Shown here piece by piece: positions 1 through 64,000 of a stretch of 64,000 nt of DNA. Below the pieces are notes generated by a model that was given only the letters and a program-made list of their open reading frames with translations, had not been told where the DNA came from and made no database searches. Numbering within the stretch: position 1 is the stretch's first letter; each line of letters starts with the position of its first letter. Source of the stretch: Sandaracinus amylolyticus (lineage in GTDB: Bacteria; Myxococcota_A; Polyangia; Polyangiales; Sandaracinaceae); assembly GCF_000737325.1 (NCBI RefSeq), contig NZ_CP011125.1:3534001-3598000 (forward strand), given 5' to 3'. The position numbers and the translations under genes are program-made.

Positions 1-15
1 GCTACGCTCGCCGGC

Positions 16-285
16 GTGTCCGTGTCGTCTCTCGCTTGGCTCGCGCTCGCGGTGCAGATCGGCGCGGCCGCGCTCAGCGCGCGCGAGAGCGCGCTCGCGT
101 TCCTCGTCGTGCCGGCGTCGTGGGCGCTCGCCGTGGTCGCGTGCGTGAGCGTCGCGCGCGCGAAGGGCTATCCGCGGTGGCTCGGGATCTTCTGCGCGGT
201 GCTCGGGCTCGGCATCGGACCGCTGATGGTGATCGCGCTGCCCACGCTCCCGGAGCCGGAGGTGCGCGGCGACAGTGATTGCTGA
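16..285 (+). CDS. Small three-helix membrane protein, unknown function
   Basis: The 89-residue product is mostly hydrophobic, with three likely membrane helices (about residues 4-20, 27-47 and 55-76) and a short acidic tail. I recognise no family. The GTG start at 16 follows a TACGCT hexamer at 3-8, the same -10-to-start arrangement seen at several genes here, which supports this start; the frame is open to the window edge, so a longer form cannot be excluded. Its end lies 35 bp before the PEGA protein gene. Codon use matches the neighbours. Confidence 0.6.
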   Translation: MSVSSLAWLALAVQIGAAALSARESALAFLVVPASWALAVVACVSVARAKGYPRWLGIFCAVLGLGIGPLMVIALPTLPEPEVRGDSDC

Positions 286-320
286 GGCAAGATGACACGT
301 GCTACACGCCCGCACCTTCC

Positions 321-1955
321 GTGACGCGCGCTCTCGGCCTGGTGGTGGTGATCGCGATCGCGCTCTGGCCTACGAAGGGCTCCGGCCAGGCGCGCGCGAG
401 CCTCGTGGTGCCGGTGACGATCGGCGCGGATCCACCGAGCGCCGCGGCGGCGGTGATCGCGCGGGAGATCGGCGCGCTCCCGCTCGACGAGGCGTGGGCG
501 AGATACGAAGCGCGCGCGTCGACGCCGCCGCCCGCGCCGACGACCGAGGAGCTCGATCGATGGCTGTCCCGGTCGCGCGATGCCGTGCGCATGCTCGCCC
601 TCGCGGAGCACGCCGCCGCGCGTGAGGCGCTCGCCGAGGGGATGGCGATCGCGGAGCAGCACGTGGTCGAGCTCGGCCGTGATCCCGAGCGCGTGCGGCA
701 GGTGCTCGACACGTGCCTCGACGACGTGCGTGCGAGGCTCGAGACGCACGACGACAGCGCGGAATCGCGTGCGCGCGCGTGCCGCGCGCTGATCCCGCGG
801 GGAGCGCCGAGCCCGTATCGACATCCGCCCGAGGTCGTCGAGCTGCTCGCGCGTCTCGACGCCGAGCTCGAGCGCGCACCGCGCGGCGCGCTGCGCGTCG
901 AGAGCGAGCCCGCCGGGTGCATCGTGCGCGTGCACGGCATCGAGGTCGGACGGACGCCGTGGGCGAGCGAGCGCCTCGCGCCGGGCGAGCTCCGCGTGCA
1001 GGTCGAGTGCGGCGACGAGCGAGGCCGCGTCCACCGTGTGATCGCGGGGGAGGGCGCGTCGCCGCTCCACGTCGATGCGCGGTTCGAGCGCGCGGTGCGG
1101 AGCGACGGCGTGCTCGCGCTCGCGTACCGAGATCGCGCCGACGCCGACGCGCACCGGTTCGACGATGCGATCCGGCTCGCGACGTCCTTCGACGCCCGCG
1201 AGGTCTGGCTCGTCGAGGCGCGCGGCTCGACGTTGCACGTCGATCGCGTCGACGTCGTCGCGCAGCGCGTGATCGCGTCGGCGCGTGCCACGACAGAGCG
1301 CGTCGCTGCGGCGATCGCCGACGTGCGCGCGGGCCGATCTCGCGACCACCGGGGCGCGACGGCGTCCGAGATGACGCCGTGGGATCCGCATCCGACGCCG
1401 CCTCCACCGGCGGATCGCACGATCGAGCACGTGATCGGATCGGTGCTCGGCGGAGCCGGCGTCGCGGCGTTCGTGGCCGCGTGGGCGACGTACGGATCGC
1501 GCGTCGATCTCGGCCCCGAGCTCGACGCGACCCAGCCGACCGACCGCGACTTCATCCCGATGCGCGACACGTGGCTCAACCGCCGCTACGCGGTGTGGAG
1601 CTTCGCAGCGAGCGGCGCGGCGCTCGGCATCGCGGCGCTGCCGTGGCTGATGATCGAAGCCGACGGAGCGCCCTGGTGGTCGTGGATCGTCGCGGGCGTC
1701 GGGCTCGCGACCAGCGCGATCGGCATCGTCGAGATCGCGACCGCGGGCACGTGCGCCGACGACGCCGATCACGATCAGCGCTGCGTCGACGCGGCGGCCG
1801 CCGTCGATCGCGGAGCGATCGTGATCGCGACGAGCGCGCCGCTGATCGCGGTGCCGATCGTGTACGCGGTGCGCGACGCCACCGGCGGAGCGACGCAGGT
1901 CGTCGTCGAGGCGAGCCGCGATCGCGTCGTCGTCGGAGCGCGAGGCGCGTTCTAG
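321..1955 (+). CDS. Secreted/membrane PEGA-domain protein
   Basis: The 544-residue product begins with a signal peptide or anchor (VTRALGLVVVIAIALWP) followed by a helical region. A PEGA-like module lies at about residues 195-260, with the characteristic core ALRVESEPAGCIVRVHGIEV and GRTPW. The C-terminal third has about four hydrophobic helices. PEGA domains are short surface beta modules, often attached to myxobacterial kinases and lipoproteins; their ligands are mostly unknown. GTG at 321 is preferred because the signal peptide begins there; the frame is open back to 279, but that extension is not signal-like. The next gene, 16 bp downstream, encodes an RCC1 lipoprotein, so the two may be co-transcribed. 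No enzyme motif is visible. Confidence 0.75.
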   Translation: MTRALGLVVVIAIALWPTKGSGQARASLVVPVTIGADPPSAAAAVIAREIGALPLDEAWARYEARASTPPPAPTTEELDRWLSRSRDAVRMLALAEHAAAREALAEGMAIAEQHVVELGRDPERVRQVLDTCLDDVRARLETHDDSAESRARACRALIPRGAPSPYRHPPEVVELLARLDAELERAPRGALRVESEPAGCIVRVHGIEVGRTPWASERLAPGELRVQVECGDERGRVHRVIAGEGASPLHVDARFERAVRSDGVLALAYRDRADADAHRFDDAIRLATSFDAREVWLVEARGSTLHVDRVDVVAQRVIASARATTERVAAAIADVRAGRSRDHRGATASEMTPWDPHPTPPPPADRTIEHVIGSVLGGAGVAAFVAAWATYGSRVDLGPELDATQPTDRDFIPMRDTWLNRRYAVWSFAASGAALGIAALPWLMIEADGAPWWSWIVAGVGLATSAIGIVEIATAGTCADDADHDQRCVDAAAAVDRGAIVIATSAPLIAVPIVYAVRDATGGATQVVVEASRDRVVVGARGAF

Positions 1956-1971
1956 CTCGGGGGGAGCATCG

Positions 1972-3426
1972 ATGTCCAAGAGGGTCGCCATCTCGTCGCT
2001 CCTGGTCGCGCTGCACGTCGCGAGTTGCACGTCGCCCGGATGCCCGGAGGGCTACACGCGCCGTCGCGATCGCTGCTTCGCGGACGACGAGGCGTGCGAC
2101 GGGGTCGACCTCGACGGCGATCAGCTCGACGACGTCGACGACCCCCACGCCGATGCGTGGTGCAACGATCCGAGCCGCGCGATGCCGTTCGCGCTCGCGC
2201 GCTGCGGGGCGTCGGGATGCGAGGTCGACGAGTGCGACGCGCAGGCGCTCGATTGCTCGAGCGAGCCCGGGTGCGAGACCGATCCGCGCGTGACCGCGGA
2301 GCACTGCGGCGAGTGCGGGCACGCGTGCGGATGGGCGTGCCGCGCCTCGACGTGCGACGACGCGGTCGAGCTCGCCGGAGGCTTCGACTTCATGTGCGCG
2401 CTGCGTGCCTCGGGCTCGGTGGTCTGCTGGGGCAGCAACAACTTCGGCAACCTCGGCGACGGCACCGTGGTGCCGCGAGCGACGCCGGTGACGGTCATCG
2501 GTGTGGGCGACGTCGTCGAGATCTCGGCGGGGCAGAACCACGCGTGCGCGCGCCTCTCCTCCGGCGCGGTGTGGTGCTGGGGCGAGAACGCGCACGAGCA
2601 GCTCGGTGGTGGCGCGACGCTCTCGTACAGCACCGTGCCGGTCGAGGTCCTCGCGAGCGAGCTCGAGGTCGTCGAGATCGCGGCCGGCGGCTTTCATACC
2701 TGTGCGCGCCGCGCCGGCGGTCGCGTCGTGTGCTGGGGCGACAACGTGCACGGGCAGATCGGCGACGGCCGCGTGGGGCTCGACGCGTCGACGCCGTACG
2801 ACGTCGGGATCGAAGACGCCGTGGAGATCGCGGCGGGTGGGTTCCACACGTGCGCGCGACGCGCGTCCGGGAGCGTCGTGTGTTGGGGCAACAACATGTC
2901 GGGGCAGCTCGGCGACGGGACGGCCGAGAACCTCGTCCCGCGGGTCCCGTCGACGGACGTGAAAGGGCTCGTCGCGACCGCGATCCGCGCCGGCGCGGCC
3001 CACACCTGCGCGATCCGGGTGACCGGCGGCGTGGTCTGCTGGGGAAGCGGTTTCTGGGGCCAGCTCGGGATCGGGATCGCGACCGAGCAGCTCGAGCCCG
3101 TCGTCGACGTCGAGCTCGACGGCGTGGACGAGCTCGTGACCGGCAACGACCACACGTGCGCGCTGGTCGATGCGAGCTTGCGCTGCTGGGGTCACAACGA
3201 GACCGGCGAGCTCGGGATGACGACGCTCGCTCGCGTCGGTGTCCCGCCCGCCGTGCCGGCGATGGAGCACGTCGCCTCGATCGCTGCGTCGAGCCGCAAC
3301 ACGTGCGCGATCCTCGAGACCGGAGCGGTCGTCTGCTGGGGCGGGAACGAGCACGGCCAGGTCGGCGACGGAACGTCCGGGGAGCCTCGACGCGCGCCGG
3401 GCGCGCCGGTCGCGGCGCCCGAGTGA
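1972..3426 (+). CDS. Lipoprotein with seven RCC1-type propeller blades
   Basis: The 484-residue protein starts with a lipoprotein signal ending in HVASC. A Cys-rich region follows, of the CE-TD...HCGECGHAC kind common in myxobacterial surface proteins. From about residue 140 there are seven RCC1/BLIP-II-like repeats, each with H-T-C-A, G-x-V-x-CWG and G-Q-L-GDG elements, enough for one seven-bladed beta-propeller. Each blade carries two cysteines in place of the usual RCC1 Ser/Leu positions, suggesting a disulfide per blade after export. A GGGGGAG ribosome site precedes ATG at 1972. It probably acts as a surface binding or scaffolding protein; the ligand is unknown. A paralogue lies at 13699. 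Confidence 0.85.
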   Translation: MSKRVAISSLLVALHVASCTSPGCPEGYTRRRDRCFADDEACDGVDLDGDQLDDVDDPHADAWCNDPSRAMPFALARCGASGCEVDECDAQALDCSSEPGCETDPRVTAEHCGECGHACGWACRASTCDDAVELAGGFDFMCALRASGSVVCWGSNNFGNLGDGTVVPRATPVTVIGVGDVVEISAGQNHACARLSSGAVWCWGENAHEQLGGGATLSYSTVPVEVLASELEVVEIAAGGFHTCARRAGGRVVCWGDNVHGQIGDGRVGLDASTPYDVGIEDAVEIAAGGFHTCARRASGSVVCWGNNMSGQLGDGTAENLVPRVPSTDVKGLVATAIRAGAAHTCAIRVTGGVVCWGSGFWGQLGIGIATEQLEPVVDVELDGVDELVTGNDHTCALVDASLRCWGHNETGELGMTTLARVGVPPAVPAMEHVASIAASSRNTCAILETGAVVCWGGNEHGQVGDGTSGEPRRAPGAPVAAPE

Positions 3427-3457
3427 CGACGCGCGCGCCGCTGGTACATTCGCGCCG

Positions 3458-4993
3458 GTGAGCGCGCCCGCCCGGCTCGGATCCTACGAGCTCTCACGAC
3501 GGCTCGGGGCCGGCGGGATGGCCGAGACGTTCGTGGGCGTCCGTCGCGGGCCGGGAGGGTTCGAGCAGCGCGTCTGCATCAAGCGCATCCTCCCGGAGCA
3601 CGAGAACGACGCGCTCTTCGTCGCGCAGTTCCTCCAGGAAGCGCGCGTGTCCGCGCAGCTGCGGCACACGCACATCGTGCAGGTGCTCGACTTCGGCGTC
3701 GACGACGGCTCGCACTTCCTGGTGCTCGAGCTCGTCGAGGGCATGGACCTCGAGCGACTGATCGAGACGCTGCAGCAGCGAGGCGAGCGACTGTCTCCCG
3801 CGCTCGTCGCGTTCATCGGGCAGAACGTCGCGCTCGCGCTCGATCACGCGCACACGCATGCGTCGGGCGCCGTCCACCATCGCGACGTGTCGCCGTCGAA
3901 CGTGCTCGTCAGTCGTGCGGGCGAGCTGAAGCTGTCGGACTTCGGCATCGCGAAGGCGGTCGGTCCGGTCGCGGATGGATTGAAGACGCGCACCGGCGTC
4001 ATCAAGGGCAAGGTGCCCTATCTGCCCGCCGAATATCAGCTCACCGGGCGATTCGACGCGCGCAGTGATCTCTTCGCGCTCGGTGTGCTGCTCTTCGAGT
4101 GCCTCGCGGGAGAGCGTCCTTTCGCCGGCGTGACGGATCTCGACACGTGTCATCGCATCATCACGGGACGTCATCCGTCGCTCGCGACGCTCCGTCCCGA
4201 TGCGCCGGCAGCGCTCGTCGCCGCGATCGAGCGCCTCCTGCGACCCGAGCCCGACGCGCGGTTCGCGAGCGCCGCTGCGCTCATCGATGCGCTCGCGGAG
4301 GTCGCGCCGCCACCGACCGCGCGCCGCCAGCTCGCCGATCTCGTGCGCATCGCGGAGGTCGAGGCGCTCGCGACGCCGCTCGAGCCGCTCGCCGGCGCGA
4401 CGACCGCGATCGATGCGCCGGGACCACATGTCGCGCTCCCGCCCGTCGCGACCACGCGCTCGACGATGCGCCGCGTCGCGCTCGGGATCGCGGCGATGAT
4501 CACGATCGTCGCAGCATCGATCGCGATCGCCGTCGCGCTCCCGAGGACGCCCAGCGTCATGCCCGCTCGCAGCGCAGTCTCGACGCCGCCGCGTGTCGAC
4601 GCGCCGATCACGCCGGCGGTGCACCAGCCCGAGCCCGCCGCGGCGCCCCCGGAGCCCGTGGCCCCACCCACCGAGACGCCCGAGCCCGCCCCGCGCCCAC
4701 GTCGCGCATCGCGCCATCGCGAGCCCGATCGCGCGCCTCCCGCCGCGACCGCGCCCGAGCTTCCCGCCGCGGTGGCCGAGCCCGACGGCATGCTCCGCGT
4801 CAGCGTCGCGCCGTGGGGCGTCGTGTGGATCGATGGACGCTACATGGGCCGAGCGCCCGTGGACGTCGCGGTCGCGCCGGGCTCGCATCGCATCGAGGCC
4901 GGGTTCGAGCGCCCGCTCGTCTCGCAGACGATCCGCGTCGGCGCCGGCGAGACCGAGCGCGCGTTCGTCGAGCTCACGCCGCCGCCTGGCTGA
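3458..4993 (+). CDS. Membrane-anchored Ser/Thr protein kinase with C-terminal PEGA domain
   Basis: The 511-residue protein has an N-terminal Hanks-type kinase domain: glycine loop LGAGGMAETFVG near residue 13, VCIKRIL with the ATP lysine, catalytic HRDVSPSNVL, SDFGIAK and a PEYQ-like activation end (PAEYQL). A single membrane helix (about 335-355) and a Pro/Ala-rich linker follow. The last 65 residues form a PEGA module (VSVAPWGVVWIDGRYMG). Topology predicts an internal kinase and external PEGA sensor. The VSPSN variant replaces the commoner LKPEN but keeps Asp and Asn. GTG at 3458 lies 7 nt after TACATT, consistent with a leaderless start. Substrates are unknown; the adjacent PEGA and RCC1 genes may belong to the same surface pathway. 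Confidence 0.9.
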   Translation: MSAPARLGSYELSRRLGAGGMAETFVGVRRGPGGFEQRVCIKRILPEHENDALFVAQFLQEARVSAQLRHTHIVQVLDFGVDDGSHFLVLELVEGMDLERLIETLQQRGERLSPALVAFIGQNVALALDHAHTHASGAVHHRDVSPSNVLVSRAGELKLSDFGIAKAVGPVADGLKTRTGVIKGKVPYLPAEYQLTGRFDARSDLFALGVLLFECLAGERPFAGVTDLDTCHRIITGRHPSLATLRPDAPAALVAAIERLLRPEPDARFASAAALIDALAEVAPPPTARRQLADLVRIAEVEALATPLEPLAGATTAIDAPGPHVALPPVATTRSTMRRVALGIAAMITIVAASIAIAVALPRTPSVMPARSAVSTPPRVDAPITPAVHQPEPAAAPPEPVAPPTETPEPAPRPRRASRHREPDRAPPAATAPELPAAVAEPDGMLRVSVAPWGVVWIDGRYMGRAPVDVAVAPGSHRIEAGFERPLVSQTIRVGAGETERAFVELTPPPG

Positions 4994-5057
4994 GAGGCGA
5001 GATTCGTCAGCGTTCTGCTTGCGCTCCGGCCCGGCGGACGGCCTACTACGGCCCGCC

Positions 5058-5153
5058 ATGAACTTCACGCTCGTGTACGTGCTCCTCTCGCTCGGCGTCC
5101 CTGCTCTGACCTTCGTCGCCTGCGTGCTCGGGCAGAAGATGGGCAGCCACTGA
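5058..5153 (+). CDS. 31-residue single-helix membrane peptide
   Basis: ATG at 5058 opens a 31-codon frame with a strongly hydrophobic core (VYVLLSLGVPALTFVACVLG) and a short polar end, so it could be a small membrane protein. A TACTAC hexamer at 5044-5049 ends 8 nt before ATG, the leaderless-like arrangement seen at confident genes here. It follows the PEGA kinase gene by 64 bp. Small size limits confidence and no family is recognised. Confidence 0.4.
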   Translation: MNFTLVYVLLSLGVPALTFVACVLGQKMGSH

Positions 5154-5185
5154 TCCCGGGCCGAGGGGCGCCGCCGACGACGCCA

Positions 5186-5307
5186 CGCGAGGCGCTCGGG
5201 TGGCTTGCTTCGCGGGGCGCTCCTCCCTGGCTCGTTCGTCACCACGAGCTCGTCGTCGAAGCAGCGGAGTCGCTGCTCGACGCGCTCGCGGGCCCGAGCG
5301 CCTCGCG
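5186..5307. repeat. Perfect 15-bp inverted repeat enclosing a structured intergenic spacer
   Basis: CGCGAGGCGCTCGGG at 5186-5200 is repeated as its exact reverse complement at 5293-5307, with 92 bp between the arms. The spacer contains a smaller hairpin (GCAGCG-GAGT-CGCTGC). No convincing reading frame covers the region between the small peptide gene and the convergent gene ending at 5326. It could be a structured RNA or a strong convergent terminator; no U-tract is seen. GC-rich DNA makes chance repeats more likely. Confidence 0.35.
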
Positions 5308-5325
5308 CGCTCGGTCGTGTGAGGC

Positions 5326-5817
5326 TCAGGCCGTCTTCGCGTTCTTCGTGCGCTTCGCGGCGTGACGGCGGGCCGCCTCCGCGAGCTCGGGGTCGAGCTT
5401 CGCGAGCGCCTCGAGCGCGTCGTCGACCTCGCGCGCCTTTGCTGCTTCCCGCGACTCGGCCTCGATCTCCGTCGCGATCTGCTCCTGCCGCTCGGGCGCG
5501 AGGAGCCGGAACGCGACGAGCATCTCGCGCTCGTGATCCGACACGTGGAAGTACTCGCGCATCGGCGCGCGCTTCGGGCGAACGCTCACCGGCTTCTTCG
5601 CGCCGCGCTTGCTCGAGGCGGGATACGCGGACTGCCACGCGTCCGTGCTCTCGATCTCCGCTTCGCTCACCGCGGGCACGAAGCGCGCGTTGTGCCACTC
5701 CGCGTATCGCTTCGAGAGCGAGCGACCTCCGGCGATCCGCCCACCGCCCTTGCCACCGCTGCGCTGCCACGTCGCGATCGTCTCGGGCGTGATCGTCCCT
5801 TGCTGGAGCTCCGGCAT
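5326..5817 (-). CDS. Hypothetical charged helical protein
   Basis: The 163-residue product has a basic Gly-rich N-terminal third (SGGKGGGRIAGG), a central segment including REYFHVSDHEREMLVAFRLL, and a highly charged Glu/Ala/Arg-rich C-terminal half likely to form a long helix or coiled coil, ending in Lys/Arg clusters. There is no signal peptide or membrane helix, so it is probably cytoplasmic, perhaps nucleic-acid or protein binding. I do not recognise a family. It is transcribed divergently from the AraC-type gene at 5921, leaving 103 bp for both promoters. Confidence 0.6.
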   Translation of the reverse strand: MPELQQGTITPETIATWQRSGGKGGGRIAGGRSLSKRYAEWHNARFVPAVSEAEIESTDAWQSAYPASSKRGAKKPVSVRPKRAPMREYFHVSDHEREMLVAFRLLAPERQEQIATEIEAESREAAKAREVDDALEALAKLDPELAEAARRHAAKRTKNAKTA

Positions 5818-5920
5818 CCGCGCGCTTCTACCGCCGCGCGCACGACGACGTCAACGCACGATCACCCCGGGTCCGTGGGCCCGGATCACGTTCTGGTACA
5901 GTACGCGTCGGACTCGACCG

Positions 5921-6394
5921 ATGCAGGACCCGGAGCTGCTGCGGAGGCTGCTCCGCGCGAAGGATCGGATGGACGCCGCCTCGCACGAGGACTGGCCGGT
6001 CTCGCGCCTCGCGCGCGTGAGCGGCGTCTCCGAGGCCCACTTCGCGCGGTCGTTCAAGGAGGCGTTCGGCGTCCCGCCGCATCGCTACCTGCTCACGCTT
6101 CGCATCGAGCGCGCGAAGGCGCTCCTCCGCGACACCGACCTGCCGATCACCGAGATCGCGTTCCGGACGGGCTGGAAGAGCCTCGGCACCTTCGGCCGCA
6201 CGTTCCGCGACGTCGCCGACGAGAGCCCCGGTGATTTCCGCGCCCGCGCGAAGGCCACACCGCACGATCTCGAGAGCGTGCCCGCGTGCTTCCTCCACGC
6301 CGCGCACCGCCCGGATCTCACGATCGCAGTTTCGGAGAAGCGACGGAACGAGGCCGGCGGTACGAAAGACCTCGACAACACGGAGGTCACATGA
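5921..6394 (+). CDS. Short AraC-family transcriptional regulator
   Basis: The 157-residue protein is essentially an AraC/XylS DNA-binding domain at about residues 5-105, with two helix-turn-helix units: SRLARVSGVSEAHFARSFKE and LPITEIAFRTGWKSLGTFGR, including the PHRYLL linker. There is no sensory domain, unlike usual 250-300 residue members; the 50-residue tail is unassigned. ATG at 5921 is chosen because homology begins there; the frame is open upstream. TACAGT at 5897-5902 may be its -10. Its stop overlaps the start of the VOC gene (ATGA), so the two are translationally coupled and it likely regulates its own operon. Confidence 0.85.
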   Translation: MQDPELLRRLLRAKDRMDAASHEDWPVSRLARVSGVSEAHFARSFKEAFGVPPHRYLLTLRIERAKALLRDTDLPITEIAFRTGWKSLGTFGRTFRDVADESPGDFRARAKATPHDLESVPACFLHAAHRPDLTIAVSEKRRNEAGGTKDLDNTEVT

Positions 6395-6795
6395 GCCAGG
6401 GCGTTCAGGTCATCGGTCTCTACGTGCACGATCAGGACGAGGCGCTCGCCTTCTACACTGAGAAGGTCGGATTCCGAGTCCACACCGACGCGCGCAACGG
6501 CAACTATCGCTGGCTGACGGTGCAGCACCCCGATCAGCCGTCGTTCCAGCTGGGTCTCTTCGTTCCCGGTCCGCCCACGGTCGACGAAGCGACTGCGCAG
6601 ACGCTGCGCGAGGCCGTCGCGAAGGGCGCGATGCCTCCGCTCGTGATGGTCGTCGACGACGTGCGCGCGGTGTTCGATCGCATGAAGGCGCGCGGCGTCG
6701 AGTTCACGCAGGAGCCGGTCGCGCGCTTCGGGAGCGTCGACGCGAGCTTCCGCGATCCCTCGGGCAACGGCTGGAAGCTGGTCCAGGCGCGCTGA
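6391..6795 (+). CDS. VOC-superfamily (glyoxalase/bleomycin-resistance fold) protein
   Basis: The 134-residue protein has the paired beta-alpha-beta-beta-beta modules of the VOC fold: VIGLYVHDQDEALAFYTEKV at the start and FRDPSGNGWKLVQ at the end, the latter containing the usual DPxGN motif. VOC proteins are metal-dependent lyases, dioxygenases or drug-binding proteins; the substrate cannot be told from sequence. ATG at 6391 overlaps the upstream AraC gene stop by 4 nt and follows GGAGG. The operon AraC-VOC-DoxX suggests a stress or small-molecule response. Confidence 0.88.
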   Translation: MSQGVQVIGLYVHDQDEALAFYTEKVGFRVHTDARNGNYRWLTVQHPDQPSFQLGLFVPGPPTVDEATAQTLREAVAKGAMPPLVMVVDDVRAVFDRMKARGVEFTQEPVARFGSVDASFRDPSGNGWKLVQAR

Positions 6796-6808
6796 AGGAG
6801 CGATGCAC

Positions 6809-7219
6809 ATGGAAGCCACGCTGCCGAAGCCGAGCCTCGTCGTCGCGCCGACCGCGCGTCGCGCCGAGACCATCGCGTACTGGGTCGTCACCGCGCTCTT
6901 CTGCTTGCAGATGGGCTTCACCGCGTACGCGCAGCTGCGCCTGCCGCAGGTCGCGGACGCGTTCGCGCACCTCGGGTTCCCCGACTACTTCCGAGTGCAG
7001 CTCTCGTGGGCGAAGCTGCTCGGCGTGGGGCTGCTCCTCGCGCCCGTCCCGGCGCGGCTGAAGGAGTGGGCGTACGCCGGGTTCGCCATCACGCTCGTGT
7101 CGGCGATCGTCGCGCACGTCTCGGTCGGCGATGGCCCCGACGCGTGGGGCTGGGCCGTCGGGACCGGCGTGCTCTGGGCGCTCTCGTACTTCTTCTGGCG
7201 GCGCCTGCCGAAGGCCTGA
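6809..7219 (+). CDS. DoxX-like membrane protein
   Basis: The 136-residue protein has four predicted membrane helices, starting with TIAYWVVTALFCLQMGFTAY, and the DoxX-like middle motif PDYFRVQLSWAKLLGVGLLL. Family members are four-helix inner-membrane proteins linked in some species to quinone or thiol stress, but function is largely unknown. ATG at 6809 is preferred over ATG at 6803 because AAGGAG at 6795-6800 is then 8 nt away. It is the third gene of the AraC-VOC-DoxX operon. Confidence 0.8.
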   Translation: MEATLPKPSLVVAPTARRAETIAYWVVTALFCLQMGFTAYAQLRLPQVADAFAHLGFPDYFRVQLSWAKLLGVGLLLAPVPARLKEWAYAGFAITLVSAIVAHVSVGDGPDAWGWAVGTGVLWALSYFFWRRLPKA

Positions 7220-7310
7220 CCGCGCTCCGACGTTCGACCGACCTGCGGGCCCGTCCCTCGGACCTTCACCCGCGGTCGGACCACCTTCCGCGAGCCATCA
7301 TCGAGCACCC

Positions 7311-9695
<2,385 letters not shown>

Positions 9696-9742
9696 GCGAA
9701 CCACCACGACGCATCGAGCGCCCGCAGGCGATCATCGCCGCG

Positions 9743-10189
9743 ATGGGTTCTTCACGCGCGCTCGTCATCGCGTTCGTCGTCACGGGCGCGCTGCTCTGCA
9801 CCGAGCGTGCGAGCGCGTGCTCGTGCGCTCGCGGCACCGTCGAGGGCGCGCTCGAAGCGGCTGCGCTCGTCGCCGAGATCCAGGTGATCGAGGTCGGACC
9901 GCCGCGCGATCCCGACGCGGACCCGACCTCACAGCCCATCCGCGCGCGCGTGGTGCGCGTGTTCTCGACCGAGACCGCGATCGCCGACGGCGACGAGATC
10001 GTGTTCGACCACCACACGTGCAACAGCATGCCGCACGGTCCTTCGTCGGTCGGCGATCGGTACGTCGCGTTCCTCGCTCGGCGCCGCGCGCGGCTCACAC
10101 AACACTTCTGCTCGTTCTCGCTGTCCGCGAGCGAGCCACTCCCGCACCTGCTCCTCCAGGCTCGCCGCCGATGGCTCGCACGTCGCTGA
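9743..10189 (+). CDS. Secreted TIMP/netrin-like (NTR) domain protein
   Basis: The 148-residue protein has a signal peptide (residues about 1-25) cleaved before CSCARG. An N-terminal CxC after cleavage, followed by a beta segment ALVAEIQVIEVG, a VVRVFSTET strand and the conserved-looking HHTCN and HFCSFSLS cysteines, is the pattern of TIMP/NTR-like bacterial proteins. In animals the free N-terminal Cys chelates metalloprotease zinc; whether bacterial members inhibit proteases is unknown. Its 3' end overlaps the next gene by 19 bp, implying co-translation of two exported proteins. The family call rests on the Cys pattern only. Confidence 0.65.
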   Translation: MGSSRALVIAFVVTGALLCTERASACSCARGTVEGALEAAALVAEIQVIEVGPPRDPDADPTSQPIRARVVRVFSTETAIADGDEIVFDHHTCNSMPHGPSSVGDRYVAFLARRRARLTQHFCSFSLSASEPLPHLLLQARRRWLARR

Positions 10190-11472
10190 CGACCGTCGCG
10201 CTCGTCGCGCTGATCGGCTGCGGCGGCGCGCAGCGGGAGCCATCGCGACCGCTGGCGGTCGCCGACGGCTGGACCGCGACCGCGCTCGACGACGTGCTCG
10301 AGAGATGGAGCGCATGCGCCGGCGGCTGCGACGACGTCTGCGTGGTCGAGGGGCACGTCGAAGAGAACGGCCGTGCTCGCGACGTCGCGCACTGGATCGG
10401 CGCGGACGCGCGCGCCGTCGTGACGGTGCGCTCGGATGGGAGTGTGTCTGCGCGCGCCGCGTTGGTCCGTGGCCCCGAAGCGCTCCACGCGACGCTCGAG
10501 GGCCCACCCGGAGATGCCGCGCTCGACGTGGCTGCCGCGCTCCGCGCGCTCGCGCATCCCAGCTTCCGCACCGTGCCCGAGGGCGCGCTGATCTCACGCA
10601 CGTACGAGCGATCCGCCGAGACCGCGTACCTGCTGATCGAGAGGGGCGGGTCGGCGCGCGAGACACGGCTCGAGCGCGAGGAGCGCGGGGACGGTGTCGA
10701 GCAGCGCGCGATCGGGCGGCACGGCGGCGCGAGCGAGGAGTCGACGGCGTCGATCGACGAGACCGGTCGCACGCGCCGCACCGAGGACGTGCATGCGCGC
10801 GAGGGAGAGCGCTGGAGGACCTCCACCACCGAGCGGATCGACGCGCACGCTCGCGTGGTGCACGTCCGGCGCGAGGCGTCGGGGCCCGACGGTCGCAGCG
10901 ACGTGGAAGAGCACGAGCTCGAGTACGACGACGCGGGAGAGCTGGCGGCCGTCACCTGGCACCGCGCGGCGGCCCCGCCCCGCCGCGCGCGCGTGGGTGA
11001 GCGATTTCCGTCGAGCGGTGTGACCGAGCGAGACGCGCATGGGCGCGCGATCGAGTACCGCAGGACCGACGACGGCGTGGAGACGGTCGTGTCGATTACG
11101 CGCGACGCCGAAGGTCGCGTGTCGCGCGTGACCTACCGCTCTCGGTACTCGACGTCCGAGACCCTGATCGAGCGCGACCCACGCGGGCGCGTCCTCCGAG
11201 AGTCCTCGACGTACGTCTTCCACGATCCCGACGAGGACACGACCGAGCGCGGTGCGTGGTCGCGCGCGCTGACGCGCACGCTGGACGACCGAGGCCGCAT
11301 CGTCGCCGCTGATGTCGTCGAGCATGCGCGCGACGCCGAGCGCCCCGAGCGCAGCAGCACGACCTCTGCGCGCTATCGCTACGGCGAGCGCTGCGGCGAC
11401 GACGTGCAGGTCGCCGAGGAGCTGGAGCTGCTGCCTTCGATCGACGACCGGGTCGAGTACGTGCCGTTCTGA
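10171..11472 (+). CDS. Lipoprotein with YD/RHS-like beta segments, unknown function
   Basis: The 433-residue protein begins with a lipoprotein signal ending LIGCGG. The rest is rich in Arg, Glu and short beta segments with RHS/YD-like text, for example DERGRIVAADVVE-type units (TLDDRGRIVAADV, ITRDAEGRVSRVTY, IERDPRGRVLRESS) in the C-terminal half. Such repeats form extracellular beta structures, but this copy number is low and a family cannot be named firmly. Four Cys near residues 50-65 (ACAGGCDDVC) may form disulfides. ATG at 10171 overlaps the TIMP-like gene by 19 bp. Confidence 0.7.
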   Translation: MARTSLTTVALVALIGCGGAQREPSRPLAVADGWTATALDDVLERWSACAGGCDDVCVVEGHVEENGRARDVAHWIGADARAVVTVRSDGSVSARAALVRGPEALHATLEGPPGDAALDVAAALRALAHPSFRTVPEGALISRTYERSAETAYLLIERGGSARETRLEREERGDGVEQRAIGRHGGASEESTASIDETGRTRRTEDVHAREGERWRTSTTERIDAHARVVHVRREASGPDGRSDVEEHELEYDDAGELAAVTWHRAAAPPRRARVGERFPSSGVTERDAHGRAIEYRRTDDGVETVVSITRDAEGRVSRVTYRSRYSTSETLIERDPRGRVLRESSTYVFHDPDEDTTERGAWSRALTRTLDDRGRIVAADVVEHARDAERPERSSTTSARYRYGERCGDDVQVAEELELLPSIDDRVEYVPF

Positions 11473-11515
11473 CGAGAGACGCGAGCTCTCGGAACGACGG
11501 GCTTTAGAAACGACA

Positions 11516-11541
11516 AAGCCCTCGCATTTCTGCGAGGGCTT
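11516..11541 (-). terminator. Intrinsic terminator of tRNA-Asp
   Basis: An 11-bp perfect stem (AAGCCCTCGCA and its complement) with a 4-nt loop lies just 3' of the tRNA on its strand. Read on the minus strand it is followed by a T-rich stretch (TGTCGTTTCT), fitting rho-independent termination. Confidence 0.75.
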
Positions 11542-11546
11542 CGAAG

Positions 11547-11620
<74 letters not shown>

Positions 11621-11715
11621 AATCGGGACTCTTTTTCCCTCGGGCCGTCGCCGTCGGGAGGCGGTTAGTAGCATGGCCGATCGGGCTGTCAACGGCGTGC
11701 GCGAAATTCTTTTCG

Positions 11716-12699
11716 TCACCCCACGAGCGCGTCGCGCACCGCGCGCCGCACCTCGCGCAGACCGAGCGGAAGCAAGTGCGTTCCGGGCAGCAGCGTCCAC
11801 CGAACGCGCGGGTATTTCCGCCGGATCGCCTCGATCTGCGCGAGCCGCGCGAGCGCGTCGTGGCGCTGCGCGATCACGTGCATGCGCTCCTCGTCGATCG
11901 CGAGCCGCATCGCGAGCGGATCGGCGAGCGCGAGCAGCTCCTCGAACCTCGAGCCGTGCACCCGCTCCAGCAGCGGTGTGATCACCGGCGAGACGTGCCG
12001 CATCAGACCGAGCTCGCGCGCCGTCGTCGCGAGGCTCGTCACCGGGCAGTAGAGCACCGCGTCGTCGACGTCTCCGGTGTGCGCGAGGTGCAGCGCGAGC
12101 TGCCCGCCGATCGAGAACCCGACCACCGCGACGCGCTCGTAGCCCTCGTGGATCCGCAGCCAGCGCACCAGCGCGCGCGCCCCCGTCACCGCGCACCGCA
12201 GGTTCTCGACGAAGCGCGAGAGCCGCGCGCTCACGAGCCCGCTGCCCGGCCACGCCGGGTACGTGCCGGGCTGGTGGTGGCCCATCACGTTCGTCACGAC
12301 GTCGACGTCGAGCCCGCGCAGCTCGAAGAGACGCCGCATCACCGGCGGCGAGGGCACGCCATAGCAATGACAGACCACGAGCAGACGCCGTCCGGGGTTG
12401 CGCGGCGCGCGCTCGAGCAAGCCCATCACGCGATCGCCGCGGCTGCCGCAGACGCGCTGGTACGGGTTCGTGCCGTGGATCGCGCCGTCGCGCGCGATCG
12501 CGAGGTCGAGCGCCCCGTCGTCGAACGGCGCGTGGAAGCCGTTCGTCGCGACGTCCTCGTGCAGCGTGCGGTGGTGCGGATCGCGGAGGATCTCGTCGAC
12601 GCGCGTGAGCGCGAGGCCGAGCTCGCCGAGCGACCACGCGTGGCCGAACGCGTCCTCGATGCGACCGGCGAGCGCGCCCACCCACTGCATGAGGATCAC
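11716..12699 (-). CDS. Alpha/beta-hydrolase family protein
   Basis: The 327-residue protein has an alpha/beta-hydrolase core: strand RLLVVCHCYG (about residues 104-113), nucleophile elbow GFSIGG near 209, an acidic residue region after DDAVLYCPVT, and GTHLLPLG with the likely catalytic His near the C terminus. The protein is somewhat long for a simple esterase and has no signal peptide, so it is probably cytoplasmic. Some relatives with this layout are annotated as polyhydroxyalkanoate depolymerase-like or DUF-type hydrolases; the substrate is unknown. ATG could also be at 12690. It diverges from yebC, with 98 bp between. Confidence 0.75.
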   Translation of the reverse strand: MILMQWVGALAGRIEDAFGHAWSLGELGLALTRVDEILRDPHHRTLHEDVATNGFHAPFDDGALDLAIARDGAIHGTNPYQRVCGSRGDRVMGLLERAPRNPGRRLLVVCHCYGVPSPPVMRRLFELRGLDVDVVTNVMGHHQPGTYPAWPGSGLVSARLSRFVENLRCAVTGARALVRWLRIHEGYERVAVVGFSIGGQLALHLAHTGDVDDAVLYCPVTSLATTARELGLMRHVSPVITPLLERVHGSRFEELLALADPLAMRLAIDEERMHVIAQRHDALARLAQIEAIRRKYPRVRWTLLPGTHLLPLGLREVRRAVRDALVG

Positions 12700-12797
12700 C
12701 GTAGGCCCGGCGGCGGAGCCCGCGACGTGGCGCCGAGCGACACTCGTGCGCGGCCTCGCTCGCGCGTGCGCTCGCGCGGTGCTAACGCCGGCCGATC

Positions 12798-13496
12798 ATG
12801 GGCGCGCAATGGAAGCAGAAGGGTCGTGAGGCGGCGGCGAACGCGAAGGGGAAGGTCTTCTCCAAGCTCGCCAAGGAGCTCCAGATCGCAGCGCGTGGCG
12901 GCGCCGATCCCGCGACGAACGCGCGCTTGCGCATGGCGGTCGAGGCCGCGCGCAAGGCGTCGATGACGCGCGACACGATGGAGCGTGCGATCAAGAAGGG
13001 CGCGGGCCTGCTCGAGGGCGCGGCGCAGTACGAGACCGTCGTCTACGAGGGCTTCGCGCCGCACCAGGTGCCGGTGATCGTCGAGTGCCTCACCGACAAC
13101 AAGAACCGCACGTCGAGCAACGTGCGCGTGCTGTTCCGCAAGGGACAGCTCGGCGCGAGCGGCTCGGTGTCGTGGGACTTCTCGCGGCTCGGCGCGATCG
13201 AGGCGAGCCCGCCGGCGAGCGGCGCGGATCCCGAAGAGGCGGCCATCGAGGCCGGCGCGCAGGATCTCGAGGCCGACGAGGGCGGGACGATCTTCTACAC
13301 GGAGCCGACCGATCTCGACGCGGTGAGCAAGGCGCTCGGCGAGCGCGGCTGGACCGTGTCGTCGGCGAAGCTGATCTGGAAGGCGAAGAACCCGGTGACG
13401 CTCGACGACGAGACGAAGCGCGCCGAGGTCGAGGCCTTCCTCGCGGCGATCGACGACGACGACGACGTCGAAGCCGTGTTCGTCGGCCTGGCTTGA
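12798..13496 (+). CDS. YebC/PmpR-family regulator
   Basis: The 232-residue protein matches the family length (about 240) and layout: N-terminal helical domain ([36 protein letters not shown]), then [14 protein letters not shown]-like text ([16 protein letters not shown]), [20 protein letters not shown] and [21 protein letters not shown], all family landmarks. YebC proteins act as transcriptional regulators in some bacteria and as translation factors at proline stretches in others; both roles are cytoplasmic. ATG at 12798 lies 9 nt after TAACGC (12783-12788), a leaderless-like start. An Asp-rich run near the C terminus is unremarkable. Confidence 0.92.
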
Positions 13497-13543
13497 TGGG
13501 CAGGCCGCGGGGACGACGTGCTCGGTGAGAGCGCGTCGTGGAC

Positions 13544-13594
13544 GGTGCGGCGAGGTGCGACGAGGTTCGTCGCGCCGTGCCCCATCGCCGCACC
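13544..13594 (+). terminator. Nested hairpin downstream of yebC
   Basis: GGTGCGGCGA (13544-13553) pairs with TCGCCGCACC (13585-13594), and inside it GCGACGA pairs with TCGTCGC across a 3-nt loop. The nested fold is strong and begins 48 bp after the yebC stop. There is no U-tract, so termination is a guess; it may also shape the leader of the RCC1 gene at 13699. Just upstream of that gene, 13640-13654 is a near-palindrome (GAATTCCGGGAATTC). Confidence 0.4.
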
Positions 13595-13698
13595 GGGAGG
13601 TGCGCGCGATGCACCAGCGGCCGCTCTGATTCCCTCCCCGAATTCCGGGAATTCACAGCGATTCCGAGTTGGCGCCCAGCTTGCGATGAGGGGCCGCC

Positions 13699-14847
13699 AT
13701 GCAGGGACGGGGTTGGTGGTTCGTGGGGGCGCTCGCGCTCTCGGGGTGTGGGATCGCGGCGGCACAGGGCGAGGGCAGCGAGGACGGCGCGCCCGCGCCG
13801 ACGCTGACGGAGCGAGCGGTCGAGGGCGCGATGTGCGACGCGCCGTGTCGCTGGGGCTGCGACGCGGAGGGCTGCGACGTGCCGGAGTGGGTGGTCGTCG
13901 GCGACGCCCACTCGTGCGCGCTGCGTGAGAGCGGCAGCGTCGATTGTTGGGGCTCCAACGATCACCACGAGCTCGGTGACGAGAGCACGACCGCGCGCGC
14001 GCGCGCTGCGCTGGTCGGAGGCATCCGCGGCGCGATCGGGATCGACGCCGGCGCGCACCACACGTGCGTGATCGACGTCGAGGGCGCGGCGTGGTGCTGG
14101 GGCGCGAACGATCGCGGACAGCTGGGCGACGGCACGACCGAGGCGCGCGGCGCGCCGGTGATGGTGCGAGCGCGCGAGGTGCTCGTCGACATCGCGGCGG
14201 GCGGTGATCGCACCTGCGCGGCGACGCGCGAGGGGGACGTTCTCTGCTGGGGCGCCGGAGATCCGATGCCGCGACGCATCGTGGGCGCGACGCGCACGAT
14301 CGAGCTCGACGTCGGCGATGCGCACGCGTGCGCGGTGCGCGCCGACGGCGAGGTCGCGTGCTGGGGCGACAACGCGGACGGTCAGCTCGGCGACGGAACG
14401 CGCATCGCGCGCACCGAGGCGACGCCGCTCGGCCTGCACGGGATGATCGCGGTCCGCACCGGGCGCGCGCACACCTGCGCGATCGACGCGACGACGCAGG
14501 CGGTGTGCTGGGGCGACAACTCCGCGGGCCAGCTCGGCGACGGCACGCGCGAGGATCGGCTCGCGCCCTCGGTGCAGCATCGCTCGGTGCTCACGCTCGG
14601 CGGCGATCGCACGTGTGGTCGCGTCGCGTTCGGCGACGTCGCGTGCTGGGGCGAGGGCTACGGCGTGGACAAGGCGCTGGTGCCGATCCTCGACGAGGCG
14701 AGCGTGGTCACGATCGGCGCGCGTCACGGCTGCGCGGTGCACCGCATCGGCACGGCGCGCTGCTGGGGCGCGAACGAGGCGGGACAGATCGGCGACGGCA
14801 CGAACGACACGCACGAGACGCCGATCGACGCGCTGCCTCCGAGCTGA
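13699..14847 (+). CDS. Second lipoprotein with seven RCC1-type propeller blades
   Basis: The 382-residue protein carries a lipoprotein signal ending ALSGCG, a short linker with a Cys cluster (CDAPCRWGCDAEGC), then seven RCC1-like repeats with the same HTCA...CWG...GQLGDGT pattern as the protein at 1972. Two of the repeats (third and sixth) lack the GQLGDGT end. Each blade keeps both cysteines. It is a paralogue with a shorter N-terminal region and no adjacent kinase. A role in surface binding or signalling is inferred from the fold only. Confidence 0.85.
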   Translation: MQGRGWWFVGALALSGCGIAAAQGEGSEDGAPAPTLTERAVEGAMCDAPCRWGCDAEGCDVPEWVVVGDAHSCALRESGSVDCWGSNDHHELGDESTTARARAALVGGIRGAIGIDAGAHHTCVIDVEGAAWCWGANDRGQLGDGTTEARGAPVMVRAREVLVDIAAGGDRTCAATREGDVLCWGAGDPMPRRIVGATRTIELDVGDAHACAVRADGEVACWGDNADGQLGDGTRIARTEATPLGLHGMIAVRTGRAHTCAIDATTQAVCWGDNSAGQLGDGTREDRLAPSVQHRSVLTLGGDRTCGRVAFGDVACWGEGYGVDKALVPILDEASVVTIGARHGCAVHRIGTARCWGANEAGQIGDGTNDTHETPIDALPPS

Positions 14848-14948
14848 GCGCGCGCGTCGGAGACGGGTCGGTCGTCGTGGAACGCGCCGAGCGCGCACCA
14901 CGACGACCGTGCTCGCGCATCGACGATCTCACGGCGCGAAGCGACGAT

Positions 14949-15124
14949 CGAAGTCGTCGCGCCGAAATTCGAGTCCGGAGAACGGCGAGTGAAGTTGCCG
15001 AGATGCGCTTCGAATCCAGCGACGGGCGAGTGAAATCGTCCCCGATGGATGTCAGGCCGGAGCGGGACGATCGAGATCGTCCTGACGGGATCTCGCGCAC
15101 TCTCGGCCGCGATGAACCGTCGCT
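14949..15124. repeat. Imperfect tandem repeat with exact 41-bp period
   Basis: A core like TGAA(G/A)TCGTCC recurs at 14949, 14990, 15031, 15072 and 15113, each exactly 41 bp apart. The first two units share about two thirds of their bases along the full 41 bp; later units share mainly the core. Some cores lie in small dyads (GGACGAT-CGAG-ATCGTCC at 15065-15082). The last unit overlaps the start codon region of the gene at 15112. No reading frame explains the array; it may be a protein-binding array or a decayed duplication. Confidence 0.6.
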
Positions 15125-15926
15125 CGCTCGCGGTGCTCGTGCTCGTTGCTGACAGGGGTCCCAGTCGTGCTCGCGTCGACCACGGCGGAGGCGCAGGCGT
15201 CGTCATCCGCGGCGCGCGTCGACACGGAGGCGCGCTCGCTGTTCGAGGCGGGCGCGGCGGCGGTCGCGGACGGGCGGTACGAGGACGCCCTCGGGTACTT
15301 TCGGCGCTCGTACGAGCTGAGCGGCCGCCCCGAGCTGCTCTACAACATCGGGCAGGCGCACGATCGTCTCCGACACGGCGCCGACGCGGTGGCGGCCTTC
15401 GAGCAGTACATCGCCGCAGTGCCGGACGCGGCGCAGCGCGAGGAGATCACGGCGCGGCTCGCGATCCTGCGCGCGTCGATCGCGCGAGCCGAGGTGAGCG
15501 AGGCGGGCCCGGATGCGACGCCCGACGTCGAGCCCGCGACCGCGGAGACGGCCGAGCCCGCGGAACCTGCCGAGCCCGTCGTCGTCGCAGCGCCCGCGCC
15601 CGATCCGGTGCCGTGGGTGCTGCTCGGGACCGGCGGCGCCGTCGCGATCCGAGACGATCGTGATCCACAACGGGCTCTCGACCGCCGCGGACATCGCGAT
15701 GGTCACCGACATCCCGAGCCTCGGCACCGCGTCGACGACGGTGATCACGGCGCCCGAGTCGATCACCGCGACGGTGACGGCCGGCGTCCGCACGTTCGAC
15801 TGGGCGCCGCGAACGCGGCAGTCGTGGGTGGTCCTCGGGAGCTCGGGGGCGCTCTACACGGCGTACGAGGTGGACTCGCCGTTCGACCGGGCGTGGACGC
15901 TGACCGCGGTGACCGGCGTCGAGTGA
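15112..15926 (+). pseudogene. Frameshifted TPR-type secreted protein
   Basis: Reading from ATG at 15112 gives a signal peptide start (MNRRSLAVLVLV) that continues sensibly only one frame over (LTGVPVVLASTTAEAQA), as if one T had been inserted near 15146. That second frame encodes a TPR-like helical stretch (LFEAGAAAVADGRYEDALGY, YNIGQAHDRL), an Ala/Glu/Pro-rich linker and the start of a membrane helix (VPWVLLGTGGAV). At about 15650 the sense again moves to another frame (SETIVIHNGLSTAADIAM...) that runs to a stop at 15924-15926. The gene is probably decayed or partly deleted; assembly errors are the alternative. The 41-bp repeat array abuts its start. Confidence 0.6.
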
Positions 15927-15956
15927 GTCGAACGCGCCGGGGCGCGGTGCTCCCGC

Positions 15957-16652
15957 GTGACCCACGGTGCGAACGAGGCCATGCTCGCGCCCGTGCTGCG
16001 CGCTGCGATCTTCGATCTCGACGGGCTCCTCGTGGACAGCGAGCCGCTCTGGCGGCGCGCGGAGATCGAGCACTTCGCGACGGTGGGCCTGCACCTGACC
16101 GACGCGGAGTGCGAGGAGACGACGGGGCTGCGCATCGACGAGGTCGTCGCGTTCCGGCATCGCCAGCATCCGTGGGGCGCGCCGAGCGTCGCGGAGATCA
16201 CGTCGCGCATCGTCGATCGCATGGTGTCGCTGCTCCGCGAGGAAGCGCCGGCGAAGCCGGGCGGCGCGCATGCGGTGGACCTCTGCGCGCGCGCGGGGCT
16301 CCGGCTCGCGGTCGCGTCGTCCTCACCGCTGCGCCTCATCGAGGCGGCGCTCGCGCGGCTCGGGCTGCGCGAGCGCTTCGAGCTCGTCGTGAGCGCCGAG
16401 CGCGAGCCCTACGGCAAGCCGCATCCCGCGGTGTTCCTGCGCACCGCGGAGCAGCTCGGGATCGCACCGACGTCGTGCCTCGTCTTCGAGGACTCGCTGA
16501 ACGGGCTCGTCGCGGCGAAGGCGGCGCGCATGGCGTGCATCGCGGTGCCCGAGCGCACCGATGCGCGCTTCGCGCTCGCCGATCTCGTGCTGCCCTCGCT
16601 CGATGCGCTCGACGCGCGCACGCTCGGCACGATGATCGAGCGCGTTCGGTAG
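15957..16652 (+). CDS. HAD-family sugar-phosphatase (HxpB/2-deoxyglucose-6-phosphatase-like)
   Basis: The 231-residue protein has all HAD motifs: motif I FDLDGLLVDSEPLW with both catalytic Asp, motif II VASSSPL, motif III Lys in YGKPHP and motif IV VFEDSLNG. The DGLLVDSEPLW start and overall length resemble hexitol phosphatase HxpB (YniC) and beta-phosphoglucomutase relatives, so the likely reaction is hydrolysis of a small sugar or hexitol phosphate. The start may be GTG at 15957 or ATG at 15981. It is followed after 33 bp by a P-loop kinase gene. Confidence 0.85.
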   Translation: MTHGANEAMLAPVLRAAIFDLDGLLVDSEPLWRRAEIEHFATVGLHLTDAECEETTGLRIDEVVAFRHRQHPWGAPSVAEITSRIVDRMVSLLREEAPAKPGGAHAVDLCARAGLRLAVASSSPLRLIEAALARLGLRERFELVVSAEREPYGKPHPAVFLRTAEQLGIAPTSCLVFEDSLNGLVAAKAARMACIAVPERTDARFALADLVLPSLDALDARTLGTMIERVR

Positions 16653-16685
16653 CGCGCCGCGCGCGAGCGGCGCAGGCTCGCGCGC

Positions 16686-17315
16686 ATGAGCGTCGAGCCG
16701 CTGGTCCTCGTGGGCATGTCCGGCGTGGGCAAGAGCTTCTGGGCGCGCCGGCTCGCGGAGCAGCGCGGCTACGTGCGCCACGACTGCGACGGAGAGATCG
16801 GCGCGCGCCTCTCGTCGATCGTCACGCCGTCGCCGGGCGAAGAGCCGGTGCACGCGCTCGGGCGTTGGATGGGCATGCCGTGGAGCGAGGGCTACGCGGC
16901 GCGCGAGGCGCGCTATCTCGCGCTCGAAGAGACGGTGACGCGCGAGGCGCTCGACGCGTGCCGCGATGGTCGGCGCCACGTCATCGACACCACGGGCAGC
17001 GTGATCTACCTGCCCGACGCGCTGCTCGATCGGCTGCGCAGCGTGGGCCGCGTGGTGTACCTCCGGACGCCCGAGGCGCGGCGCGAGGCGATGCTGCGGC
17101 GCTACCTCGAGGAGCCGAAGCCGGTCGTGTGGGGCGACGCGTTCGCATGCGCGACCGGCGAGGCGCCGCGCGAGGCGCTGCCGCGATGTTACGCGTCGCT
17201 GCTCGCGTGGCGCGAGCGTCGGTACGCGGCGCTCGCGCACGTCGTGATCGACGGCGCCGAGCTCGAGGCGAACGACCCCGGCGTCGACGGATTCCTCGCG
17301 CGCATCAGCGCGTGA
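16686..17315 (+). CDS. Shikimate-kinase-like P-loop small-molecule kinase
   Basis: The 209-residue protein starts with [19 protein letters not shown], a Walker A loop of the shikimate/gluconate kinase group, followed by a [10 protein letters not shown] segment that could hold the Mg-binding Asp. A central [12 protein letters not shown] stretch and VVYLRTPEA resemble the CORE and substrate regions of that group. The middle contains a longer insert ([13 protein letters not shown]) than aroK products, so shikimate itself may not be the substrate. It overlaps the convergent gene end by 11 bp and may be co-transcribed with the HAD phosphatase. Confidence 0.7.
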
Positions 17316-18336
17316 GCCCCGCCTCGCGCGCGATCGACGCGACGATCTCCGCGGCGGGCAGCGCACGCGCTCGCGCGACGCCTTGGCCCGCCCAGAGCGA
17401 GAGCAGCTCCGCGTCACCCGCGCGCGCGGCGGCGGCGCGCAGCTCGCGCGTGAGCGCGTGCTGGAGCGGGTAGGGCGCGACCGGCGCGCGCTCCATCTCG
17501 CGCGTGAAGCGGCTCGCGATGCCGCGCGCGGGCTTGCCGGTGAACGCGCGCGTGATCGTCGTCGACGTCTCGTCGGCGCGCGCGAGGGCCTCGCGATACG
17601 GCGCGCTGGTGCCCGCCTCCGGGCAGCGCAGGAACGCGGTCCCTAGCTGCACCGCCGACGCGCCGAGCGCGAGCGCAGCCGCGACGCCACGCCCGTCCAT
17701 GATCCCGCCGGCGGCGATCACCGGACGCTTCACGGCGTCGACGATCGCGGGCACGAGCGCCATCGTGCCGACGAGCGAGCCCGCGTCGCCGCCGAGGAAT
17801 CCTCCGCGATGACCGCCCGCTTCCGAGCCCTGTGCGCAGATCACGTCGACGCCTGCCGCCTCGAGCGCGCGCGCCTCCGCGACGTTCGTCGCGGTGCCCA
17901 TCGTCGTGATGCCCGCGCGACGGCACGCGTCGAGCGCATCGGGCCGCGGGATGCCGAACGTGAACGAGAAGAACGGAACGCGCGCTTCGAGCACGACCGC
18001 GAGCTGCGCGTCGAACGACGGCGACGAGACGTCGAGCGCGCCAGCGTCGAGCCCGAGCGCCTCGCGGTAGGGCGCGAGCGCGTCGCGCGCGTCGCGCAGC
18101 CGCGCGTCGCCGGCGATCGCGGCCTCGCTCGGCACGAACAGGTTCACCGCGAACGGCCGATCGGTCCGCGCGCGCACCTCGCGGATTTCCGCGCGGATGG
18201 CGTCCGGCGCCGAGTATCCGCCGGCGAGCGAGCCGAGCCCGCCGGCTCCGCACACCGCGCTCACCAAGGCGGGCGTGCCGGGCCCGGCCATCGGCGCGAG
18301 GACGAGGGGCAGCGGCGTGCCGAAGAGCGTCGACAT
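17305..18336 (-). CDS. Nitronate monooxygenase/2-nitropropane dioxygenase-like flavoprotein
   Basis: The 343-residue protein is a TIM-barrel FMN enzyme: N-terminal [51 protein letters not shown] (the QGxEAGGH motif with the proposed catalytic His), then [20 protein letters not shown] and GTAFLRCPE. This is the standard nitronate monooxygenase pattern; it detoxifies propionate-3-nitronate or related nitro compounds using O2. ATG at 18336 fits the family start; an upstream extension is unlikely. It ends 11 bp inside the tail of the kinase gene on the other strand. Confidence 0.9.
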
Positions 18337-18519
18337 GCGCACACGATGCGGTCGCGCGCGCCGCATCGCCAGGCTCGGGGCCCGCGCGCGCGGCGAGGCG
18401 TGACGCTACGCCGGGGCGAGGTCGCGCGGCGCGCCGCTCCGCGCACCGCGCGCAACCTCGCGAGCGCGCTCGGGAAACGCGGCTCGCTCCGCGGTACGCG
18501 ACATGCAGAACCGAGCGTC

Positions 18520-19131
18520 GTGGCAACGGAGCAGGAATCGGAGCGCGAGCCCGTGGTGCTCGAGGCGTGGCGCGCGCGGCTCTGCGCGCGCGGTCTCCGC
18601 GACGCGTACGACCGCATGCGCCGCGCGATGCTCGGCGGAGAGCTCGACCTCAAACAGGCCCTCGCGATCGCGCAGTCGATGGACGCAGCGGTGGACATGC
18701 TGCGCGAGACGACCAAGCGGTTGGCGCCCGGCAGCGATCTGCGTCGCGCCGCGGAGGAGACGATGGCGGCGTTCGTCGAGTGGCGCGTCGCGTCGCCGCG
18801 GACGGATGTCTCACGACGCGCAGCAGCGCGCTTCGGTGCGCGCGTGATCGCGCTCGAAGAGGCCGCGAAGCGCGCGTCGCACGGTGAGACGGCGAGCGGC
18901 GCGCCCGATGCGCCCTCGTCGGAGCCCATCGAGGCCGACGAGACGCCGATCGACGCGCGCGAGCTGGAGCGCGCGAGCCGCGAGCGGATCGCCATGCGCG
19001 AGAAGGACGTCGCGGCCGAGAGCGCGCCTCCGGCGAAGCGCGAGCCCGAGCCGCGTCGTGGCCCGCGCGAGCGCCCGAGCGCGCCCGCGTCGTCGTCGCG
19101 GCGTCGTGGCCGCTCGCGCGATCGCGCGTGA
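18520..19131 (+). CDS. Hypothetical protein with helical N-terminal and disordered basic tail
   Basis: The 203-residue product begins (GTG at 18520) with about 110 residues of amphipathic helix, including RLCARGLRDAYDRMRRAMLG and MDAAVDMLRETTKRLAPGSD, and continues with a low-complexity Glu/Ala/Arg/Ser tail ending in RRRGRSRDRA. It has no export signal. The basic tail could bind nucleic acid, but no family is recognised. The start is uncertain because the frame is open far upstream. It precedes the PEP carboxylase gene by 83 bp. Confidence 0.5.
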   Translation: MATEQESEREPVVLEAWRARLCARGLRDAYDRMRRAMLGGELDLKQALAIAQSMDAAVDMLRETTKRLAPGSDLRRAAEETMAAFVEWRVASPRTDVSRRAAARFGARVIALEEAAKRASHGETASGAPDAPSSEPIEADETPIDARELERASRERIAMREKDVAAESAPPAKREPEPRRGPRERPSAPASSSRRRGRSRDRA

Positions 19132-19214
19132 GCGACACCGGTCACAGGCGAGGAGCACGATTGGTCGTCGTGCGTGGTTGACCGTGCGCGCCGAGCGCGC
19201 TCCTCTCCGTCCGC

Positions 19215-21758
19215 ATGAGCACCCTCAACGAAGACGTGAACGTGCTCGGGCGCGTGCTCGGGACGGTGCTGCGCGAGCAGGAAGGCGTGCCGTTCTTCGA
19301 GCTCGTCGAGGAGGTCCGCACCCGCACCAAGGCGCTGCGCGCCGCGAGCGCGGACGCGCGCGGTGCCGACACGACCGCGCTGCAGACGCGGCTCGCGTCG
19401 GTCTCTCCCGGCGACGCCGAAGGGCTGGTGCGCGCGTTCTCGATGTACTTCCAGCTCGTGAACATGGCGGAGGAGAACGAGCGCGTGCGGCGCGTCGCCG
19501 AGCGTCCCGGGCCGCGCAAGGAGGGCCTCGAGGAGGCGTTCCGCGCGCTCGCGGCGCGAGGCCTCGATGCGGACGCGGCGCGCGCGCTGGTCGAGCGCGT
19601 CGAGCTCGGGCTCACGTTCACCGCGCACCCGACCGAGATGCGGCGGCGCACGCTGCGCGAGCACCTCGCCGCGATCGCTGCCGAGATCCCGCGCCTCTCG
19701 GATCCCGATGCGCTGGAGCGCGTGACCGCGCACGTCGAGGCGCTCTGGGGCACGCTCGAGCTGCGCCGCGTGCAGCCCACCGTGCGCGACGAGGTGCAGG
19801 GCGGCCTCGCGTACGTGCCGGTGATCGCGTCGGTGCTCCCGCAGCTCGCGCGCGAGCTCTCGCGCGCGTTCCACGCGGTGTACGGCGCGCCGGCGTCGCT
19901 CCCGCTCCCGCTCGCGCTCTGCTCGTGGATGGGCGGTGATCGCGACGGCAACCCCAACGTCACGCCCGAGGTCACGCGCGAGACGTTCGAGCTCCACACC
20001 GAGCGCGCGCGCGCGATGCTGCGCGAGTGCATCGACGACGCGTTCACGAGCCTGAGCCAGCACGCGTCGCGCGTGCACTCGGTCCCGGCGGAGCTCGGCG
20101 ACGACGAAGAGCCGTGGCGCGCCGCGCTGCGCGCGCTGTACGACGCGCTCGACGACGACGCCGCGACGAGCCCGATCGAGCCGGTGCGCGCGCTGACCGA
20201 GATCGAAGAGACGCTGCGCGCCGCGGGACAGCGCCGCAGCGCCGACGCGTTCGCGATGCCGCTGCGAGTGCGCGCGCGCGTCTTCGGCACGCACCTCGTC
20301 TCGCTCGACGTCCGCGAGCACTCGCACAAGACGGGCGCCGCGGTCGCGCAGCTGCTCGAGCGCGGAGGGCGCCCCGGCTACGCGTCGCTCGACGAGCACG
20401 GCAAGCGCGCGGTGATCGTCGAGGAGCTGAAGACCAAGCGCCCGCTGCTCGGCGTCGGCGAGGTGCCGCCTCCGGAGCTCGAGCTCGTGCTCGGCCCGCT
20501 GCGCGCGACGCGCGACGCGATCGATCGCGCCGGGCTGCGCGCCTTCGGTCGCTACATCACCTCGATGAGCGAGGACGTCTCGGATCTGCTCGAGGTGCTG
20601 ATCCTCGCGCGCGAGGTCGGCGTGCGCGTGCTCCCGGTCCCGCTCTTCGAGACCAAGGCCGATCTCGAGCGCGCGCCCGCCGTGCTGCGCGACGTGCTCG
20701 CGATCCCCGCGTACCGCGCGCACCTCGGCACCGACGTGCAGGAGGTGATGATCGGCTACAGCGACAGCAACAAGGACGCGGGCTTCTTCGCCGCGTACTG
20801 GTCGCTCTACGACGCGCAGCGGCGCATCGCGGAAGTGTGCGAGGCCGCGGGCGTGCGCTTCCGCTTCTTCCACGGCCGCGGCACCAGCATCGGGCGCGGC
20901 GGCGGGCCCATGGTGCGCGGCATCCTCGGTCAGCCCGCGGGCACGATCGGCGCGGGGCTGCGCATCACCGAGCAGGGCGAGGCGCTCGCCGACAAGTACA
21001 GCCACCCCGAGCGCGCGCGGCGCAACCTCGAGCAGGGCCTCTACGCGCTGCTCGTCGCGGCAGCGGCACCGCGCGAGGTGCTGCCCACCGAGTGGACCGA
21101 CGCGATGGCGCGCGCGACCGACGCGAGCGCGCGCACGTATCGCGAGCTCGTCGAGCACCCGCGCTTCCTCGCGTTCTTCGAGGCGGTCACGCCGATCAAC
21201 GAGATCGCGCACCTGCGCATCGCGTCGCGTCCGGTGCGTCGCCCCGGCCCGCCGACGCTCGCGAACCTGCGCGCGATCCCGTGGGTCATGTCGTGGACCC
21301 AGAACCGCGCGAACGTGCCGGGCTGGTACGGCGTGCACGTCGCGCTGCGCGAGATCGGCGTCGAGCGCGCGCGCGAGATGTACCGGACGTGGCCGTTCTT
21401 CCGCACGATGCTCGACAACGCGCAGATGAGCCTCGCCATGAGCGACGACGCGATCTTCCGCGCGTACCTCGCGCTCGCGCCCGGCGAGGACGAGCTCGCG
21501 CGTCGCGTCCTCGAGGCGCGCGAGGAGACGATCGCGCGCGTGTGCGAGGTGATCGAGGGGCCGCTGCTGAAGGACGAGCCGCGCATCGCGCGCTCGATCG
21601 AGCTGCGCAACCCGTACGTGGAGCCGATCCATCGGCTCCAGGTCGAGCTGCTCCGCCGCGTGCGCGCCGGCGGCGAGGGCGAGCTCGATCCGCAGCTCGA
21701 GCGCGCGCTGCTGCTCTCGGTCCACGGCATCGCCGCGGGCGTGCGCAACGCAGGCTAA
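19215..21758 (+). CDS. ppc: Phosphoenolpyruvate carboxylase
   Basis: The 847-residue enzyme adds bicarbonate to phosphoenolpyruvate to make oxaloacetate, refilling the TCA cycle. Landmarks in order are FTAHPTEMRRRT with the catalytic His near residue 138, SWMGGDRDGNPNVT, GYSDSNKDAGFFAAYWSLY, FHGRGTSIGRGGGPM, QGEALADKY and NPYVEPIHRLQVELL. It ends in RNAG rather than the usual QNTG, a conservative change at the inhibitor-related C terminus. Length is slightly under the typical 880-930. The SUI1-like gene starts 12 bp later, so read-through is likely. Confidence 0.97.
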   Translation: MSTLNEDVNVLGRVLGTVLREQEGVPFFELVEEVRTRTKALRAASADARGADTTALQTRLASVSPGDAEGLVRAFSMYFQLVNMAEENERVRRVAERPGPRKEGLEEAFRALAARGLDADAARALVERVELGLTFTAHPTEMRRRTLREHLAAIAAEIPRLSDPDALERVTAHVEALWGTLELRRVQPTVRDEVQGGLAYVPVIASVLPQLARELSRAFHAVYGAPASLPLPLALCSWMGGDRDGNPNVTPEVTRETFELHTERARAMLRECIDDAFTSLSQHASRVHSVPAELGDDEEPWRAALRALYDALDDDAATSPIEPVRALTEIEETLRAAGQRRSADAFAMPLRVRARVFGTHLVSLDVREHSHKTGAAVAQLLERGGRPGYASLDEHGKRAVIVEELKTKRPLLGVGEVPPPELELVLGPLRATRDAIDRAGLRAFGRYITSMSEDVSDLLEVLILAREVGVRVLPVPLFETKADLERAPAVLRDVLAIPAYRAHLGTDVQEVMIGYSDSNKDAGFFAAYWSLYDAQRRIAEVCEAAGVRFRFFHGRGTSIGRGGGPMVRGILGQPAGTIGAGLRITEQGEALADKYSHPERARRNLEQGLYALLVAAAAPREVLPTEWTDAMARATDASARTYRELVEHPRFLAFFEAVTPINEIAHLRIASRPVRRPGPPTLANLRAIPWVMSWTQNRANVPGWYGVHVALREIGVERAREMYRTWPFFRTMLDNAQMSLAMSDDAIFRAYLALAPGEDELARRVLEAREETIARVCEVIEGPLLKDEPRIARSIELRNPYVEPIHRLQVELLRRVRAGGEGELDPQLERALLLSVHGIAAGVRNAG

Positions 21759-21769
21759 GGTTGGCGGCC

Positions 21770-22129
21770 GTGGCCGATCCCAAGAAGCCGAGCTCGCCGT
21801 TCTCCTCGCTCGCGTCGCTGCGCGACGCGCTCCCCGCAGGCCCCGAGCGCGCGCCCGCGCCGGCGCCGAGCGCGCCCGCCGCGAAGGATCCGTTCGCCGC
21901 GAAGATCGTCGTCGCGAAGAGCCGCAAGGGACGCGGCGGCAAGACCGTGACGACGATCGCCGGCATCGCCGAGCACGCGCTCGAGGCGATCACGAAAGAG
22001 CTCAAGCACGCGCTCGGCACCGGCGCGACGATCGAGGACGGCGAGATCGTCGTGCAGGGCGAGCACGGCCCGCGCATCAAGCAGTGGCTCGAGCAGCGCG
22101 GCGCCAAGCGCGTCGTGCTCGGGTCCTGA
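21770..22129 (+). CDS. SUI1/YciH-family translation initiation factor homologue
   Basis: The 119-residue protein has an Ala/Pro-rich N-terminal linker and a C-terminal eIF1/SUI1 domain: VVAKSRKGRGGKTVTTIAGI, KELKHALGTGATIEDGEIVV and QGEHGPRIKQWLEQRGAKRV, all typical YciH text. Bacterial YciH can influence start-codon discrimination and repress translation under stress. GTG at 21770 lies 8 nt after TAAGGT (21756-21761), a hexamer that also contains the ppc stop; it may thus have its own leaderless transcript in addition to read-through from ppc. That is notable in a genome with apparent leaderless genes. Confidence 0.88.
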   Translation: MADPKKPSSPFSSLASLRDALPAGPERAPAPAPSAPAAKDPFAAKIVVAKSRKGRGGKTVTTIAGIAEHALEAITKELKHALGTGATIEDGEIVVQGEHGPRIKQWLEQRGAKRVVLGS

Positions 22130-22242
22130 AAATCTCGCGATAGCGGAATCGGATTCCGAAAGCGAAACTCCGCCATTTCGAACACGGAAGTCCGCGCGCG
22201 CCGCGATCGCGAAACATTTAGGGAATTGTGCCCTTGTACCGG
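22130..22242. other. AT-richer intergenic stretch, likely promoter region
   Basis: This stretch between the SUI1 gene and the sigma-54-like site is clearly lower in GC than its surroundings, with short A/T runs such as GAAAATCTCG and AACATTTAGGG. I find no reading frame or RNA in it. Together with 22243-22462 it forms the only gap over 300 bases in the window and probably holds regulatory sites for the PAS-STAS gene. Confidence 0.4.
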
Positions 22243-22258
22243 TGGCACTCGGAATGCT
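22243..22258 (+). promoter_or_regulatory. Candidate sigma-54 (-24/-12) promoter
   Basis: TGGCACTCGGAATGCT matches the sigma-54 consensus TGGCAC-N5-TTGCW at all but one of the defined positions, with exact spacing of the GG and GC dinucleotides. Transcription would begin near 22269-22271, about 190 nt before the PAS-STAS gene and next to the GTG of the small frame at 22272. An activator site has not been identified. Confidence 0.5.
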
Positions 22259-22271
22259 CACGGGCCCGCGC

Positions 22272-22466
22272 GTGAGCGACGACCGAAGCCGACGTCCGAC
22301 GCGACGCCTCCGCCCCCAGCTCCCCCCCGCGACCGAGCCCGCCTCGGAGCGCACGGCCGAGGAGACCCCGCGCGACGCGTCGCCGCGGCCCGAGCCGTCG
22401 CCCGCGGACCGACAGAGCACGCCCGAGCGCGAGCTCGCGCGCGTGAGGGAGAACGGGCACCGATGA
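22272..22466 (+). CDS. Possible small disordered protein coupled to the PAS-STAS gene
   Basis: A 64-codon frame from GTG at 22272 encodes a Pro/Arg/Glu-rich, probably disordered peptide with no recognised family. Its stop overlaps the next start codon (ATGA at 22463-22466), a translational-coupling geometry that is the main reason to list it. The start sits just after the predicted sigma-54 transcription start. It could equally be an untranslated leader. Confidence 0.25.
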   Translation: MSDDRSRRPTRRLRPQLPPATEPASERTAEETPRDASPRPEPSPADRQSTPERELARVRENGHR

Positions 22467-23353
22467 ACGCAGCGACCAATCCGGACCAGCAACGCATCGC
22501 CGAGCTCGAAGCGGAGCTCGCGCGCGCGAGAGACCTGCTCTCGGCGCTGATCGAGCACAGCCCCGACGGCATCCTCGTCTTCGACGGACAGGGCACGCGC
22601 CAGCAGAACCCCGCCGCGCGCGCGATGCTCGAGGACGACCGCTCGAAGGTCGCGGACTGGAAGCAGGAGTCGCAGTTCTTCCGGCCCGATCGCGTGACGC
22701 CGATGCCGATCGAGGAGACCGGCGGCATGCGCGCGATGAAGGGCGAGTACGTCGACAGCGAGCTGCTCTGGTTCGTCGACGCGCGCGGCAGGGGCTTCAT
22801 GCTCGCGGGCCAGGCGCGACCGCTCGCGGGCGGCGGCGCGATCGTCATCTTCCGCGACGTGACCGAGCGGATGGAGCTCGAGGCGGATCTCGCGGCGCGC
22901 AACGAGGCGCTCGCGACGCGCGAGCTCGAGAACCGCGAGCTGATCGAGCGCCTGCGCGTCGCGCTCGACGAGCTCTCGACGCCGGTGCTCGAGGTGCGCG
23001 AGGACGTGCTGGTGCTGCCGGTGATCGGCATCGTGGACACCCAGCGCAGCGCGCAGATGTCGGAGCGCCTGCTCGACGAGATCGTGCGGACGCGCGCGAA
23101 GCACGTGATCGTCGATCTGACCGGCGTGGAGCTGATGGACACCGGCACCGCGGACCGGTTCGCGAAGCTCGCGCGCGCGGTGGAGCTCCTCGGCTCGCGC
23201 TGCATCCTGAGCGGTCTGCAGCCCGCGGTGGCTCAGATGCTCGTCGAGCTCGGCGGCGACTTCGGCGGGCTCGAGACGCAGCGCAACCTCCGCCACGCGC
23301 TCGACGCGGTCGGGCGGAGCGAGCGCCCGGAGCGTCGCGCGGCTCGTCGTTGA
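22463..23353 (+). CDS. RsbR-like PAS-STAS stressosome/regulatory protein
   Basis: The 296-residue protein has an N-terminal coiled stretch, a PAS domain (about residues 25-130; LIEHSPDGILVFDGQGTRQQ), a second coiled linker (LEADLAARNEALATRELENR) and a C-terminal STAS domain (about 170-285) with PVLEVREDVLVLPVIGIVDT and VIVDLTGVELMDTGTADRF. STAS proteins of the RsbR type build stressosomes and are phosphorylated on Ser/Thr in these loops (STPVL and DTGTAD here). No RsbS, RsbT or phosphatase gene is adjacent. A candidate sigma-54 promoter lies upstream. Confidence 0.85.
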   Translation: MNAATNPDQQRIAELEAELARARDLLSALIEHSPDGILVFDGQGTRQQNPAARAMLEDDRSKVADWKQESQFFRPDRVTPMPIEETGGMRAMKGEYVDSELLWFVDARGRGFMLAGQARPLAGGGAIVIFRDVTERMELEADLAARNEALATRELENRELIERLRVALDELSTPVLEVREDVLVLPVIGIVDTQRSAQMSERLLDEIVRTRAKHVIVDLTGVELMDTGTADRFAKLARAVELLGSRCILSGLQPAVAQMLVELGGDFGGLETQRNLRHALDAVGRSERPERRAARR

Positions 23354-23360
23354 TGGTGGG

Positions 23361-23387
23361 CGAGCGCTACGGAATCCGTAGCGCTCG
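23361..23387. terminator. Perfect 12-bp hairpin between convergent genes; contains GCTACG-N5-CGTAGC
   Basis: CGAGCGCTACGG and its exact complement flank an AAT loop in the 36-bp space between the PAS-STAS stop and the OsmC stop, a natural place for a two-way terminator, although no U-tract is present. Inside it, 23366-23382 is the motif GCTACG-N5-CGTAGC that recurs twice at 63483-63516 in a promoter region, so a protein-binding role is possible. Confidence 0.55.
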
Positions 23388-23389
23388 CG

Positions 23390-23812
23390 TCACTCGCGCC
23401 GGCTCTCGAACCGCACGGTGATCGCGGGATCGAGGCTCGCGGTCGCGGAGCAGTACTTCTCGACCGCGAGCGACACCGCGCGCTCGAGCTTGTGCCCGTC
23501 CACCGCCGCGTTGGCGACGAACACGATGCGGATCGCGGTGAACGGAGCCGGCGTCGCGTCGGCACGATCGCCCTCGATCTCGACGCGCAGCGACTCGAGC
23601 GGCTCGCGCTGCTTGCGGAGGATGTGCACGACGTCCATCGCGCCGCAGCTCGCGATCGCGGTGAGCATCACCTCCATCGGTCGCATCCCGCGGCCCTCGC
23701 CGCCGATCTCCGGCGATCCGTCGACCACGACCTCGCCGCCCGATCCTTCGGCCACCGCGCGGAACGCCGCGGTGCCGATCCGATCGAGCCGTACCCGCAT
23801 CGTCTTCGCCAT
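23390..23812 (-). CDS. OsmC/Ohr-family protein
   Basis: The 140-residue protein has the OsmC fold layout: N-terminal beta segment, EIGGEGRGMRPMEVMLTAIASCGAMDVVHILRK with the first reactive Cys near residue 56, and AVSLAVEKYCSATASLDP with the second Cys near 121. These two cysteines are the peroxidatic and resolving residues of OsmC-type thiol peroxidases. The substrate class (organic hydroperoxide or osmotic/thiol stress) is not resolved. It begins 5 bp after the cysM stop on the same strand, so it is likely the second gene of a cysM-osmC operon, linking cysteine supply and peroxide defence. Confidence 0.9.
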   Translation of the reverse strand: MAKTMRVRLDRIGTAAFRAVAEGSGGEVVVDGSPEIGGEGRGMRPMEVMLTAIASCGAMDVVHILRKQREPLESLRVEIEGDRADATPAPFTAIRIVFVANAAVDGHKLERAVSLAVEKYCSATASLDPAITVRFESRRE

Positions 23813-23817
23813 CGCGC

Positions 23818-24726
23818 TCAGTCCTGGGTCTCGAAGAGCGGAGACGACAGGTACCGATCGCCGCGATCGCAGAGGATGCACACGACGACTCCGTCGCGTC
23901 CTTCGCGCGCGAGGTCCGCGCACACCTGGCGCGCGGCCCACGCCGCGCCGCCCGAGCTCGCGCCGACGAACACGCCCTCGCGCCGCGCGAGGTCGCGCGA
24001 CGTGCGCTCCGCGTCGCGCTGATCGACGTCGATCACGCGATCGACCCGCTCGGGCTCGTAGATCTTCGGCAGGTACTCGATCGGCCAGCGACGGATGCCC
24101 GGGATGCTCGAGCCCTCGGTGGGCTGGCATCCGACGATCTGCACGCTCTCGCGCTGCTCCTTGAGGAAGCGCGACGTGCCCATGATCGTGCCCGTGGTGC
24201 CCATCGAGCTCACGAAGTGCGTGATGGTCCCGTCGGTGTCGCGCCAGATCTCCGGGCCCGTCGACTCGTAGTGCGCGCGCCAATTGTCGGCGTTGCCGAA
24301 CTGGTCGAGCATCAGGTAGCCGCCGGCTGCGACCTTCTCGCGCGCGTGATCGATCGCGCCCTCCATGGCCGCGTCGGCCGGCGTGAGGATCACGGTCGCG
24401 CCGAGCGCGCGCATCTGCTTCACGCGCTCCGCGGTCGCGTTGGCGGGCATCACCAGCTCGATCGCGTAGCCGCGCGCGGCCGCGATCATCGCGAGCGCGA
24501 TGCCGGTGTTCCCGCTCGTCGGCTCGATGAGCTTCATGCCCGGGCGGAGATCGCCGCGCGCCTCGGCGCGCAGGATCATCGATCGCGCAGGGCGATCCTT
24601 CACGCTGCCGCCCGGGTTGTTGCCCTCGAGCTTGCCGAGCAGGCGGATGCCCGCGCGATCGACGCCCGTCTGCAGCGTCACCAGGGGTGTGCTCCCGACT
24701 CGATCCAGGATCGACTTCACGTCCAT
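23818..24726 (-). CDS. cysM: Cysteine synthase (O-acetylserine sulfhydrylase, CysM type)
   Basis: The 302-residue PLP enzyme makes cysteine from O-acetylserine and sulfide or thiosulfate. It shows GNTPLV-like VGSTPLV at the start, the PLP lysine in NNPGGSVKDRPA, the phosphate/substrate loop EPTSGNTGIALA, GTTGTIMGTSRFL and GVFVGASSGGAAWA. The NPGGSVKDR wording and roughly 300-residue length favour CysM over CysK. It is divergent from the serine acetyltransferase gene with 53 bp between, so both ends of the cysteine pathway share a control region. osmC follows in the same operon. Confidence 0.93.
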   Translation of the reverse strand: MDVKSILDRVGSTPLVTLQTGVDRAGIRLLGKLEGNNPGGSVKDRPARSMILRAEARGDLRPGMKLIEPTSGNTGIALAMIAAARGYAIELVMPANATAERVKQMRALGATVILTPADAAMEGAIDHAREKVAAGGYLMLDQFGNADNWRAHYESTGPEIWRDTDGTITHFVSSMGTTGTIMGTSRFLKEQRESVQIVGCQPTEGSSIPGIRRWPIEYLPKIYEPERVDRVIDVDQRDAERTSRDLARREGVFVGASSGGAAWAARQVCADLAREGRDGVVVCILCDRGDRYLSSPLFETQD

Positions 24727-24779
24727 TTCGCCGCTCGCCGCGCTCCTCGTCGCCAGCTACGTTAGCTCGATTCCGACGT

Positions 24780-25682
24780 ATGCGAGCCGACCCCAAGCGT
24801 TACCGCGAGCTCGAGGATGCGATCGACGGAGTGGTCGCGAGCTACACCGGTGAGCTCGAGATCGACAACCTCGAGAGCGCGGCGCTCCCCAGCAAGCGCG
24901 CCGTCATCGAGGCCCTCGATCACCTGAAGCCCGTGCTCTTCATGGGGTTCTACGCGACGCGCGGGCTCCACCGCGACTCGCTGCGCCACGCGATCGCGAC
25001 CCACCTGCACGCCGCGCATCAGCTGCTCGTCGAGCAGATCGAGCGCGCGCTCACCTACGATCACTGGATGGGCCGCACCGATCGCGTGCTGCCCGCGGGC
25101 TCCGGCGAGGCGGTCGTGCTCGGGCTCTTCCGCGATCTGCCCGCGCTGCGGCGCACGCTCAACGGCGACGTGCGCGCCGCGTACGACGGTGATCCCGCGG
25201 CGAAGAACATCGAGGAGATCGTCTTCTCGTACCCGTCGATCGAGGCGGTCACCGCGTACCGCATCGCGCATCGGCTGAGCGGCGCGGGCGTGCCGATGCT
25301 GCCGCGCATCCTCACCGAGCATGCGCACGCGCGGACCGGGATCGACATCAGCCCGGGCGCGCGCATCGGTGAGCGCTTCTTCATCGATCACGGCACGGGC
25401 GTCGTCATCGGCGAGACCGCGGTGATCGGCGACGACGTGAAGCTCTACCAGAACGTCACGCTCGGCGCGCTGAGCGTGCCGAACCGCGAGGACGCGCCGG
25501 GCAAGAAGCGCCACCCGACGATCGAGGACGAGGTCACGATCTACTCGGGCGCGACGATCCTCGGCGGCGACACGGTGATCGGCCGCGGCTCGGTGATCGG
25601 CGGCAACGTGTGGCTCACGAAGAGCGTGCCGCCGGGCTCGAAGGTGTTCGGGCGCGGAAAGAGCGAGCCCGAAGAGACCTGA
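24780..25682 (+). CDS. cysE: Serine O-acetyltransferase
   Basis: The 300-residue enzyme makes O-acetylserine for the adjacent cysM product. It has an N-terminal helical domain (about residues 1-165; LPSKRAVIEALDHLKPVLFM) and a C-terminal left-handed beta-helix with hexapeptide repeats: GIDISPGARIGERFFIDHGTG with the catalytic His and Asp, VVIGETAVIGDDVKLYQNV and ILGGDTVIGRGSVIGGNVWL. The long N-terminal part resembles the EpsC-type proteins. The C-terminal SEPEET lacks the terminal Ile used by many CysE proteins to dock into CysK, which agrees with a CysM partner. It starts at ATG 24780, 11 nt after TAGCTC. Confidence 0.93.
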   Translation: MRADPKRYRELEDAIDGVVASYTGELEIDNLESAALPSKRAVIEALDHLKPVLFMGFYATRGLHRDSLRHAIATHLHAAHQLLVEQIERALTYDHWMGRTDRVLPAGSGEAVVLGLFRDLPALRRTLNGDVRAAYDGDPAAKNIEEIVFSYPSIEAVTAYRIAHRLSGAGVPMLPRILTEHAHARTGIDISPGARIGERFFIDHGTGVVIGETAVIGDDVKLYQNVTLGALSVPNREDAPGKKRHPTIEDEVTIYSGATILGGDTVIGRGSVIGGNVWLTKSVPPGSKVFGRGKSEPEET

Positions 25683-25685
25683 GCG

Positions 25686-27092
25686 ATGCGGCGTGTCGCG
25701 CTCGTCGTGCTCGCGATGGCGCTCGCGTCGTGCGGCGCGAGCGCGCCACCTCCGAGCGCGGCGAGCGATCTTCGTGCGCTCGCGCGTTTCGTGCTCGACG
25801 TGCACCCGCGTCCGCACGCGTACGTCGATCGCGACACGTTCGACGCGCTGGTCGAGGACGAAGCGGCGCACCTCGACGAGATGGAGGACGCGACCGACGT
25901 CGAGCTCGGTCGAGCGATGCATCGCGTGCTCGCGCAGCTCCACGACGGGCACGTCGCGATCGCGCTGCCCGCGTTCCAGACCGGCCCGCTGTCGCTGTTG
26001 CCGCTCTTGCCGAAGCGCGCGGGGGACACGTTCTTCGTGGACGCGTCGTCGCCCGAGCTGCCGCACGGCACGGCGCTGATCGCGATCGACGGAGAGCCGA
26101 TCGACGCGCTCTGGAGCGAGCTCGAGGGGATGGTGCTCGCCGACGGGACGCACGAGAGCGCGCGTCGCGCCGCCCTCGAGCGCGGCTTCGCGCGTCACTT
26201 CCACGTCGCGCGCGCGACGCGCGAGACGTACCTGGTGCGGGTGCGCGAGCCCGACGGCACCGAGCGCGACGTCGAGCTCGACGGCGTCGATCGTGACGTG
26301 CTCGCGACGCTCGACGGCGCGCGTCGCTCCGCGGCGGTGTGGGGACCGCGCTCGAGCGAGGCGCAGCCATGGCCGTTCGTGGTCGAGATCGACGAGACGA
26401 CGGTGTTGCTGCGCATGCCGTCGTTCGGCATCGCGGAGCACGACGAGTACCGCCGCCGTGTCGACGCGATCTTCGCGGCGATCGATCCCGACGCGACGCT
26501 GGTGCTCGACGTGCGCGGCAACGAAGGCGGGTTCCGCACGCACGGCATCGCGGTGCTCAACCACGTGCTCGGACGCGCCTACGCGCAGTGGGCGCGTCTG
26601 GAGACGCGCGTCACGCGCATCCCCGACGCCCACCGCGCGCAGGTGTCGTTCCCGTACGTGCCCGAAGACGCGCTCGCGAGCCTCTTCCCCGGCGCGCCGA
26701 ACGAGGAAGGGCGCTTCGTCCGCGAGGGAGATCCCCTCGCGTCGATGATGACGCCGCACGGCGCGGGACATCGCGGGCGCGTCGTCGCGTTCGTCGACGG
26801 GCACACGAATTCCGCGGCGGTCGAGATGATCACCGCGCTGCGCGCGTTCCGCCCGGACGCCGAGCTGATCGGCGAAGAGACCGGCGGCGAGTGCGGGCGC
26901 CACGTCGGCGAGATGCCGGTGCTCTACACGACGCGCGCGCTGGGCGCCGTGGTGCTGACGTCGATCCTCGAGCTCACGCACGTCGAGGTCGCGGGGTGCG
27001 AGGCCCGACGCGGGCACGTCCCGCATCGCGCCGTCGCCTACGACGAGGCGCAGTTCCTCGCGGGCAGCGATCCCTATCTCGACGCGCTCTGA
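25686..27092 (+). CDS. S41 peptidase-like lipoprotein
   Basis: The 468-residue protein has a lipoprotein signal (ALASCG). The C-terminal half resembles tail-specific/tricorn-core S41 proteases: LVLDVRGNEGGF (DLRxNxGG motif) and DGHTNSAAVEM with the expected nucleophile Ser, then IGEETGGECGRHVGE. The N-terminal half has a PDZ-like area (ALIAIDGEPIDALW). A cell-envelope processing protease is likely; the substrate is unknown. It starts 3 bp after cysE but is probably functionally unrelated. Confidence 0.82.
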   Translation: MRRVALVVLAMALASCGASAPPPSAASDLRALARFVLDVHPRPHAYVDRDTFDALVEDEAAHLDEMEDATDVELGRAMHRVLAQLHDGHVAIALPAFQTGPLSLLPLLPKRAGDTFFVDASSPELPHGTALIAIDGEPIDALWSELEGMVLADGTHESARRAALERGFARHFHVARATRETYLVRVREPDGTERDVELDGVDRDVLATLDGARRSAAVWGPRSSEAQPWPFVVEIDETTVLLRMPSFGIAEHDEYRRRVDAIFAAIDPDATLVLDVRGNEGGFRTHGIAVLNHVLGRAYAQWARLETRVTRIPDAHRAQVSFPYVPEDALASLFPGAPNEEGRFVREGDPLASMMTPHGAGHRGRVVAFVDGHTNSAAVEMITALRAFRPDAELIGEETGGECGRHVGEMPVLYTTRALGAVVLTSILELTHVEVAGCEARRGHVPHRAVAYDEAQFLAGSDPYLDAL

Positions 27093-27857
27093 TCACGCCG
27101 CGAGGAAGCCGCCGTCGACGTGGAGCGGCGCGCCGGTCACGAAGCCCGCGCCCTCCGAGCAGAGCCACACCGCCGCGGCCGCGACCTCGTCCTCGCTCGC
27201 CATGCGGCCCATCGGGTGCTGCGCGACGAGCGCCTGCACGATCTCGGGCACCACGCTCTCGGCCGCGCGCATCCCAGGCGTGCGCGTGACGCCGGCGCAC
27301 AGCGCGTTCACGCGGATGCCGCGCGACGCGTACTCGAGCGCGACCGACTTCGTGAGCCCGAGCACCGCGTGCTTCGACGCGACGTACGCGTGGTGCGCGG
27401 CCTTCCCGGCGACGCCGTAGATCGAGCTCGCGTTCACGATCGCGCCGCCGCCGCTCTTCAGCATCAGCGGGATCTCGTGGCGCATCGCGAGCCACGTACC
27501 GCGCGCGTTGATCGCCATCGTGTCGTCGAAGATCGCCTGGTCGGCGGTCTCGAGCGGCTGCATGTCGCCGCCCGCGCCCGCGTTGTTGACCGCGACGTCT
27601 AGGCGCCCGAAGCGCGCCGCGATCGCCTCGATCGCGCGCGCGATCGAAGCCTCGTCGCGCACGTCCATGCGCGTGAAGAGCGGGCGCACGCCGCGCGCCG
27701 CGATCTCGCGCAGCACGTCGGCGCTGCGCGCCTCGTCGCGCGCCGCGATCACCACATCGGCGCCGGCGCGCGCGAAGGCGAGGGCGGTCGCGCGACCGAT
27801 GCCGGACGTGCCGCCGGTGACGAGCGCGACGCGGCCGGAGAAGTCGTAGCTCAGCAT
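27093..27857 (-). CDS. Short-chain dehydrogenase/reductase
   Basis: The 254-residue protein is a classical SDR: TGGTSGIGRA cofactor loop near residue 13, NNAGAG, catalytic Ser in NASSIYG and YVASKHAVL with the YxxxK pair, and PMGRMASEDEVAAAAVWLCS near the end. Acidic/Arg context after the second strand (AARDEARS) suggests NADP or NAD use cannot be fixed. A good ribosome site (AAAGGAAG) precedes ATG at 27857. It lies downstream of the TetR gene on the same strand and is its likely target. Confidence 0.9.
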   Translation of the reverse strand: MLSYDFSGRVALVTGGTSGIGRATALAFARAGADVVIAARDEARSADVLREIAARGVRPLFTRMDVRDEASIARAIEAIAARFGRLDVAVNNAGAGGDMQPLETADQAIFDDTMAINARGTWLAMRHEIPLMLKSGGGAIVNASSIYGVAGKAAHHAYVASKHAVLGLTKSVALEYASRGIRVNALCAGVTRTPGMRAAESVVPEIVQALVAQHPMGRMASEDEVAAAAVWLCSEGAGFVTGAPLHVDGGFLAA

Positions 27858-27954
27858 GTTCGTGGCTTCCTTTCGGTTCTCGCGGACACGACGGACGGAC
27901 GGCGCCATTGCCGCCCGTCCGGCGGTCCGAAAGGTCGTGATCGGCGACGCGCGA

Positions 27955-28614
27955 CTACGCGCCGAGGCCGCGCTGGATCAGCAGCAGCGCTTGCTTCGCG
28001 AGCCGTCGCCGACGTCGCGGATCGAGCTTTCGCCGCAGCTCGTCGGACGCGAGGATCTCGTGGAGGTCCGCGCCGAGCTCCTGCAGCACGACGTTGGTCA
28101 GGCCGGGCCCGGTGATCGCGGTGACGAAGTGCACCGCGATCTTCGGGTCGACGTCCTTCGAGATCGCGCCGCGACGGATGCCGCGCTCGAGCGAGCGCTC
28201 GAGCTCCGCTTCGCCCGCCTGGCACACCGCGCGATGCAGCCCGCGCACCTCTTCGTGCGCCGTGGGATCGGCCGCCGCAGCGGTGATCCGCGCGAGCTTC
28301 GGGTGCTCGACGAGGAACGCCATGCCGCGCTCGATCTGCGTCTCGAGCGCGGCCCAGAAGTCGGTGTCGGCGTCGTCGATCACGCCGACGAACTCGCGCC
28401 GGCGGCGCGGCACTTCCTCGATGAGGAGCCAGCGATAGAGGTCGAGCTTGTCCGCGAAGTACTGGTAGACGCTGCCCTTCGCGATGCCGACGCGCTTCAC
28501 GATCTGCGAGAGCGACGCCTCGGCGTAGCTGCGATCCGCGAACTCGTTGATCGCCTCGTCGACGAAGCGCTCGCGCTTCTCGTCGGGCAGCCGGAAGAAC
28601 GTGGGCGTCGGCAT
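27955..28614 (-). CDS. TetR-family transcriptional repressor
   Basis: The 219-residue protein has an N-terminal TetR helix-turn-helix (about residues 10-57: RFVDEAINEFADRSYAEASL, SQIVKRVGIAKGSVYQYFAD) and a helical ligand-binding domain without recognisable specificity. Tandem palindromes sit immediately before its start codon at 28616-28645, so autoregulation is very likely, together with the SDR gene downstream and perhaps the NmrA-type gene upstream. The ATG is only 2 nt from the first operator, so a bound dimer would cover the promoter or start region. Confidence 0.92.
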   Translation of the reverse strand: MPTPTFFRLPDEKRERFVDEAINEFADRSYAEASLSQIVKRVGIAKGSVYQYFADKLDLYRWLLIEEVPRRRREFVGVIDDADTDFWAALETQIERGMAFLVEHPKLARITAAAADPTAHEEVRGLHRAVCQAGEAELERSLERGIRRGAISKDVDPKIAVHFVTAITGPGLTNVVLQELGADLHEILASDELRRKLDPRRRRRLAKQALLLIQRGLGA

Positions 28615-28615
28615 G

Positions 28616-28645
28616 TGACCGTCCAGTCATATGACCGGCCGGTCA
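28616..28645. promoter_or_regulatory. Tandem TetR-type operators
   Basis: TGACCGGCCGGTCA (28632-28645) is a perfect 14-bp palindrome; TGACCGTCCAGTCA (28616-28629) is a near copy, 2 bp away. Both lie between the TetR gene start and the NmrA gene stop. Such paired dyads next to a tetR gene are typical operators for the encoded repressor. Confidence 0.8.
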
Positions 28646-28665
28646 TTCGCGCAAGCGAGAACGGA

Positions 28666-29517
28666 TCAAGCGAAGAAGTGCGCGTGATCGCGCGCCCACT
28701 GCTCGAACGAGCGCGGCGGTCGACCGAGCACGCGCTCGACGTCGGGCGAGACCTGGTTCCAGATGCCCTCGCGCACCGCCGACATCGCGCCGACGAACGC
28801 GTCCGCGAGCTCCGCGGGGAAGCCGCGCGCGAGCAGCTCGTCGCGGACCTCCGCCGGCGGTCGCTCGCGGAGCGCGATCGGCTTGCCGGTGATCGCACCG
28901 AGCACGCGCGCGACCTCGCGATGGCTGAGCGCCGTCGGGCCCGTGAGATCGTAGGTGCGCCCCTGGTGTGCCGTGCCCGAGGTGAGCGCGACGACCGCGA
29001 CGTCCGCGACGTCGCGCGGATCGACGTGCGCGAGCGCCCCGTCCCCGGCCAGCGCGAGCACCGACGCGAGCGGGCTCGAGGGATCGGCGAACGCGAGCGA
29101 ATTGCTCGCGAAGCTGCCGCCGCGGAGCATCGTCCACGCGAGCCGCGATGCGCGCAGCGTGCGCTCGCTGGCCTCGTGCCACGCCGCGGATCCGACCTTC
29201 GGTGCGCCCTCGGGCATCATCACCGAGAGCTTCACGACGTGCGTGACGCCGGCGCGCTCCGCCGCGGCGATCGCGTTCGCTTCCTGCTCCGGGAGGTCGC
29301 TCCCCGTGGTCGCGAGGAACACGCGGTCGACGCCCGCGAACGCGCGCTCGAGCGTCTCCGGACGCGCGAGATCGGCGACGACGATCTCGACCGCGGGCCC
29401 GAGCTTCGCGGCCTTCGCCGCGTCGCGCACCAGGGCGCGAACGCGCTCTCCGCGCTGCAGCAGTCGAGCGACGAGGGCACTTCCGATGGTGCCGTTCGCA
29501 CCGGTCACGAGGATCAT
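28666..29517 (-). CDS. NmrA/atypical SDR NAD(P)-binding protein
   Basis: The 283-residue protein opens with ILVTGANGTIGSALVARLL, the GxxGxxG nucleotide loop of NmrA/QOR2-type atypical SDRs, then VVADLARPETLERAFAGVDR, MLRGGSFASNSL and a C-terminal YDLTGPTALSHREVARVLG, a common family string. These proteins serve as quinone reductases or redox sensors. It has no Tyr-x-x-x-Lys site. AAAGGAG precedes ATG at 29517. It is divergent from the AraC/cupin regulator at 29588 and lies upstream of tetR. Confidence 0.88.
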   Translation of the reverse strand: MILVTGANGTIGSALVARLLQRGERVRALVRDAAKAAKLGPAVEIVVADLARPETLERAFAGVDRVFLATTGSDLPEQEANAIAAAERAGVTHVVKLSVMMPEGAPKVGSAAWHEASERTLRASRLAWTMLRGGSFASNSLAFADPSSPLASVLALAGDGALAHVDPRDVADVAVVALTSGTAHQGRTYDLTGPTALSHREVARVLGAITGKPIALRERPPAEVRDELLARGFPAELADAFVGAMSAVREGIWNQVSPDVERVLGRPPRSFEQWARDHAHFFA

Positions 29518-29587
29518 CCGAGGCTCCTTTCGGCGCGCACTGGCGCGCGCTCGAGAGCCAACCTAGAACGATGGATCGGGACGTACA

Positions 29588-30538
29588 GTGACTGGAACGC
29601 CTGAAGATCGATCCGTTCGTCTCGCCGTGTCGGACCCGGTGACCGAGGTGCTGAGCGCGATGCGGGTGCGCAGCGCGATCTACTTCCGCCTCGACGCGAC
29701 GGCGCCGTGGGGCGTCGACTTCCGCGGGCCCGCGCACGCGAAGTTCGGGATGGTGGTGCGCGGCAGCTGTTGGCTCACCGTCGCGGGCGAGGAGCGGCCG
29801 CTCGCGCTGCGCGCCGGCGACTGCTTCCTCGTCGCGTGGGACGCGCCGTTCGCGCTGCGCGACGCGCGCAACACCCGGGCGATCCCGTGCTCCGAGCTCG
29901 TCCCGCGCAAGGTCGGCAACGTCGTCGAGCACGGCGGCGGCGGTCCCGCGACGTCGGTCGTGTGCGGCTGGTTCGAGCTCGACGCGTGGGGGAGCAAGCC
30001 GCTCGTCGATCTGCTCCCGCGTGTGCTGTGCGTCGCGACCGATGGCGCGGAGGCGACGGCGCTGCGCGCGACGCTCGACCTGCTCGCGGCGGAGACGAGC
30101 GCGCCGGGCGTCGGGTCCCCGATCGTCGTGAGCCGCCTCGCGGATCTCGTGCTCGTGCAGATGATCCGCGCGCATCACGCGGCGGGACGCGACGGCGAGC
30201 TGCGCTGGCTCGGCGCGCTCGGCGATGCGCGCCTCGGTCCGGCGCTCCGCGCGATGCACGCCGATCTCGACCAGCCGTGGACCGTCGAGTCGCTCGCGGA
30301 GCTCGCGGGCATGTCGCGCTCGGCGTTCGCGCTGCGCTTTCGTGAGCACGTGGGCGAGGCACCGCTCGCGTACCTGACGCGATGGCGGCTCTACAAAGCA
30401 GGCGTCCTGCTGCGCTCGACGGAGGACGGCCTCGCGTCGATCGCCGATCGGGTGGGGTACGCGTCGGTCGGCGCGTTCGTGCGGGCGTTCCGTCGCGCGC
30501 ACGGCCAGAGCCCGACCGAGTTCCGCCGCTCGGCGTGA
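29588..30538 (+). CDS. AraC-family regulator with cupin sensor domain
   Basis: The 316-residue protein has an N-terminal cupin-like domain (about residues 25-200; FGMVVRGSCWLTVAGEERPL, RAGDCFLVAWDAPF) of the cupin_6 type and a C-terminal AraC DNA-binding domain (about 215-315; ESLAELAGMSRSAFALRFRE and ASIADRVGYASVGAFVRAFR). GTG at 29588 is the annotated start; TAGAAC at 29563-29568 may be a -10. Divergence from the NmrA gene (70-bp spacer) makes that gene the obvious target. Confidence 0.9.
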   Translation: MTGTPEDRSVRLAVSDPVTEVLSAMRVRSAIYFRLDATAPWGVDFRGPAHAKFGMVVRGSCWLTVAGEERPLALRAGDCFLVAWDAPFALRDARNTRAIPCSELVPRKVGNVVEHGGGGPATSVVCGWFELDAWGSKPLVDLLPRVLCVATDGAEATALRATLDLLAAETSAPGVGSPIVVSRLADLVLVQMIRAHHAAGRDGELRWLGALGDARLGPALRAMHADLDQPWTVESLAELAGMSRSAFALRFREHVGEAPLAYLTRWRLYKAGVLLRSTEDGLASIADRVGYASVGAFVRAFRRAHGQSPTEFRRSA

Positions 30539-30581
30539 CTGGCGCCTGCACCTCGCGAGCCCTACGCTCGGCCCCTTCCGA

Positions 30582-32501
30582 ATGCCCGTTCTCGACGCCC
30601 GCGAACTCCGCAAGAGCCTCGGAGCGCGCACGCTGCTCGATGGCGTGTCGCTCACGCTCGAAGAAGGCGAGCGCGTCGGTCTCGTCGGCCCGAACGGCTG
30701 CGGCAAGTCGACGCTCGCGCGCATCCTCGCGGGGATCGATCCCGCCGATGGCGGCGAGCTCGCGCGGCAGCGCGGCGCGCGTGTGCTCTACCTCGCGCAG
30801 GAGCCGACGTTCGAGGGCGATCCGACGGCGCTCGACGCGGTGCTCTCGGGTCTCGGCGACTGGCAGGCGGCGCGCGCGAAGCACGACCGCGCGAGCGAGG
30901 CGCTGGCGCGCGGCGAGGACCACGATCGCTGGCTCGCCGAGATGGAGAGCGCGGCGCACGACATCGAGCGCCTCGGCGGGTGGGATCGCGATCACGAGGC
31001 GCGCTCGTATCTCTCGCACCTCGGGGTGACGCGGCTCGACGCGAAGGTCGCGACGATGTCGGGCGGCGAGCGCCGTCGCGTCGCGCTCGCGCGGCTCTTG
31101 GTCGCGAGCCCGGAGCTCGCGATCCTCGACGAGCCGACGAACCACCTCGACGTCGAGACGATCGAGTGGCTCGAGAGGCACCTCGCGTCGTCGTTCCGCG
31201 GCGCGGTGCTGCTCGTCACGCACGATCGCTGGTTCCTCAACCAGGTGGTGGCGCGCACGCTCGAGCTCGAGCGCGGCAAGCTGCACTCGTACGAAGGCGG
31301 CTGGGAGGAGTACCTCGAGGCGAAGGCGGAGCGCGGCGCGCTCGAGCGTCGCGCCGAGGCGAACCGGCAGAACCTGCTGCGACGCGAGCTCGAGTGGCTG
31401 CGTCGCACGCCCGCGGCGCGCACCGGCAAGCAGAAGGCGCGCATCAACCGCGCGGAGAGCACGATCGCGAACGCGCCGCCGCCGCGCGAGCGCCAGGTCG
31501 AGCTCTCGATGGACGCGACGCGCACCGGTCGTACCGTGCTCGAGCTGCACGACGTCTCGCTCGCGATCGGCGGGCGCACGCTGGTCGAGAAGCTCGATCT
31601 CTCGCTCACGAAGGGCGAGCGCATCGGCATCGTCGGGCCGAACGGCGCGGGCAAGTCGACGCTGCTGCGCGCGATCCTCGGTGAGCTCGAGCCGATCGCG
31701 GGGCGCGTCGTGCGCGGCGCGAACACGAAGATCTCGTACCTCGATCAGCACCGCAGCGGGCTGGATCTCGAGAAGTCGGTCGCCGACAACGTCTCCCCGC
31801 ACTCGCGACAGGTCGACTGGGGCGGGCGGCGCGTCGAGCTCGTGAGCTACCTCGAGCGCATGCTCTTCGACGCGGATCAGCAGCGTCAGCCGGTCGGCGC
31901 GCTGTCGGGTGGCGAGCGCGCACGCGTGCTGCTCGCGCGCATGCTGCTCGAGTCCGCGAACCTGCTCATCCTCGACGAGCCGACGAACGATCTCGACGCG
32001 CCGACGCTCGCTGCGCTCGAGGAGATGCTCTCGGAGTTCGACGGCACCGCGCTCGTCGTGACCCACGACCGTTGGTTCCTCGAGCGCGTCGCGACCGCGA
32101 TCCTCGCGTTCGAAGGCGACGGACGGGTGCGGCGCTGGGCGGGCAGCTACTCGACGTGGCGCGCGCTGCGCGCGCAGGAAGACGCGCGACTCGCCGAGGA
32201 GCGCGCCGACGCGGAGGCCGCGGCCAAGAAGACGGCGGCGCCCGCGCGCGCTGCGGCACCGGCGGCGAAGAAGAAGGGCCTCAGCGGCGCGGAGAAGCGC
32301 GAGCTCGAGGGCATCTTCGAGAAGATCGAGGCGCGCGAGGCCGAGGTCGCGCGCATGGAGGCCGAGCTCGCCGACGCGAGCGTGTACGCGACGCGCGGCG
32401 CCGAGGTGCCCGCGATGCTCGCCGCGCTCGAGGCGGCGAAGGCCGAGGTCGCGACGATGATGGCGCGCTGGGAAGAGCTCGAGGCACGCAAGGACGCGTG
32501 A
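30582..32501 (+). CDS. uup: ABC-F family ATPase, Uup type
   Basis: The 639-residue cytosolic protein has two ABC domains: Walker A GPNGCGKST and GPNGAGKST, signatures MSGGERRRVALAR and LSGGERARVLLAR, Walker B AILDEPTNHLD and LILDEPTNDLD, with the ABC-F linker rich in Arg and Glu between them. A C-terminal region with a charged coiled coil (about 565-635; EKIEAREAEVARMEAELAD) identifies Uup, which acts on ribosomes or branched DNA. There are no membrane helices, so it is not a transporter. TACGCT (30563-30568) precedes ATG by 13 nt. Confidence 0.9.
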   Translation: MPVLDARELRKSLGARTLLDGVSLTLEEGERVGLVGPNGCGKSTLARILAGIDPADGGELARQRGARVLYLAQEPTFEGDPTALDAVLSGLGDWQAARAKHDRASEALARGEDHDRWLAEMESAAHDIERLGGWDRDHEARSYLSHLGVTRLDAKVATMSGGERRRVALARLLVASPELAILDEPTNHLDVETIEWLERHLASSFRGAVLLVTHDRWFLNQVVARTLELERGKLHSYEGGWEEYLEAKAERGALERRAEANRQNLLRRELEWLRRTPAARTGKQKARINRAESTIANAPPPRERQVELSMDATRTGRTVLELHDVSLAIGGRTLVEKLDLSLTKGERIGIVGPNGAGKSTLLRAILGELEPIAGRVVRGANTKISYLDQHRSGLDLEKSVADNVSPHSRQVDWGGRRVELVSYLERMLFDADQQRQPVGALSGGERARVLLARMLLESANLLILDEPTNDLDAPTLAALEEMLSEFDGTALVVTHDRWFLERVATAILAFEGDGRVRRWAGSYSTWRALRAQEDARLAEERADAEAAAKKTAAPARAAAPAAKKKGLSGAEKRELEGIFEKIEAREAEVARMEAELADASVYATRGAEVPAMLAALEAAKAEVATMMARWEELEARKDA

Positions 32502-34424
32502 TCAGCGCTTCGACGCGCGCTTCGGCAGCGTCACGCGCTGGCTCCACAGGACGATCGCCGTGATCGTGATGATCGCGTTCGCGACCGCCTCCGCGATCCC
32601 GATCCACTGCGGCCACACCGAGCCCACCGCGAACGCCGCGACGAACGCGACCGACGCGATCCAGAACGCGCGCGACACCGCGGCCGCGAGCATGCCGACG
32701 GTGCCGCTCGCGACGAGCATCACGACCGCGTGGCACTGCGCGATCGTCATCTGCGCCGCGCTGCCGCCGATGTAGATGAAGATCTCGCCGAGCTGGCTGA
32801 GGAAGAACGCGGCCGCGAGGCGACGGTTGAACGACGTCTGCAGCACGTGATCGCGCAGCGAGAACGCGACGATCGCGACCAGCGCGGTGAGGGTCACCGG
32901 CAGCACGGTCATGCTCGCGTGCGAGCTGCCGTAGGTGGGATCGACGTACGGCGCGAGCACCGGACCGAGCGTCCAGAAGAGCCCGACGAACACCGTGATC
33001 GAGAGGCGCAGGCCGCGGCCGAGCGACGGATCGTGCTCGCGATCGAGACGCAGCAGCGCTTCCTGTCGCGCGTCCCACGCGCGCACGGCGTCGCTCACGC
33101 GCGACGCGAGCGCGCGCGGCGGCGCGTCGAGCTCGCCGAGCAGCGCGGCGGCGGCGTGAGGGCGCGCCGCGTCGAGCTCGTGCGCGACCATGCGCGAGAC
33201 CGCGCGCTCGAGGCCGTCCTTCGCGCGTGTGTTCTCGGGCCACGCGCGCAGCGCGGCGCGGAACCCGAAGCGACACTCGGCGAAGTGGCGATCGATCACC
33301 TCGCGCGCCGGCGTCGCGTCCTTCCGCGCGAGCTCCTCCTCGAGCGCGGCGAGCGAGCGCTCCGCCTCGACGGCGAGCTGCACCGCGCCGCGATGTCGGA
33401 GGAAGCCCTCGACCGCGCTGCGCAGCGCGTCGGCGCTGCCGTAGCGACGCGCGGGATCGGGATCGAGCGCGCGGCGCACGATCGCCGCGAGCTCCTCGGG
33501 CACGCTCGCGTCGAGGTGCGGTCGCGACTGCACGACGCTCGCGAGGATCGCGTGGAGGTTGCCCTCCTGGTGCGGCGCGCGCCCGGTGACGATCTCGTGC
33601 AGCACGCCGCCGAGCAGGTAGACGTCGGTCGCGGGCGAGAGCCGCGCCGCCGCGCCACCGAGCATCTCGGGCGCCATGTACCAAGGCGTCCCCGCGAGCA
33701 CGAGGCCCTCGGCGGGATCCATCTTCGGCATGGCCGAGGCCTGATCCGCGGTGCGCACCGCGAGGCCCCAGTCGAGCACGTAGACCTCGCCGAAGCCGCC
33801 GATCATCACGTTGTCGGGCTTCAGATCGCGATGGAGCACGCCGCGCGTGTGCGCGAAGTGCACGGCGTTGCAGACCTGCAGCAGGACGCGCAGGTGCCAC
33901 TCGAGCGGATCGGTCGCGCCGTGATCGCGCTCGAGGCGCGCGGGGTCGCGCAGCAGCTCGCTCCACACCACGCCGTCGATGTGCTTCAGCACGATCAGCG
34001 GCGTGCCCTGCGGGTCCGCCGCGATGTCGTGCACCGGCACGACGTTCGGGTGCTCGAGCGCACCGGTGACGCGCGCCTCGTACAGCAGCTTCTCGGTCGC
34101 GCGCTGCGTGCCCGCGTCGCGGTCGCGCTCGCGCAGCGTCTTCACCGCGACACGACGCGCGAGGCTCACCTGCACGCCCTCGCGGACCACGCCCATGCCG
34201 CCCTCGCCGAGCGTGCGACCGAGCCGGATCGCGCGCTCTCCCTCGCGCGCTTCGATCGCGGGCGCGAGCGTCTCGAGCAGCGACGGATCGGGCGCATCGG
34301 GGCGGATCGTCGCGCCGGGCGCGCGCTCGATCGTCTTCGCGAGCGAGCTGATCCCGGCGATGCGATCGGCGATCGTGCGCAAGCTGCCGGCGTCCTGCGG
34401 CGACGGGGCGTCTTCGAGCGACAT
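32502..34424 (-). CDS. Ser/Thr protein kinase with C-terminal multi-pass membrane domain
   Basis: The 640-residue protein has a Hanks-type kinase (about residues 65-340): LGEGGMGVVREG, VAVKTLRE, HRDLKPDNVMIG and VLDWGLAV, where DWG replaces DFG, followed by GTPWYMAPEML. A helical linker leads to about six membrane helices (residues 465-630). The HRDLKPDN loop is intact, so activity is likely; DWG occurs in a subset of bacterial kinases. Multi-pass tails are less usual than PASTA or single-helix forms. ATG at 34424 is preferred to GTG at 34448. It lies 39 bp downstream of a membrane protein gene on the same strand, a probable operon. It ends next to uup, with no gap. Confidence 0.88.
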   Translation of the reverse strand: MSLEDAPSPQDAGSLRTIADRIAGISSLAKTIERAPGATIRPDAPDPSLLETLAPAIEAREGERAIRLGRTLGEGGMGVVREGVQVSLARRVAVKTLRERDRDAGTQRATEKLLYEARVTGALEHPNVVPVHDIAADPQGTPLIVLKHIDGVVWSELLRDPARLERDHGATDPLEWHLRVLLQVCNAVHFAHTRGVLHRDLKPDNVMIGGFGEVYVLDWGLAVRTADQASAMPKMDPAEGLVLAGTPWYMAPEMLGGAAARLSPATDVYLLGGVLHEIVTGRAPHQEGNLHAILASVVQSRPHLDASVPEELAAIVRRALDPDPARRYGSADALRSAVEGFLRHRGAVQLAVEAERSLAALEEELARKDATPAREVIDRHFAECRFGFRAALRAWPENTRAKDGLERAVSRMVAHELDAARPHAAAALLGELDAPPRALASRVSDAVRAWDARQEALLRLDREHDPSLGRGLRLSITVFVGLFWTLGPVLAPYVDPTYGSSHASMTVLPVTLTALVAIVAFSLRDHVLQTSFNRRLAAAFFLSQLGEIFIYIGGSAAQMTIAQCHAVVMLVASGTVGMLAAAVSRAFWIASVAFVAAFAVGSVWPQWIGIAEAVANAIITITAIVLWSQRVTLPKRASKR

Positions 34425-34463
34425 GACGGAGCGCCCGGATGCTCGCACACCGAGCCCTCCTCG

Positions 34464-36449
34464 TCAGCGGACGTCTTCGGACGGGCTGCCGAGGAACGCG
34501 CTCGTGAGCCCGTCGCCGAGGCGATCGAACGCGCTCGTCGCCAGCACTTCGTAGATCGTTCCGTCGCTCGGCGCGTCGGCGCCACCGTCGACGCGCACGT
34601 GCTCGTCGGGTTGCACCACGAGCTCGAACGCGTGTCGCTCGCTCGCGCCGGGGATGCGCATCTCGATCGCGAAGCGCACGAGGAACGCCGCGAAGCGGCG
34701 CTCGTCCTCCTCGGGCTCGAGCTCGTCGAGACGGCTCGGGAAGAACGGGCGCGTCACCGGGCTGCTCACGTACACGTCGCCGGTGGGCACGATCGTGTAC
34801 TCGATGCGGATCTCGGGGTCGGGGCCCTCGTCGTCGGCCTCGGCGAGGATCGCAGCGCGCCGTGCGTCGCGCTCTTCCTCGGGCACGCTCTCGAGCCGCG
34901 CGAGGATCTCGTCCGCGGTCGGTACGTCGCGCAGGTTCGGCCCGCGCACGATGCGCATCACGTCGCGCGACACGAGCGGCTCGAACGCGGTGTTCAGCCG
35001 GTCGAACACGAGCGCTTCGCGCTGCACCGACAGACGCCGCGAGAACGAGGGCGCGATCGGCTCGATCGGCACGTTCTGCGACGCGTCCACCATCGCATCG
35101 AACACGCGGAGCGCCTCGCTCGACGGAGTGCGGAAGCGGACGAGCACGCTCGCGTCGTCGTGCGCCTCGAGGTACGCGAAGAGCGCGCGCAGGAACGCCG
35201 CGACCTCGGGCCGCGCGCCGCGCGCGAGCAGCGACTCGAGCGCGCGCTCGTAGCGCGCGTGGTGGAGGCGTCGCGCCTCTTCGCCCTCGGGGGTGCCAGC
35301 GTGCTCGCGCGCGACGTACGCGTACGCGCCCGCGTCGTCGGCGCGTCGCGCCTCCTCGAGCGCGAGGCGCGGCATGACGGCGCGCGCCTCCGCGACCTGC
35401 GGCGCATCGGGGAACCGCGTCACGAACGCGCGGAGCCCCCACGCGCTCGAGCGCGCGTTCTCGTACTCCATCGCGATCCAGCGCGCGCGCGCTGCCACGG
35501 TGTCGGGCCCCTCGGGATACGCCTCGACGTAGCGACCGAGCGATGCCGCATCGCCCGCCGCGATCGCCTGCGCATATGCGGCGCGCGGCAGCAGATCCGC
35601 GCGCACCCGCGCCGCGTCGGAGCCGCCTGCGTCGGCGTAGCAGCGCAGCGCCTCGACGTCGCTCGCGGCGCTCGCGCTCGCGATGGCCATCGCATCGCTC
35701 GCCGCGTTGCGCGCGATCAGCGTCACCGCGCCGATCACGAGCGCGAGCGGCACCGCGATCGCCACCGTGCGCGCCCAGTCGCTCCGCGGACGCGCGTCGC
35801 TCGCCCGCTCCCACGACGTCGAGCGCCGCAGCTCGCCGAGCGCGTCGTGCCGCCGACGCCGCGTCGCGTGATCCTCGGGCGCGAGCGCGGCTTCGCGTGC
35901 CTGCTCGACGCGCTCGGCGATCGCCTCGGCCTCGCTCGCCGGCACGAGGCACGTCTCCGCGGGCTCGCCCTCGAGCCACAGCGTGATCTCCGCGAGCCCG
36001 CCCAGCGGCAGCCGTCGCGGCGCGCTCACGCCCGCGACCGCGCGGAGTGGCACGACGCGCACCTCGGGCCCGTGCGCGATCACCACGTCGCGATCGAGCA
36101 CGTACAGCCCGGGCGCGAACGGCATCCTGCGCGCGCGCAGCGGCGCGAGCAGCGCGCGCACGACGAGCAACGCGATGGGCACCGCGGGAAGGGCGTACAC
36201 CAGCGCCCACGTGGGCTCGTGCCGCGGCTCGCAGGCCGCGGCGAACGCGCGCGCCGCGAGCGCGACGATCACGAACGCGCCGATCGGAGCCAGCGCGATC
36301 GCCGCGCGCTCCCGCCAGGCGAAACGATCGTGCGCAGCCAGGAGCGCCGGCCCGCGCGGCGCGAGCACGGCGGCCAGCTCGCGGCTCAGCGCGGGCGGGA
36401 GCGACGCGACGTCGATCGTGCGCGCGCGGTCGTCGGACGGATCGGACAC
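34464..36449 (-). CDS. Large membrane protein of unknown function, partner of the downstream kinase
   Basis: The 661-residue protein has two membrane helices near residues 48-70 and 81-104, a PH-like or bPH2-like cytosolic segment (FAPGLYVLDRDVVIAHGPEV), another helix near 228-248 and then a long, mostly helical, probably external domain with TPR-like text (ASLGRYVEAYPEGPDTVAAR; WGLRAFVTRFPDAPQVAEAR). The last 200 residues are mixed alpha/beta. I recognise no named family. GTG at 36449 lies 6 nt after TAGAGT (36456-36461 on this strand), a leaderless-like start. Tight linkage suggests it is a sensor, substrate or regulator of the kinase. Confidence 0.7.
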   Translation of the reverse strand: MSDPSDDRARTIDVASLPPALSRELAAVLAPRGPALLAAHDRFAWRERAAIALAPIGAFVIVALAARAFAAACEPRHEPTWALVYALPAVPIALLVVRALLAPLRARRMPFAPGLYVLDRDVVIAHGPEVRVVPLRAVAGVSAPRRLPLGGLAEITLWLEGEPAETCLVPASEAEAIAERVEQAREAALAPEDHATRRRRHDALGELRRSTSWERASDARPRSDWARTVAIAVPLALVIGAVTLIARNAASDAMAIASASAASDVEALRCYADAGGSDAARVRADLLPRAAYAQAIAAGDAASLGRYVEAYPEGPDTVAARARWIAMEYENARSSAWGLRAFVTRFPDAPQVAEARAVMPRLALEEARRADDAGAYAYVAREHAGTPEGEEARRLHHARYERALESLLARGARPEVAAFLRALFAYLEAHDDASVLVRFRTPSSEALRVFDAMVDASQNVPIEPIAPSFSRRLSVQREALVFDRLNTAFEPLVSRDVMRIVRGPNLRDVPTADEILARLESVPEEERDARRAAILAEADDEGPDPEIRIEYTIVPTGDVYVSSPVTRPFFPSRLDELEPEEDERRFAAFLVRFAIEMRIPGASERHAFELVVQPDEHVRVDGGADAPSDGTIYEVLATSAFDRLGDGLTSAFLGSPSEDVR

Positions 36450-36491
36450 GCGAACACTCTACGCTCGTCGTGCCCGAGTATCCTCGCCGCG

Positions 36492-37804
36492 ATGTCGCTG
36501 CCCGAACGGGTCGATCTCCTCGTCGTCGGCGCGGGCACCGCGGGGGCCGCCGTCGCGTCCCTCGGAGCGCGCGCCGGGCTGCGCACGCTGCTGATCGATC
36601 GCGCGCCGCTCGACCGCGCGGGCGCGCAGTGGATCAACGCCGTGCCGCGCTGGTGCTTCGACGACGCGCGCATCGCGCAGCCGCGCGGCGCGGAGCTCGT
36701 CGGCGACGAGGTGCCCTATCACTTCGTCGCGGGCGAGGGGCACGTCGTGGTGCGCGACCACGGGGTGCTCGAGCTCGACATGCACCTCCTCGTCGCGCGC
36801 CTGCAGCAGGACGCACGCGATGCCGGCGCGACGCTCGAGGAGAGGTGCGCGCGCTCGGGCTCGAGGGCGGCGTGGAGCGCGGCGCGCTGCGCACGGACCG
36901 CGGCGTCGTCCTCGCCGACGTGATCGTCGATGCCTCGGGCCTCGCGGGCGCGCGGCTGCTCGGCGAGCCGCCGGGGATCGCGCGCCACGATCTCTGCTCC
37001 GCGGCGCAGGAGATCCGCGCGGTGCGCGATCGCGGCGCCGCCGAGGCGCTCTTCGCGCGTCATCGCGTGCCGCTCGGTGAAGTGCTCTCGTTCGTCGGCA
37101 GCGCGGGCGGCTACTCGGTGCTCAACCTGCGGCTCGAGGGCGATCACGTCTCGATGCTCACGGGCTCGATCCCCGCCGAGGGCCATCCCTCTGGCCGCGC
37201 GATGATCGAGCGCTTCGCCGCCGAGCATCCTTGGATCGGTCCGCCGATCCGCGCCGGCGCGCGCGCGATCCCGCTCGGACCTCCCGCGCTCCCGCTCGCG
37301 CGAGGCCGCGTCGCGCGCATCGGGGACGCCGCGCTCCAGGTGTTCTCCGCGCACGGCTCGGGCATCGGCGCGGGGCTCGTCGCCGCCCGCGTGCTGGTCG
37401 ACGCGATCACGCGCGGCGGCGGTCTCGCCGAGTACGAGACGCGCTGGACGCGCGAGCGCGGCGGTCTGCTCGCGGCGTACGACGTCTTCCGCCGCTACAG
37501 CCAGCGCATCACGCTCGCCGAGCTCGAGCGCCTCGTCACCACGGGGCTGCTCGACGCCGCGATGATGCGCCCTGCGATGACGCAGCTGCCGCCCGCGCTC
37601 GACGCGCGCGCGTTGCTCGAGAAGGCGCCGCGCGCGCTGCGAGAGCGCGCGCTGGTCTCGCGGCTGGCTCGCGTCGTCGCGCGGATGGAGGCGATCCGCG
37701 CGCTCCATCCGCTCTATCCGTCGCGTCCCGGCGCCGCGCGCGAGGCTTGGTCGCGCGCGCGCACGCGCATGATCGGGCGCTCATGGGTCGCGTCGCGACC
37801 ATGA
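36492..37804 (+). pseudogene. FAD-dependent oxidoreductase interrupted by one frameshift
   Basis: ATG at 36492 starts a clear FAD-binding protein (VDLLVVGAGTAGAAVASLGA; GxGxxG), resembling geranylgeranyl-reductase/halogenase-type flavoproteins. Sense is lost after about residue 116 and resumes one frame over near 36842 (VRALGLEGGVERG, VIVDASGLAGARL, ARIGDAALQVFSAHGSGIGA) and runs to a stop at 37802-37804. The junction reads GAGGAGAGGTG; restoring one G (GAGGAGGAGGTG) joins the frames into a single protein of about 437 residues. A real mutation, polymerase slippage or an assembly error are all possible. TATCCT lies 7 nt before ATG. Confidence 0.72.
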
Positions 37805-37816
37805 GCGCGCGCTCAT
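37801..37816. promoter_or_regulatory. 16-bp perfect palindrome between convergent genes
   Basis: ATGAGCGCGCGCTCAT spans the end of the oxidoreductase frame and touches the stop of the hydrolase gene. A sister sequence ATGAGCGTCCGCTCAT lies at 49861-49876 in front of the trkA-like gene. Both fit TGAGCG-N2-CGCTCA, a TetR-type operator shape, but the location here at a convergent 3' junction argues for a terminator or chance. Confidence 0.35.
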
Positions 37817-38532
37817 CACGACGGAGACGCGATCCCGCCGAGCTTCGCGGTGAGGAACTCGCGCGCGAGCCGGCCGACCTCTTCGAGCGCGCCCGGCTCC
37901 TCGAAGAGGTGGGTCGCGCCCACGATCACCTCGAGGTGCACCTCGTTCCGCATCCGCGCGATCGCCTCGCGATGGAGCTCGAGCACCGGCACGTCGTCGC
38001 CGCCGACGATCAGCAACGTCGGCGCGCGCACCACCGGGAGCGCGTTGCCCGCGAGGTCGGGGCGACCGCCGCGTGACACCACGGCCGCCACGGCGTCGGG
38101 GCGCAGCGCCGCAGCGACCAGCGCTGCCCCGCCGCCCGTGCTCGCGCCGAAGAACCCGAGGCGCAGCTCGCGCGTGCTCGGATCGCGCCGCGCCCACTCG
38201 ATCGCCGACACGAGGCGCTCCGCGAGCAGCTCGATGTCGAAGCGCAGGTGCGCCGTGCGCGCGTCGATCGCCTCTTCTTCGCGCGTCAGCAGATCGAGCA
38301 GCAGCGTCGCGAGCTTGCCGCGCTGCAGGACCTCCGCGACGTAGCGGTTGCGCGGGCTGTGACGGCTGCTCCCGCTCCCGTGCGCGAACACGACGAGCCC
38401 GCGGGCGCCGCTCGGCACCACGAGATCACCCTCGACGCGCGCGCCCTTCACCGGGACGGAGATCTCGCGCCGCTCGGCGACGATCTCGGGGGCCCGGCGC
38501 TCGCCCGGATGGATCGACGTGGGCCGGCTCAT
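37816..38532 (-). CDS. Dienelactone-hydrolase-like alpha/beta hydrolase
   Basis: The 238-residue protein has strand GLVVFAHGSGSSRHSPRNRY, with the oxyanion region HGSGSS, nucleophile elbow GFFGASTGGGAAL (GxSxGG), an acid region in TLLIVGGDDVPVLELH and GATHLFEEPGALEEV with the catalytic His. This layout (YrhB/dienelactone hydrolase-type, about 220 residues) hydrolyses small esters or lactones; substrate unknown. ATG at 38532 fits the domain start; the frame is open further upstream. It ends at the palindrome shared with the oxidoreductase gene. Confidence 0.82.
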   Translation of the reverse strand: MSRPTSIHPGERRAPEIVAERREISVPVKGARVEGDLVVPSGARGLVVFAHGSGSSRHSPRNRYVAEVLQRGKLATLLLDLLTREEEAIDARTAHLRFDIELLAERLVSAIEWARRDPSTRELRLGFFGASTGGGAALVAAALRPDAVAAVVSRGGRPDLAGNALPVVRAPTLLIVGGDDVPVLELHREAIARMRNEVHLEVIVGATHLFEEPGALEEVGRLAREFLTAKLGGIASPS

Positions 38533-38711
38533 GGCGAGCGAGATGTGCACCACCCGAGCACGGGCAAGCGAAGCGCCCCACGTGCGCGCAATCCCAGACC
38601 AAGCGAGCCCGCTCGCGGTCCGTGCGCGGCGGTGCGCCACACGTGTGCTCCTCGGCGCTTCCCGCGCACGAGGATTGCTGAGCGGAGATGCCAGGAGGAC
38701 ACGCACCTTCG

Positions 38712-39179
38712 ATGACCCGCGACGAACACGTCGATGCCTTCGAGCACACGATGCAGCTCAGCTACGAGTGGCTGCGCGAGTACGCCGAGGAGCTCGGCTC
38801 CTGCACCGCGCAGCTCGCGTATCGATGTCTCCGCGCGGCGCTGCACGCGATCCGCGATCGGCTCCCCGCGAACGAGTCGGCCGCGCTCGCGGCGCAGCTC
38901 CCGCTGCTGCTGCGCGGCGTGTACTACGAGGGCTGGCGACCCTCGCACGTCCCGGCAGCGCTCGACAGCGTCGACGACGTCTACGACGAGATCGCGACGG
39001 TGCTCGAGGGCGGGCCCCACGCGGCTCCGCGCGACGTGCTGCGCGCCGCGCTCTCGGTGCTCAACGACCGCATCGACGCGGGCGAGATCCGCAAGCTGCG
39101 CCACCAGGTCGGCGAAGAGCTGCGCCGCATCTGGCCCGAGCCGCCGCTCGGCGCACCGCCCGCGCAGCCGGTGGTGTGA
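38712..39179 (+). CDS. DUF2267 domain protein
   Basis: The 155-residue protein has two helical DUF2267 halves: AFEHTMQLSYEWLREYAEEL, LRAALHAIRDRLPANESAAL, AQLPLLLRGVYYEGWRP, then RDVLRAALSVLNDRIDAGEI with KLRHQVGEELRRIWP at the end. The family is common in proteobacteria and actinobacteria, its function is unknown, and members are often stress-related. ATG at 38712 follows AGGAGG (38693-38698) at a long 13-nt spacing; ATG at 38688 in the same frame is the alternative. Its stop directly abuts the Sir2 gene stop on the other strand. Confidence 0.8.
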   Translation: MTRDEHVDAFEHTMQLSYEWLREYAEELGSCTAQLAYRCLRAALHAIRDRLPANESAALAAQLPLLLRGVYYEGWRPSHVPAALDSVDDVYDEIATVLEGGPHAAPRDVLRAALSVLNDRIDAGEIRKLRHQVGEELRRIWPEPPLGAPPAQPVV

Positions 39180-40004
39180 TCACGACGAGAGGCGCTGCGC
39201 GAGGAGCGGGAGCATCGCGCCCGCGCGCGCGTCGACCCGCAGCGTCGCGAGCGCGTCGCCGCGCGTCTCGCCGACGTTGAGAATCGCGATCGGGATCGCG
39301 CGCTCGGCCGCGGCGCGCACGAAGCGCAGGCCCGAGTACACCGCGAGCGACGAGCCCACGACCAGCATCGCGTCGGCGTCGCGCACCATCGCGTGCGCCG
39401 CGTCGACGCGCGGCCTCGGCACGCTGTCGCCGAAGAAGACGACGTCGGGCTTGAGCACGCCGCCGCACGCCTCGCACGCGACCACGCGGAAGCCGTCGAG
39501 CGCGTCGTCCTCGAGCTCCGCGTCGCCGTCGGGGTTGAGCTCCACCGGGCGCTCGACGAACCCGGGGTTCGCGTCGAGCAGGCGCGCCTGCACGTCCGCG
39601 CGCGGCGCGGTCGTCCCGCACGCGAGGCAGCGCACCTCCGCGAGCGCGCCGTGCAGCTCGATCACGCGGGCGCTCCCCGCCGCGTGGTGCAGGCGATCGA
39701 CGTTCTGCGTGATCAGCCCGACCAGCGCGCCCTCGCGCTCCATCGACGCGAGCGCGCGGTGCGCGTCGTTCGGGCGCGCGCCCGCGATGCGCGGCCACCC
39801 GTGGAGGCTGCGCGCCCAGTAGCGCGCGCGAGCGCGCGCGTCGTGGAGGAACGCGCGGTACTGCATCGGGTTCCGCGCGCGCTTGCGCGTGCCCTCGCCG
39901 CGGTAGTCGGGGATGCCGGACTCGGTGCTGCACCCGGCACCGGTGAGCGCGACGACGCGCCGTCCGGCGAGCAGCGTGCACAGGGCTTCGAGGTCGTGCG
40001 TCAT
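39180..40004 (-). CDS. Sir2-family NAD-dependent protein deacylase
   Basis: The 274-residue protein has [15 protein letters not shown] (NAD loop), [10 protein letters not shown] with its neighbouring catalytic His in [10 protein letters not shown], two zinc Cys pairs (CLACG, CEACGG), [12 protein letters not shown] and [14 protein letters not shown]. This is a complete sirtuin with the longer [12 protein letters not shown] form seen in class II (SIRT4-like) enzymes, which deacylate proteins using NAD. Lysine substrates are unknown. ATG at 40004 is chosen by homology; the open frame upstream is not sirtuin-like. The region before it contains dyads at 40072-40108. Confidence 0.92.
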
Positions 40005-40071
40005 CGGCGAGCACGGACTCTGTGGACGCGGGCCCCGCATGGCAACGAGCGCGTGTGGAGCGCTGTACGGC

Positions 40072-40108
40072 GTGCAGCGCGCTGCACATGCCCGGGCGTG
40101 CCACGCCC
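40072..40108. promoter_or_regulatory. Two dyads between the divergent Sir2 and di-haem genes
   Basis: GTGCAGCGCGCTGCAC at 40072-40087 is a perfect 16-bp palindrome, followed by GGGCGTG-C-CACGCCC at 40094-40108. Both sit in the 237-bp divergent gap (40005-40241), where promoters for both genes must lie. They could bind regulators or form RNA hairpins; no matching site is found elsewhere in the window. Confidence 0.4.
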
Positions 40109-40241
40109 ATGACCGCCCGTGTGAAAACCCGGCCCACCGCGCGGTTTCGAGCGGAAAAAACAGGGCGTTTTCGCGCTGGCGCACGACCTGCTACGCGCGC
40201 CGGAGCTGCGGGGCGGGGGCCTCGCGAGGAGCGAGAGAGGG

Positions 40242-42089
40242 ATGACGCGCAACGACTGGTGCTCGATCGCGCTCGCGAGCGCGATGCTGACGGGCTGCTT
40301 CCGCCCACCGGACGCGACACCGACGCCGGACCCATTCACCCCTGGGCCCGAGGCGCGCTCGCCGTTCATCGATCCGCGCTTCTACGAGGGGAACGTCACG
40401 CAGGAGGTCGCGCCTCCGCCGATCAGCGGGGGCACGCTCCAGCTGCACGACGGCTGGGCGATCGCGGCGGACGCCGATCGTGATCGCATCGTGGTCGTCG
40501 ATTACCGGCGCGCGCGCGCGGTCCACGCCGAGGTCGCGCTGCCGCCGGGCGCGGAGCCGGGGCGCGTGGTGACCGACGGCGCGGGTCGCGCGCACGTCGT
40601 GCTGCGCGGCATCGGCGAGATCTACTCGTTCGATCCCGAGCGTCCACGCGACGGCGAACGCCGCGCGGTGTGCCCGATGCCCCGCGGCATCGCGCACGAC
40701 GGCGCGCGCGATCTGCTCCACGTCGCGTGCCGCGGCGGTGAGGTCGTGAGCCTTCCGGCGGCGGGCGGTCCGTCGGTGCGCGAGATGCGCGTCGAGGGCG
40801 GCGATCTCCGCGACGTGGTGGTCGACGGCGACACGCTGCTCGTCACGCGCTTCCGCAACGCCGAGCTGCTGCGCGTGAGCGTCGAGGGCGCGGTGATGGA
40901 TCGCGTGGCGCCGAGCGTGGTGACCGATCCGTTCAACGGGTTCATCGACAGCACGGGCGTGTGGCGCGAGGCGGTGTTCCAGCCGTCGGTCGCGTGGCGG
41001 ACCATCTCGATGCCGAGCGGCGACGTCGCGATGGTGCACCAGCGCGCGAGCGACACCGAGCTCCAGCTCGCGCCCGGCGCGTACTACGCGACGGGCTTCT
41101 GCGACGGCTCGATCGTGCAGAGCGCGGTCACGGTGTTCACGGATCACGGCGCGTCGCGCGCGCCGAACCTCGGCACGTCGTCGCTGCCCGTCGACCTCGC
41201 GGTCTCGACCGACGAGACCGAGATCGCGGTGGTCAACGCAGGCAACCAGTCGGGCGAGAGCGCGGTCGCCATCTACCCGCTCGCCGCGCTCGAGACGCGC
41301 GTCGAGGACCAGGGCTGCATGTTCCCCAACGAGACGGTCGCGGGCGTGCAGAACCCGGTGGCGGTCGCGTACGGCGAGGGCGGCCTGCTGGTCGTGCAGC
41401 AGCGCGAGCCGGCGCGCCTCGTGATGATCGAGCGCACCACCGGTCAGCGCTTCGAGGTCGATCTCGGCGGTGAGTCGCGCTTCGACACCGGCCACACGAT
41501 CTTCCACGCGAACGCGAGCCGCGGCACCGCGTGCGCGTCGTGTCACCCCGAGGGCGGCGAGGACGGACGCACCTGGCTCTTCGCGGGCCTCGGCCCGCGC
41601 CGCACCCCCGCGATGCACGGCGACGTGACGGAGACCGCGCCGTTCCACTGGGACGGCGATCTCCCGGATCTGCGCGCGCTGAGCGAGGTCGTCTTCACCG
41701 GTCGGATGAGCGGCCCGCGCCTGTCGGGCACGCAGGTGAACGCGCTCGGCGCGTGGCTCGACGAGCTGCCCGCGCCGGTGGTCACGCCGCGCGACGCCAT
41801 CGCGGTGCAGCGCGGTCGCGAGCTGTTCTTCGGCGCGGCGGAGTGCGGCACCTGTCACTCGGGCGCGATGCTCACGAACAACACGACCGTCGACGTGGGC
41901 ACCGGTGGCGCGTTCCAGGTGCCCTCGCTCGTCGGCGCATCGCAGCGACTGCCGGTGATGCACGACGGGTGTGCGACCACGATGCGCGAGCGCTTCGATC
42001 CCTCGTGCGGTGGTGACGCGCACGGCGCGACGCAGCGGCTCGACGACGCGCAGATCGGCGATCTCGTCGCCTATCTCGAGACGCTCTGA
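40242..42089 (+). CDS. Di-haem cytochrome c-type lipoprotein with beta-propeller region
   Basis: The 615-residue protein has a lipoprotein signal (MLTGCF) and a long N-terminal beta-propeller-like region (about 60-420; repeated VVDGDTLLVTRFRN, VAVSTDETEIAVVN-like strands). The C-terminal part has two haem-c motifs, CASCH near residue 427 and CGTCH near 530, as in MauG/di-haem cytochrome c peroxidases, with TAPFHWDGDLPDLR between them. It probably performs periplasmic or surface electron transfer or peroxide reduction. No cytochrome maturation genes are nearby. GAGAGAGGG precedes ATG at 40242. Confidence 0.82.
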   Translation: MTRNDWCSIALASAMLTGCFRPPDATPTPDPFTPGPEARSPFIDPRFYEGNVTQEVAPPPISGGTLQLHDGWAIAADADRDRIVVVDYRRARAVHAEVALPPGAEPGRVVTDGAGRAHVVLRGIGEIYSFDPERPRDGERRAVCPMPRGIAHDGARDLLHVACRGGEVVSLPAAGGPSVREMRVEGGDLRDVVVDGDTLLVTRFRNAELLRVSVEGAVMDRVAPSVVTDPFNGFIDSTGVWREAVFQPSVAWRTISMPSGDVAMVHQRASDTELQLAPGAYYATGFCDGSIVQSAVTVFTDHGASRAPNLGTSSLPVDLAVSTDETEIAVVNAGNQSGESAVAIYPLAALETRVEDQGCMFPNETVAGVQNPVAVAYGEGGLLVVQQREPARLVMIERTTGQRFEVDLGGESRFDTGHTIFHANASRGTACASCHPEGGEDGRTWLFAGLGPRRTPAMHGDVTETAPFHWDGDLPDLRALSEVVFTGRMSGPRLSGTQVNALGAWLDELPAPVVTPRDAIAVQRGRELFFGAAECGTCHSGAMLTNNTTVDVGTGGAFQVPSLVGASQRLPVMHDGCATTMRERFDPSCGGDAHGATQRLDDAQIGDLVAYLETL

Positions 42090-42164
42090 CCGAACGACCG
42101 TCGCCGCTCGCGTCCACCACGCGGGCGGCGACTCCGCTTCGCTTCGGCGATACGCTCTCCGTCG

Positions 42165-43148
42165 ATGCCGGAACGCGAATCGGTCCCTCCCGCGGCGCTG
42201 ATCTCGACGCGCGTGCTGGTCGCCGATCCCGAGCTCGCCGCGATCGTCGAGGTGGTCAGCGGCGAGCGCGGTCTCGATCGGACCATCGATCACCCGCGCA
42301 TCCAGAAGTCCGGTCTCGCGCTCGCGGGGCACCTCGTCGGGGTCGTCGCGTCGCGCGTGCAGATCCTCGGAGAGACCGAGATCAGCTACCTCGAGACGCT
42401 CGAGCCCGCCCTGCGCATCGCGCGACTGCGCGGCTTCTTCGGGCTCGGCCTCGCGTGCGTCGTCGTCACGCGCGGTGTGTCGCCGCTGGCCGAGCTCGAG
42501 GCCGTCGCGCGCGAGACCGACGTGCCGCTGCTCGTCGCGACGCCGCGCTCGAGCACCACGATCGCCGCGCTGCACGGCGCGCTCGATCGCCTGCTCGCGC
42601 CGCGCGAGTCGACGCACGGCGTGATGATCGAGGTGCACGGCCTCGGCCTGCTGCTCGTCGGCCCGAGCGGGATCGGCAAGAGCGAGAGCGCGCTCGTGAT
42701 GATCGAGCGCGGCGCGCGCCTCGTCGCGGACGATCGCGTGGACCTCGTGCGCATGGGCCATCGCGTGCTCGGCGCCGCTCCCGCGCTCCTCCGCCATCAC
42801 CTCGAGATCCGCGGCCTCGGCATCCTCAACATCCGCGATCTCTTCGGCGCGACGGCGGTGCAGGACGAGGCGAACCTCGACGTGATCATCGAGCTCTGCC
42901 ACCTCGACGACGAGCGCAGCGACGAGGGCTTCGATCGCCTCGGTCTCGACGACGCGACGCGCAGTGTGCTCGGCGTTCCGGTGCCGATCCTGCGCGTGCC
43001 GGTCTATCCCGGCCGCGACATGGGCGTGCTGCTCGAGGTCGCGACGCGCAATCAATTGCTGAAGCGCGCGGGCCATCACTCGGCGCGCGACTTCGCGGAG
43101 CAGCTCGCACGCGGGCTCGGGGTTCCGGCCCGCGGCGCGTCACGCTGA
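42165..43148 (+). CDS. hprK: HPr kinase/phosphorylase
   Basis: The 327-residue enzyme phosphorylates HPr on Ser46 and can reverse it. It shows the N-terminal domain (LVADPELAAIVEVVSGERGL; RIQKSGLALAG), P-loop VGPSGIGKSESALVMIERG, LVADDRVDL, and the signature EIRGLGILNIRDLFG, then PVYPGRDMGVLLEVATRN at the end. Length agrees with the family (about 310-330). TACGCT (42151-42156) ends 8 nt before ATG. It begins the hprK-rapZ-ptsH-ptsI cluster. No EIIA gene is present between hprK and ptsH, unlike several deltaproteobacteria. Confidence 0.95.
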   Translation: MPERESVPPAALISTRVLVADPELAAIVEVVSGERGLDRTIDHPRIQKSGLALAGHLVGVVASRVQILGETEISYLETLEPALRIARLRGFFGLGLACVVVTRGVSPLAELEAVARETDVPLLVATPRSSTTIAALHGALDRLLAPRESTHGVMIEVHGLGLLLVGPSGIGKSESALVMIERGARLVADDRVDLVRMGHRVLGAAPALLRHHLEIRGLGILNIRDLFGATAVQDEANLDVIIELCHLDDERSDEGFDRLGLDDATRSVLGVPVPILRVPVYPGRDMGVLLEVATRNQLLKRAGHHSARDFAEQLARGLGVPARGASR

Positions 43149-43199
43149 ACGGAGACGCTGCGAAGCGCGGCCGCGATGCCGTATGCTCTCCCTCCGACC

Positions 43200-44075
43200 G
43201 TGGGCACGCCGCTTCACATCGTGGTGGTCACCGGCATGTCGGGCGCAGGGCGCACGAGCGCGCTCCACGTGCTCGAGGACGTCGGGTTCTTCTGCGTCGA
43301 CAACCTCCCGCCGAAGCTCGCGCCGGGGCTCGTCGAGCTCCTCGCCGCCGAGGGCCAGCTCACGCGCGTGGGCCTCGGCGTCGACGTGCGCACCCGCGGG
43401 TTCCTGGTGGGCGCGGGCGATCTGCTCGATCGGCTCTCGGCGGGCGGGCACGAGGTCGAGGTGCTCTTCCTCGACTGCGCGGACGACGTGCTGGTCCGTC
43501 GCTACAGCGAGTCGCGACGCCCGCATCCGCTCGCGCAAGGCGGCGACGTCATCGAGGCGATCGCGCGCGAGCGAGAGCGCCTCGCGAGCCTCCGGGTCCG
43601 CGCGCGGCGGGTGATCGACACCTCGCGGCTCAGCGTGCACGAGCTGCGTCGCACCCTCGTCGAGGCGATCGGACGCAGCGGTGCGCGCCCGACGATGCAG
43701 GTCCGCATCGTCTCGTTCGGCTTCAAGTACGGCCTGCCGGTCGACGCGGATCTCGTCTTCGATCTGCGCTTCCTGCCGAACCCGCACCACGTGCCCGAGC
43801 TGAAGCCGCTCACCGGGCGCGACCCGCCGGTCGCGGAGTACGTGCTGCGCGCGCCCGAGACGCAGTCGCTACTCGTCGATCTGAAGCGCGTGCTGACCGA
43901 CTGGCTCCCGCGCTACGAGGCCGAGGGCAAGGCGTACCTCACGATCGCGGTCGGGTGCACCGGCGGTCGCCATCGCTCGGTCGCGATCGCCGAAGAGCTC
44001 GCGCGCACGCTGCGCGCCGGGACCGAAGGCGAAGCGCGCGAGGTGACGGTCGCGCACCGGGACGTGTCGCGATGA
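43200..44075 (+). CDS. rapZ: RapZ/YvcJ nucleotide-binding RNase adapter
   Basis: The protein (291 residues from GTG 43200; ATG at 43176 is an in-frame alternative) has VVVTGMSGAGRTSALHVLED at the start, FFCVDNLPPKL, VLFLDCADDVLVRRYSESRR, VRIVSFGFKYGLP and the C-terminal GCTGGRHRSVAIAEELA, all RapZ landmarks. The Walker A ends in RT rather than KS/KT, as in actinobacterial relatives, so ATP may bind weakly. In enterobacteria RapZ controls glmS through small RNAs; here its function is unknown. TATGCT at 43182-43187 would be the -10 and favours the later GTG. ptsH overlaps its stop. Confidence 0.9.
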   Translation: MGTPLHIVVVTGMSGAGRTSALHVLEDVGFFCVDNLPPKLAPGLVELLAAEGQLTRVGLGVDVRTRGFLVGAGDLLDRLSAGGHEVEVLFLDCADDVLVRRYSESRRPHPLAQGGDVIEAIARERERLASLRVRARRVIDTSRLSVHELRRTLVEAIGRSGARPTMQVRIVSFGFKYGLPVDADLVFDLRFLPNPHHVPELKPLTGRDPPVAEYVLRAPETQSLLVDLKRVLTDWLPRYEAEGKAYLTIAVGCTGGRHRSVAIAEELARTLRAGTEGEAREVTVAHRDVSR

Positions 44076-44368
44076 ACGAGAGCGAGCGCGAGCTGGCGCG
44101 GGCCGAGGGGACGTTCACGATCGTGAACGAGCTCGGCCTGCATGCGCGCGCGGCGACGAAGCTCGTGCAGCTCGCGTCGCGTTACCGCGCCGAGATCGAG
44201 CTCGAGAAGGACGGCCAGCTCGCGAACGCCAAGAGCATCATGGGCGTGCTCTTGCTCTGCGGGAGCCCGGGCGCGCGGCTCACGGTGCGCGGCCGCGGGC
44301 CCGACGCGCGCGCCGCGGTGGACGCGATCGGCGCGCTGATCTCCGCGCGCTTCGGAGAGGAACGTTGA
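44072..44368 (+). CDS. ptsH: HPr phosphocarrier protein
   Basis: The 98-residue protein has an N-terminal extension of about 11 residues, then VNELGLHARAATKLVQLAS with the phosphorylatable His and NAKSIMGVLLLCG with the regulatory Ser46 equivalent, so it can be phosphorylated both by EI and by HprK. ATG overlaps the rapZ stop (ATGA), indicating coupled translation. No EIIB/EIIC gene follows, which makes a regulatory rather than transport role likely. Confidence 0.94.
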   Translation: MNESERELARAEGTFTIVNELGLHARAATKLVQLASRYRAEIELEKDGQLANAKSIMGVLLLCGSPGARLTVRGRGPDARAAVDAIGALISARFGEER

Positions 44369-44381
44369 GCCGGGGGGCCTC

Positions 44382-46226
44382 GTGAGCGACGAGCCGCCTC
44401 GTCCGGCGCGCGTTCGGCGCAGCTCGTACCGGCGGCTCAGCCTGCCCCCAGGCCGCACCACGCTGCGCGGCATCTGCGCGTCGCCCGGTGTCGCGGTCGG
44501 CAACGTCACGATCTTCGATCGGCGCAGCGTGCCGATCCCGCGCCGCGCCATCGGCACCGTCGAGGTCGACGGAGAGGTGCAGCGCCTGATGAGCGCGCTC
44601 GCGACCTCGCGCCGCGAGCTCGAAGAGGCGCGCGACGCGATCGATCCCAGCGCCGGCGCCGAGCATCGCCTCGTGCTCGAGGCGCACCTCCTGATGCACC
44701 GCGACGAGCTCTTCGTCGGCGCGGCGGTCGAGGGGATCCGCAGCGGGATCAACGCGGAGTGGGCGGTGCGCCGCGCGATCGAGGCGATCGTCCGGCGCCT
44801 CATGACCGCGCGCGAGGCGTACCTCTCGGACCGTGCGCGCGACGTCGAGCAGGTCGGCGAGCACGTCCTGCGCGTGCTCACCGGCGTCGGCTTCCAGCTC
44901 CCCGTGATCGACCGTCCGACGATCCTCGTCGCGTCCGATCTGAGCCCCGCGGAGACCGCGCGCCTGCCGCGCGATCGTGTGCTCGCGCTCGTGACCGATC
45001 TCGGCACCGCGACGAGCCACACCGCGATCCTCGCGCGCGCGCTGGGCATCCCCGCGGTGGTCGGCGTCGACGGCGTCACGCGCACGCTCACGCCGGGGTG
45101 CGTGGTGGTCGTCGACGCGCTGCGCGGCGAGATCGTCGTCGAGCCCGACGAGGACACCCAGCACCGCGCCGAAGAGCGCGCGCGTCGCTATCGCCACTTC
45201 ACCGGGCGGCTGCGTGATCGCGAGGGCGCGTCGGGGCAGACGCGCGACGGAGTGCGCGTCGAGGTGCTCGCGAACGTCGAGCTCGAGGTCGAGGTCGACG
45301 AGGCGCACGCGCAGCGCGCGGAGGGCATCGGGCTCTATCGCACCGAGTTCCTCTATCTCGAGGACGAGCTGCCGAGCGAAGAGATCCAGACCGAGCTCTA
45401 CGCCCGCGTCGCGTCGCGCTTCGGGCCGCGCCCGGTCACGCTGCGCACGTTCGATCTCGGCGCGGACAAGATGCCGCTGCTCGGCACGTCGGCGCTCGGC
45501 GCGGGACGCTCACCGAACCCCGCGCTCGGCTTGCGCGGGCTGCGTCTCTCGCTCGCGTGCCCCGACCTGTTCCGCGTGCAGCTCCGCGCGATGATGCGCG
45601 CCGCCGCGATCGCGCCGCTGCGCGTGATGTTCCCGATGGTCTGCACGCTCGAGGATCTGCGCGCCGCGCGCGCGATGGTCGCGGAGGCGCGTGCCGAGCT
45701 CGAGCGCGACGGCATCCCGTACCGCGCCGTGCCGCTCGGCGCGATGATCGAGGTGCCCTCCGCGGTCGTGCTCGCGGACGCGCTCGCGCGCGAGTGCGAC
45801 TTCTTCAGCGTCGGCACGAACGATCTCGCGCAGTACACGCTGGCGGTCGACCGTCAGAACCCACGGCTCTCGCACATCGCGCGTCCGCTCGAGCCCGCGG
45901 TGCTGCGCTTGCTCGATCTCACGTTCCGCGCATCGCGCGACGCGAGCATCCCGATCTCGATCTGCGGCGATCTCGCGTCGCACCCGATCGCCGTCCCGGT
46001 GCTGCTCGGGCTCGGCTATCGATGCCTCTCGATGAGCGCGTCCGAGATCCCGCTCGTGCGCGAGATCCTCGATCGCGTCGACCTCGTCACGTGCGAAGAG
46101 GTCGCGCGCGCGAGCCTCGCGTGCGCCACCGGGAGCGAGGTCGAGCGCCTCGTCGTCGAGGCGCTCGCGCCGGTGCTGGGCGAGGTCTGGGACGAGCAGG
46201 GGATCGAGCTCAGTCCGGCTCGATGA
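44382..46226 (+). CDS. ptsI: PTS enzyme I
   Basis: The 614-residue enzyme takes phosphate from phosphoenolpyruvate and passes it to HPr. An Arg-rich N-terminal extension of about 25 residues precedes LRGICASPGVAVGNV. The phospho-His lies in LGTATSHTAILARALGIPAVV; the PEP-binding barrel shows GIGLYRTEFLYL, LRTFDLGADKM, MFPMVCTLEDL, FFSVGTNDLAQYTLAVDR and the catalytic Cys in ISICGDLASHP. It starts with GTG at 44382, 13 bp after ptsH. Its 3' end overlaps the convergent lipoprotein gene by 17 bp. Confidence 0.95.
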   Translation: MSDEPPRPARVRRSSYRRLSLPPGRTTLRGICASPGVAVGNVTIFDRRSVPIPRRAIGTVEVDGEVQRLMSALATSRRELEEARDAIDPSAGAEHRLVLEAHLLMHRDELFVGAAVEGIRSGINAEWAVRRAIEAIVRRLMTAREAYLSDRARDVEQVGEHVLRVLTGVGFQLPVIDRPTILVASDLSPAETARLPRDRVLALVTDLGTATSHTAILARALGIPAVVGVDGVTRTLTPGCVVVVDALRGEIVVEPDEDTQHRAEERARRYRHFTGRLRDREGASGQTRDGVRVEVLANVELEVEVDEAHAQRAEGIGLYRTEFLYLEDELPSEEIQTELYARVASRFGPRPVTLRTFDLGADKMPLLGTSALGAGRSPNPALGLRGLRLSLACPDLFRVQLRAMMRAAAIAPLRVMFPMVCTLEDLRAARAMVAEARAELERDGIPYRAVPLGAMIEVPSAVVLADALARECDFFSVGTNDLAQYTLAVDRQNPRLSHIARPLEPAVLRLLDLTFRASRDASIPISICGDLASHPIAVPVLLGLGYRCLSMSASEIPLVREILDRVDLVTCEEVARASLACATGSEVERLVVEALAPVLGEVWDEQGIELSPAR

Positions 46227-46884
46227 TCAGCGCGTCGTCCGGCGGCGCGTCGTCGTCGCGCCCGGGCTCCGGCGGCGTCTCGGTCCGGACCGGCAGCGGG
46301 GCAGGGCGACGCGCGGCCTCGTCCGCGGTTCGCTCCGGCGGCGCGACGATCCCGCCCCGCGCGATCGCCTCCTGGTGCCACTGCCCGATCACGCGCTCGC
46401 TCACGTATCCCGTGTGCCGCGCGACCTCGCGCCCGTGCGCGTCGATCATCACGAGCGTCGGGATCGAGTCGATCGCGCCGAGATCGGTCGTCCCGAGCAG
46501 GATGCGGCCCGCGGGCTCGTACGCGACCGTGTAGGGCGGTGACTGCGACTCGACGTATGCGGCCGTGAACGTCTCGGCATCGGGCTGCACCGCGACCGCG
46601 ATCACCACGGTGTCGAGCGCCTCGCGGGTGAAGCGCGACACGCCGCGCGACGTCGCGAGCGACGCGCCGTCGTACGTCGCGAACAGGAACAGCAGCACCG
46701 GGCTGCCGCGCTGATCCGAGAGCTCGATCGCCTGCCCGTCGTGGGTGCGCAGCGAGAGCTCCATCGCGCGCGCCTCGCGCGGCGCGTGGCTCGATCCGAT
46801 CGTCTCGGACGACGACGACGCGCTCGCGCCGCCGCACGCAGCGAGGAGGACGAACGCCGACGAACGAACGATCGAGCGCAGCAC
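46210..46884 (-). CDS. Thioredoxin-fold (TlpA/ResA-like) lipoprotein lacking CxxC
   Basis: The 224-residue protein has a lipoprotein signal (VLLAACGG), then a TlpA-like domain: LRTHDGQAIELSDQRGSPVL, FLFATYDGASLATSRG at the place where WCxxC normally sits, and DSIPTLVMIDAHGREVARHTG with the cis-Pro (IPT). The redox cysteines are missing, so it is probably a binding or structural member. A disordered Pro/Asp tail ends it. GTG at 46884 follows AGAAGG at good spacing; 46902 is an alternative. It overlaps the ptsI end by 17 bp. Confidence 0.78.
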   Translation of the reverse strand: MLRSIVRSSAFVLLAACGGASASSSSETIGSSHAPREARAMELSLRTHDGQAIELSDQRGSPVLLFLFATYDGASLATSRGVSRFTREALDTVVIAVAVQPDAETFTAAYVESQSPPYTVAYEPAGRILLGTTDLGAIDSIPTLVMIDAHGREVARHTGYVSERVIGQWHQEAIARGGIVAPPERTADEAARRPAPLPVRTETPPEPGRDDDAPPDDALIIEPD

Positions 46885-46924
46885 TGACAGGCCTTCTATC
46901 ACGGCTCTAGACTGTTCGAGGCCC

Positions 46925-47812
46925 GTGCGATCTTCCCCCCGCCTCGAGCTCGTCCGCGAGCGCCTCGACGCCCTCCTGCAGTCGACCGACGCAGCGTCGC
47001 GTCGCGACGCCGATCCCGTCTCGTTCGTGCACCGGTATGCGCGCGCCGACGATCGCGAGGTCGTCGCATTGATCGCGGCCTCGCTCGCGTTCGGCAACGT
47101 CGTCGCGATCCGCGCGAAGGTCGCGCGGGTGCTCGAGGCGCTCGGCCCGTCGCCCGCCGCGACGATCGATCGCGAGCCGCGCGCGCAGCTCGACGAGCGA
47201 CTGCGAGGCTTCGTGCACCGGGTGTGGCGCGGCCCCGACGTCGCCGCGATGCTCGCCCACGCCGGCGCGATCCGGCGGGCGCACGGCTCGCTCGGCGCGG
47301 CGTTCGCGACGTGGCTGCGCGCCTGCGACGAGACGATCGACGATCGTGACGACGCGTTCGTCGAAGCGCTCGCGCGGCTCGCCGACGCGCTCCGAGGCGA
47401 GGACGCCTCGCGCGGCTTGCGCCACCTCGTCCCCGATCCGCGCGCGGGGAGCGCGTGCAAGCGCCTCTTGCTGTGGCTGCGCTGGATGATCCGTCCGGCG
47501 GACGGAGTCGATCTCGGTCTCTGGCCGGTCTCGCCCTCGCGCTTGGTGATTCCCGTCGATACGCACGTGCACCGCATCGCGCAGAACCTCGACCTCACGC
47601 GCCGCAACGACGCCTCGCTGCGCACCGCCGCGGAGATCACGTCGAAGCTGCGCACCTTCGATGCGAACGATCCGGTGCGATACGACTTCGCGATCTGCCA
47701 TCTCGGCGTCAGCCGCGAGTGCCCGAGCCGGCGCGACGTCGCGCGCTGCGAGACGTGCGTGCTGAAGGAAGCGTGCCGCCACTGGCAGCGCGACGCGCGG
47801 AAGCGTCGCTGA
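46925..47812 (+). CDS. TIGR02757-family protein
   Basis: The 295-residue protein has the conserved order of this family: DPVSFVHRYARADDREVVAL near the start, IAASLAFGNVVAIRAKVARV, RRAHGSLGAAF, LLLWLRWMIRPADGVDLGLW and PVDTHVHRIAQNLDLTRRND, then a Cys-rich end (CHLGVSRECPSRRDVARCETCVLKEACRH) that could bind an FeS cluster or zinc, as in HhH-GPD DNA glycosylases to which the helical core is distantly similar. Function is unknown. GTG at 46925 lies 11 nt after TAGACT. It diverges from the thioredoxin-fold gene with 40 bp between. Confidence 0.85.
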   Translation: MRSSPRLELVRERLDALLQSTDAASRRDADPVSFVHRYARADDREVVALIAASLAFGNVVAIRAKVARVLEALGPSPAATIDREPRAQLDERLRGFVHRVWRGPDVAAMLAHAGAIRRAHGSLGAAFATWLRACDETIDDRDDAFVEALARLADALRGEDASRGLRHLVPDPRAGSACKRLLLWLRWMIRPADGVDLGLWPVSPSRLVIPVDTHVHRIAQNLDLTRRNDASLRTAAEITSKLRTFDANDPVRYDFAICHLGVSRECPSRRDVARCETCVLKEACRHWQRDARKRR

Positions 47813-47931
47813 ACGTCAGCCCCAGCGCTCGCGCTCCGTCCTCGGCATCGCGCGCTCGGCGAGCGGCGCGCTCGTGTCGAACGAGACCGCTGCGTCGCTC
47901 GACATCGCGCGCGAGCGCACATCGGAATTCC

Positions 47932-47960
47932 TTGACCTCTCGCGCGCTTTCCATTGCCAT
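47932..47960 (+). promoter_or_regulatory. Candidate sigma-70 promoter for the trkH-type gene
   Basis: TTGACC (47932-47937) and TGCCAT (47955-47960) are separated by 17 bp. The -35 is good, the -10 weak. Its position 6 nt before GTG at 47967 would make the transcript leaderless, as inferred for other genes here, and supports that start over GTG at 47874. Confidence 0.4.
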
Positions 47961-47966
47961 CGCGGT

Positions 47967-49853
47967 GTGAGCGAGCCGCGACCGAGCACGCCGCCGCCGC
48001 GCGGCAGCCTGCCGCCCGAGGAGCGCGCGTCGCGCGCCTCGCTGCTCGACGTCGCGCACGCACCCGTCGCGAAGGGACGCGCCGCCGCGCAGAGCCTCGG
48101 CCTCACCGGGGTGCTCGTGGCCGCGCTCGTGATCGTCGTCGTCGACTTCGGTCTCGCGATCCACCTGTGGGCCTCCATCCCGCTCACCGTCCTGCAGACC
48201 GCGCTCGCGTTCCCGTGGATGGAGCTCGTGCTGCGCGCCGAGACCGGCGAGCGGCGGCCGCGCGGATGGCTCCCGAAGGCGCGCATGCTGCTCGCGCACT
48301 TCGTCAACATCGGGCTCCTCGCGTTCGCGCTCGTCGAGAAGTGGATCGCGCTCGTCGGCGCGCTGCACGCGAGCGACGTCACGCCCTTCGTCTCGAGCTA
48401 CCGATCGTTCTCCGTCGTCGCGCTCGTGATGGCGACGCTCGGGATCCTCGGCCGCGGCCATCGCGCGCAGCGCTTCCTCGCCGACGCCGCCGATCACCCG
48501 GCGCGCCTGATGGTCCTCTCGTTCGGCATCACCGCCTTCCTCGGCGGCTTCCTCCTCACGCTCCCCGAGGCCGTCGTCCGCGTGGAGGACGCGTCGTTCC
48601 TCGACGGGCTCTTCACCGCGACCAGCGCGGTGTGCGTGACCGGCCTCGCGGTGAACGACGTCGGCGCGACGTACACGTTCTTCGGCGAGGCCGTGATCGT
48701 CGTCCTCGCGCAGATCGGCGGGCTCGGGATCATGGTGCTCTCCGCGTCGTTCGTGGTGCTCGCCGGCCGCAAGCTCCGCGTGAAGCAGAGCGCGGTGCTC
48801 GTCGAGATGATCGACGCGGGCTCGCTCGCCGCGCTCCGCCGCACGCTGATCGCGATCGTCGGCTACACGCTGCTCTTCGAGGCGATCGGCGCGCTGCTGC
48901 TGTACGCGTTCACCGGGTTCCACCCCGAGGTGATGCGCGGCCCCGACGATCCCCATCCGATCGCGGGCGCGGGGGATCGCGCGTGGTGGTCGGTGTTCAC
49001 CGCGGTCAGCGCGTTCTGCAACGCCGGCTTCTGCCTCAGCCACGCGAACCTCGCGGGCTTCGCGGCGAGCTGGCCGATCTGCCTCACCGTCGCGGCCCTG
49101 ATCACCGTCGGTGGCATCGGATTCCCGGTGATCGACGAGCTGCGCAGGCACGCGTGGGAGCGCGTTCGACGCCGCCGTCCGGACCGCCTCTCGCTCCACG
49201 CGCGCATCGTGCTGGGGACGAGCGCCATGCTCACGCTGGGCGTCGCCGCGATCCTGCTGGTGCTCGAGTGGAGCCAGTCGCTCGCGCATCTTCCGTGGCA
49301 CGCGCGCGTGCTCGCGTCGCTCTTCCAGTCGGTCAGCATGCGCACGGCGGGCTTCAACACGATCGACCTCGGCGCGATGCGCGCGGTGAGCATCGCGCTC
49401 GCGTGCGTGGTGATGGTCATCGGCGCATCGCCCGGCTCGACCGGCGGCGGCATCAAGACCACGTCGTTCGCGGCGATCTGCGCCGAGGTCTGGGCCGAGC
49501 TGCGCGGCCACGCCTCGGCGCGCCTGCTCGATCGGCGCCTCGAGCCCGGCGTGGTGCGCCGCGCGATGGGCGTCACGTTCCTCTCGCTCGCGATCGTGAT
49601 GCTCGGCACGTTCGCGATGCTGATGACCGAGGATCACGAGCCGCTGCGCATTCTCTTCGAGGTGTGCAGCGCGTTCTCCACGGCCGGTCTGTCGACCGGC
49701 ATCACGTCGTCGCTCAGCCCGGCCGGCAAGCTCGTGCTCATCGTGATGATGTTCGCGGGCCGCACGGGCCCGCTCACGCTCGCGCTCGCGATGGCGACCG
49801 AGACGAAGCGCACGCCGGTCCAGCTCGCATCCGAGCGCGTGATGATCGGCTGA
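47967..49853 (+). CDS. TrkH/KtrB-type potassium transporter
   Basis: The 628-residue protein has extra N-terminal helices (about residues 40-155) followed by the TrkH/KtrB core with four pore loops, recognisable as TSAVCVTGLAV, SAFCNAGFCLS, SVSMRTAGFNT and SAFSTAGLSTG, each with the selectivity Gly. Motif QIGGLGIMVLS and ASPGSTGGGIKTTS are typical. It imports K+ with a TrkA/KtrA regulatory partner, encoded 39 bp downstream. The start is uncertain: GTG at 47967 is chosen for its promoter, and 47874 is open in frame. The N-terminal extra helices are more than KtrB usually has. Confidence 0.9.
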   Translation: MSEPRPSTPPPRGSLPPEERASRASLLDVAHAPVAKGRAAAQSLGLTGVLVAALVIVVVDFGLAIHLWASIPLTVLQTALAFPWMELVLRAETGERRPRGWLPKARMLLAHFVNIGLLAFALVEKWIALVGALHASDVTPFVSSYRSFSVVALVMATLGILGRGHRAQRFLADAADHPARLMVLSFGITAFLGGFLLTLPEAVVRVEDASFLDGLFTATSAVCVTGLAVNDVGATYTFFGEAVIVVLAQIGGLGIMVLSASFVVLAGRKLRVKQSAVLVEMIDAGSLAALRRTLIAIVGYTLLFEAIGALLLYAFTGFHPEVMRGPDDPHPIAGAGDRAWWSVFTAVSAFCNAGFCLSHANLAGFAASWPICLTVAALITVGGIGFPVIDELRRHAWERVRRRRPDRLSLHARIVLGTSAMLTLGVAAILLVLEWSQSLAHLPWHARVLASLFQSVSMRTAGFNTIDLGAMRAVSIALACVVMVIGASPGSTGGGIKTTSFAAICAEVWAELRGHASARLLDRRLEPGVVRRAMGVTFLSLAIVMLGTFAMLMTEDHEPLRILFEVCSAFSTAGLSTGITSSLSPAGKLVLIVMMFAGRTGPLTLALAMATETKRTPVQLASERVMIG

Positions 49854-49860
49854 TCGACCC

Positions 49861-49876
49861 ATGAGCGTCCGCTCAT
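49861..49876. promoter_or_regulatory. Palindrome between trkH-type and trkA-type genes
   Basis: ATGAGCGTCCGCTCAT, with 7-bp arms and a 2-bp centre, lies in the 39-bp spacer. It matches the palindrome at 37801 at 15 of 16 positions. A repressor site controlling the trkA-type gene alone, or an RNA hairpin adjusting its expression relative to the channel, are possible. Confidence 0.4.
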
Positions 49877-49892
49877 CCCAGAGGGCGAAGGT

Positions 49893-50561
49893 ATGAAGGC
49901 GAAGAAGGTGCTCGTGATCGGCGTGGGCCGCTTCGGAGACTCGCTGATCGAGACGCTCTGGCAGGCGCGCGCCGAGATCATCGCGGTCGACGCGGACCCC
50001 GAGCAGGTCGAGCAGGTGAAGGACAAGACGAGCGCGGCGTTCGTGGGCGACGCGACCGATCCGCGTGTGCTCTCCGCGATCGGCGCCGATCTCGTCGACA
50101 CCGCGGTGGTCACGTTCGGCGAGGACTTCGAGGCGACCGTGCTCTGCGTCACCACGCTCAGGAAGATGGGCGTGAAGGACGTCGTCGCGCGCGCCGCGAC
50201 GATGCGCCAGGCCGAGGTGCTCCGCATGGTCGGCGCCTCGCGCGTCGTGCAGCTCGAGCACGAGATGGGTCATCGCGTGGCGGCCGATCTGGTCATGCCC
50301 GTCGCGAGCGATCTGCTCGACTTCGCCCACGGCGTGCGGGTCGTGCCCTGGATCGCCGAGGGCAAGATGGTGGGCAAGACGCTCGCGCAGGCCGAGCTCC
50401 GCAAGCGCTGGGAGATCCACGTGCTCGGCGTTCGCCCGCAGGGCGCGGGCGGGAAGAAGCTCGAGGTGCCCGGCGCCGACTACACGATCGCGGCGGGCGA
50501 CACGCTGCTCATCGCCGGCGCGGAGGCGTCGATCAACCGCTTCGTGCGCGAGAGCGAGTAA
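49893..50561 (+). CDS. TrkA/KtrA RCK regulatory subunit
   Basis: The 222-residue protein has an N-terminal Rossmann RCK domain (VLVIGVGRFGDSLIETLWQA, IIAVDADPEQVEQVKDK, AAFVGDATDPRVL) that binds NAD(H)/ATP and a C-terminal TrkA_C domain (about 140-220; GKTLAQAELRKRWEIHVLGV, AAGDTLLIAGAEASINRF). It is single-RCK like KtrA, forming an octameric ring that gates the upstream channel. It is followed by a 101-bp gap before the TPP enzyme gene. Confidence 0.93.
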   Translation: MKAKKVLVIGVGRFGDSLIETLWQARAEIIAVDADPEQVEQVKDKTSAAFVGDATDPRVLSAIGADLVDTAVVTFGEDFEATVLCVTTLRKMGVKDVVARAATMRQAEVLRMVGASRVVQLEHEMGHRVAADLVMPVASDLLDFAHGVRVVPWIAEGKMVGKTLAQAELRKRWEIHVLGVRPQGAGGKKLEVPGADYTIAAGDTLLIAGAEASINRFVRESE

Positions 50562-50662
50562 CCCGGGGTTGTCGTTCCGCCCGCGATGCCCGAGATCGAG
50601 GCTCGCGACGAAGCCGCGCGCGATCGAGTAGCGTCGCGCACGACCAGCGGGAGGGCCGAACG

Positions 50663-52300
<1,638 letters not shown>

Positions 52301-52308
52301 GGACCATC

Positions 52309-53748
<1,440 letters not shown>

Positions 53749-53758
53749 GCGCGCGCGG

Positions 53759-53803
53759 TGATCGTTGGACCTCCAACGAGGTTGGTTGGAGCTCCAACGA
53801 TCA
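53759..53803. terminator. 45-bp nested palindrome between convergent genes
   Basis: Two 19-nt arms (53759-53777 and 53785-53803) around a 7-nt centre pair at 18 of 19 positions. Each arm contains its own dyad: GTTGGACCTCCAAC on the left and the perfect GTTGGAGCTCCAAC on the right. It exactly fills the gap between the aldehyde dehydrogenase stop region and the stop of the minus-strand gene at 53804. It may serve as a two-way terminator without U-tract, or as a tandem operator. Confidence 0.6.
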
Positions 53804-54406
53804 TCAGACCCACGAGACCGCGAAGGCCATGTGCTCGGCGTTCAGCATCTCCGGGATCTGCTTCAGGAACACGCGCCGCGTGACGAGCCCGAGGCTGCTC
53901 TCGAACCAGCCCTGCCAGCCGTTCCGGAAGTACGGCGCCTGGACCATGCGCGTGCCGAGGCACTCGATGCGCGCGTCCTTCATGCCCGTCTTGTAGACCG
54001 CGGCCGAGCCCCCGATCATCACGCGGTCGAACACCTTCTGCGCCTGCGCGAGCACGAGCTCCATCGATACGCCCGCGCCCGACGCGCGCATCGCGCGCAG
54101 CAGCGTCTCGATGTACGCGTTCTGGACGCGCGCCGCGGACTCGCGCCCGATCGCGACCTGCTCCGCCGCGTCGGGGATCAGCACGCTCATCGCCTGGTAG
54201 TGCGCGAGCGCGACCTCGACCGGCACCCACGACGTCGCGACGAGCTCGCGCATCGCTTTCACGTGCTCGGCCGCGAGCGTCGCCCAGTACGCGTCGGCGA
54301 CCCCTCGCTCCTCGACCTGACGCATCGAGTTCGCCAGCACCGTGCCTCGCAGATGCGAGTTGGGCGGCACCGGGCTGCGCGGTGCGAGGATGACGGTCTC
54401 CGCCAC
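53804..54406 (-). CDS. Possible TIGR02265/DUF2378-like myxobacterial protein
   Basis: The 200-residue protein has SHLRGTVLANSMRQVEERG near the start, then LVATSWVPVEVALAHYQAM, QVAIGRESAARVQNAYIETL, KVFDRVMIGGSAAVYKTGMK and a C-terminal beta-rich end. The arrangement RG-x-VL...SW-x-P...HY and a later GWxGWFE echo TIGR02265/DUF2378 proteins, a family expanded in myxobacteria; the match is by eye and moderate. Function is unknown. GTG at 54406 is preferred; GTG at 54439 would leave only 8 bp to the divergent gene start region. Confidence 0.6.
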   Translation of the reverse strand: MAETVILAPRSPVPPNSHLRGTVLANSMRQVEERGVADAYWATLAAEHVKAMRELVATSWVPVEVALAHYQAMSVLIPDAAEQVAIGRESAARVQNAYIETLLRAMRASGAGVSMELVLAQAQKVFDRVMIGGSAAVYKTGMKDARIECLGTRMVQAPYFRNGWQGWFESSLGLVTRRVFLKQIPEMLNAEHMAFAVSWV

Positions 54407-54459
54407 GTCGTTCGAGCGTAGCGCAGTCGAGCGTTGCACGTTCGCTCGTGGAACGGTCG

Positions 54460-55053
54460 ATGCTCGTCACGAAGGAGGGAATCAACGAGAGCGAGGCGGA
54501 CGTGGCGACGCGAGACGAGAGAGCGAGAGCGGATCGTGAGCGCGCGATCGTGGGCCCCGGTGTGCTCGCGGGCCTCTTCGCGGCGACCGTGATGGGCCTG
54601 ATCCTGATGAGCGGCGCGGCCCTGCTCGGGCGCGGGTTCTGGACGCCGATGCAGCTGATCGGCGCGACCGTGCTGCGCGATCGCTGGAGCGAGCTCCCGA
54701 TGCTCGCCGGCCTCGCGGGCGTGGTGCTGCACCTCGGGGTCGGTGTGGCGTGGGGCGTCGTGTTCACGGCGCTGACCCGACGCGTGCACGGCCGCAGCAA
54801 CCTCGCGATGCTCGGGATCCTGTTCGCCGCGTTCGTCTTCATGGTGATGACGTACGGCGTCGCGCCGTGGGCCAGCCCGTGGTTCTTCTCGAGCTATCAC
54901 GTGGGCCGATACTTCATCGTGCACCTCGTGTTCGGCCTGGTGCTCGGCCTCTCGCTGCCGAGCGCGGAGCACGTGATCGCGACGCGCCGCGCGCACCTGC
55001 ATCGCCACGGTCCGGTCCTGCGCCGGAGCCCGTTCCGGCGCAGGACGGTCTGA
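54460..55053 (+). CDS. Membrane protein with four predicted helices
   Basis: The product (197 residues from ATG 54460; GTG 54448 and 54502 are in-frame alternatives) has a charged N-terminal region and four hydrophobic helices: GVLAGLFAATVMGLILMSG, MLAGLAGVVLHLGVGVAWGV, NLAMLGILFAAFVFMVMTYG and YFIVHLVFGLVLGLSLPS. The tail is Arg-rich. I recognise no family. Its stop is immediately next to the stop of the ECF sigma gene on the other strand. Confidence 0.65.
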   Translation: MLVTKEGINESEADVATRDERARADRERAIVGPGVLAGLFAATVMGLILMSGAALLGRGFWTPMQLIGATVLRDRWSELPMLAGLAGVVLHLGVGVAWGVVFTALTRRVHGRSNLAMLGILFAAFVFMVMTYGVAPWASPWFFSSYHVGRYFIVHLVFGLVLGLSLPSAEHVIATRRAHLHRHGPVLRRSPFRRRTV

Positions 55054-56046
55054 TCACCAGTAACGGTGGCCGTTCAGCTTGAACGGCACGTCGAGCTCGC
55101 GGCTGATCTCTTCGATCACGTCGGGCGTGTAGAAGTAGTTGCGCACGCGCGCGATGTGATCGCCGTCGATCTCCACGCGCGTGAACGCGCGCACGGCCTC
55201 GCCGTCCTCGTGGTCGTACCAGTGCACGAGGAGCCACTCGCCGCGATGCGAACGCACCTCGATGCGCGGCGGCGTGGGGCGCGCGCCCTGGATGAAGCGC
55301 GGATCGATCCCGCCCTCGACGTCCGCCGCGGCGAGCCGACGGCTCCCGAACATCATCCCGGTGAGCGCGCCGCTCCGCGCGGCCTCGCGGCCGTACTGCG
55401 TGCACACGCGCACCACCTCGACCGTGCTGCGCTCCATCAGCAGCGCCGCCACGCGATCGAGATCGTGCGCGTTGAACGCGTCGACGAACGCATCGATCAC
55501 CTCGCGCGAGGGGAGGGGACGCGCCCGCTCGTGCATCGCGGGATCGACGAGCTTGCTGCGCCCTCCGTGCAGCGCTGCCTTCACCGCGCCGATGGTCGTC
55601 GAGAGCGTCTCCGCGATCTCCTCGAGCGTGAGGTCGAACACGTCCTTCAGCACCACGGACGCGCGCTCCTGCGGCGAGAGCTGCGAGAGCAGCGTGCCCG
55701 CGGCCTCGCGCTGCGCCCGCGGGTCGCTCGTGGTGCTCGCCGCGTCGATCTCGCTCGCGAGCTCGCGCTGCCTTCGCACGCGATCGATCCAGAGGTTCGA
55801 CGCGACGCGGAAGAGCCACGCGCGCGGCCTCGCGGGCGCATTCCCTTCGAGCGTCCCGAGCGTCACGAACGCGCGCGCGAGCGTGTCCTGCACGAGGTCG
55901 TCCGCGTCCCACGGCGAGCGCGTGAGGTGGCGACAGTAGCGATAGAGCTCGGGCCGGAGCGGCTCGTAGAGATCGAGGAATCGATGCCACGAGCCCTTCA
56001 CGGCATCGGACAGATCGAGCACCGGATCGTCGTTCTTCGTCGTCAT
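55054..56046 (-). CDS. ECF sigma factor with C-terminal SnoaL-like domain
   Basis: The 330-residue protein has sigma region 2 (about 20-90: LYRYCRHLTRSPWDADDLVQ, RPRAWLFRVASNLWIDRVRR) and region 4 (about 115-165: LSPQERASVVLKDVFDLTLE, TTIGAVKAALHGGRSKL). A further 155 residues form a SnoaL/NTF2-like domain (DAFVDAFNAHDLDRVAALLM, DGDHIARVRNYFYTPDVIEE). In such extended ECF groups the tail replaces a separate anti-sigma factor. No anti-sigma gene is adjacent, in keeping with this. Targets are unknown. Confidence 0.9.
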   Translation of the reverse strand: MTTKNDDPVLDLSDAVKGSWHRFLDLYEPLRPELYRYCRHLTRSPWDADDLVQDTLARAFVTLGTLEGNAPARPRAWLFRVASNLWIDRVRRQRELASEIDAASTTSDPRAQREAAGTLLSQLSPQERASVVLKDVFDLTLEEIAETLSTTIGAVKAALHGGRSKLVDPAMHERARPLPSREVIDAFVDAFNAHDLDRVAALLMERSTVEVVRVCTQYGREAARSGALTGMMFGSRRLAAADVEGGIDPRFIQGARPTPPRIEVRSHRGEWLLVHWYDHEDGEAVRAFTRVEIDGDHIARVRNYFYTPDVIEEISRELDVPFKLNGHRYW

Positions 56047-56130
56047 GGGAGAGAGACGGCCGATCCGGCCGCCGGGATACCACCCGCCCCCATCCGCGCG
56101 CTTCCGTCCGGGATTCGCTCCGGCGAGGGC

Positions 56131-58884
56131 TCAGTCGATGACGAGGTGCTCGATCAGCACGCGATCGAGGTCGACGTACGTGGTCCCGTCGTCGATGAGC
56201 GCGCCGGGCTTGATGTGATCGCCCTCGACACGCACGAGCTGATGATCGTGCAGCGCCGCGAGCGCGTTCTCGAGCTTCGGACGCGCGACGCTCTCGCGCA
56301 GCGTGATCTGCCCCGAGAGGTAGCGACGCTGCCCGAGCGCGAGCGCGTTCTTCAGCCACTCCTTCTTGCCGAGCGACGCGACCTCGCCGTTGCGCAGCGC
56401 GCGCACGCTGAGCAGCGCGAGGCGATAGCTCTCGAAGTACGAGCGCAGCATCTCCGCGTAGCGCGCGACCTGCGCGCCGCTCGCGCCGCCGCCGCGACGC
56501 ACCATCGAGCCGACGATCTCGACCTCGCCCGCTGCGCGCATCGAGCCCAGCGCGTCGTCGAAGATCTCGTCGAACTCCGCGTCCGCGCGGTACATGAACT
56601 CGAGCTTGAAGAGGCGCGAGACACGGCGGACGCGATCGCGCAGCGTCTCGAGCTCGGCCTCTCCGTTCATCGCGAGCAGTGCGCTGGAGATGAGCGCGCT
56701 CGGCACGAAGAAGTGGAGGATCGTGTTCTTGTGGTACTCGAGCGCGATCCGGCGCTCCTCGGGGATCTGGTAGATCGGCTCGTCGGGCGGCTCACCGCGC
56801 TTCGGGTCGCCCTTGCCGTCGTCGACCGTCACGACGAGCTTCGCGTCCTCGAAGAGCCGCAGCGCCTCGCTCAGCGTCTCGGGGCGGAAGCGACCCTCGT
56901 CGTCGATGACAGGCTTCGCGATGCGCGCGGCGAGCCGCTCGAGCGTCGCGACCATCGTGCGCGCCTGACGCACCAGCTGATCGTGGGTGATGCCGCGACG
57001 ACGATGCGCCATCAGCGCGGTCGCGCAGAGCGCGGCGGGCGTGACCACCGTCGCGCGGTTGATCTCGTAGGTCACGCGGTGCGCGATGCGCTGCACCAGC
57101 GCGCGTCGCTGCGGCGGCGAGAGCCCGCTCTCGCCGTTCTGCACCGAGGGCGCGCCGCGCGCGCGATCGTTCTTGCCCGCGAGCGCGACCGCTTCGTCGA
57201 CCAGGCCGCGGAACGACATCGTTTCGCCGAACTGCAGGTAGAGCCGCCCGTACTTGCTGCGCAGCACGCGTCCCGTCGCGAGCAGCCCGCCGATGCTCTC
57301 GGGCTGCTTCTCGCCGCCCGACTGCTCGTGCACGTACGACTTCTCCTCGATGATCCGCTCGTAGCCGATCGAGATCGGCACGAACGTGATCTCGCGATCG
57401 CGCAGCTGCAGCGCGGCATCGACGATCATCGAGAGGATCCCGAGCTTCGGCGGCAGCAGCTTGCCGGTGCGCGATCGGCCGCCCTCGACGAAGAGCTCGA
57501 CGTTCCAGCCCTCGACGAGGATCTTGCGGACGTACGCGTCGACGAGCTGCGGATAGAGCTTCTTGCCCTTGAAGCTGCGCTTGATGAAGAACGCTCCGGA
57601 GCGCCGCAGGAAGGGCCCGAGCGGGAAGAACGAGAGGTTGTCGCCCGCGGCGATCAGCGGCGGCGCGAGCCCCTCGCGATAGAGCAGATCGCTCACGACG
57701 AGGTAGTCGACGTGGCTCTTGTGCGAGGGCAGCAGCACGAGCGGCCCCTTGCGCGCGGCCTCGCGCACTCGCTCGAGCCCTTCGCGATCGACGACCATGC
57801 CGTCGTAGATCCGGTTCCACACGACGGTGTCGAGGAACCGATGGAAGAAGTGGACGACGTTGGTGTCCGGCGCCGCGCACAGCTTGTCGAGATCGCGCCG
57901 CGCTTCGCGCTCGATCTCCACGACCTCGCGCTTCGCTTCCTTCGCCGCGTGATCGAGGTGCTTGCGCACGCGCGGGCTGCGCATGAGCTCGTCGACGATG
58001 CGCGTCGACGTCTTCTTCGCGGGCCCGAGCACCAGCGAGCGCTCGCGCTCCATCCGACGCAGCAGCGCGTAGCGGATCGCGTCCGCGGCCTGCGCGTCGG
58101 TCATGTCCTGGTGCTCGTCCAGGAACGCACGGACGTCGAAGGGCTCGCCGCTGCGCAGCAGCGAGTTCTTGTAGTTCGCGAGGAACTGCAGGAACACGCG
58201 GATGCGCCCCGGCCACTCCGCGGGCCCGAAGATCAGATCGATCGCGGAGCGACGCTGCGTGCTCGCGGGGCGCTTCGTCCACACGAACGTCTGGGGCACG
58301 AGCACGATCGGCTTGCTCGTCTTGCGCTGCAGCTCGACGAGCGTGCGGATCAGATCGACCTCCATGTCGTCGCCCTTCGTCGAGCGGGCGAAGAGGCGAC
58401 CGTTTCCCTGGAGGCGCGGCGGGCGACGCAGGAAGAGCAGCGCGCTGTGCTCCCCCTGGAGCGTGTCGATCAGCGCCCGATCGTCGGGGATCTGCTTCTG
58501 CAGGCGCATCCGCCGCGACCCGCGACCGAAGGGCTCGGCGACGAACATCCCGACGTCGTTCGTGAAGCGCACGAGCGGCAGCCCGTGCTTCTTCGTGAGG
58601 AAGTCGAGCGCGAGGAAGTCGAGGAACGAGAGCGAGCGCGCGACGTACACGACCAGGCCGCGCTCGGCCTGCTGCCGCACCGTGGGCTCCCAGCGCTCGT
58701 CGAGCTTGATGTGCGCGAAGAAGCGCTCGTACAGCGAGCGCCACGCGCTGCTCGGCTGGTAGACGACGGGTCGGTACCTATCCTCGCTGGTGCGCGCCGG
58801 AGGGCTCCCGGCGGGCTCCTCGACGGGACCGCGCGGGGGCACGTTCGACGGGCCGACGGCGGCGGACGGAGGCAGCTGGCTCAT
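56131..58884 (-). CDS. plsB: Glycerol-3-phosphate acyltransferase, PlsB type
   Basis: The 917-residue protein transfers a fatty acyl chain to glycerol-3-phosphate, the first step of phospholipid synthesis. Acyltransferase blocks are visible: I in LLPSHKSHVDYLVVSDLLYR (HX4D), II GAFFIKRSF, III VELFVEGGRSRTGKLLPPK and IV TFVPISIGYERIIEEKSYV. Length and order match PlsB (about 800-900) rather than PlsY. The Pro-rich first 35 residues are variable. Residues beyond 600 form the helical C-terminal region (ITHDQLVRQARTMV). ATG at 58884; TAACGT lies about 13 nt upstream. Confidence 0.93.
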   Translation of the reverse strand: MSQLPPSAAVGPSNVPPRGPVEEPAGSPPARTSEDRYRPVVYQPSSAWRSLYERFFAHIKLDERWEPTVRQQAERGLVVYVARSLSFLDFLALDFLTKKHGLPLVRFTNDVGMFVAEPFGRGSRRMRLQKQIPDDRALIDTLQGEHSALLFLRRPPRLQGNGRLFARSTKGDDMEVDLIRTLVELQRKTSKPIVLVPQTFVWTKRPASTQRRSAIDLIFGPAEWPGRIRVFLQFLANYKNSLLRSGEPFDVRAFLDEHQDMTDAQAADAIRYALLRRMERERSLVLGPAKKTSTRIVDELMRSPRVRKHLDHAAKEAKREVVEIEREARRDLDKLCAAPDTNVVHFFHRFLDTVVWNRIYDGMVVDREGLERVREAARKGPLVLLPSHKSHVDYLVVSDLLYREGLAPPLIAAGDNLSFFPLGPFLRRSGAFFIKRSFKGKKLYPQLVDAYVRKILVEGWNVELFVEGGRSRTGKLLPPKLGILSMIVDAALQLRDREITFVPISIGYERIIEEKSYVHEQSGGEKQPESIGGLLATGRVLRSKYGRLYLQFGETMSFRGLVDEAVALAGKNDRARGAPSVQNGESGLSPPQRRALVQRIAHRVTYEINRATVVTPAALCATALMAHRRRGITHDQLVRQARTMVATLERLAARIAKPVIDDEGRFRPETLSEALRLFEDAKLVVTVDDGKGDPKRGEPPDEPIYQIPEERRIALEYHKNTILHFFVPSALISSALLAMNGEAELETLRDRVRRVSRLFKLEFMYRADAEFDEIFDDALGSMRAAGEVEIVGSMVRRGGGASGAQVARYAEMLRSYFESYRLALLSVRALRNGEVASLGKKEWLKNALALGQRRYLSGQITLRESVARPKLENALAALHDHQLVRVEGDHIKPGALIDDGTTYVDLDRVLIEHLVID

Positions 58885-58946
58885 GGTCCAGCGTCCGACG
58901 TTAGCACGCAGTCCGCCGTCGGAAGCCCCGCGCGCCCGGAGGTGTG

Positions 58947-59465
58947 ATGGCGACCACGACAACGAAGACGAAGGGCCTCGTCGCGGCGATCGCGCTCGCG
59001 ATCGGGGCGTGTGGTGGATCGTGCCCGGAGGCACGGACCACGACGGCGACGGCCGGCGGAACGGGCCCGCTCGCGGGCTACGGGTTCCTCGCGGGGACCT
59101 GGGTGGCGGACCACGACGACGGTGCGCGCACGGAGGAGACGTGGACGGTGCCGCGCGGGAGCGTGATGCCGGGCTCGTCCCACACCGAGGCCGCCGACGG
59201 CCGGACGCGCAGCTGGGAGAGCCTCCGGATCGAGCAGCGGGGTGACGCGATCTTCTACGTGGCACTGCCGGTCGGCGCGGACGGAGAGACCTCGTTCGCG
59301 GCGGTGGAGCTCGAGGCCGATCGCGCGGTGTTCGAGAATCCGCAGCACGACTTCCCGCAGCGCATCACGTACCAGCTCGAAGGGCCCGAGATCTTGCGGG
59401 CGACGGTGAGCGATCTCGGCGGCGCGACGCAGACGACCTGGCGCATGAGGCGGGAAGCGCGCTAG
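58947..59465 (+). CDS. Small lipoprotein, DUF6265-like
   Basis: The 172-residue protein has a lipoprotein signal (LAIGACGG) and a single domain starting with YGFLAGTWVADHDDGARTEE, followed by PRGSVMPGSS, AIFYVALPVG, AVELEADRAVFENPQHDFPQ and ends TWRMRREAR. This FLxGxW...ExW...M.G...NPxHDFPQ pattern is that of DUF6265-type lipocalin-like proteins, whose function is unknown. ATG at 58947 (or GTG 58944) lies just behind GGAGGT. It is divergent from plsB with a 62-bp gap. Confidence 0.78.
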   Translation: MATTTTKTKGLVAAIALAIGACGGSCPEARTTTATAGGTGPLAGYGFLAGTWVADHDDGARTEETWTVPRGSVMPGSSHTEAADGRTRSWESLRIEQRGDAIFYVALPVGADGETSFAAVELEADRAVFENPQHDFPQRITYQLEGPEILRATVSDLGGATQTTWRMRREAR

Positions 59466-59546
59466 AAGGAAGGCCTTCGGTCGCGCCGCGCGCACGGCCG
59501 GACGGCGGCTCCGGCCCTGGCGGCTGGGCAGCACGGGCGGCTTCGC

Positions 59547-59575
59547 TTGACACGGCGAGCCGCTCCATCTACATC
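59547..59575 (+). promoter_or_regulatory. Sigma-70 promoter of rplM-rpsI
   Basis: TTGACA (59547-59552) and TACATC (59570-59575) are 17 bp apart, a perfect -35 with a good -10. The transcription start would lie near 59582, about 47 nt before the rplM start codon, and just before the hairpin at 59588. Confidence 0.75.
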
Positions 59576-59587
59576 ACGCGCCCCTTC

Positions 59588-59613
59588 GCGCCCCGACCCG
59601 GGGCGCTTTTTTT
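59588..59613 (+). terminator. Attenuator-like intrinsic terminator in the rplM leader
   Basis: GCGCCCCG (59588-59595) pairs with CGGGGCGC (59599-59606) across an ACC loop and is followed by seven Ts (59607-59613). It is a textbook rho-independent terminator, yet it lies between the rplM promoter and start codon (ATG at 59629). It may attenuate the ribosomal operon, or it may end the upstream lipoprotein transcript. Confidence 0.72.
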
Positions 59614-59628
59614 CGCAGGTTCTCGATC

Positions 59629-60075
59629 ATGCGCCTTCTCCGTGCCCAGCAGACGCACAGCGCCAATCCGGCGGAAGTCAATCGCCGCTGGTTCGTCGTC
59701 GACGCCGAAGGACAGCCCCTCGGCCGAGTCGCCTCGCGCATCGCGGCGGTCCTTCGCGGCAAGCACACGCCGCTGTACACGCCCCACGTCGACACGGGCG
59801 ACTTCGTCGTGGTGATCAACGCCGAGAAGGTGAAGCTCACCGGCGCGAAGCTCGACGACAAGTTCTACTACAAGCACTCGGGCATCCCGGGTGGCTTCCG
59901 CGCCGAGCCGTACCGCAAGCTGCTCGATCGCAAGCCGGAGTTCGCGCTCGAGAAGGCCGTCAAGGGCATGCTCCCGAAGACGCCGCTCGGCCGCAAGATG
60001 CACACGAAGCTGAAGGTCTACGCAGGCCCGACGCATCCGCACGCGGCGCAGAAGCCCGAAGTGCTCAAGTTCTGA
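59629..60075 (+). CDS. rplM: 50S ribosomal protein L13
   Basis: The 148-residue protein is a complete L13: [20 protein letters not shown] near the start, [32 protein letters not shown] and [20 protein letters not shown] with PHAAQKP at the end. It is an early-assembling large-subunit protein. It forms an operon with rpsI, 39 bp downstream. The leader holds a promoter and an attenuator-like hairpin. Confidence 0.97.
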
Positions 60076-60114
60076 TCCCGCTGCTGAAGCTCTGAGAAGG
60101 ACGAGACAGAGACC

Positions 60115-60519
60115 ATGCCCCAGGCGCTCATCCACGGTCGGCACTACGGCACCGGCAAGCGCAAGCGCGCCATCGCGCGCGTGTTCCTCAAGCCCGGCAG
60201 CGGCGACATCACGGTCAATGGCCGCACCCTCGCGGAGTACTTCCCGCGCGAGACCTCGCAGATGATCGCTCGCCAGGCGTTCGAGATCATCGAGAAGATG
60301 AGCGACTACGACGTCACCGCGACGGTCTGCGGCGGCGGCGTGGCGGCCCAGGCGGAAGCGGTGCGCCACGGCATCTCGCGCGCGCTGCTCCACGTCGACG
60401 GTGAGCTCCGCTCGCCGCTCAAGAAGGCCGGCCTCCTCACCCGCGACGCGCGTGAGAAGGAGCGCAAGAAGCCCGGTCAGCCGGGCGCGCGCAAGAAGTT
60501 CCAGTTCAGCAAGCGCTGA
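60115..60519 (+). CDS. rpsI: 30S ribosomal protein S9
   Basis: The 134-residue protein has [55 protein letters not shown] and the basic C-terminal tail [11 protein letters not shown], whose last Arg contacts P-site tRNA in the ribosome. Length is typical. ATG at 60115 follows AGAAGGA in the spacer after rplM. The operon ends in a strong hairpin at 60530-60591. Confidence 0.97.
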
Positions 60520-60529
60520 GCTCCGGACT

Positions 60530-60591
60530 CCGAACCGACGAAGAAGCCCGCGGTGCTCGAGAGAGCGCGCGGGCTTCGTCGCGTTCGGAGC
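60530..60591. terminator. Two-way terminator after rpsI
   Basis: AAGCCCGCG (60544-60552) pairs with CGCGGGCTT (60568-60576); outer segments CCGAAC/GTTCGG and CGACG/CGTCG extend the stem. It fills the 72-bp gap between the rpsI stop and the convergent gene stop at 60592, so it probably serves both. Confidence 0.7.
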
Positions 60592-61356
60592 TCAGCTGGG
60601 GCGCGCGCTGCGCGCGCTCGGATCGATCGCGACCAGACGCGACCAGATCGCGTCCTGCACCATGCGATACGACGCCGCGTCGCGGCCCTCTTCGGGCGAG
60701 GCCTCGCAGAGGCGCGCGGTCGTGAGCGCCATGCGCAGGAAGTCCGGCAGCGCGAGATCGGGGCGCAGCGCGATCTCCGACCAGCGATCGAACGTCTGGG
60801 TGCTCCGTCCGATCCCGAGCTGCTCGGCGACGTTCGCCATCGCGCGCTTGAGGTCGTCGCGCGGCGACCACGGGTTGTCGAGCAGCGCGGGATCGATCGC
60901 GGTCCCGAGGAAGCGCTGGTAGATCGCGCGCCGCGCGAGCTCGTCGCCCGACACCGGGAAGCGGGTCGCGATCCAGATCACGATCGCGGCGAAGAGCGCG
61001 AGCACGCCGAGCACGATCGCGATCGGCACCGCGACGCTGCGCCCGAACGGCATCGGATCGCCCGCGAACATCGCCTGACCCGGCAAGAACGCGAAGAGGA
61101 TCCCGATCCCGAGCAGCCACACCGCGAGGCTCGTCGACCAGCCGCGCAGATAGCCGACGCCGATCGATCGCCAGTCGCGACGCAGCTCGGTCACGCGGAG
61201 ATCGCTCCACGACGTGAGCGCCGAGCCCTCGACCCAGTACGTCCCCTGCGGGAGCAGCGGGAAGCCGAGGAATTGATAGAAGAGCGTCTGCACCGAGCCT
61301 TTGCCGACGCGCGCGATCGAGCCGTAGAAGGCCTCGTACTGCGGGTGGATGAGCAT
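60592..61356 (-). CDS. Membrane protein of unknown function
   Basis: The 254-residue protein (ATG 61356) begins MLIHPQYEAFYGSIARVGKG, has two strong membrane helices (about 84-106, SLAVWLLGIGILFAF, and 118-140, VAVPIAIVLGVLALFAAIVI) and a soluble helical C-terminal half (KRAMANVAEQLGIGRSTQTF). No family is recognised. The frame is open upstream to 61500 but that part is Arg-rich and overlaps the argC promoter side, so the later start is more likely. Confidence 0.65.
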   Translation of the reverse strand: MLIHPQYEAFYGSIARVGKGSVQTLFYQFLGFPLLPQGTYWVEGSALTSWSDLRVTELRRDWRSIGVGYLRGWSTSLAVWLLGIGILFAFLPGQAMFAGDPMPFGRSVAVPIAIVLGVLALFAAIVIWIATRFPVSGDELARRAIYQRFLGTAIDPALLDNPWSPRDDLKRAMANVAEQLGIGRSTQTFDRWSEIALRPDLALPDFLRMALTTARLCEASPEEGRDAASYRMVQDAIWSRLVAIDPSARSARPS

Positions 61357-61486
61357 GCGCCGCGGGCGCAGCAACGAGCGTTCCCCGAGATCTTCGAATG
61401 ATCTCGCGGTCGCCGCAGATCTCCGGCGGCGCGCACGCGCAAAGGTTGCGTGCTGCGCGGCGCGCGCGGGGGTATACGTCCGCGCC

Positions 61487-62536
61487 ATGACGAAGCGCAT
61501 CCGGGCCGCGATCGTCGGCGCGACGGGCTACACCGGCGCCGAGCTCGCGCGACTGCTCCTCGGTCACCCGAACGTCGAGCTCACGGTGCTCGTCGGCGCG
61601 AGCAAGGCGGGGCAGCCGGTCGAGCGCGTGCTGCCGTCGCTCGCCGGGATCGTGCGCGGCGAGGTCGAGGCGTTCGACGCGGATCGCATCGCGTCTCGCG
61701 CCGACGTCGCGTTCTGCGGCCTTCCGCACGGCGCGAGCGCGCCGATCGTGAAGGAGCTGCGCGCGCGCGGCGTGATCGTCTTCGATCTCAGCGCCGACTT
61801 CCGCCTCGTCGATCGCGCGGTGCACCGCGAGTGGTACGGCGACGATCACGCGCCCGAGCTCGCGAAGAGCGCGGTCTACGGGATGCCGGAGCTGCATCGC
61901 GACGCGCTGCGCACCGCCGATCTCGTCGCGGTGCCGGGCTGCTATCCGACCGCGACGATCCTCCCGCTCGCGCCGCTCTTCGCGAAGGGGCTCGTCGAGG
62001 AAGGGCCGGTGATCGTCGACGCGAAGAGCGGGGTGTCCGGCGCGGGCCGCGCGCCCTCGGAGCGCACGCACTTCAGCGAGACCACCGAGGGCTTCCGCGC
62101 CTACAAGATCGCGGGCGCGCACCGCCACACGCCCGAGATCGAGCAGGAGATCTCGCGCGTGGGCGCGCGCGACGTGCGCATCGTGTTCACGCCGCACCTC
62201 GTGCCGATGACGCGCGGCATCCTCTCGACGTCGTACCTGCGCGTGAAGCCGGGCGTCGACGCCGCGCGCTGCACCGCGGAAGCGCGCGCGTTCTTCGAGG
62301 GCTCGCCGAGCGTGTTCGTGCACGACGCGGGCGCGTGCCCCGACACGCTCTGGGTGCGCGGCTCGAACCGCGCGCACGTCTCGTACGCGCTCGACGCGCG
62401 CACCGGCTTCGTGATCGCACAGGGCGCGATCGACAACCTCGTGAAGGGCGCGTCCGGGCAGGCGCTGCAGTGCATGAACGTGCGCTTCGGCCTGCCCGAG
62501 GGGACGGGCCTCGCGATGCCGGCCGCTTGGCCGTAA
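61487..62536 (+). CDS. argC: N-acetyl-gamma-glutamyl-phosphate reductase
   Basis: The 349-residue enzyme carries out the third step of arginine synthesis, reducing N-acetylglutamyl phosphate with NADPH. Landmarks: IRAAIVGATGYTGAELARLL (NADP loop), VAFCGLPHGASA, catalytic Cys near residue 148 in LVAVPGCYPTATILPL, DAKSGVSGAGR, HRHTPEIEQE and FTPHLVPMTRGILSTSY. Other arg genes are absent from the window. TATACG (61473-61478) ends 8 nt before ATG at 61487, a leaderless-like start. The next gene begins directly after its stop. Confidence 0.96.
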   Translation: MTKRIRAAIVGATGYTGAELARLLLGHPNVELTVLVGASKAGQPVERVLPSLAGIVRGEVEAFDADRIASRADVAFCGLPHGASAPIVKELRARGVIVFDLSADFRLVDRAVHREWYGDDHAPELAKSAVYGMPELHRDALRTADLVAVPGCYPTATILPLAPLFAKGLVEEGPVIVDAKSGVSGAGRAPSERTHFSETTEGFRAYKIAGAHRHTPEIEQEISRVGARDVRIVFTPHLVPMTRGILSTSYLRVKPGVDAARCTAEARAFFEGSPSVFVHDAGACPDTLWVRGSNRAHVSYALDARTGFVIAQGAIDNLVKGASGQALQCMNVRFGLPEGTGLAMPAAWP

Positions 62537-63445
62537 GTGATCGGGAGGCCCGTGCGCATCCTCCATTTCAGCGACATCCACGTCGACGTCTCGCCGCACC
62601 TCGTGCCGTTCCGCGATTGGATCGGCAAGCGCCTGGTCGGCGGCGCGAACCACATCCTCCGGCGCGGGAAGCACTTCCGGCGCACACGCGAGAAGCTCGC
62701 GGCGCTCGGCGCGTTCGCCGACGAGCACGAGATCGACCTCGCGATCTGCACGGGCGACTACACGATCCTCGGCACCGAGGTCGAGCTCGCCGCGGCGCGC
62801 GAGGCGGTCGAGCCGATCACGAAGCGTCCGCTCGGCTACGTCACGGTGCCGGGCAACCACGACGTGTACCTCCACGACACGATCCGCGAGCGGCGCTTCG
62901 ATAAGTACTTCGGTGAGTTCCTGCGGAACGATCTGCCGGATCTCGCGAGCGCCGACGGATGGCCGCTGGTGCGCCTCTTCGGGGATCATCTCGCGGTCGT
63001 CGCGGTGCGCAGCGCGCGCCCGAACCCGCAGGTCTGGCGCTCGAGCGGGATGATCGAGCCCGGCGAGCTCGCGGCGATGCAGCGCATCGTGCGCGATCCG
63101 CGGGTGCGCGATCGCTTCGTGATCGTCGCGACGCACTACGCGCTGCGCCGCCCCGACGGGCGTCCCGACGGGCGCAACCACGGTCTCGAGAATGCGGAGG
63201 CGATGCTCACCGCGCTCGCCGAGCTGCCGCGCGGCTGCGTGCTGCACGGCCACATCCACGAGCGCTTCCGGCTGCGTCTTCCCGGGGTGCGCCCGACGAT
63301 CCTCGGCGCGGGCAGCGCGACGCACGAGGGCGAAGAGGGCTTCTGGATGCTCGAGCTCGACGGCGACGGCGGCTCGGCGACGCCCGGTTGGTTCGACGGG
63401 AAGGGATACCGGCTCGACACCGCGGAGACGGTGTCGATCTCCTGA
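62537..63445 (+). CDS. Calcineurin-like metallophosphoesterase
   Basis: The 302-residue protein has the full metal-ligand set: FSDIHVD, ICTGDYT, VTVPGNHDVYLHD, VATHYALRR and LHGHIHERF. Such proteins are phosphodiesterases (for example Icc/CpdA-like) or other phosphatases; the substrate is not resolved. GTG at 62537 directly follows the argC TAA; GTG at 62552, before VRILHFSDIH, is another plausible start. It is probably co-transcribed with argC, although no functional link is evident. Confidence 0.88.
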   Translation: MIGRPVRILHFSDIHVDVSPHLVPFRDWIGKRLVGGANHILRRGKHFRRTREKLAALGAFADEHEIDLAICTGDYTILGTEVELAAAREAVEPITKRPLGYVTVPGNHDVYLHDTIRERRFDKYFGEFLRNDLPDLASADGWPLVRLFGDHLAVVAVRSARPNPQVWRSSGMIEPGELAAMQRIVRDPRVRDRFVIVATHYALRRPDGRPDGRNHGLENAEAMLTALAELPRGCVLHGHIHERFRLRLPGVRPTILGAGSATHEGEEGFWMLELDGDGGSATPGWFDGKGYRLDTAETVSIS

Positions 63446-63479
63446 GGCGTCGCGAACCACCGTCGGGCGAGCACGAGAA

Positions 63480-63519
63480 CGTGCTACGAGATCCGTAGCG
63501 CTACGGTGTTCGTAGCACG
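63480..63519. promoter_or_regulatory. 40-bp dyad with two abutting GCTACG-N5-CGTAGC motifs
   Basis: Outer arms CGTGCTACGA and TCGTAGCACG (10 bp) flank a perfect 14-bp palindrome, CCGTAGCGCTACGG. The same bases read as two adjacent 17-bp sites, GCTACG-AGATC-CGTAGC (63483-63499) and GCTACG-GTGTT-CGTAGC (63500-63516). A third copy lies at 23366-23382. The location between the phosphoesterase stop and the PilZ gene (82 bp before its start) suggests an operator. Confidence 0.6.
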
Positions 63520-63598
63520 CGCCGAGACCTCACGGCCGCTCGCTTTCTTGCCTCGCGCGCACCGCATCCGGGACGATCTCACCCGGAGGTCGGACGCC

Positions 63599-64000
63599 AT
63601 GCTGCAGTCGGTCGAGGTGCTCCCTGCCCACCGCGCGACGCTGCGCCGCGACGTGCGCATCGGATGCGAGCTGACGACGGATGCACACGGCGCGCGTCGC
63701 GAGCTGCTCGTCGACCTCTCGCCGCGCGGCGCGCGCGTGATGACCGACGCGACGCTCGCGCCCGGCGAGCACGTGCTCCTCGGGTTCGCCGACGAGCGGC
63801 TCGGGACACGCATCGAGACCCTCGCGCGCGTCGCGCACACCGCGCATGTCGCGATCGAGAAGCCGTCGATCGGCGTCGAGTTCGTCGCGCTGGACGGCGA
63901 CGTCGGCGACGCGCTCGCGCTGCGCCTGCGCCACGTGCCTCCGCCGCTCCCGCGTCGCCGCGCGCGGCGGGAGCTCGTGTGGATCGACGCGCTCGTCACG
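63599..64000 (+). CDS. PilZ-domain protein (c-di-GMP receptor candidate), truncated by window end
   Basis: ATG at 63599 opens a frame with no stop before the window ends (134 codons seen). It shows RRDVRIGCELTTD (RxxxR-type motif, here RRDVR), ELLVDLSPRGARVMT with the (D/N)xSxxG motif as DLSPRG, and SIGVEFVAL, the usual third element, so it probably binds cyclic di-GMP. GGAGGT at 63585-63590 gives a good ribosome site 8 nt before ATG. The tandem dyad at 63480-63519 lies upstream and is a likely control site. Confidence 0.82.
   Translation, partial: MLQSVEVLPAHRATLRRDVRIGCELTTDAHGARRELLVDLSPRGARVMTDATLAPGEHVLLGFADERLGTRIETLARVAHTAHVAIEKPSIGVEFVALDGDVGDALALRLRHVPPPLPRRRARRELVWIDALVT

Follow-up and report, generated by a model that had tools for sequence, protein, structure and literature searches.

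The window, a stretch of 64,000 nucleotides from the genome of the soil bacterium Sandaracinus amylolyticus, encodes on its forward strand the ribosomal proteins L13 (rplM, 59629-60075; Pfam PF00572, E 1.5e-46) and S9 (rpsI, 60115-60519; Pfam PF00380, E 1.8e-48). Upstream of this operon, and in the same direction as rplM, lies a gene for a DUF6265 protein (58944-59465), and no terminator with a U-run was found between this gene and the rplM promoter. The parts of the leader follow each other in the order promoter (59547-59575), hairpin (59588-59606), a run of seven Ts (T7, 59607-59613) and the ATG of rplM at 59629, with 15 nt between the end of T7 and the start codon. At the 3' end of the operon, a 10-bp stem follows rpsI (60543-60577), which, unlike that of the leader, lacks a U-run.

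The promoter proposed in the initial annotation, TTGACA and TACATC separated by 17 nt, is present on the forward strand, with the -35 element at 59547-59552 and the -10 element at 59570-59575, and the same layout was found in relatives. A consensus scan does not pick it up because its -10 element lacks the final T and ends in C. Just past the -10 element lies a C-rich discriminator, GCGCCCC (59578-59584, forward strand), and the spacing makes one of the C residues at 59582-59584 the likely start site of rplM transcription. For comparison, 183 genomes of the order were searched, 173 of which hold rplM; 107 leaders were fetched and 103 of them, from 72 genera, were used, those of G087, G088, G103 and G114 being dropped because their loci, cut short by a contig end, were not placed by the extraction. 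Promoter layout is conserved among these 103 leaders, with an exact TTGACA in 85 and the 17-nt spacer in 91, although the promoter finder scores TA at -10 and requires five of six matches at -35, which makes the counts for these elements partly circular. The motif GCNCCC, which played no part in selecting the leaders and whose count is thus independent of the finder, stands no more than 12 nt from the -10 element in 66 of the 103 leaders and occurs in 8 of 409 control windows. TTGACA is also found in 39 of 40 rplM leaders from other orders of the class. In some of these, such as L276, L277 and L285, only about 10 nt separate the -10 element from the likely start codon of rplM, and the mRNA is perhaps nearly leaderless; several leaders of those orders being this short, rplM as such needs no leader hairpin.

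The same arrangement, TTGAC-N-TANNNN followed by GCNCCC, has 14 matches in the chromosome of S. amylolyticus (loci L188-L201) compared with a single one for the reversed pattern. The genes behind them, named by reading the DNA and its translations and not by a family search, include tRNA genes, a likely rRNA operon, rpsT, rplM, rplS, rpmG, genes for YceD-like and CarD-like proteins, GAPDH and aspartokinase, and others. A GC-rich discriminator after the -10 element is therefore common to rplM and stable-RNA genes, and since this layout precedes tRNA, likely rRNA and ribosomal protein genes, the C-rich start is a property of the promoter class. Stringent-type promoters carry a GCGCC discriminator, the stringent discriminator being GCGCCNCC. 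We take the class of the rplM promoter to be of this type, the likeness lying in the GCGCCCC just past the -10 element. The list of 14 matches also offers a ready set of candidate stringently controlled promoters in this genome.

The hairpin reported in the initial annotation, a perfect 8-bp GC stem followed by seven Ts at 59588-59613 and ending 15 nt before rplM, was found exactly as described. On the forward strand, its 5' arm (GCGCCCCG, 59588-59595) and 3' arm (CGGGGCGC, 59599-59606) enclose the loop ACC (59596-59598), and T7 abuts the stem directly. With eight of eight GC pairs and a 3-nt loop, the stem lies within the range expected of intrinsic terminators (about 5-9 bp with a short loop). 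Its energy is -16.1 kcal/mol, a stability equalled by none of 200 shuffles, and no terminator-like site other than the hairpin with T7 lies between 59400 and 59640 (shuffles contain 0.1 on average). Between T7 and the gene, AGG at 59617-59619 (forward strand), 9 nt before the ATG, may serve as a weak Shine-Dalgarno sequence.

This combination is rare in the genome. Within a 464-kb sample, comprising the window plus 20 further stretches, each of 20 kb, T7 occurs once with both strands counted, in the rplM leader; no other stem of 7 bp or longer in the sample is followed by six or more Ts in eight positions. A genome-wide pattern of T6 after three G/C yielded 28 matches, some sites being missed because the printed stretch had to begin and end with a letter other than T. 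At four places among these matches the T-run is abutted by a perfect stem of 7 bp or more: at rplM, at two sites of a palindromic repeat of 12 bp and at one stem of 14 bp. So few sites indicate that a hairpin followed by a U-run is uncommon in this genome. The repeated palindrome has a stem of about 12 bp preceded by A6 and followed by T6; it is terminator-like on both strands and was seen at L224 and L225 (G000:C1:3038774-3038870), L231 (4354740) and L241-L243 (8988891-8988999).

The genus is represented by three genomes: that of the window (G000), G001 and G002. The initial annotation had proposed conservation of the stem pairing as a check, and this held within the genus, where the pairing is kept in all three genomes, but not outside it, as detailed below. 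A strong U-run is found in two of the three, following the stem without a gap in G000 and G002. Over the 82 positions from TTGACA to the base before the ATG, G002 and the window differ twice, both times in the loop; the two genomes differ at 3 of 447 positions in rplM, at 23 of the 405 of rpsI and at 10 of 81 in the stretch immediately upstream. The tract from the promoter to the end of rplM (59531-60075) holds 5 differences versus 6-12% in the flanks and rpsI, and the three changes in rplM are all at third positions, so the tract possibly derives from recombination. The likeness of G000 and G002 was for this reason set aside as proof of selection on the stem, the whole tract being little diverged.

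G001, whose L13 is 79% identical to that of the window, holds at the same place a stem of different letters, GCACCCA-TTT-TGGGTGC, in which, column by column, four of the eight pairs are changed on both sides, three are unchanged and the outermost is lost, while sliding the pairing by 1-3 columns yields three such double changes at best. The loop varies throughout the genus (ACC, GCT and TTT), and the stem of G001 is followed only by CTTTCT, a poor terminator tail. With three sequences, paired conservation of the hairpin within the genus is suggestive, not conclusive.

G001 also bears on the relation of the hairpin to the gene upstream. The DUF6265 gene lies upstream of rplM in G000 and G002 and is absent in G001, where the neighbour of rplM is divergent and resembles, when compared by eye, the minus-strand protein encoded at 56131-59265 of the window; the presence of the gene between rplM and this divergent neighbour in only two of the three genomes suggests a recent insertion or loss. 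A terminator of the DUF6265 gene was rejected as the main reading, since the hairpin is kept in G001, which has no codirectional gene upstream. The same observation makes it improbable that the hairpin is an insulator stopping transcripts that arrive from the DUF6265 gene and letting fresh polymerase from the rplM promoter pass, a role with which the codirectional gene and the missing U-run terminator behind it would otherwise agree.

Beyond the genus, a hairpin with a T-run (at least 4 bp and at least four Ts in six) was found in 6 of 16 rplM leaders and in none of 61 leaders of same-class promoters from the same genomes (p 3e-5), three of the six being congeners and some of the control stretches reaching into genes. 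The control started from 77 rows, 5 of rplM and 72 others, of which 61 of the latter were kept after leaving out 7 rows of G002 that nearly repeat those of G000, 2 duplicates shared by G007 and G009, 1 repeated tRNA row of G000 and, from G014, 1 row that is apparently coding sequence. A genus-level Fisher test is not relied on, as it counted 13 genera where those 16 genomes represent 12. Across the 72 genera of the order, forward leaders exceed reversed ones at score 9 (9 versus 2, p 0.03), and the counts are 4 versus 1 at score 10 and 11 versus 8, not significant, at score 8.

At this last score, the hairpin with a T-run occurs in 15 of the 103 leaders of the order, most being without it, and in 0 of 40 leaders from the other orders of the class. 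An order-wide conserved hairpin was rejected, given a weak fold signal (mean z -0.49 over 72 genera) and score-8 counts like those of reversed leaders, and so was conservation across the class. Look-alikes with the same order of parts stand in G015 (GGGCG TTTTTT AGGAG), G034 (CCCC TTC GGGG TTTTT) and G010 (CCCGG ATCAG CCGGG TTTT), and in several leaders of the order a T-run lies close to the start codon with no stem beside it. On the sequences compared, hairpin plus U-run is specific to the genus, with scattered look-alikes in the order.

Leaders of this kind form hairpins easily in a GC-rich genome, as the mean fold signal illustrates, and the little-diverged tract of G000 and G002 weakens one of the two comparisons within the genus. 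A chance structure devoid of function is nevertheless improbable, in view of the four doubly changed pairs in G001, more than any slid pairing reaches, and of a hairpin with T7 that is unique in 464 kb. The element is real and rare, and probably functional.

Neither the gap between T7 and the ATG nor the bases just before hold a TA-containing -10 element, so that all rplM transcripts are expected to run through the hairpin, which makes readthrough obligatory; the terminator-like site thus lies between promoter and gene, in the path of all transcripts of the gene. The RNA from the likely start to the end of the U-run would measure 30-32 nt, with 4-6 nt before the stem, too short to accommodate any ligand-binding fold, leader peptide or antiterminator. 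A search of the leader for an antiterminator returned a single alternative pairing (59578-59584 with 59600-59606), which uses the same 3' arm, so the leader does not have the build of a classical attenuator. A cmscan of 58900-60700 against Rfam, up to E 5, returned no ribosomal leader and no L13 leader family.

These results speak against the possible sensing of L13 or S9 levels suggested in the initial annotation. In an autogenous leader, L13 or S9 would bind the hairpin and promote termination or block translation. Known L13 leaders of E. coli, Firmicutes and Bacteroidetes precede the same operon, rplM-rpsI, and are structurally distinct from each other, so that another could exist; they are structured and protein-binding (PMC7247131), whereas here there is one simple hairpin of changing sequence with no Rfam match. 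Likewise, the rplJL attenuator of B. subtilis shares with the rplM leader a terminator (putative in rplM) ahead of ribosomal protein genes, but it works through an anti-antiterminator, an antiterminator and binding of L10(L12)4 (PMC4538822), none of which fits the rplM leader. Among three congeners the loop varies and so do four of the eight stem pairs, leaving no fixed recognition sequence, no hairpin is conserved across the order, and no alternative structure fits in about 32 nt. Autogenous control through this hairpin is accordingly improbable.

The view of the initial annotation that most early transcripts would stop at the hairpin is difficult to maintain. The rplM gene gives a single match in the genome and is presumably essential, and readthrough must therefore be substantial. 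The preferred reading, at about even chances, is a leaky, promoter-proximal intrinsic terminator in the rplM-rpsI leader, similar to GraL, in which RNA polymerase would start at 59582-59584 from the stringent-type promoter and make about 30-32 nt, the 8-bp hairpin would fold, and in a fraction of rounds the polymerase would stop in the U7 run, the remaining polymerases reading through into rplM-rpsI. The leader, with no dedicated RNA sensor, would in this way set a ceiling on the L13/S9 mRNA, either fixed or dependent on elongation, as GraL does for greA.

GraL, in the leader of E. coli greA, is a terminator 19 nt from the start site that stops about two thirds of the transcripts of an expressed gene (PMC6829880). 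It resembles the rplM leader in placing an intrinsic terminator (putative in rplM) very near the start site (19 nt precede it in GraL, 4-6 nt in the rplM leader), between the promoter and the start codon of a housekeeping gene, in having no clear sensor RNA and in producing mRNA by readthrough (PMC6829880). It differs in concerning another gene in another phylum, in depending on GreA and in acting also in trans (PMC6829880); termination in rplM is predicted from sequence. A further parallel is IspZ, a 60-81-nt terminated leader of E. coli ispU, which also has a short stem (6 bp) followed by a U-run (eight U) in a 5' UTR; unlike the rplM leader, it is a longer RNA with a role as an sRNA and does not belong to a ribosomal operon (PMC7815308). 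The rplM element probably belongs to this known kind, the promoter-proximal leader terminators.

Hairpins can protect the 5' end of mRNA, and S1 lands on U-rich RNA. The main rival to termination combines both: a hairpin 4-6 nt from the 5' end would guard the message against 5'-end-dependent decay, and U7 upstream of AGG would be a landing site for the ribosome (S1), termination being negligible. This alternative has roughly one chance in four to our minds, and it is favoured by the weak U-run of G001, which keeps the hairpin while the tail is weakened to CTTTCT. It also agrees with the T-runs away from stems in leaders of the order and with others elsewhere in the genome that closely precede likely start codons and have no strong stem, for instance at L229, L234 and L237. 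Termination is favoured by T7, which abuts the perfect GC stem without a gap, as a terminator requires, and is unique in the 464 kb, where this is the sole such element; by the stem pairing kept in all three congeners, with four of eight pairs doubly changed in G001; by the retention of the hairpin in that genome despite the lack of a codirectional upstream gene; by the hairpin with a T-run in 6 of 16 rplM leaders against 0 of 61 same-class promoters, those of other ribosomal genes included; and by the example of GraL. Against it stand the poor tail of G001 and the patchy occurrence in the order, with none in other orders, and a polymerase no more than 32 nt from its start may terminate inefficiently. 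Premature termination is still the most likely effect of the hairpin and U-run, and the hairpin probably lowers or tunes the amount of rplM message.

A bolder and doubtful form of the termination reading, to which we give a somewhat smaller chance than to the stabilising role, is an attenuator without a sensor, in which the state of the young polymerase at a stringent-type promoter would decide what share of starts becomes L13/S9 mRNA. No ligand-binding fold or leader peptide fits an RNA of about 30 nt, and the inputs would be the elongation rate, NTP supply, retained sigma, and CarD-type or Nus factors. Such a device would have arisen within one myxobacterial genus, similar hairpins having appeared separately in a few other genera of the order. 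A limited literature search found no report of a promoter-proximal leader terminator for rplM in this group.

If the hairpin does not terminate transcription, it offers a useful caution to anyone predicting terminators in GC-rich genomes. If it does, it would be a very compact natural leader terminator before a ribosomal operon, in a genome almost without hairpins followed by U-runs; it would pose the question of how a polymerase still in its first 32 nt comes to stop or to continue, and it would show control of ribosomal protein synthesis without a sensing RNA.
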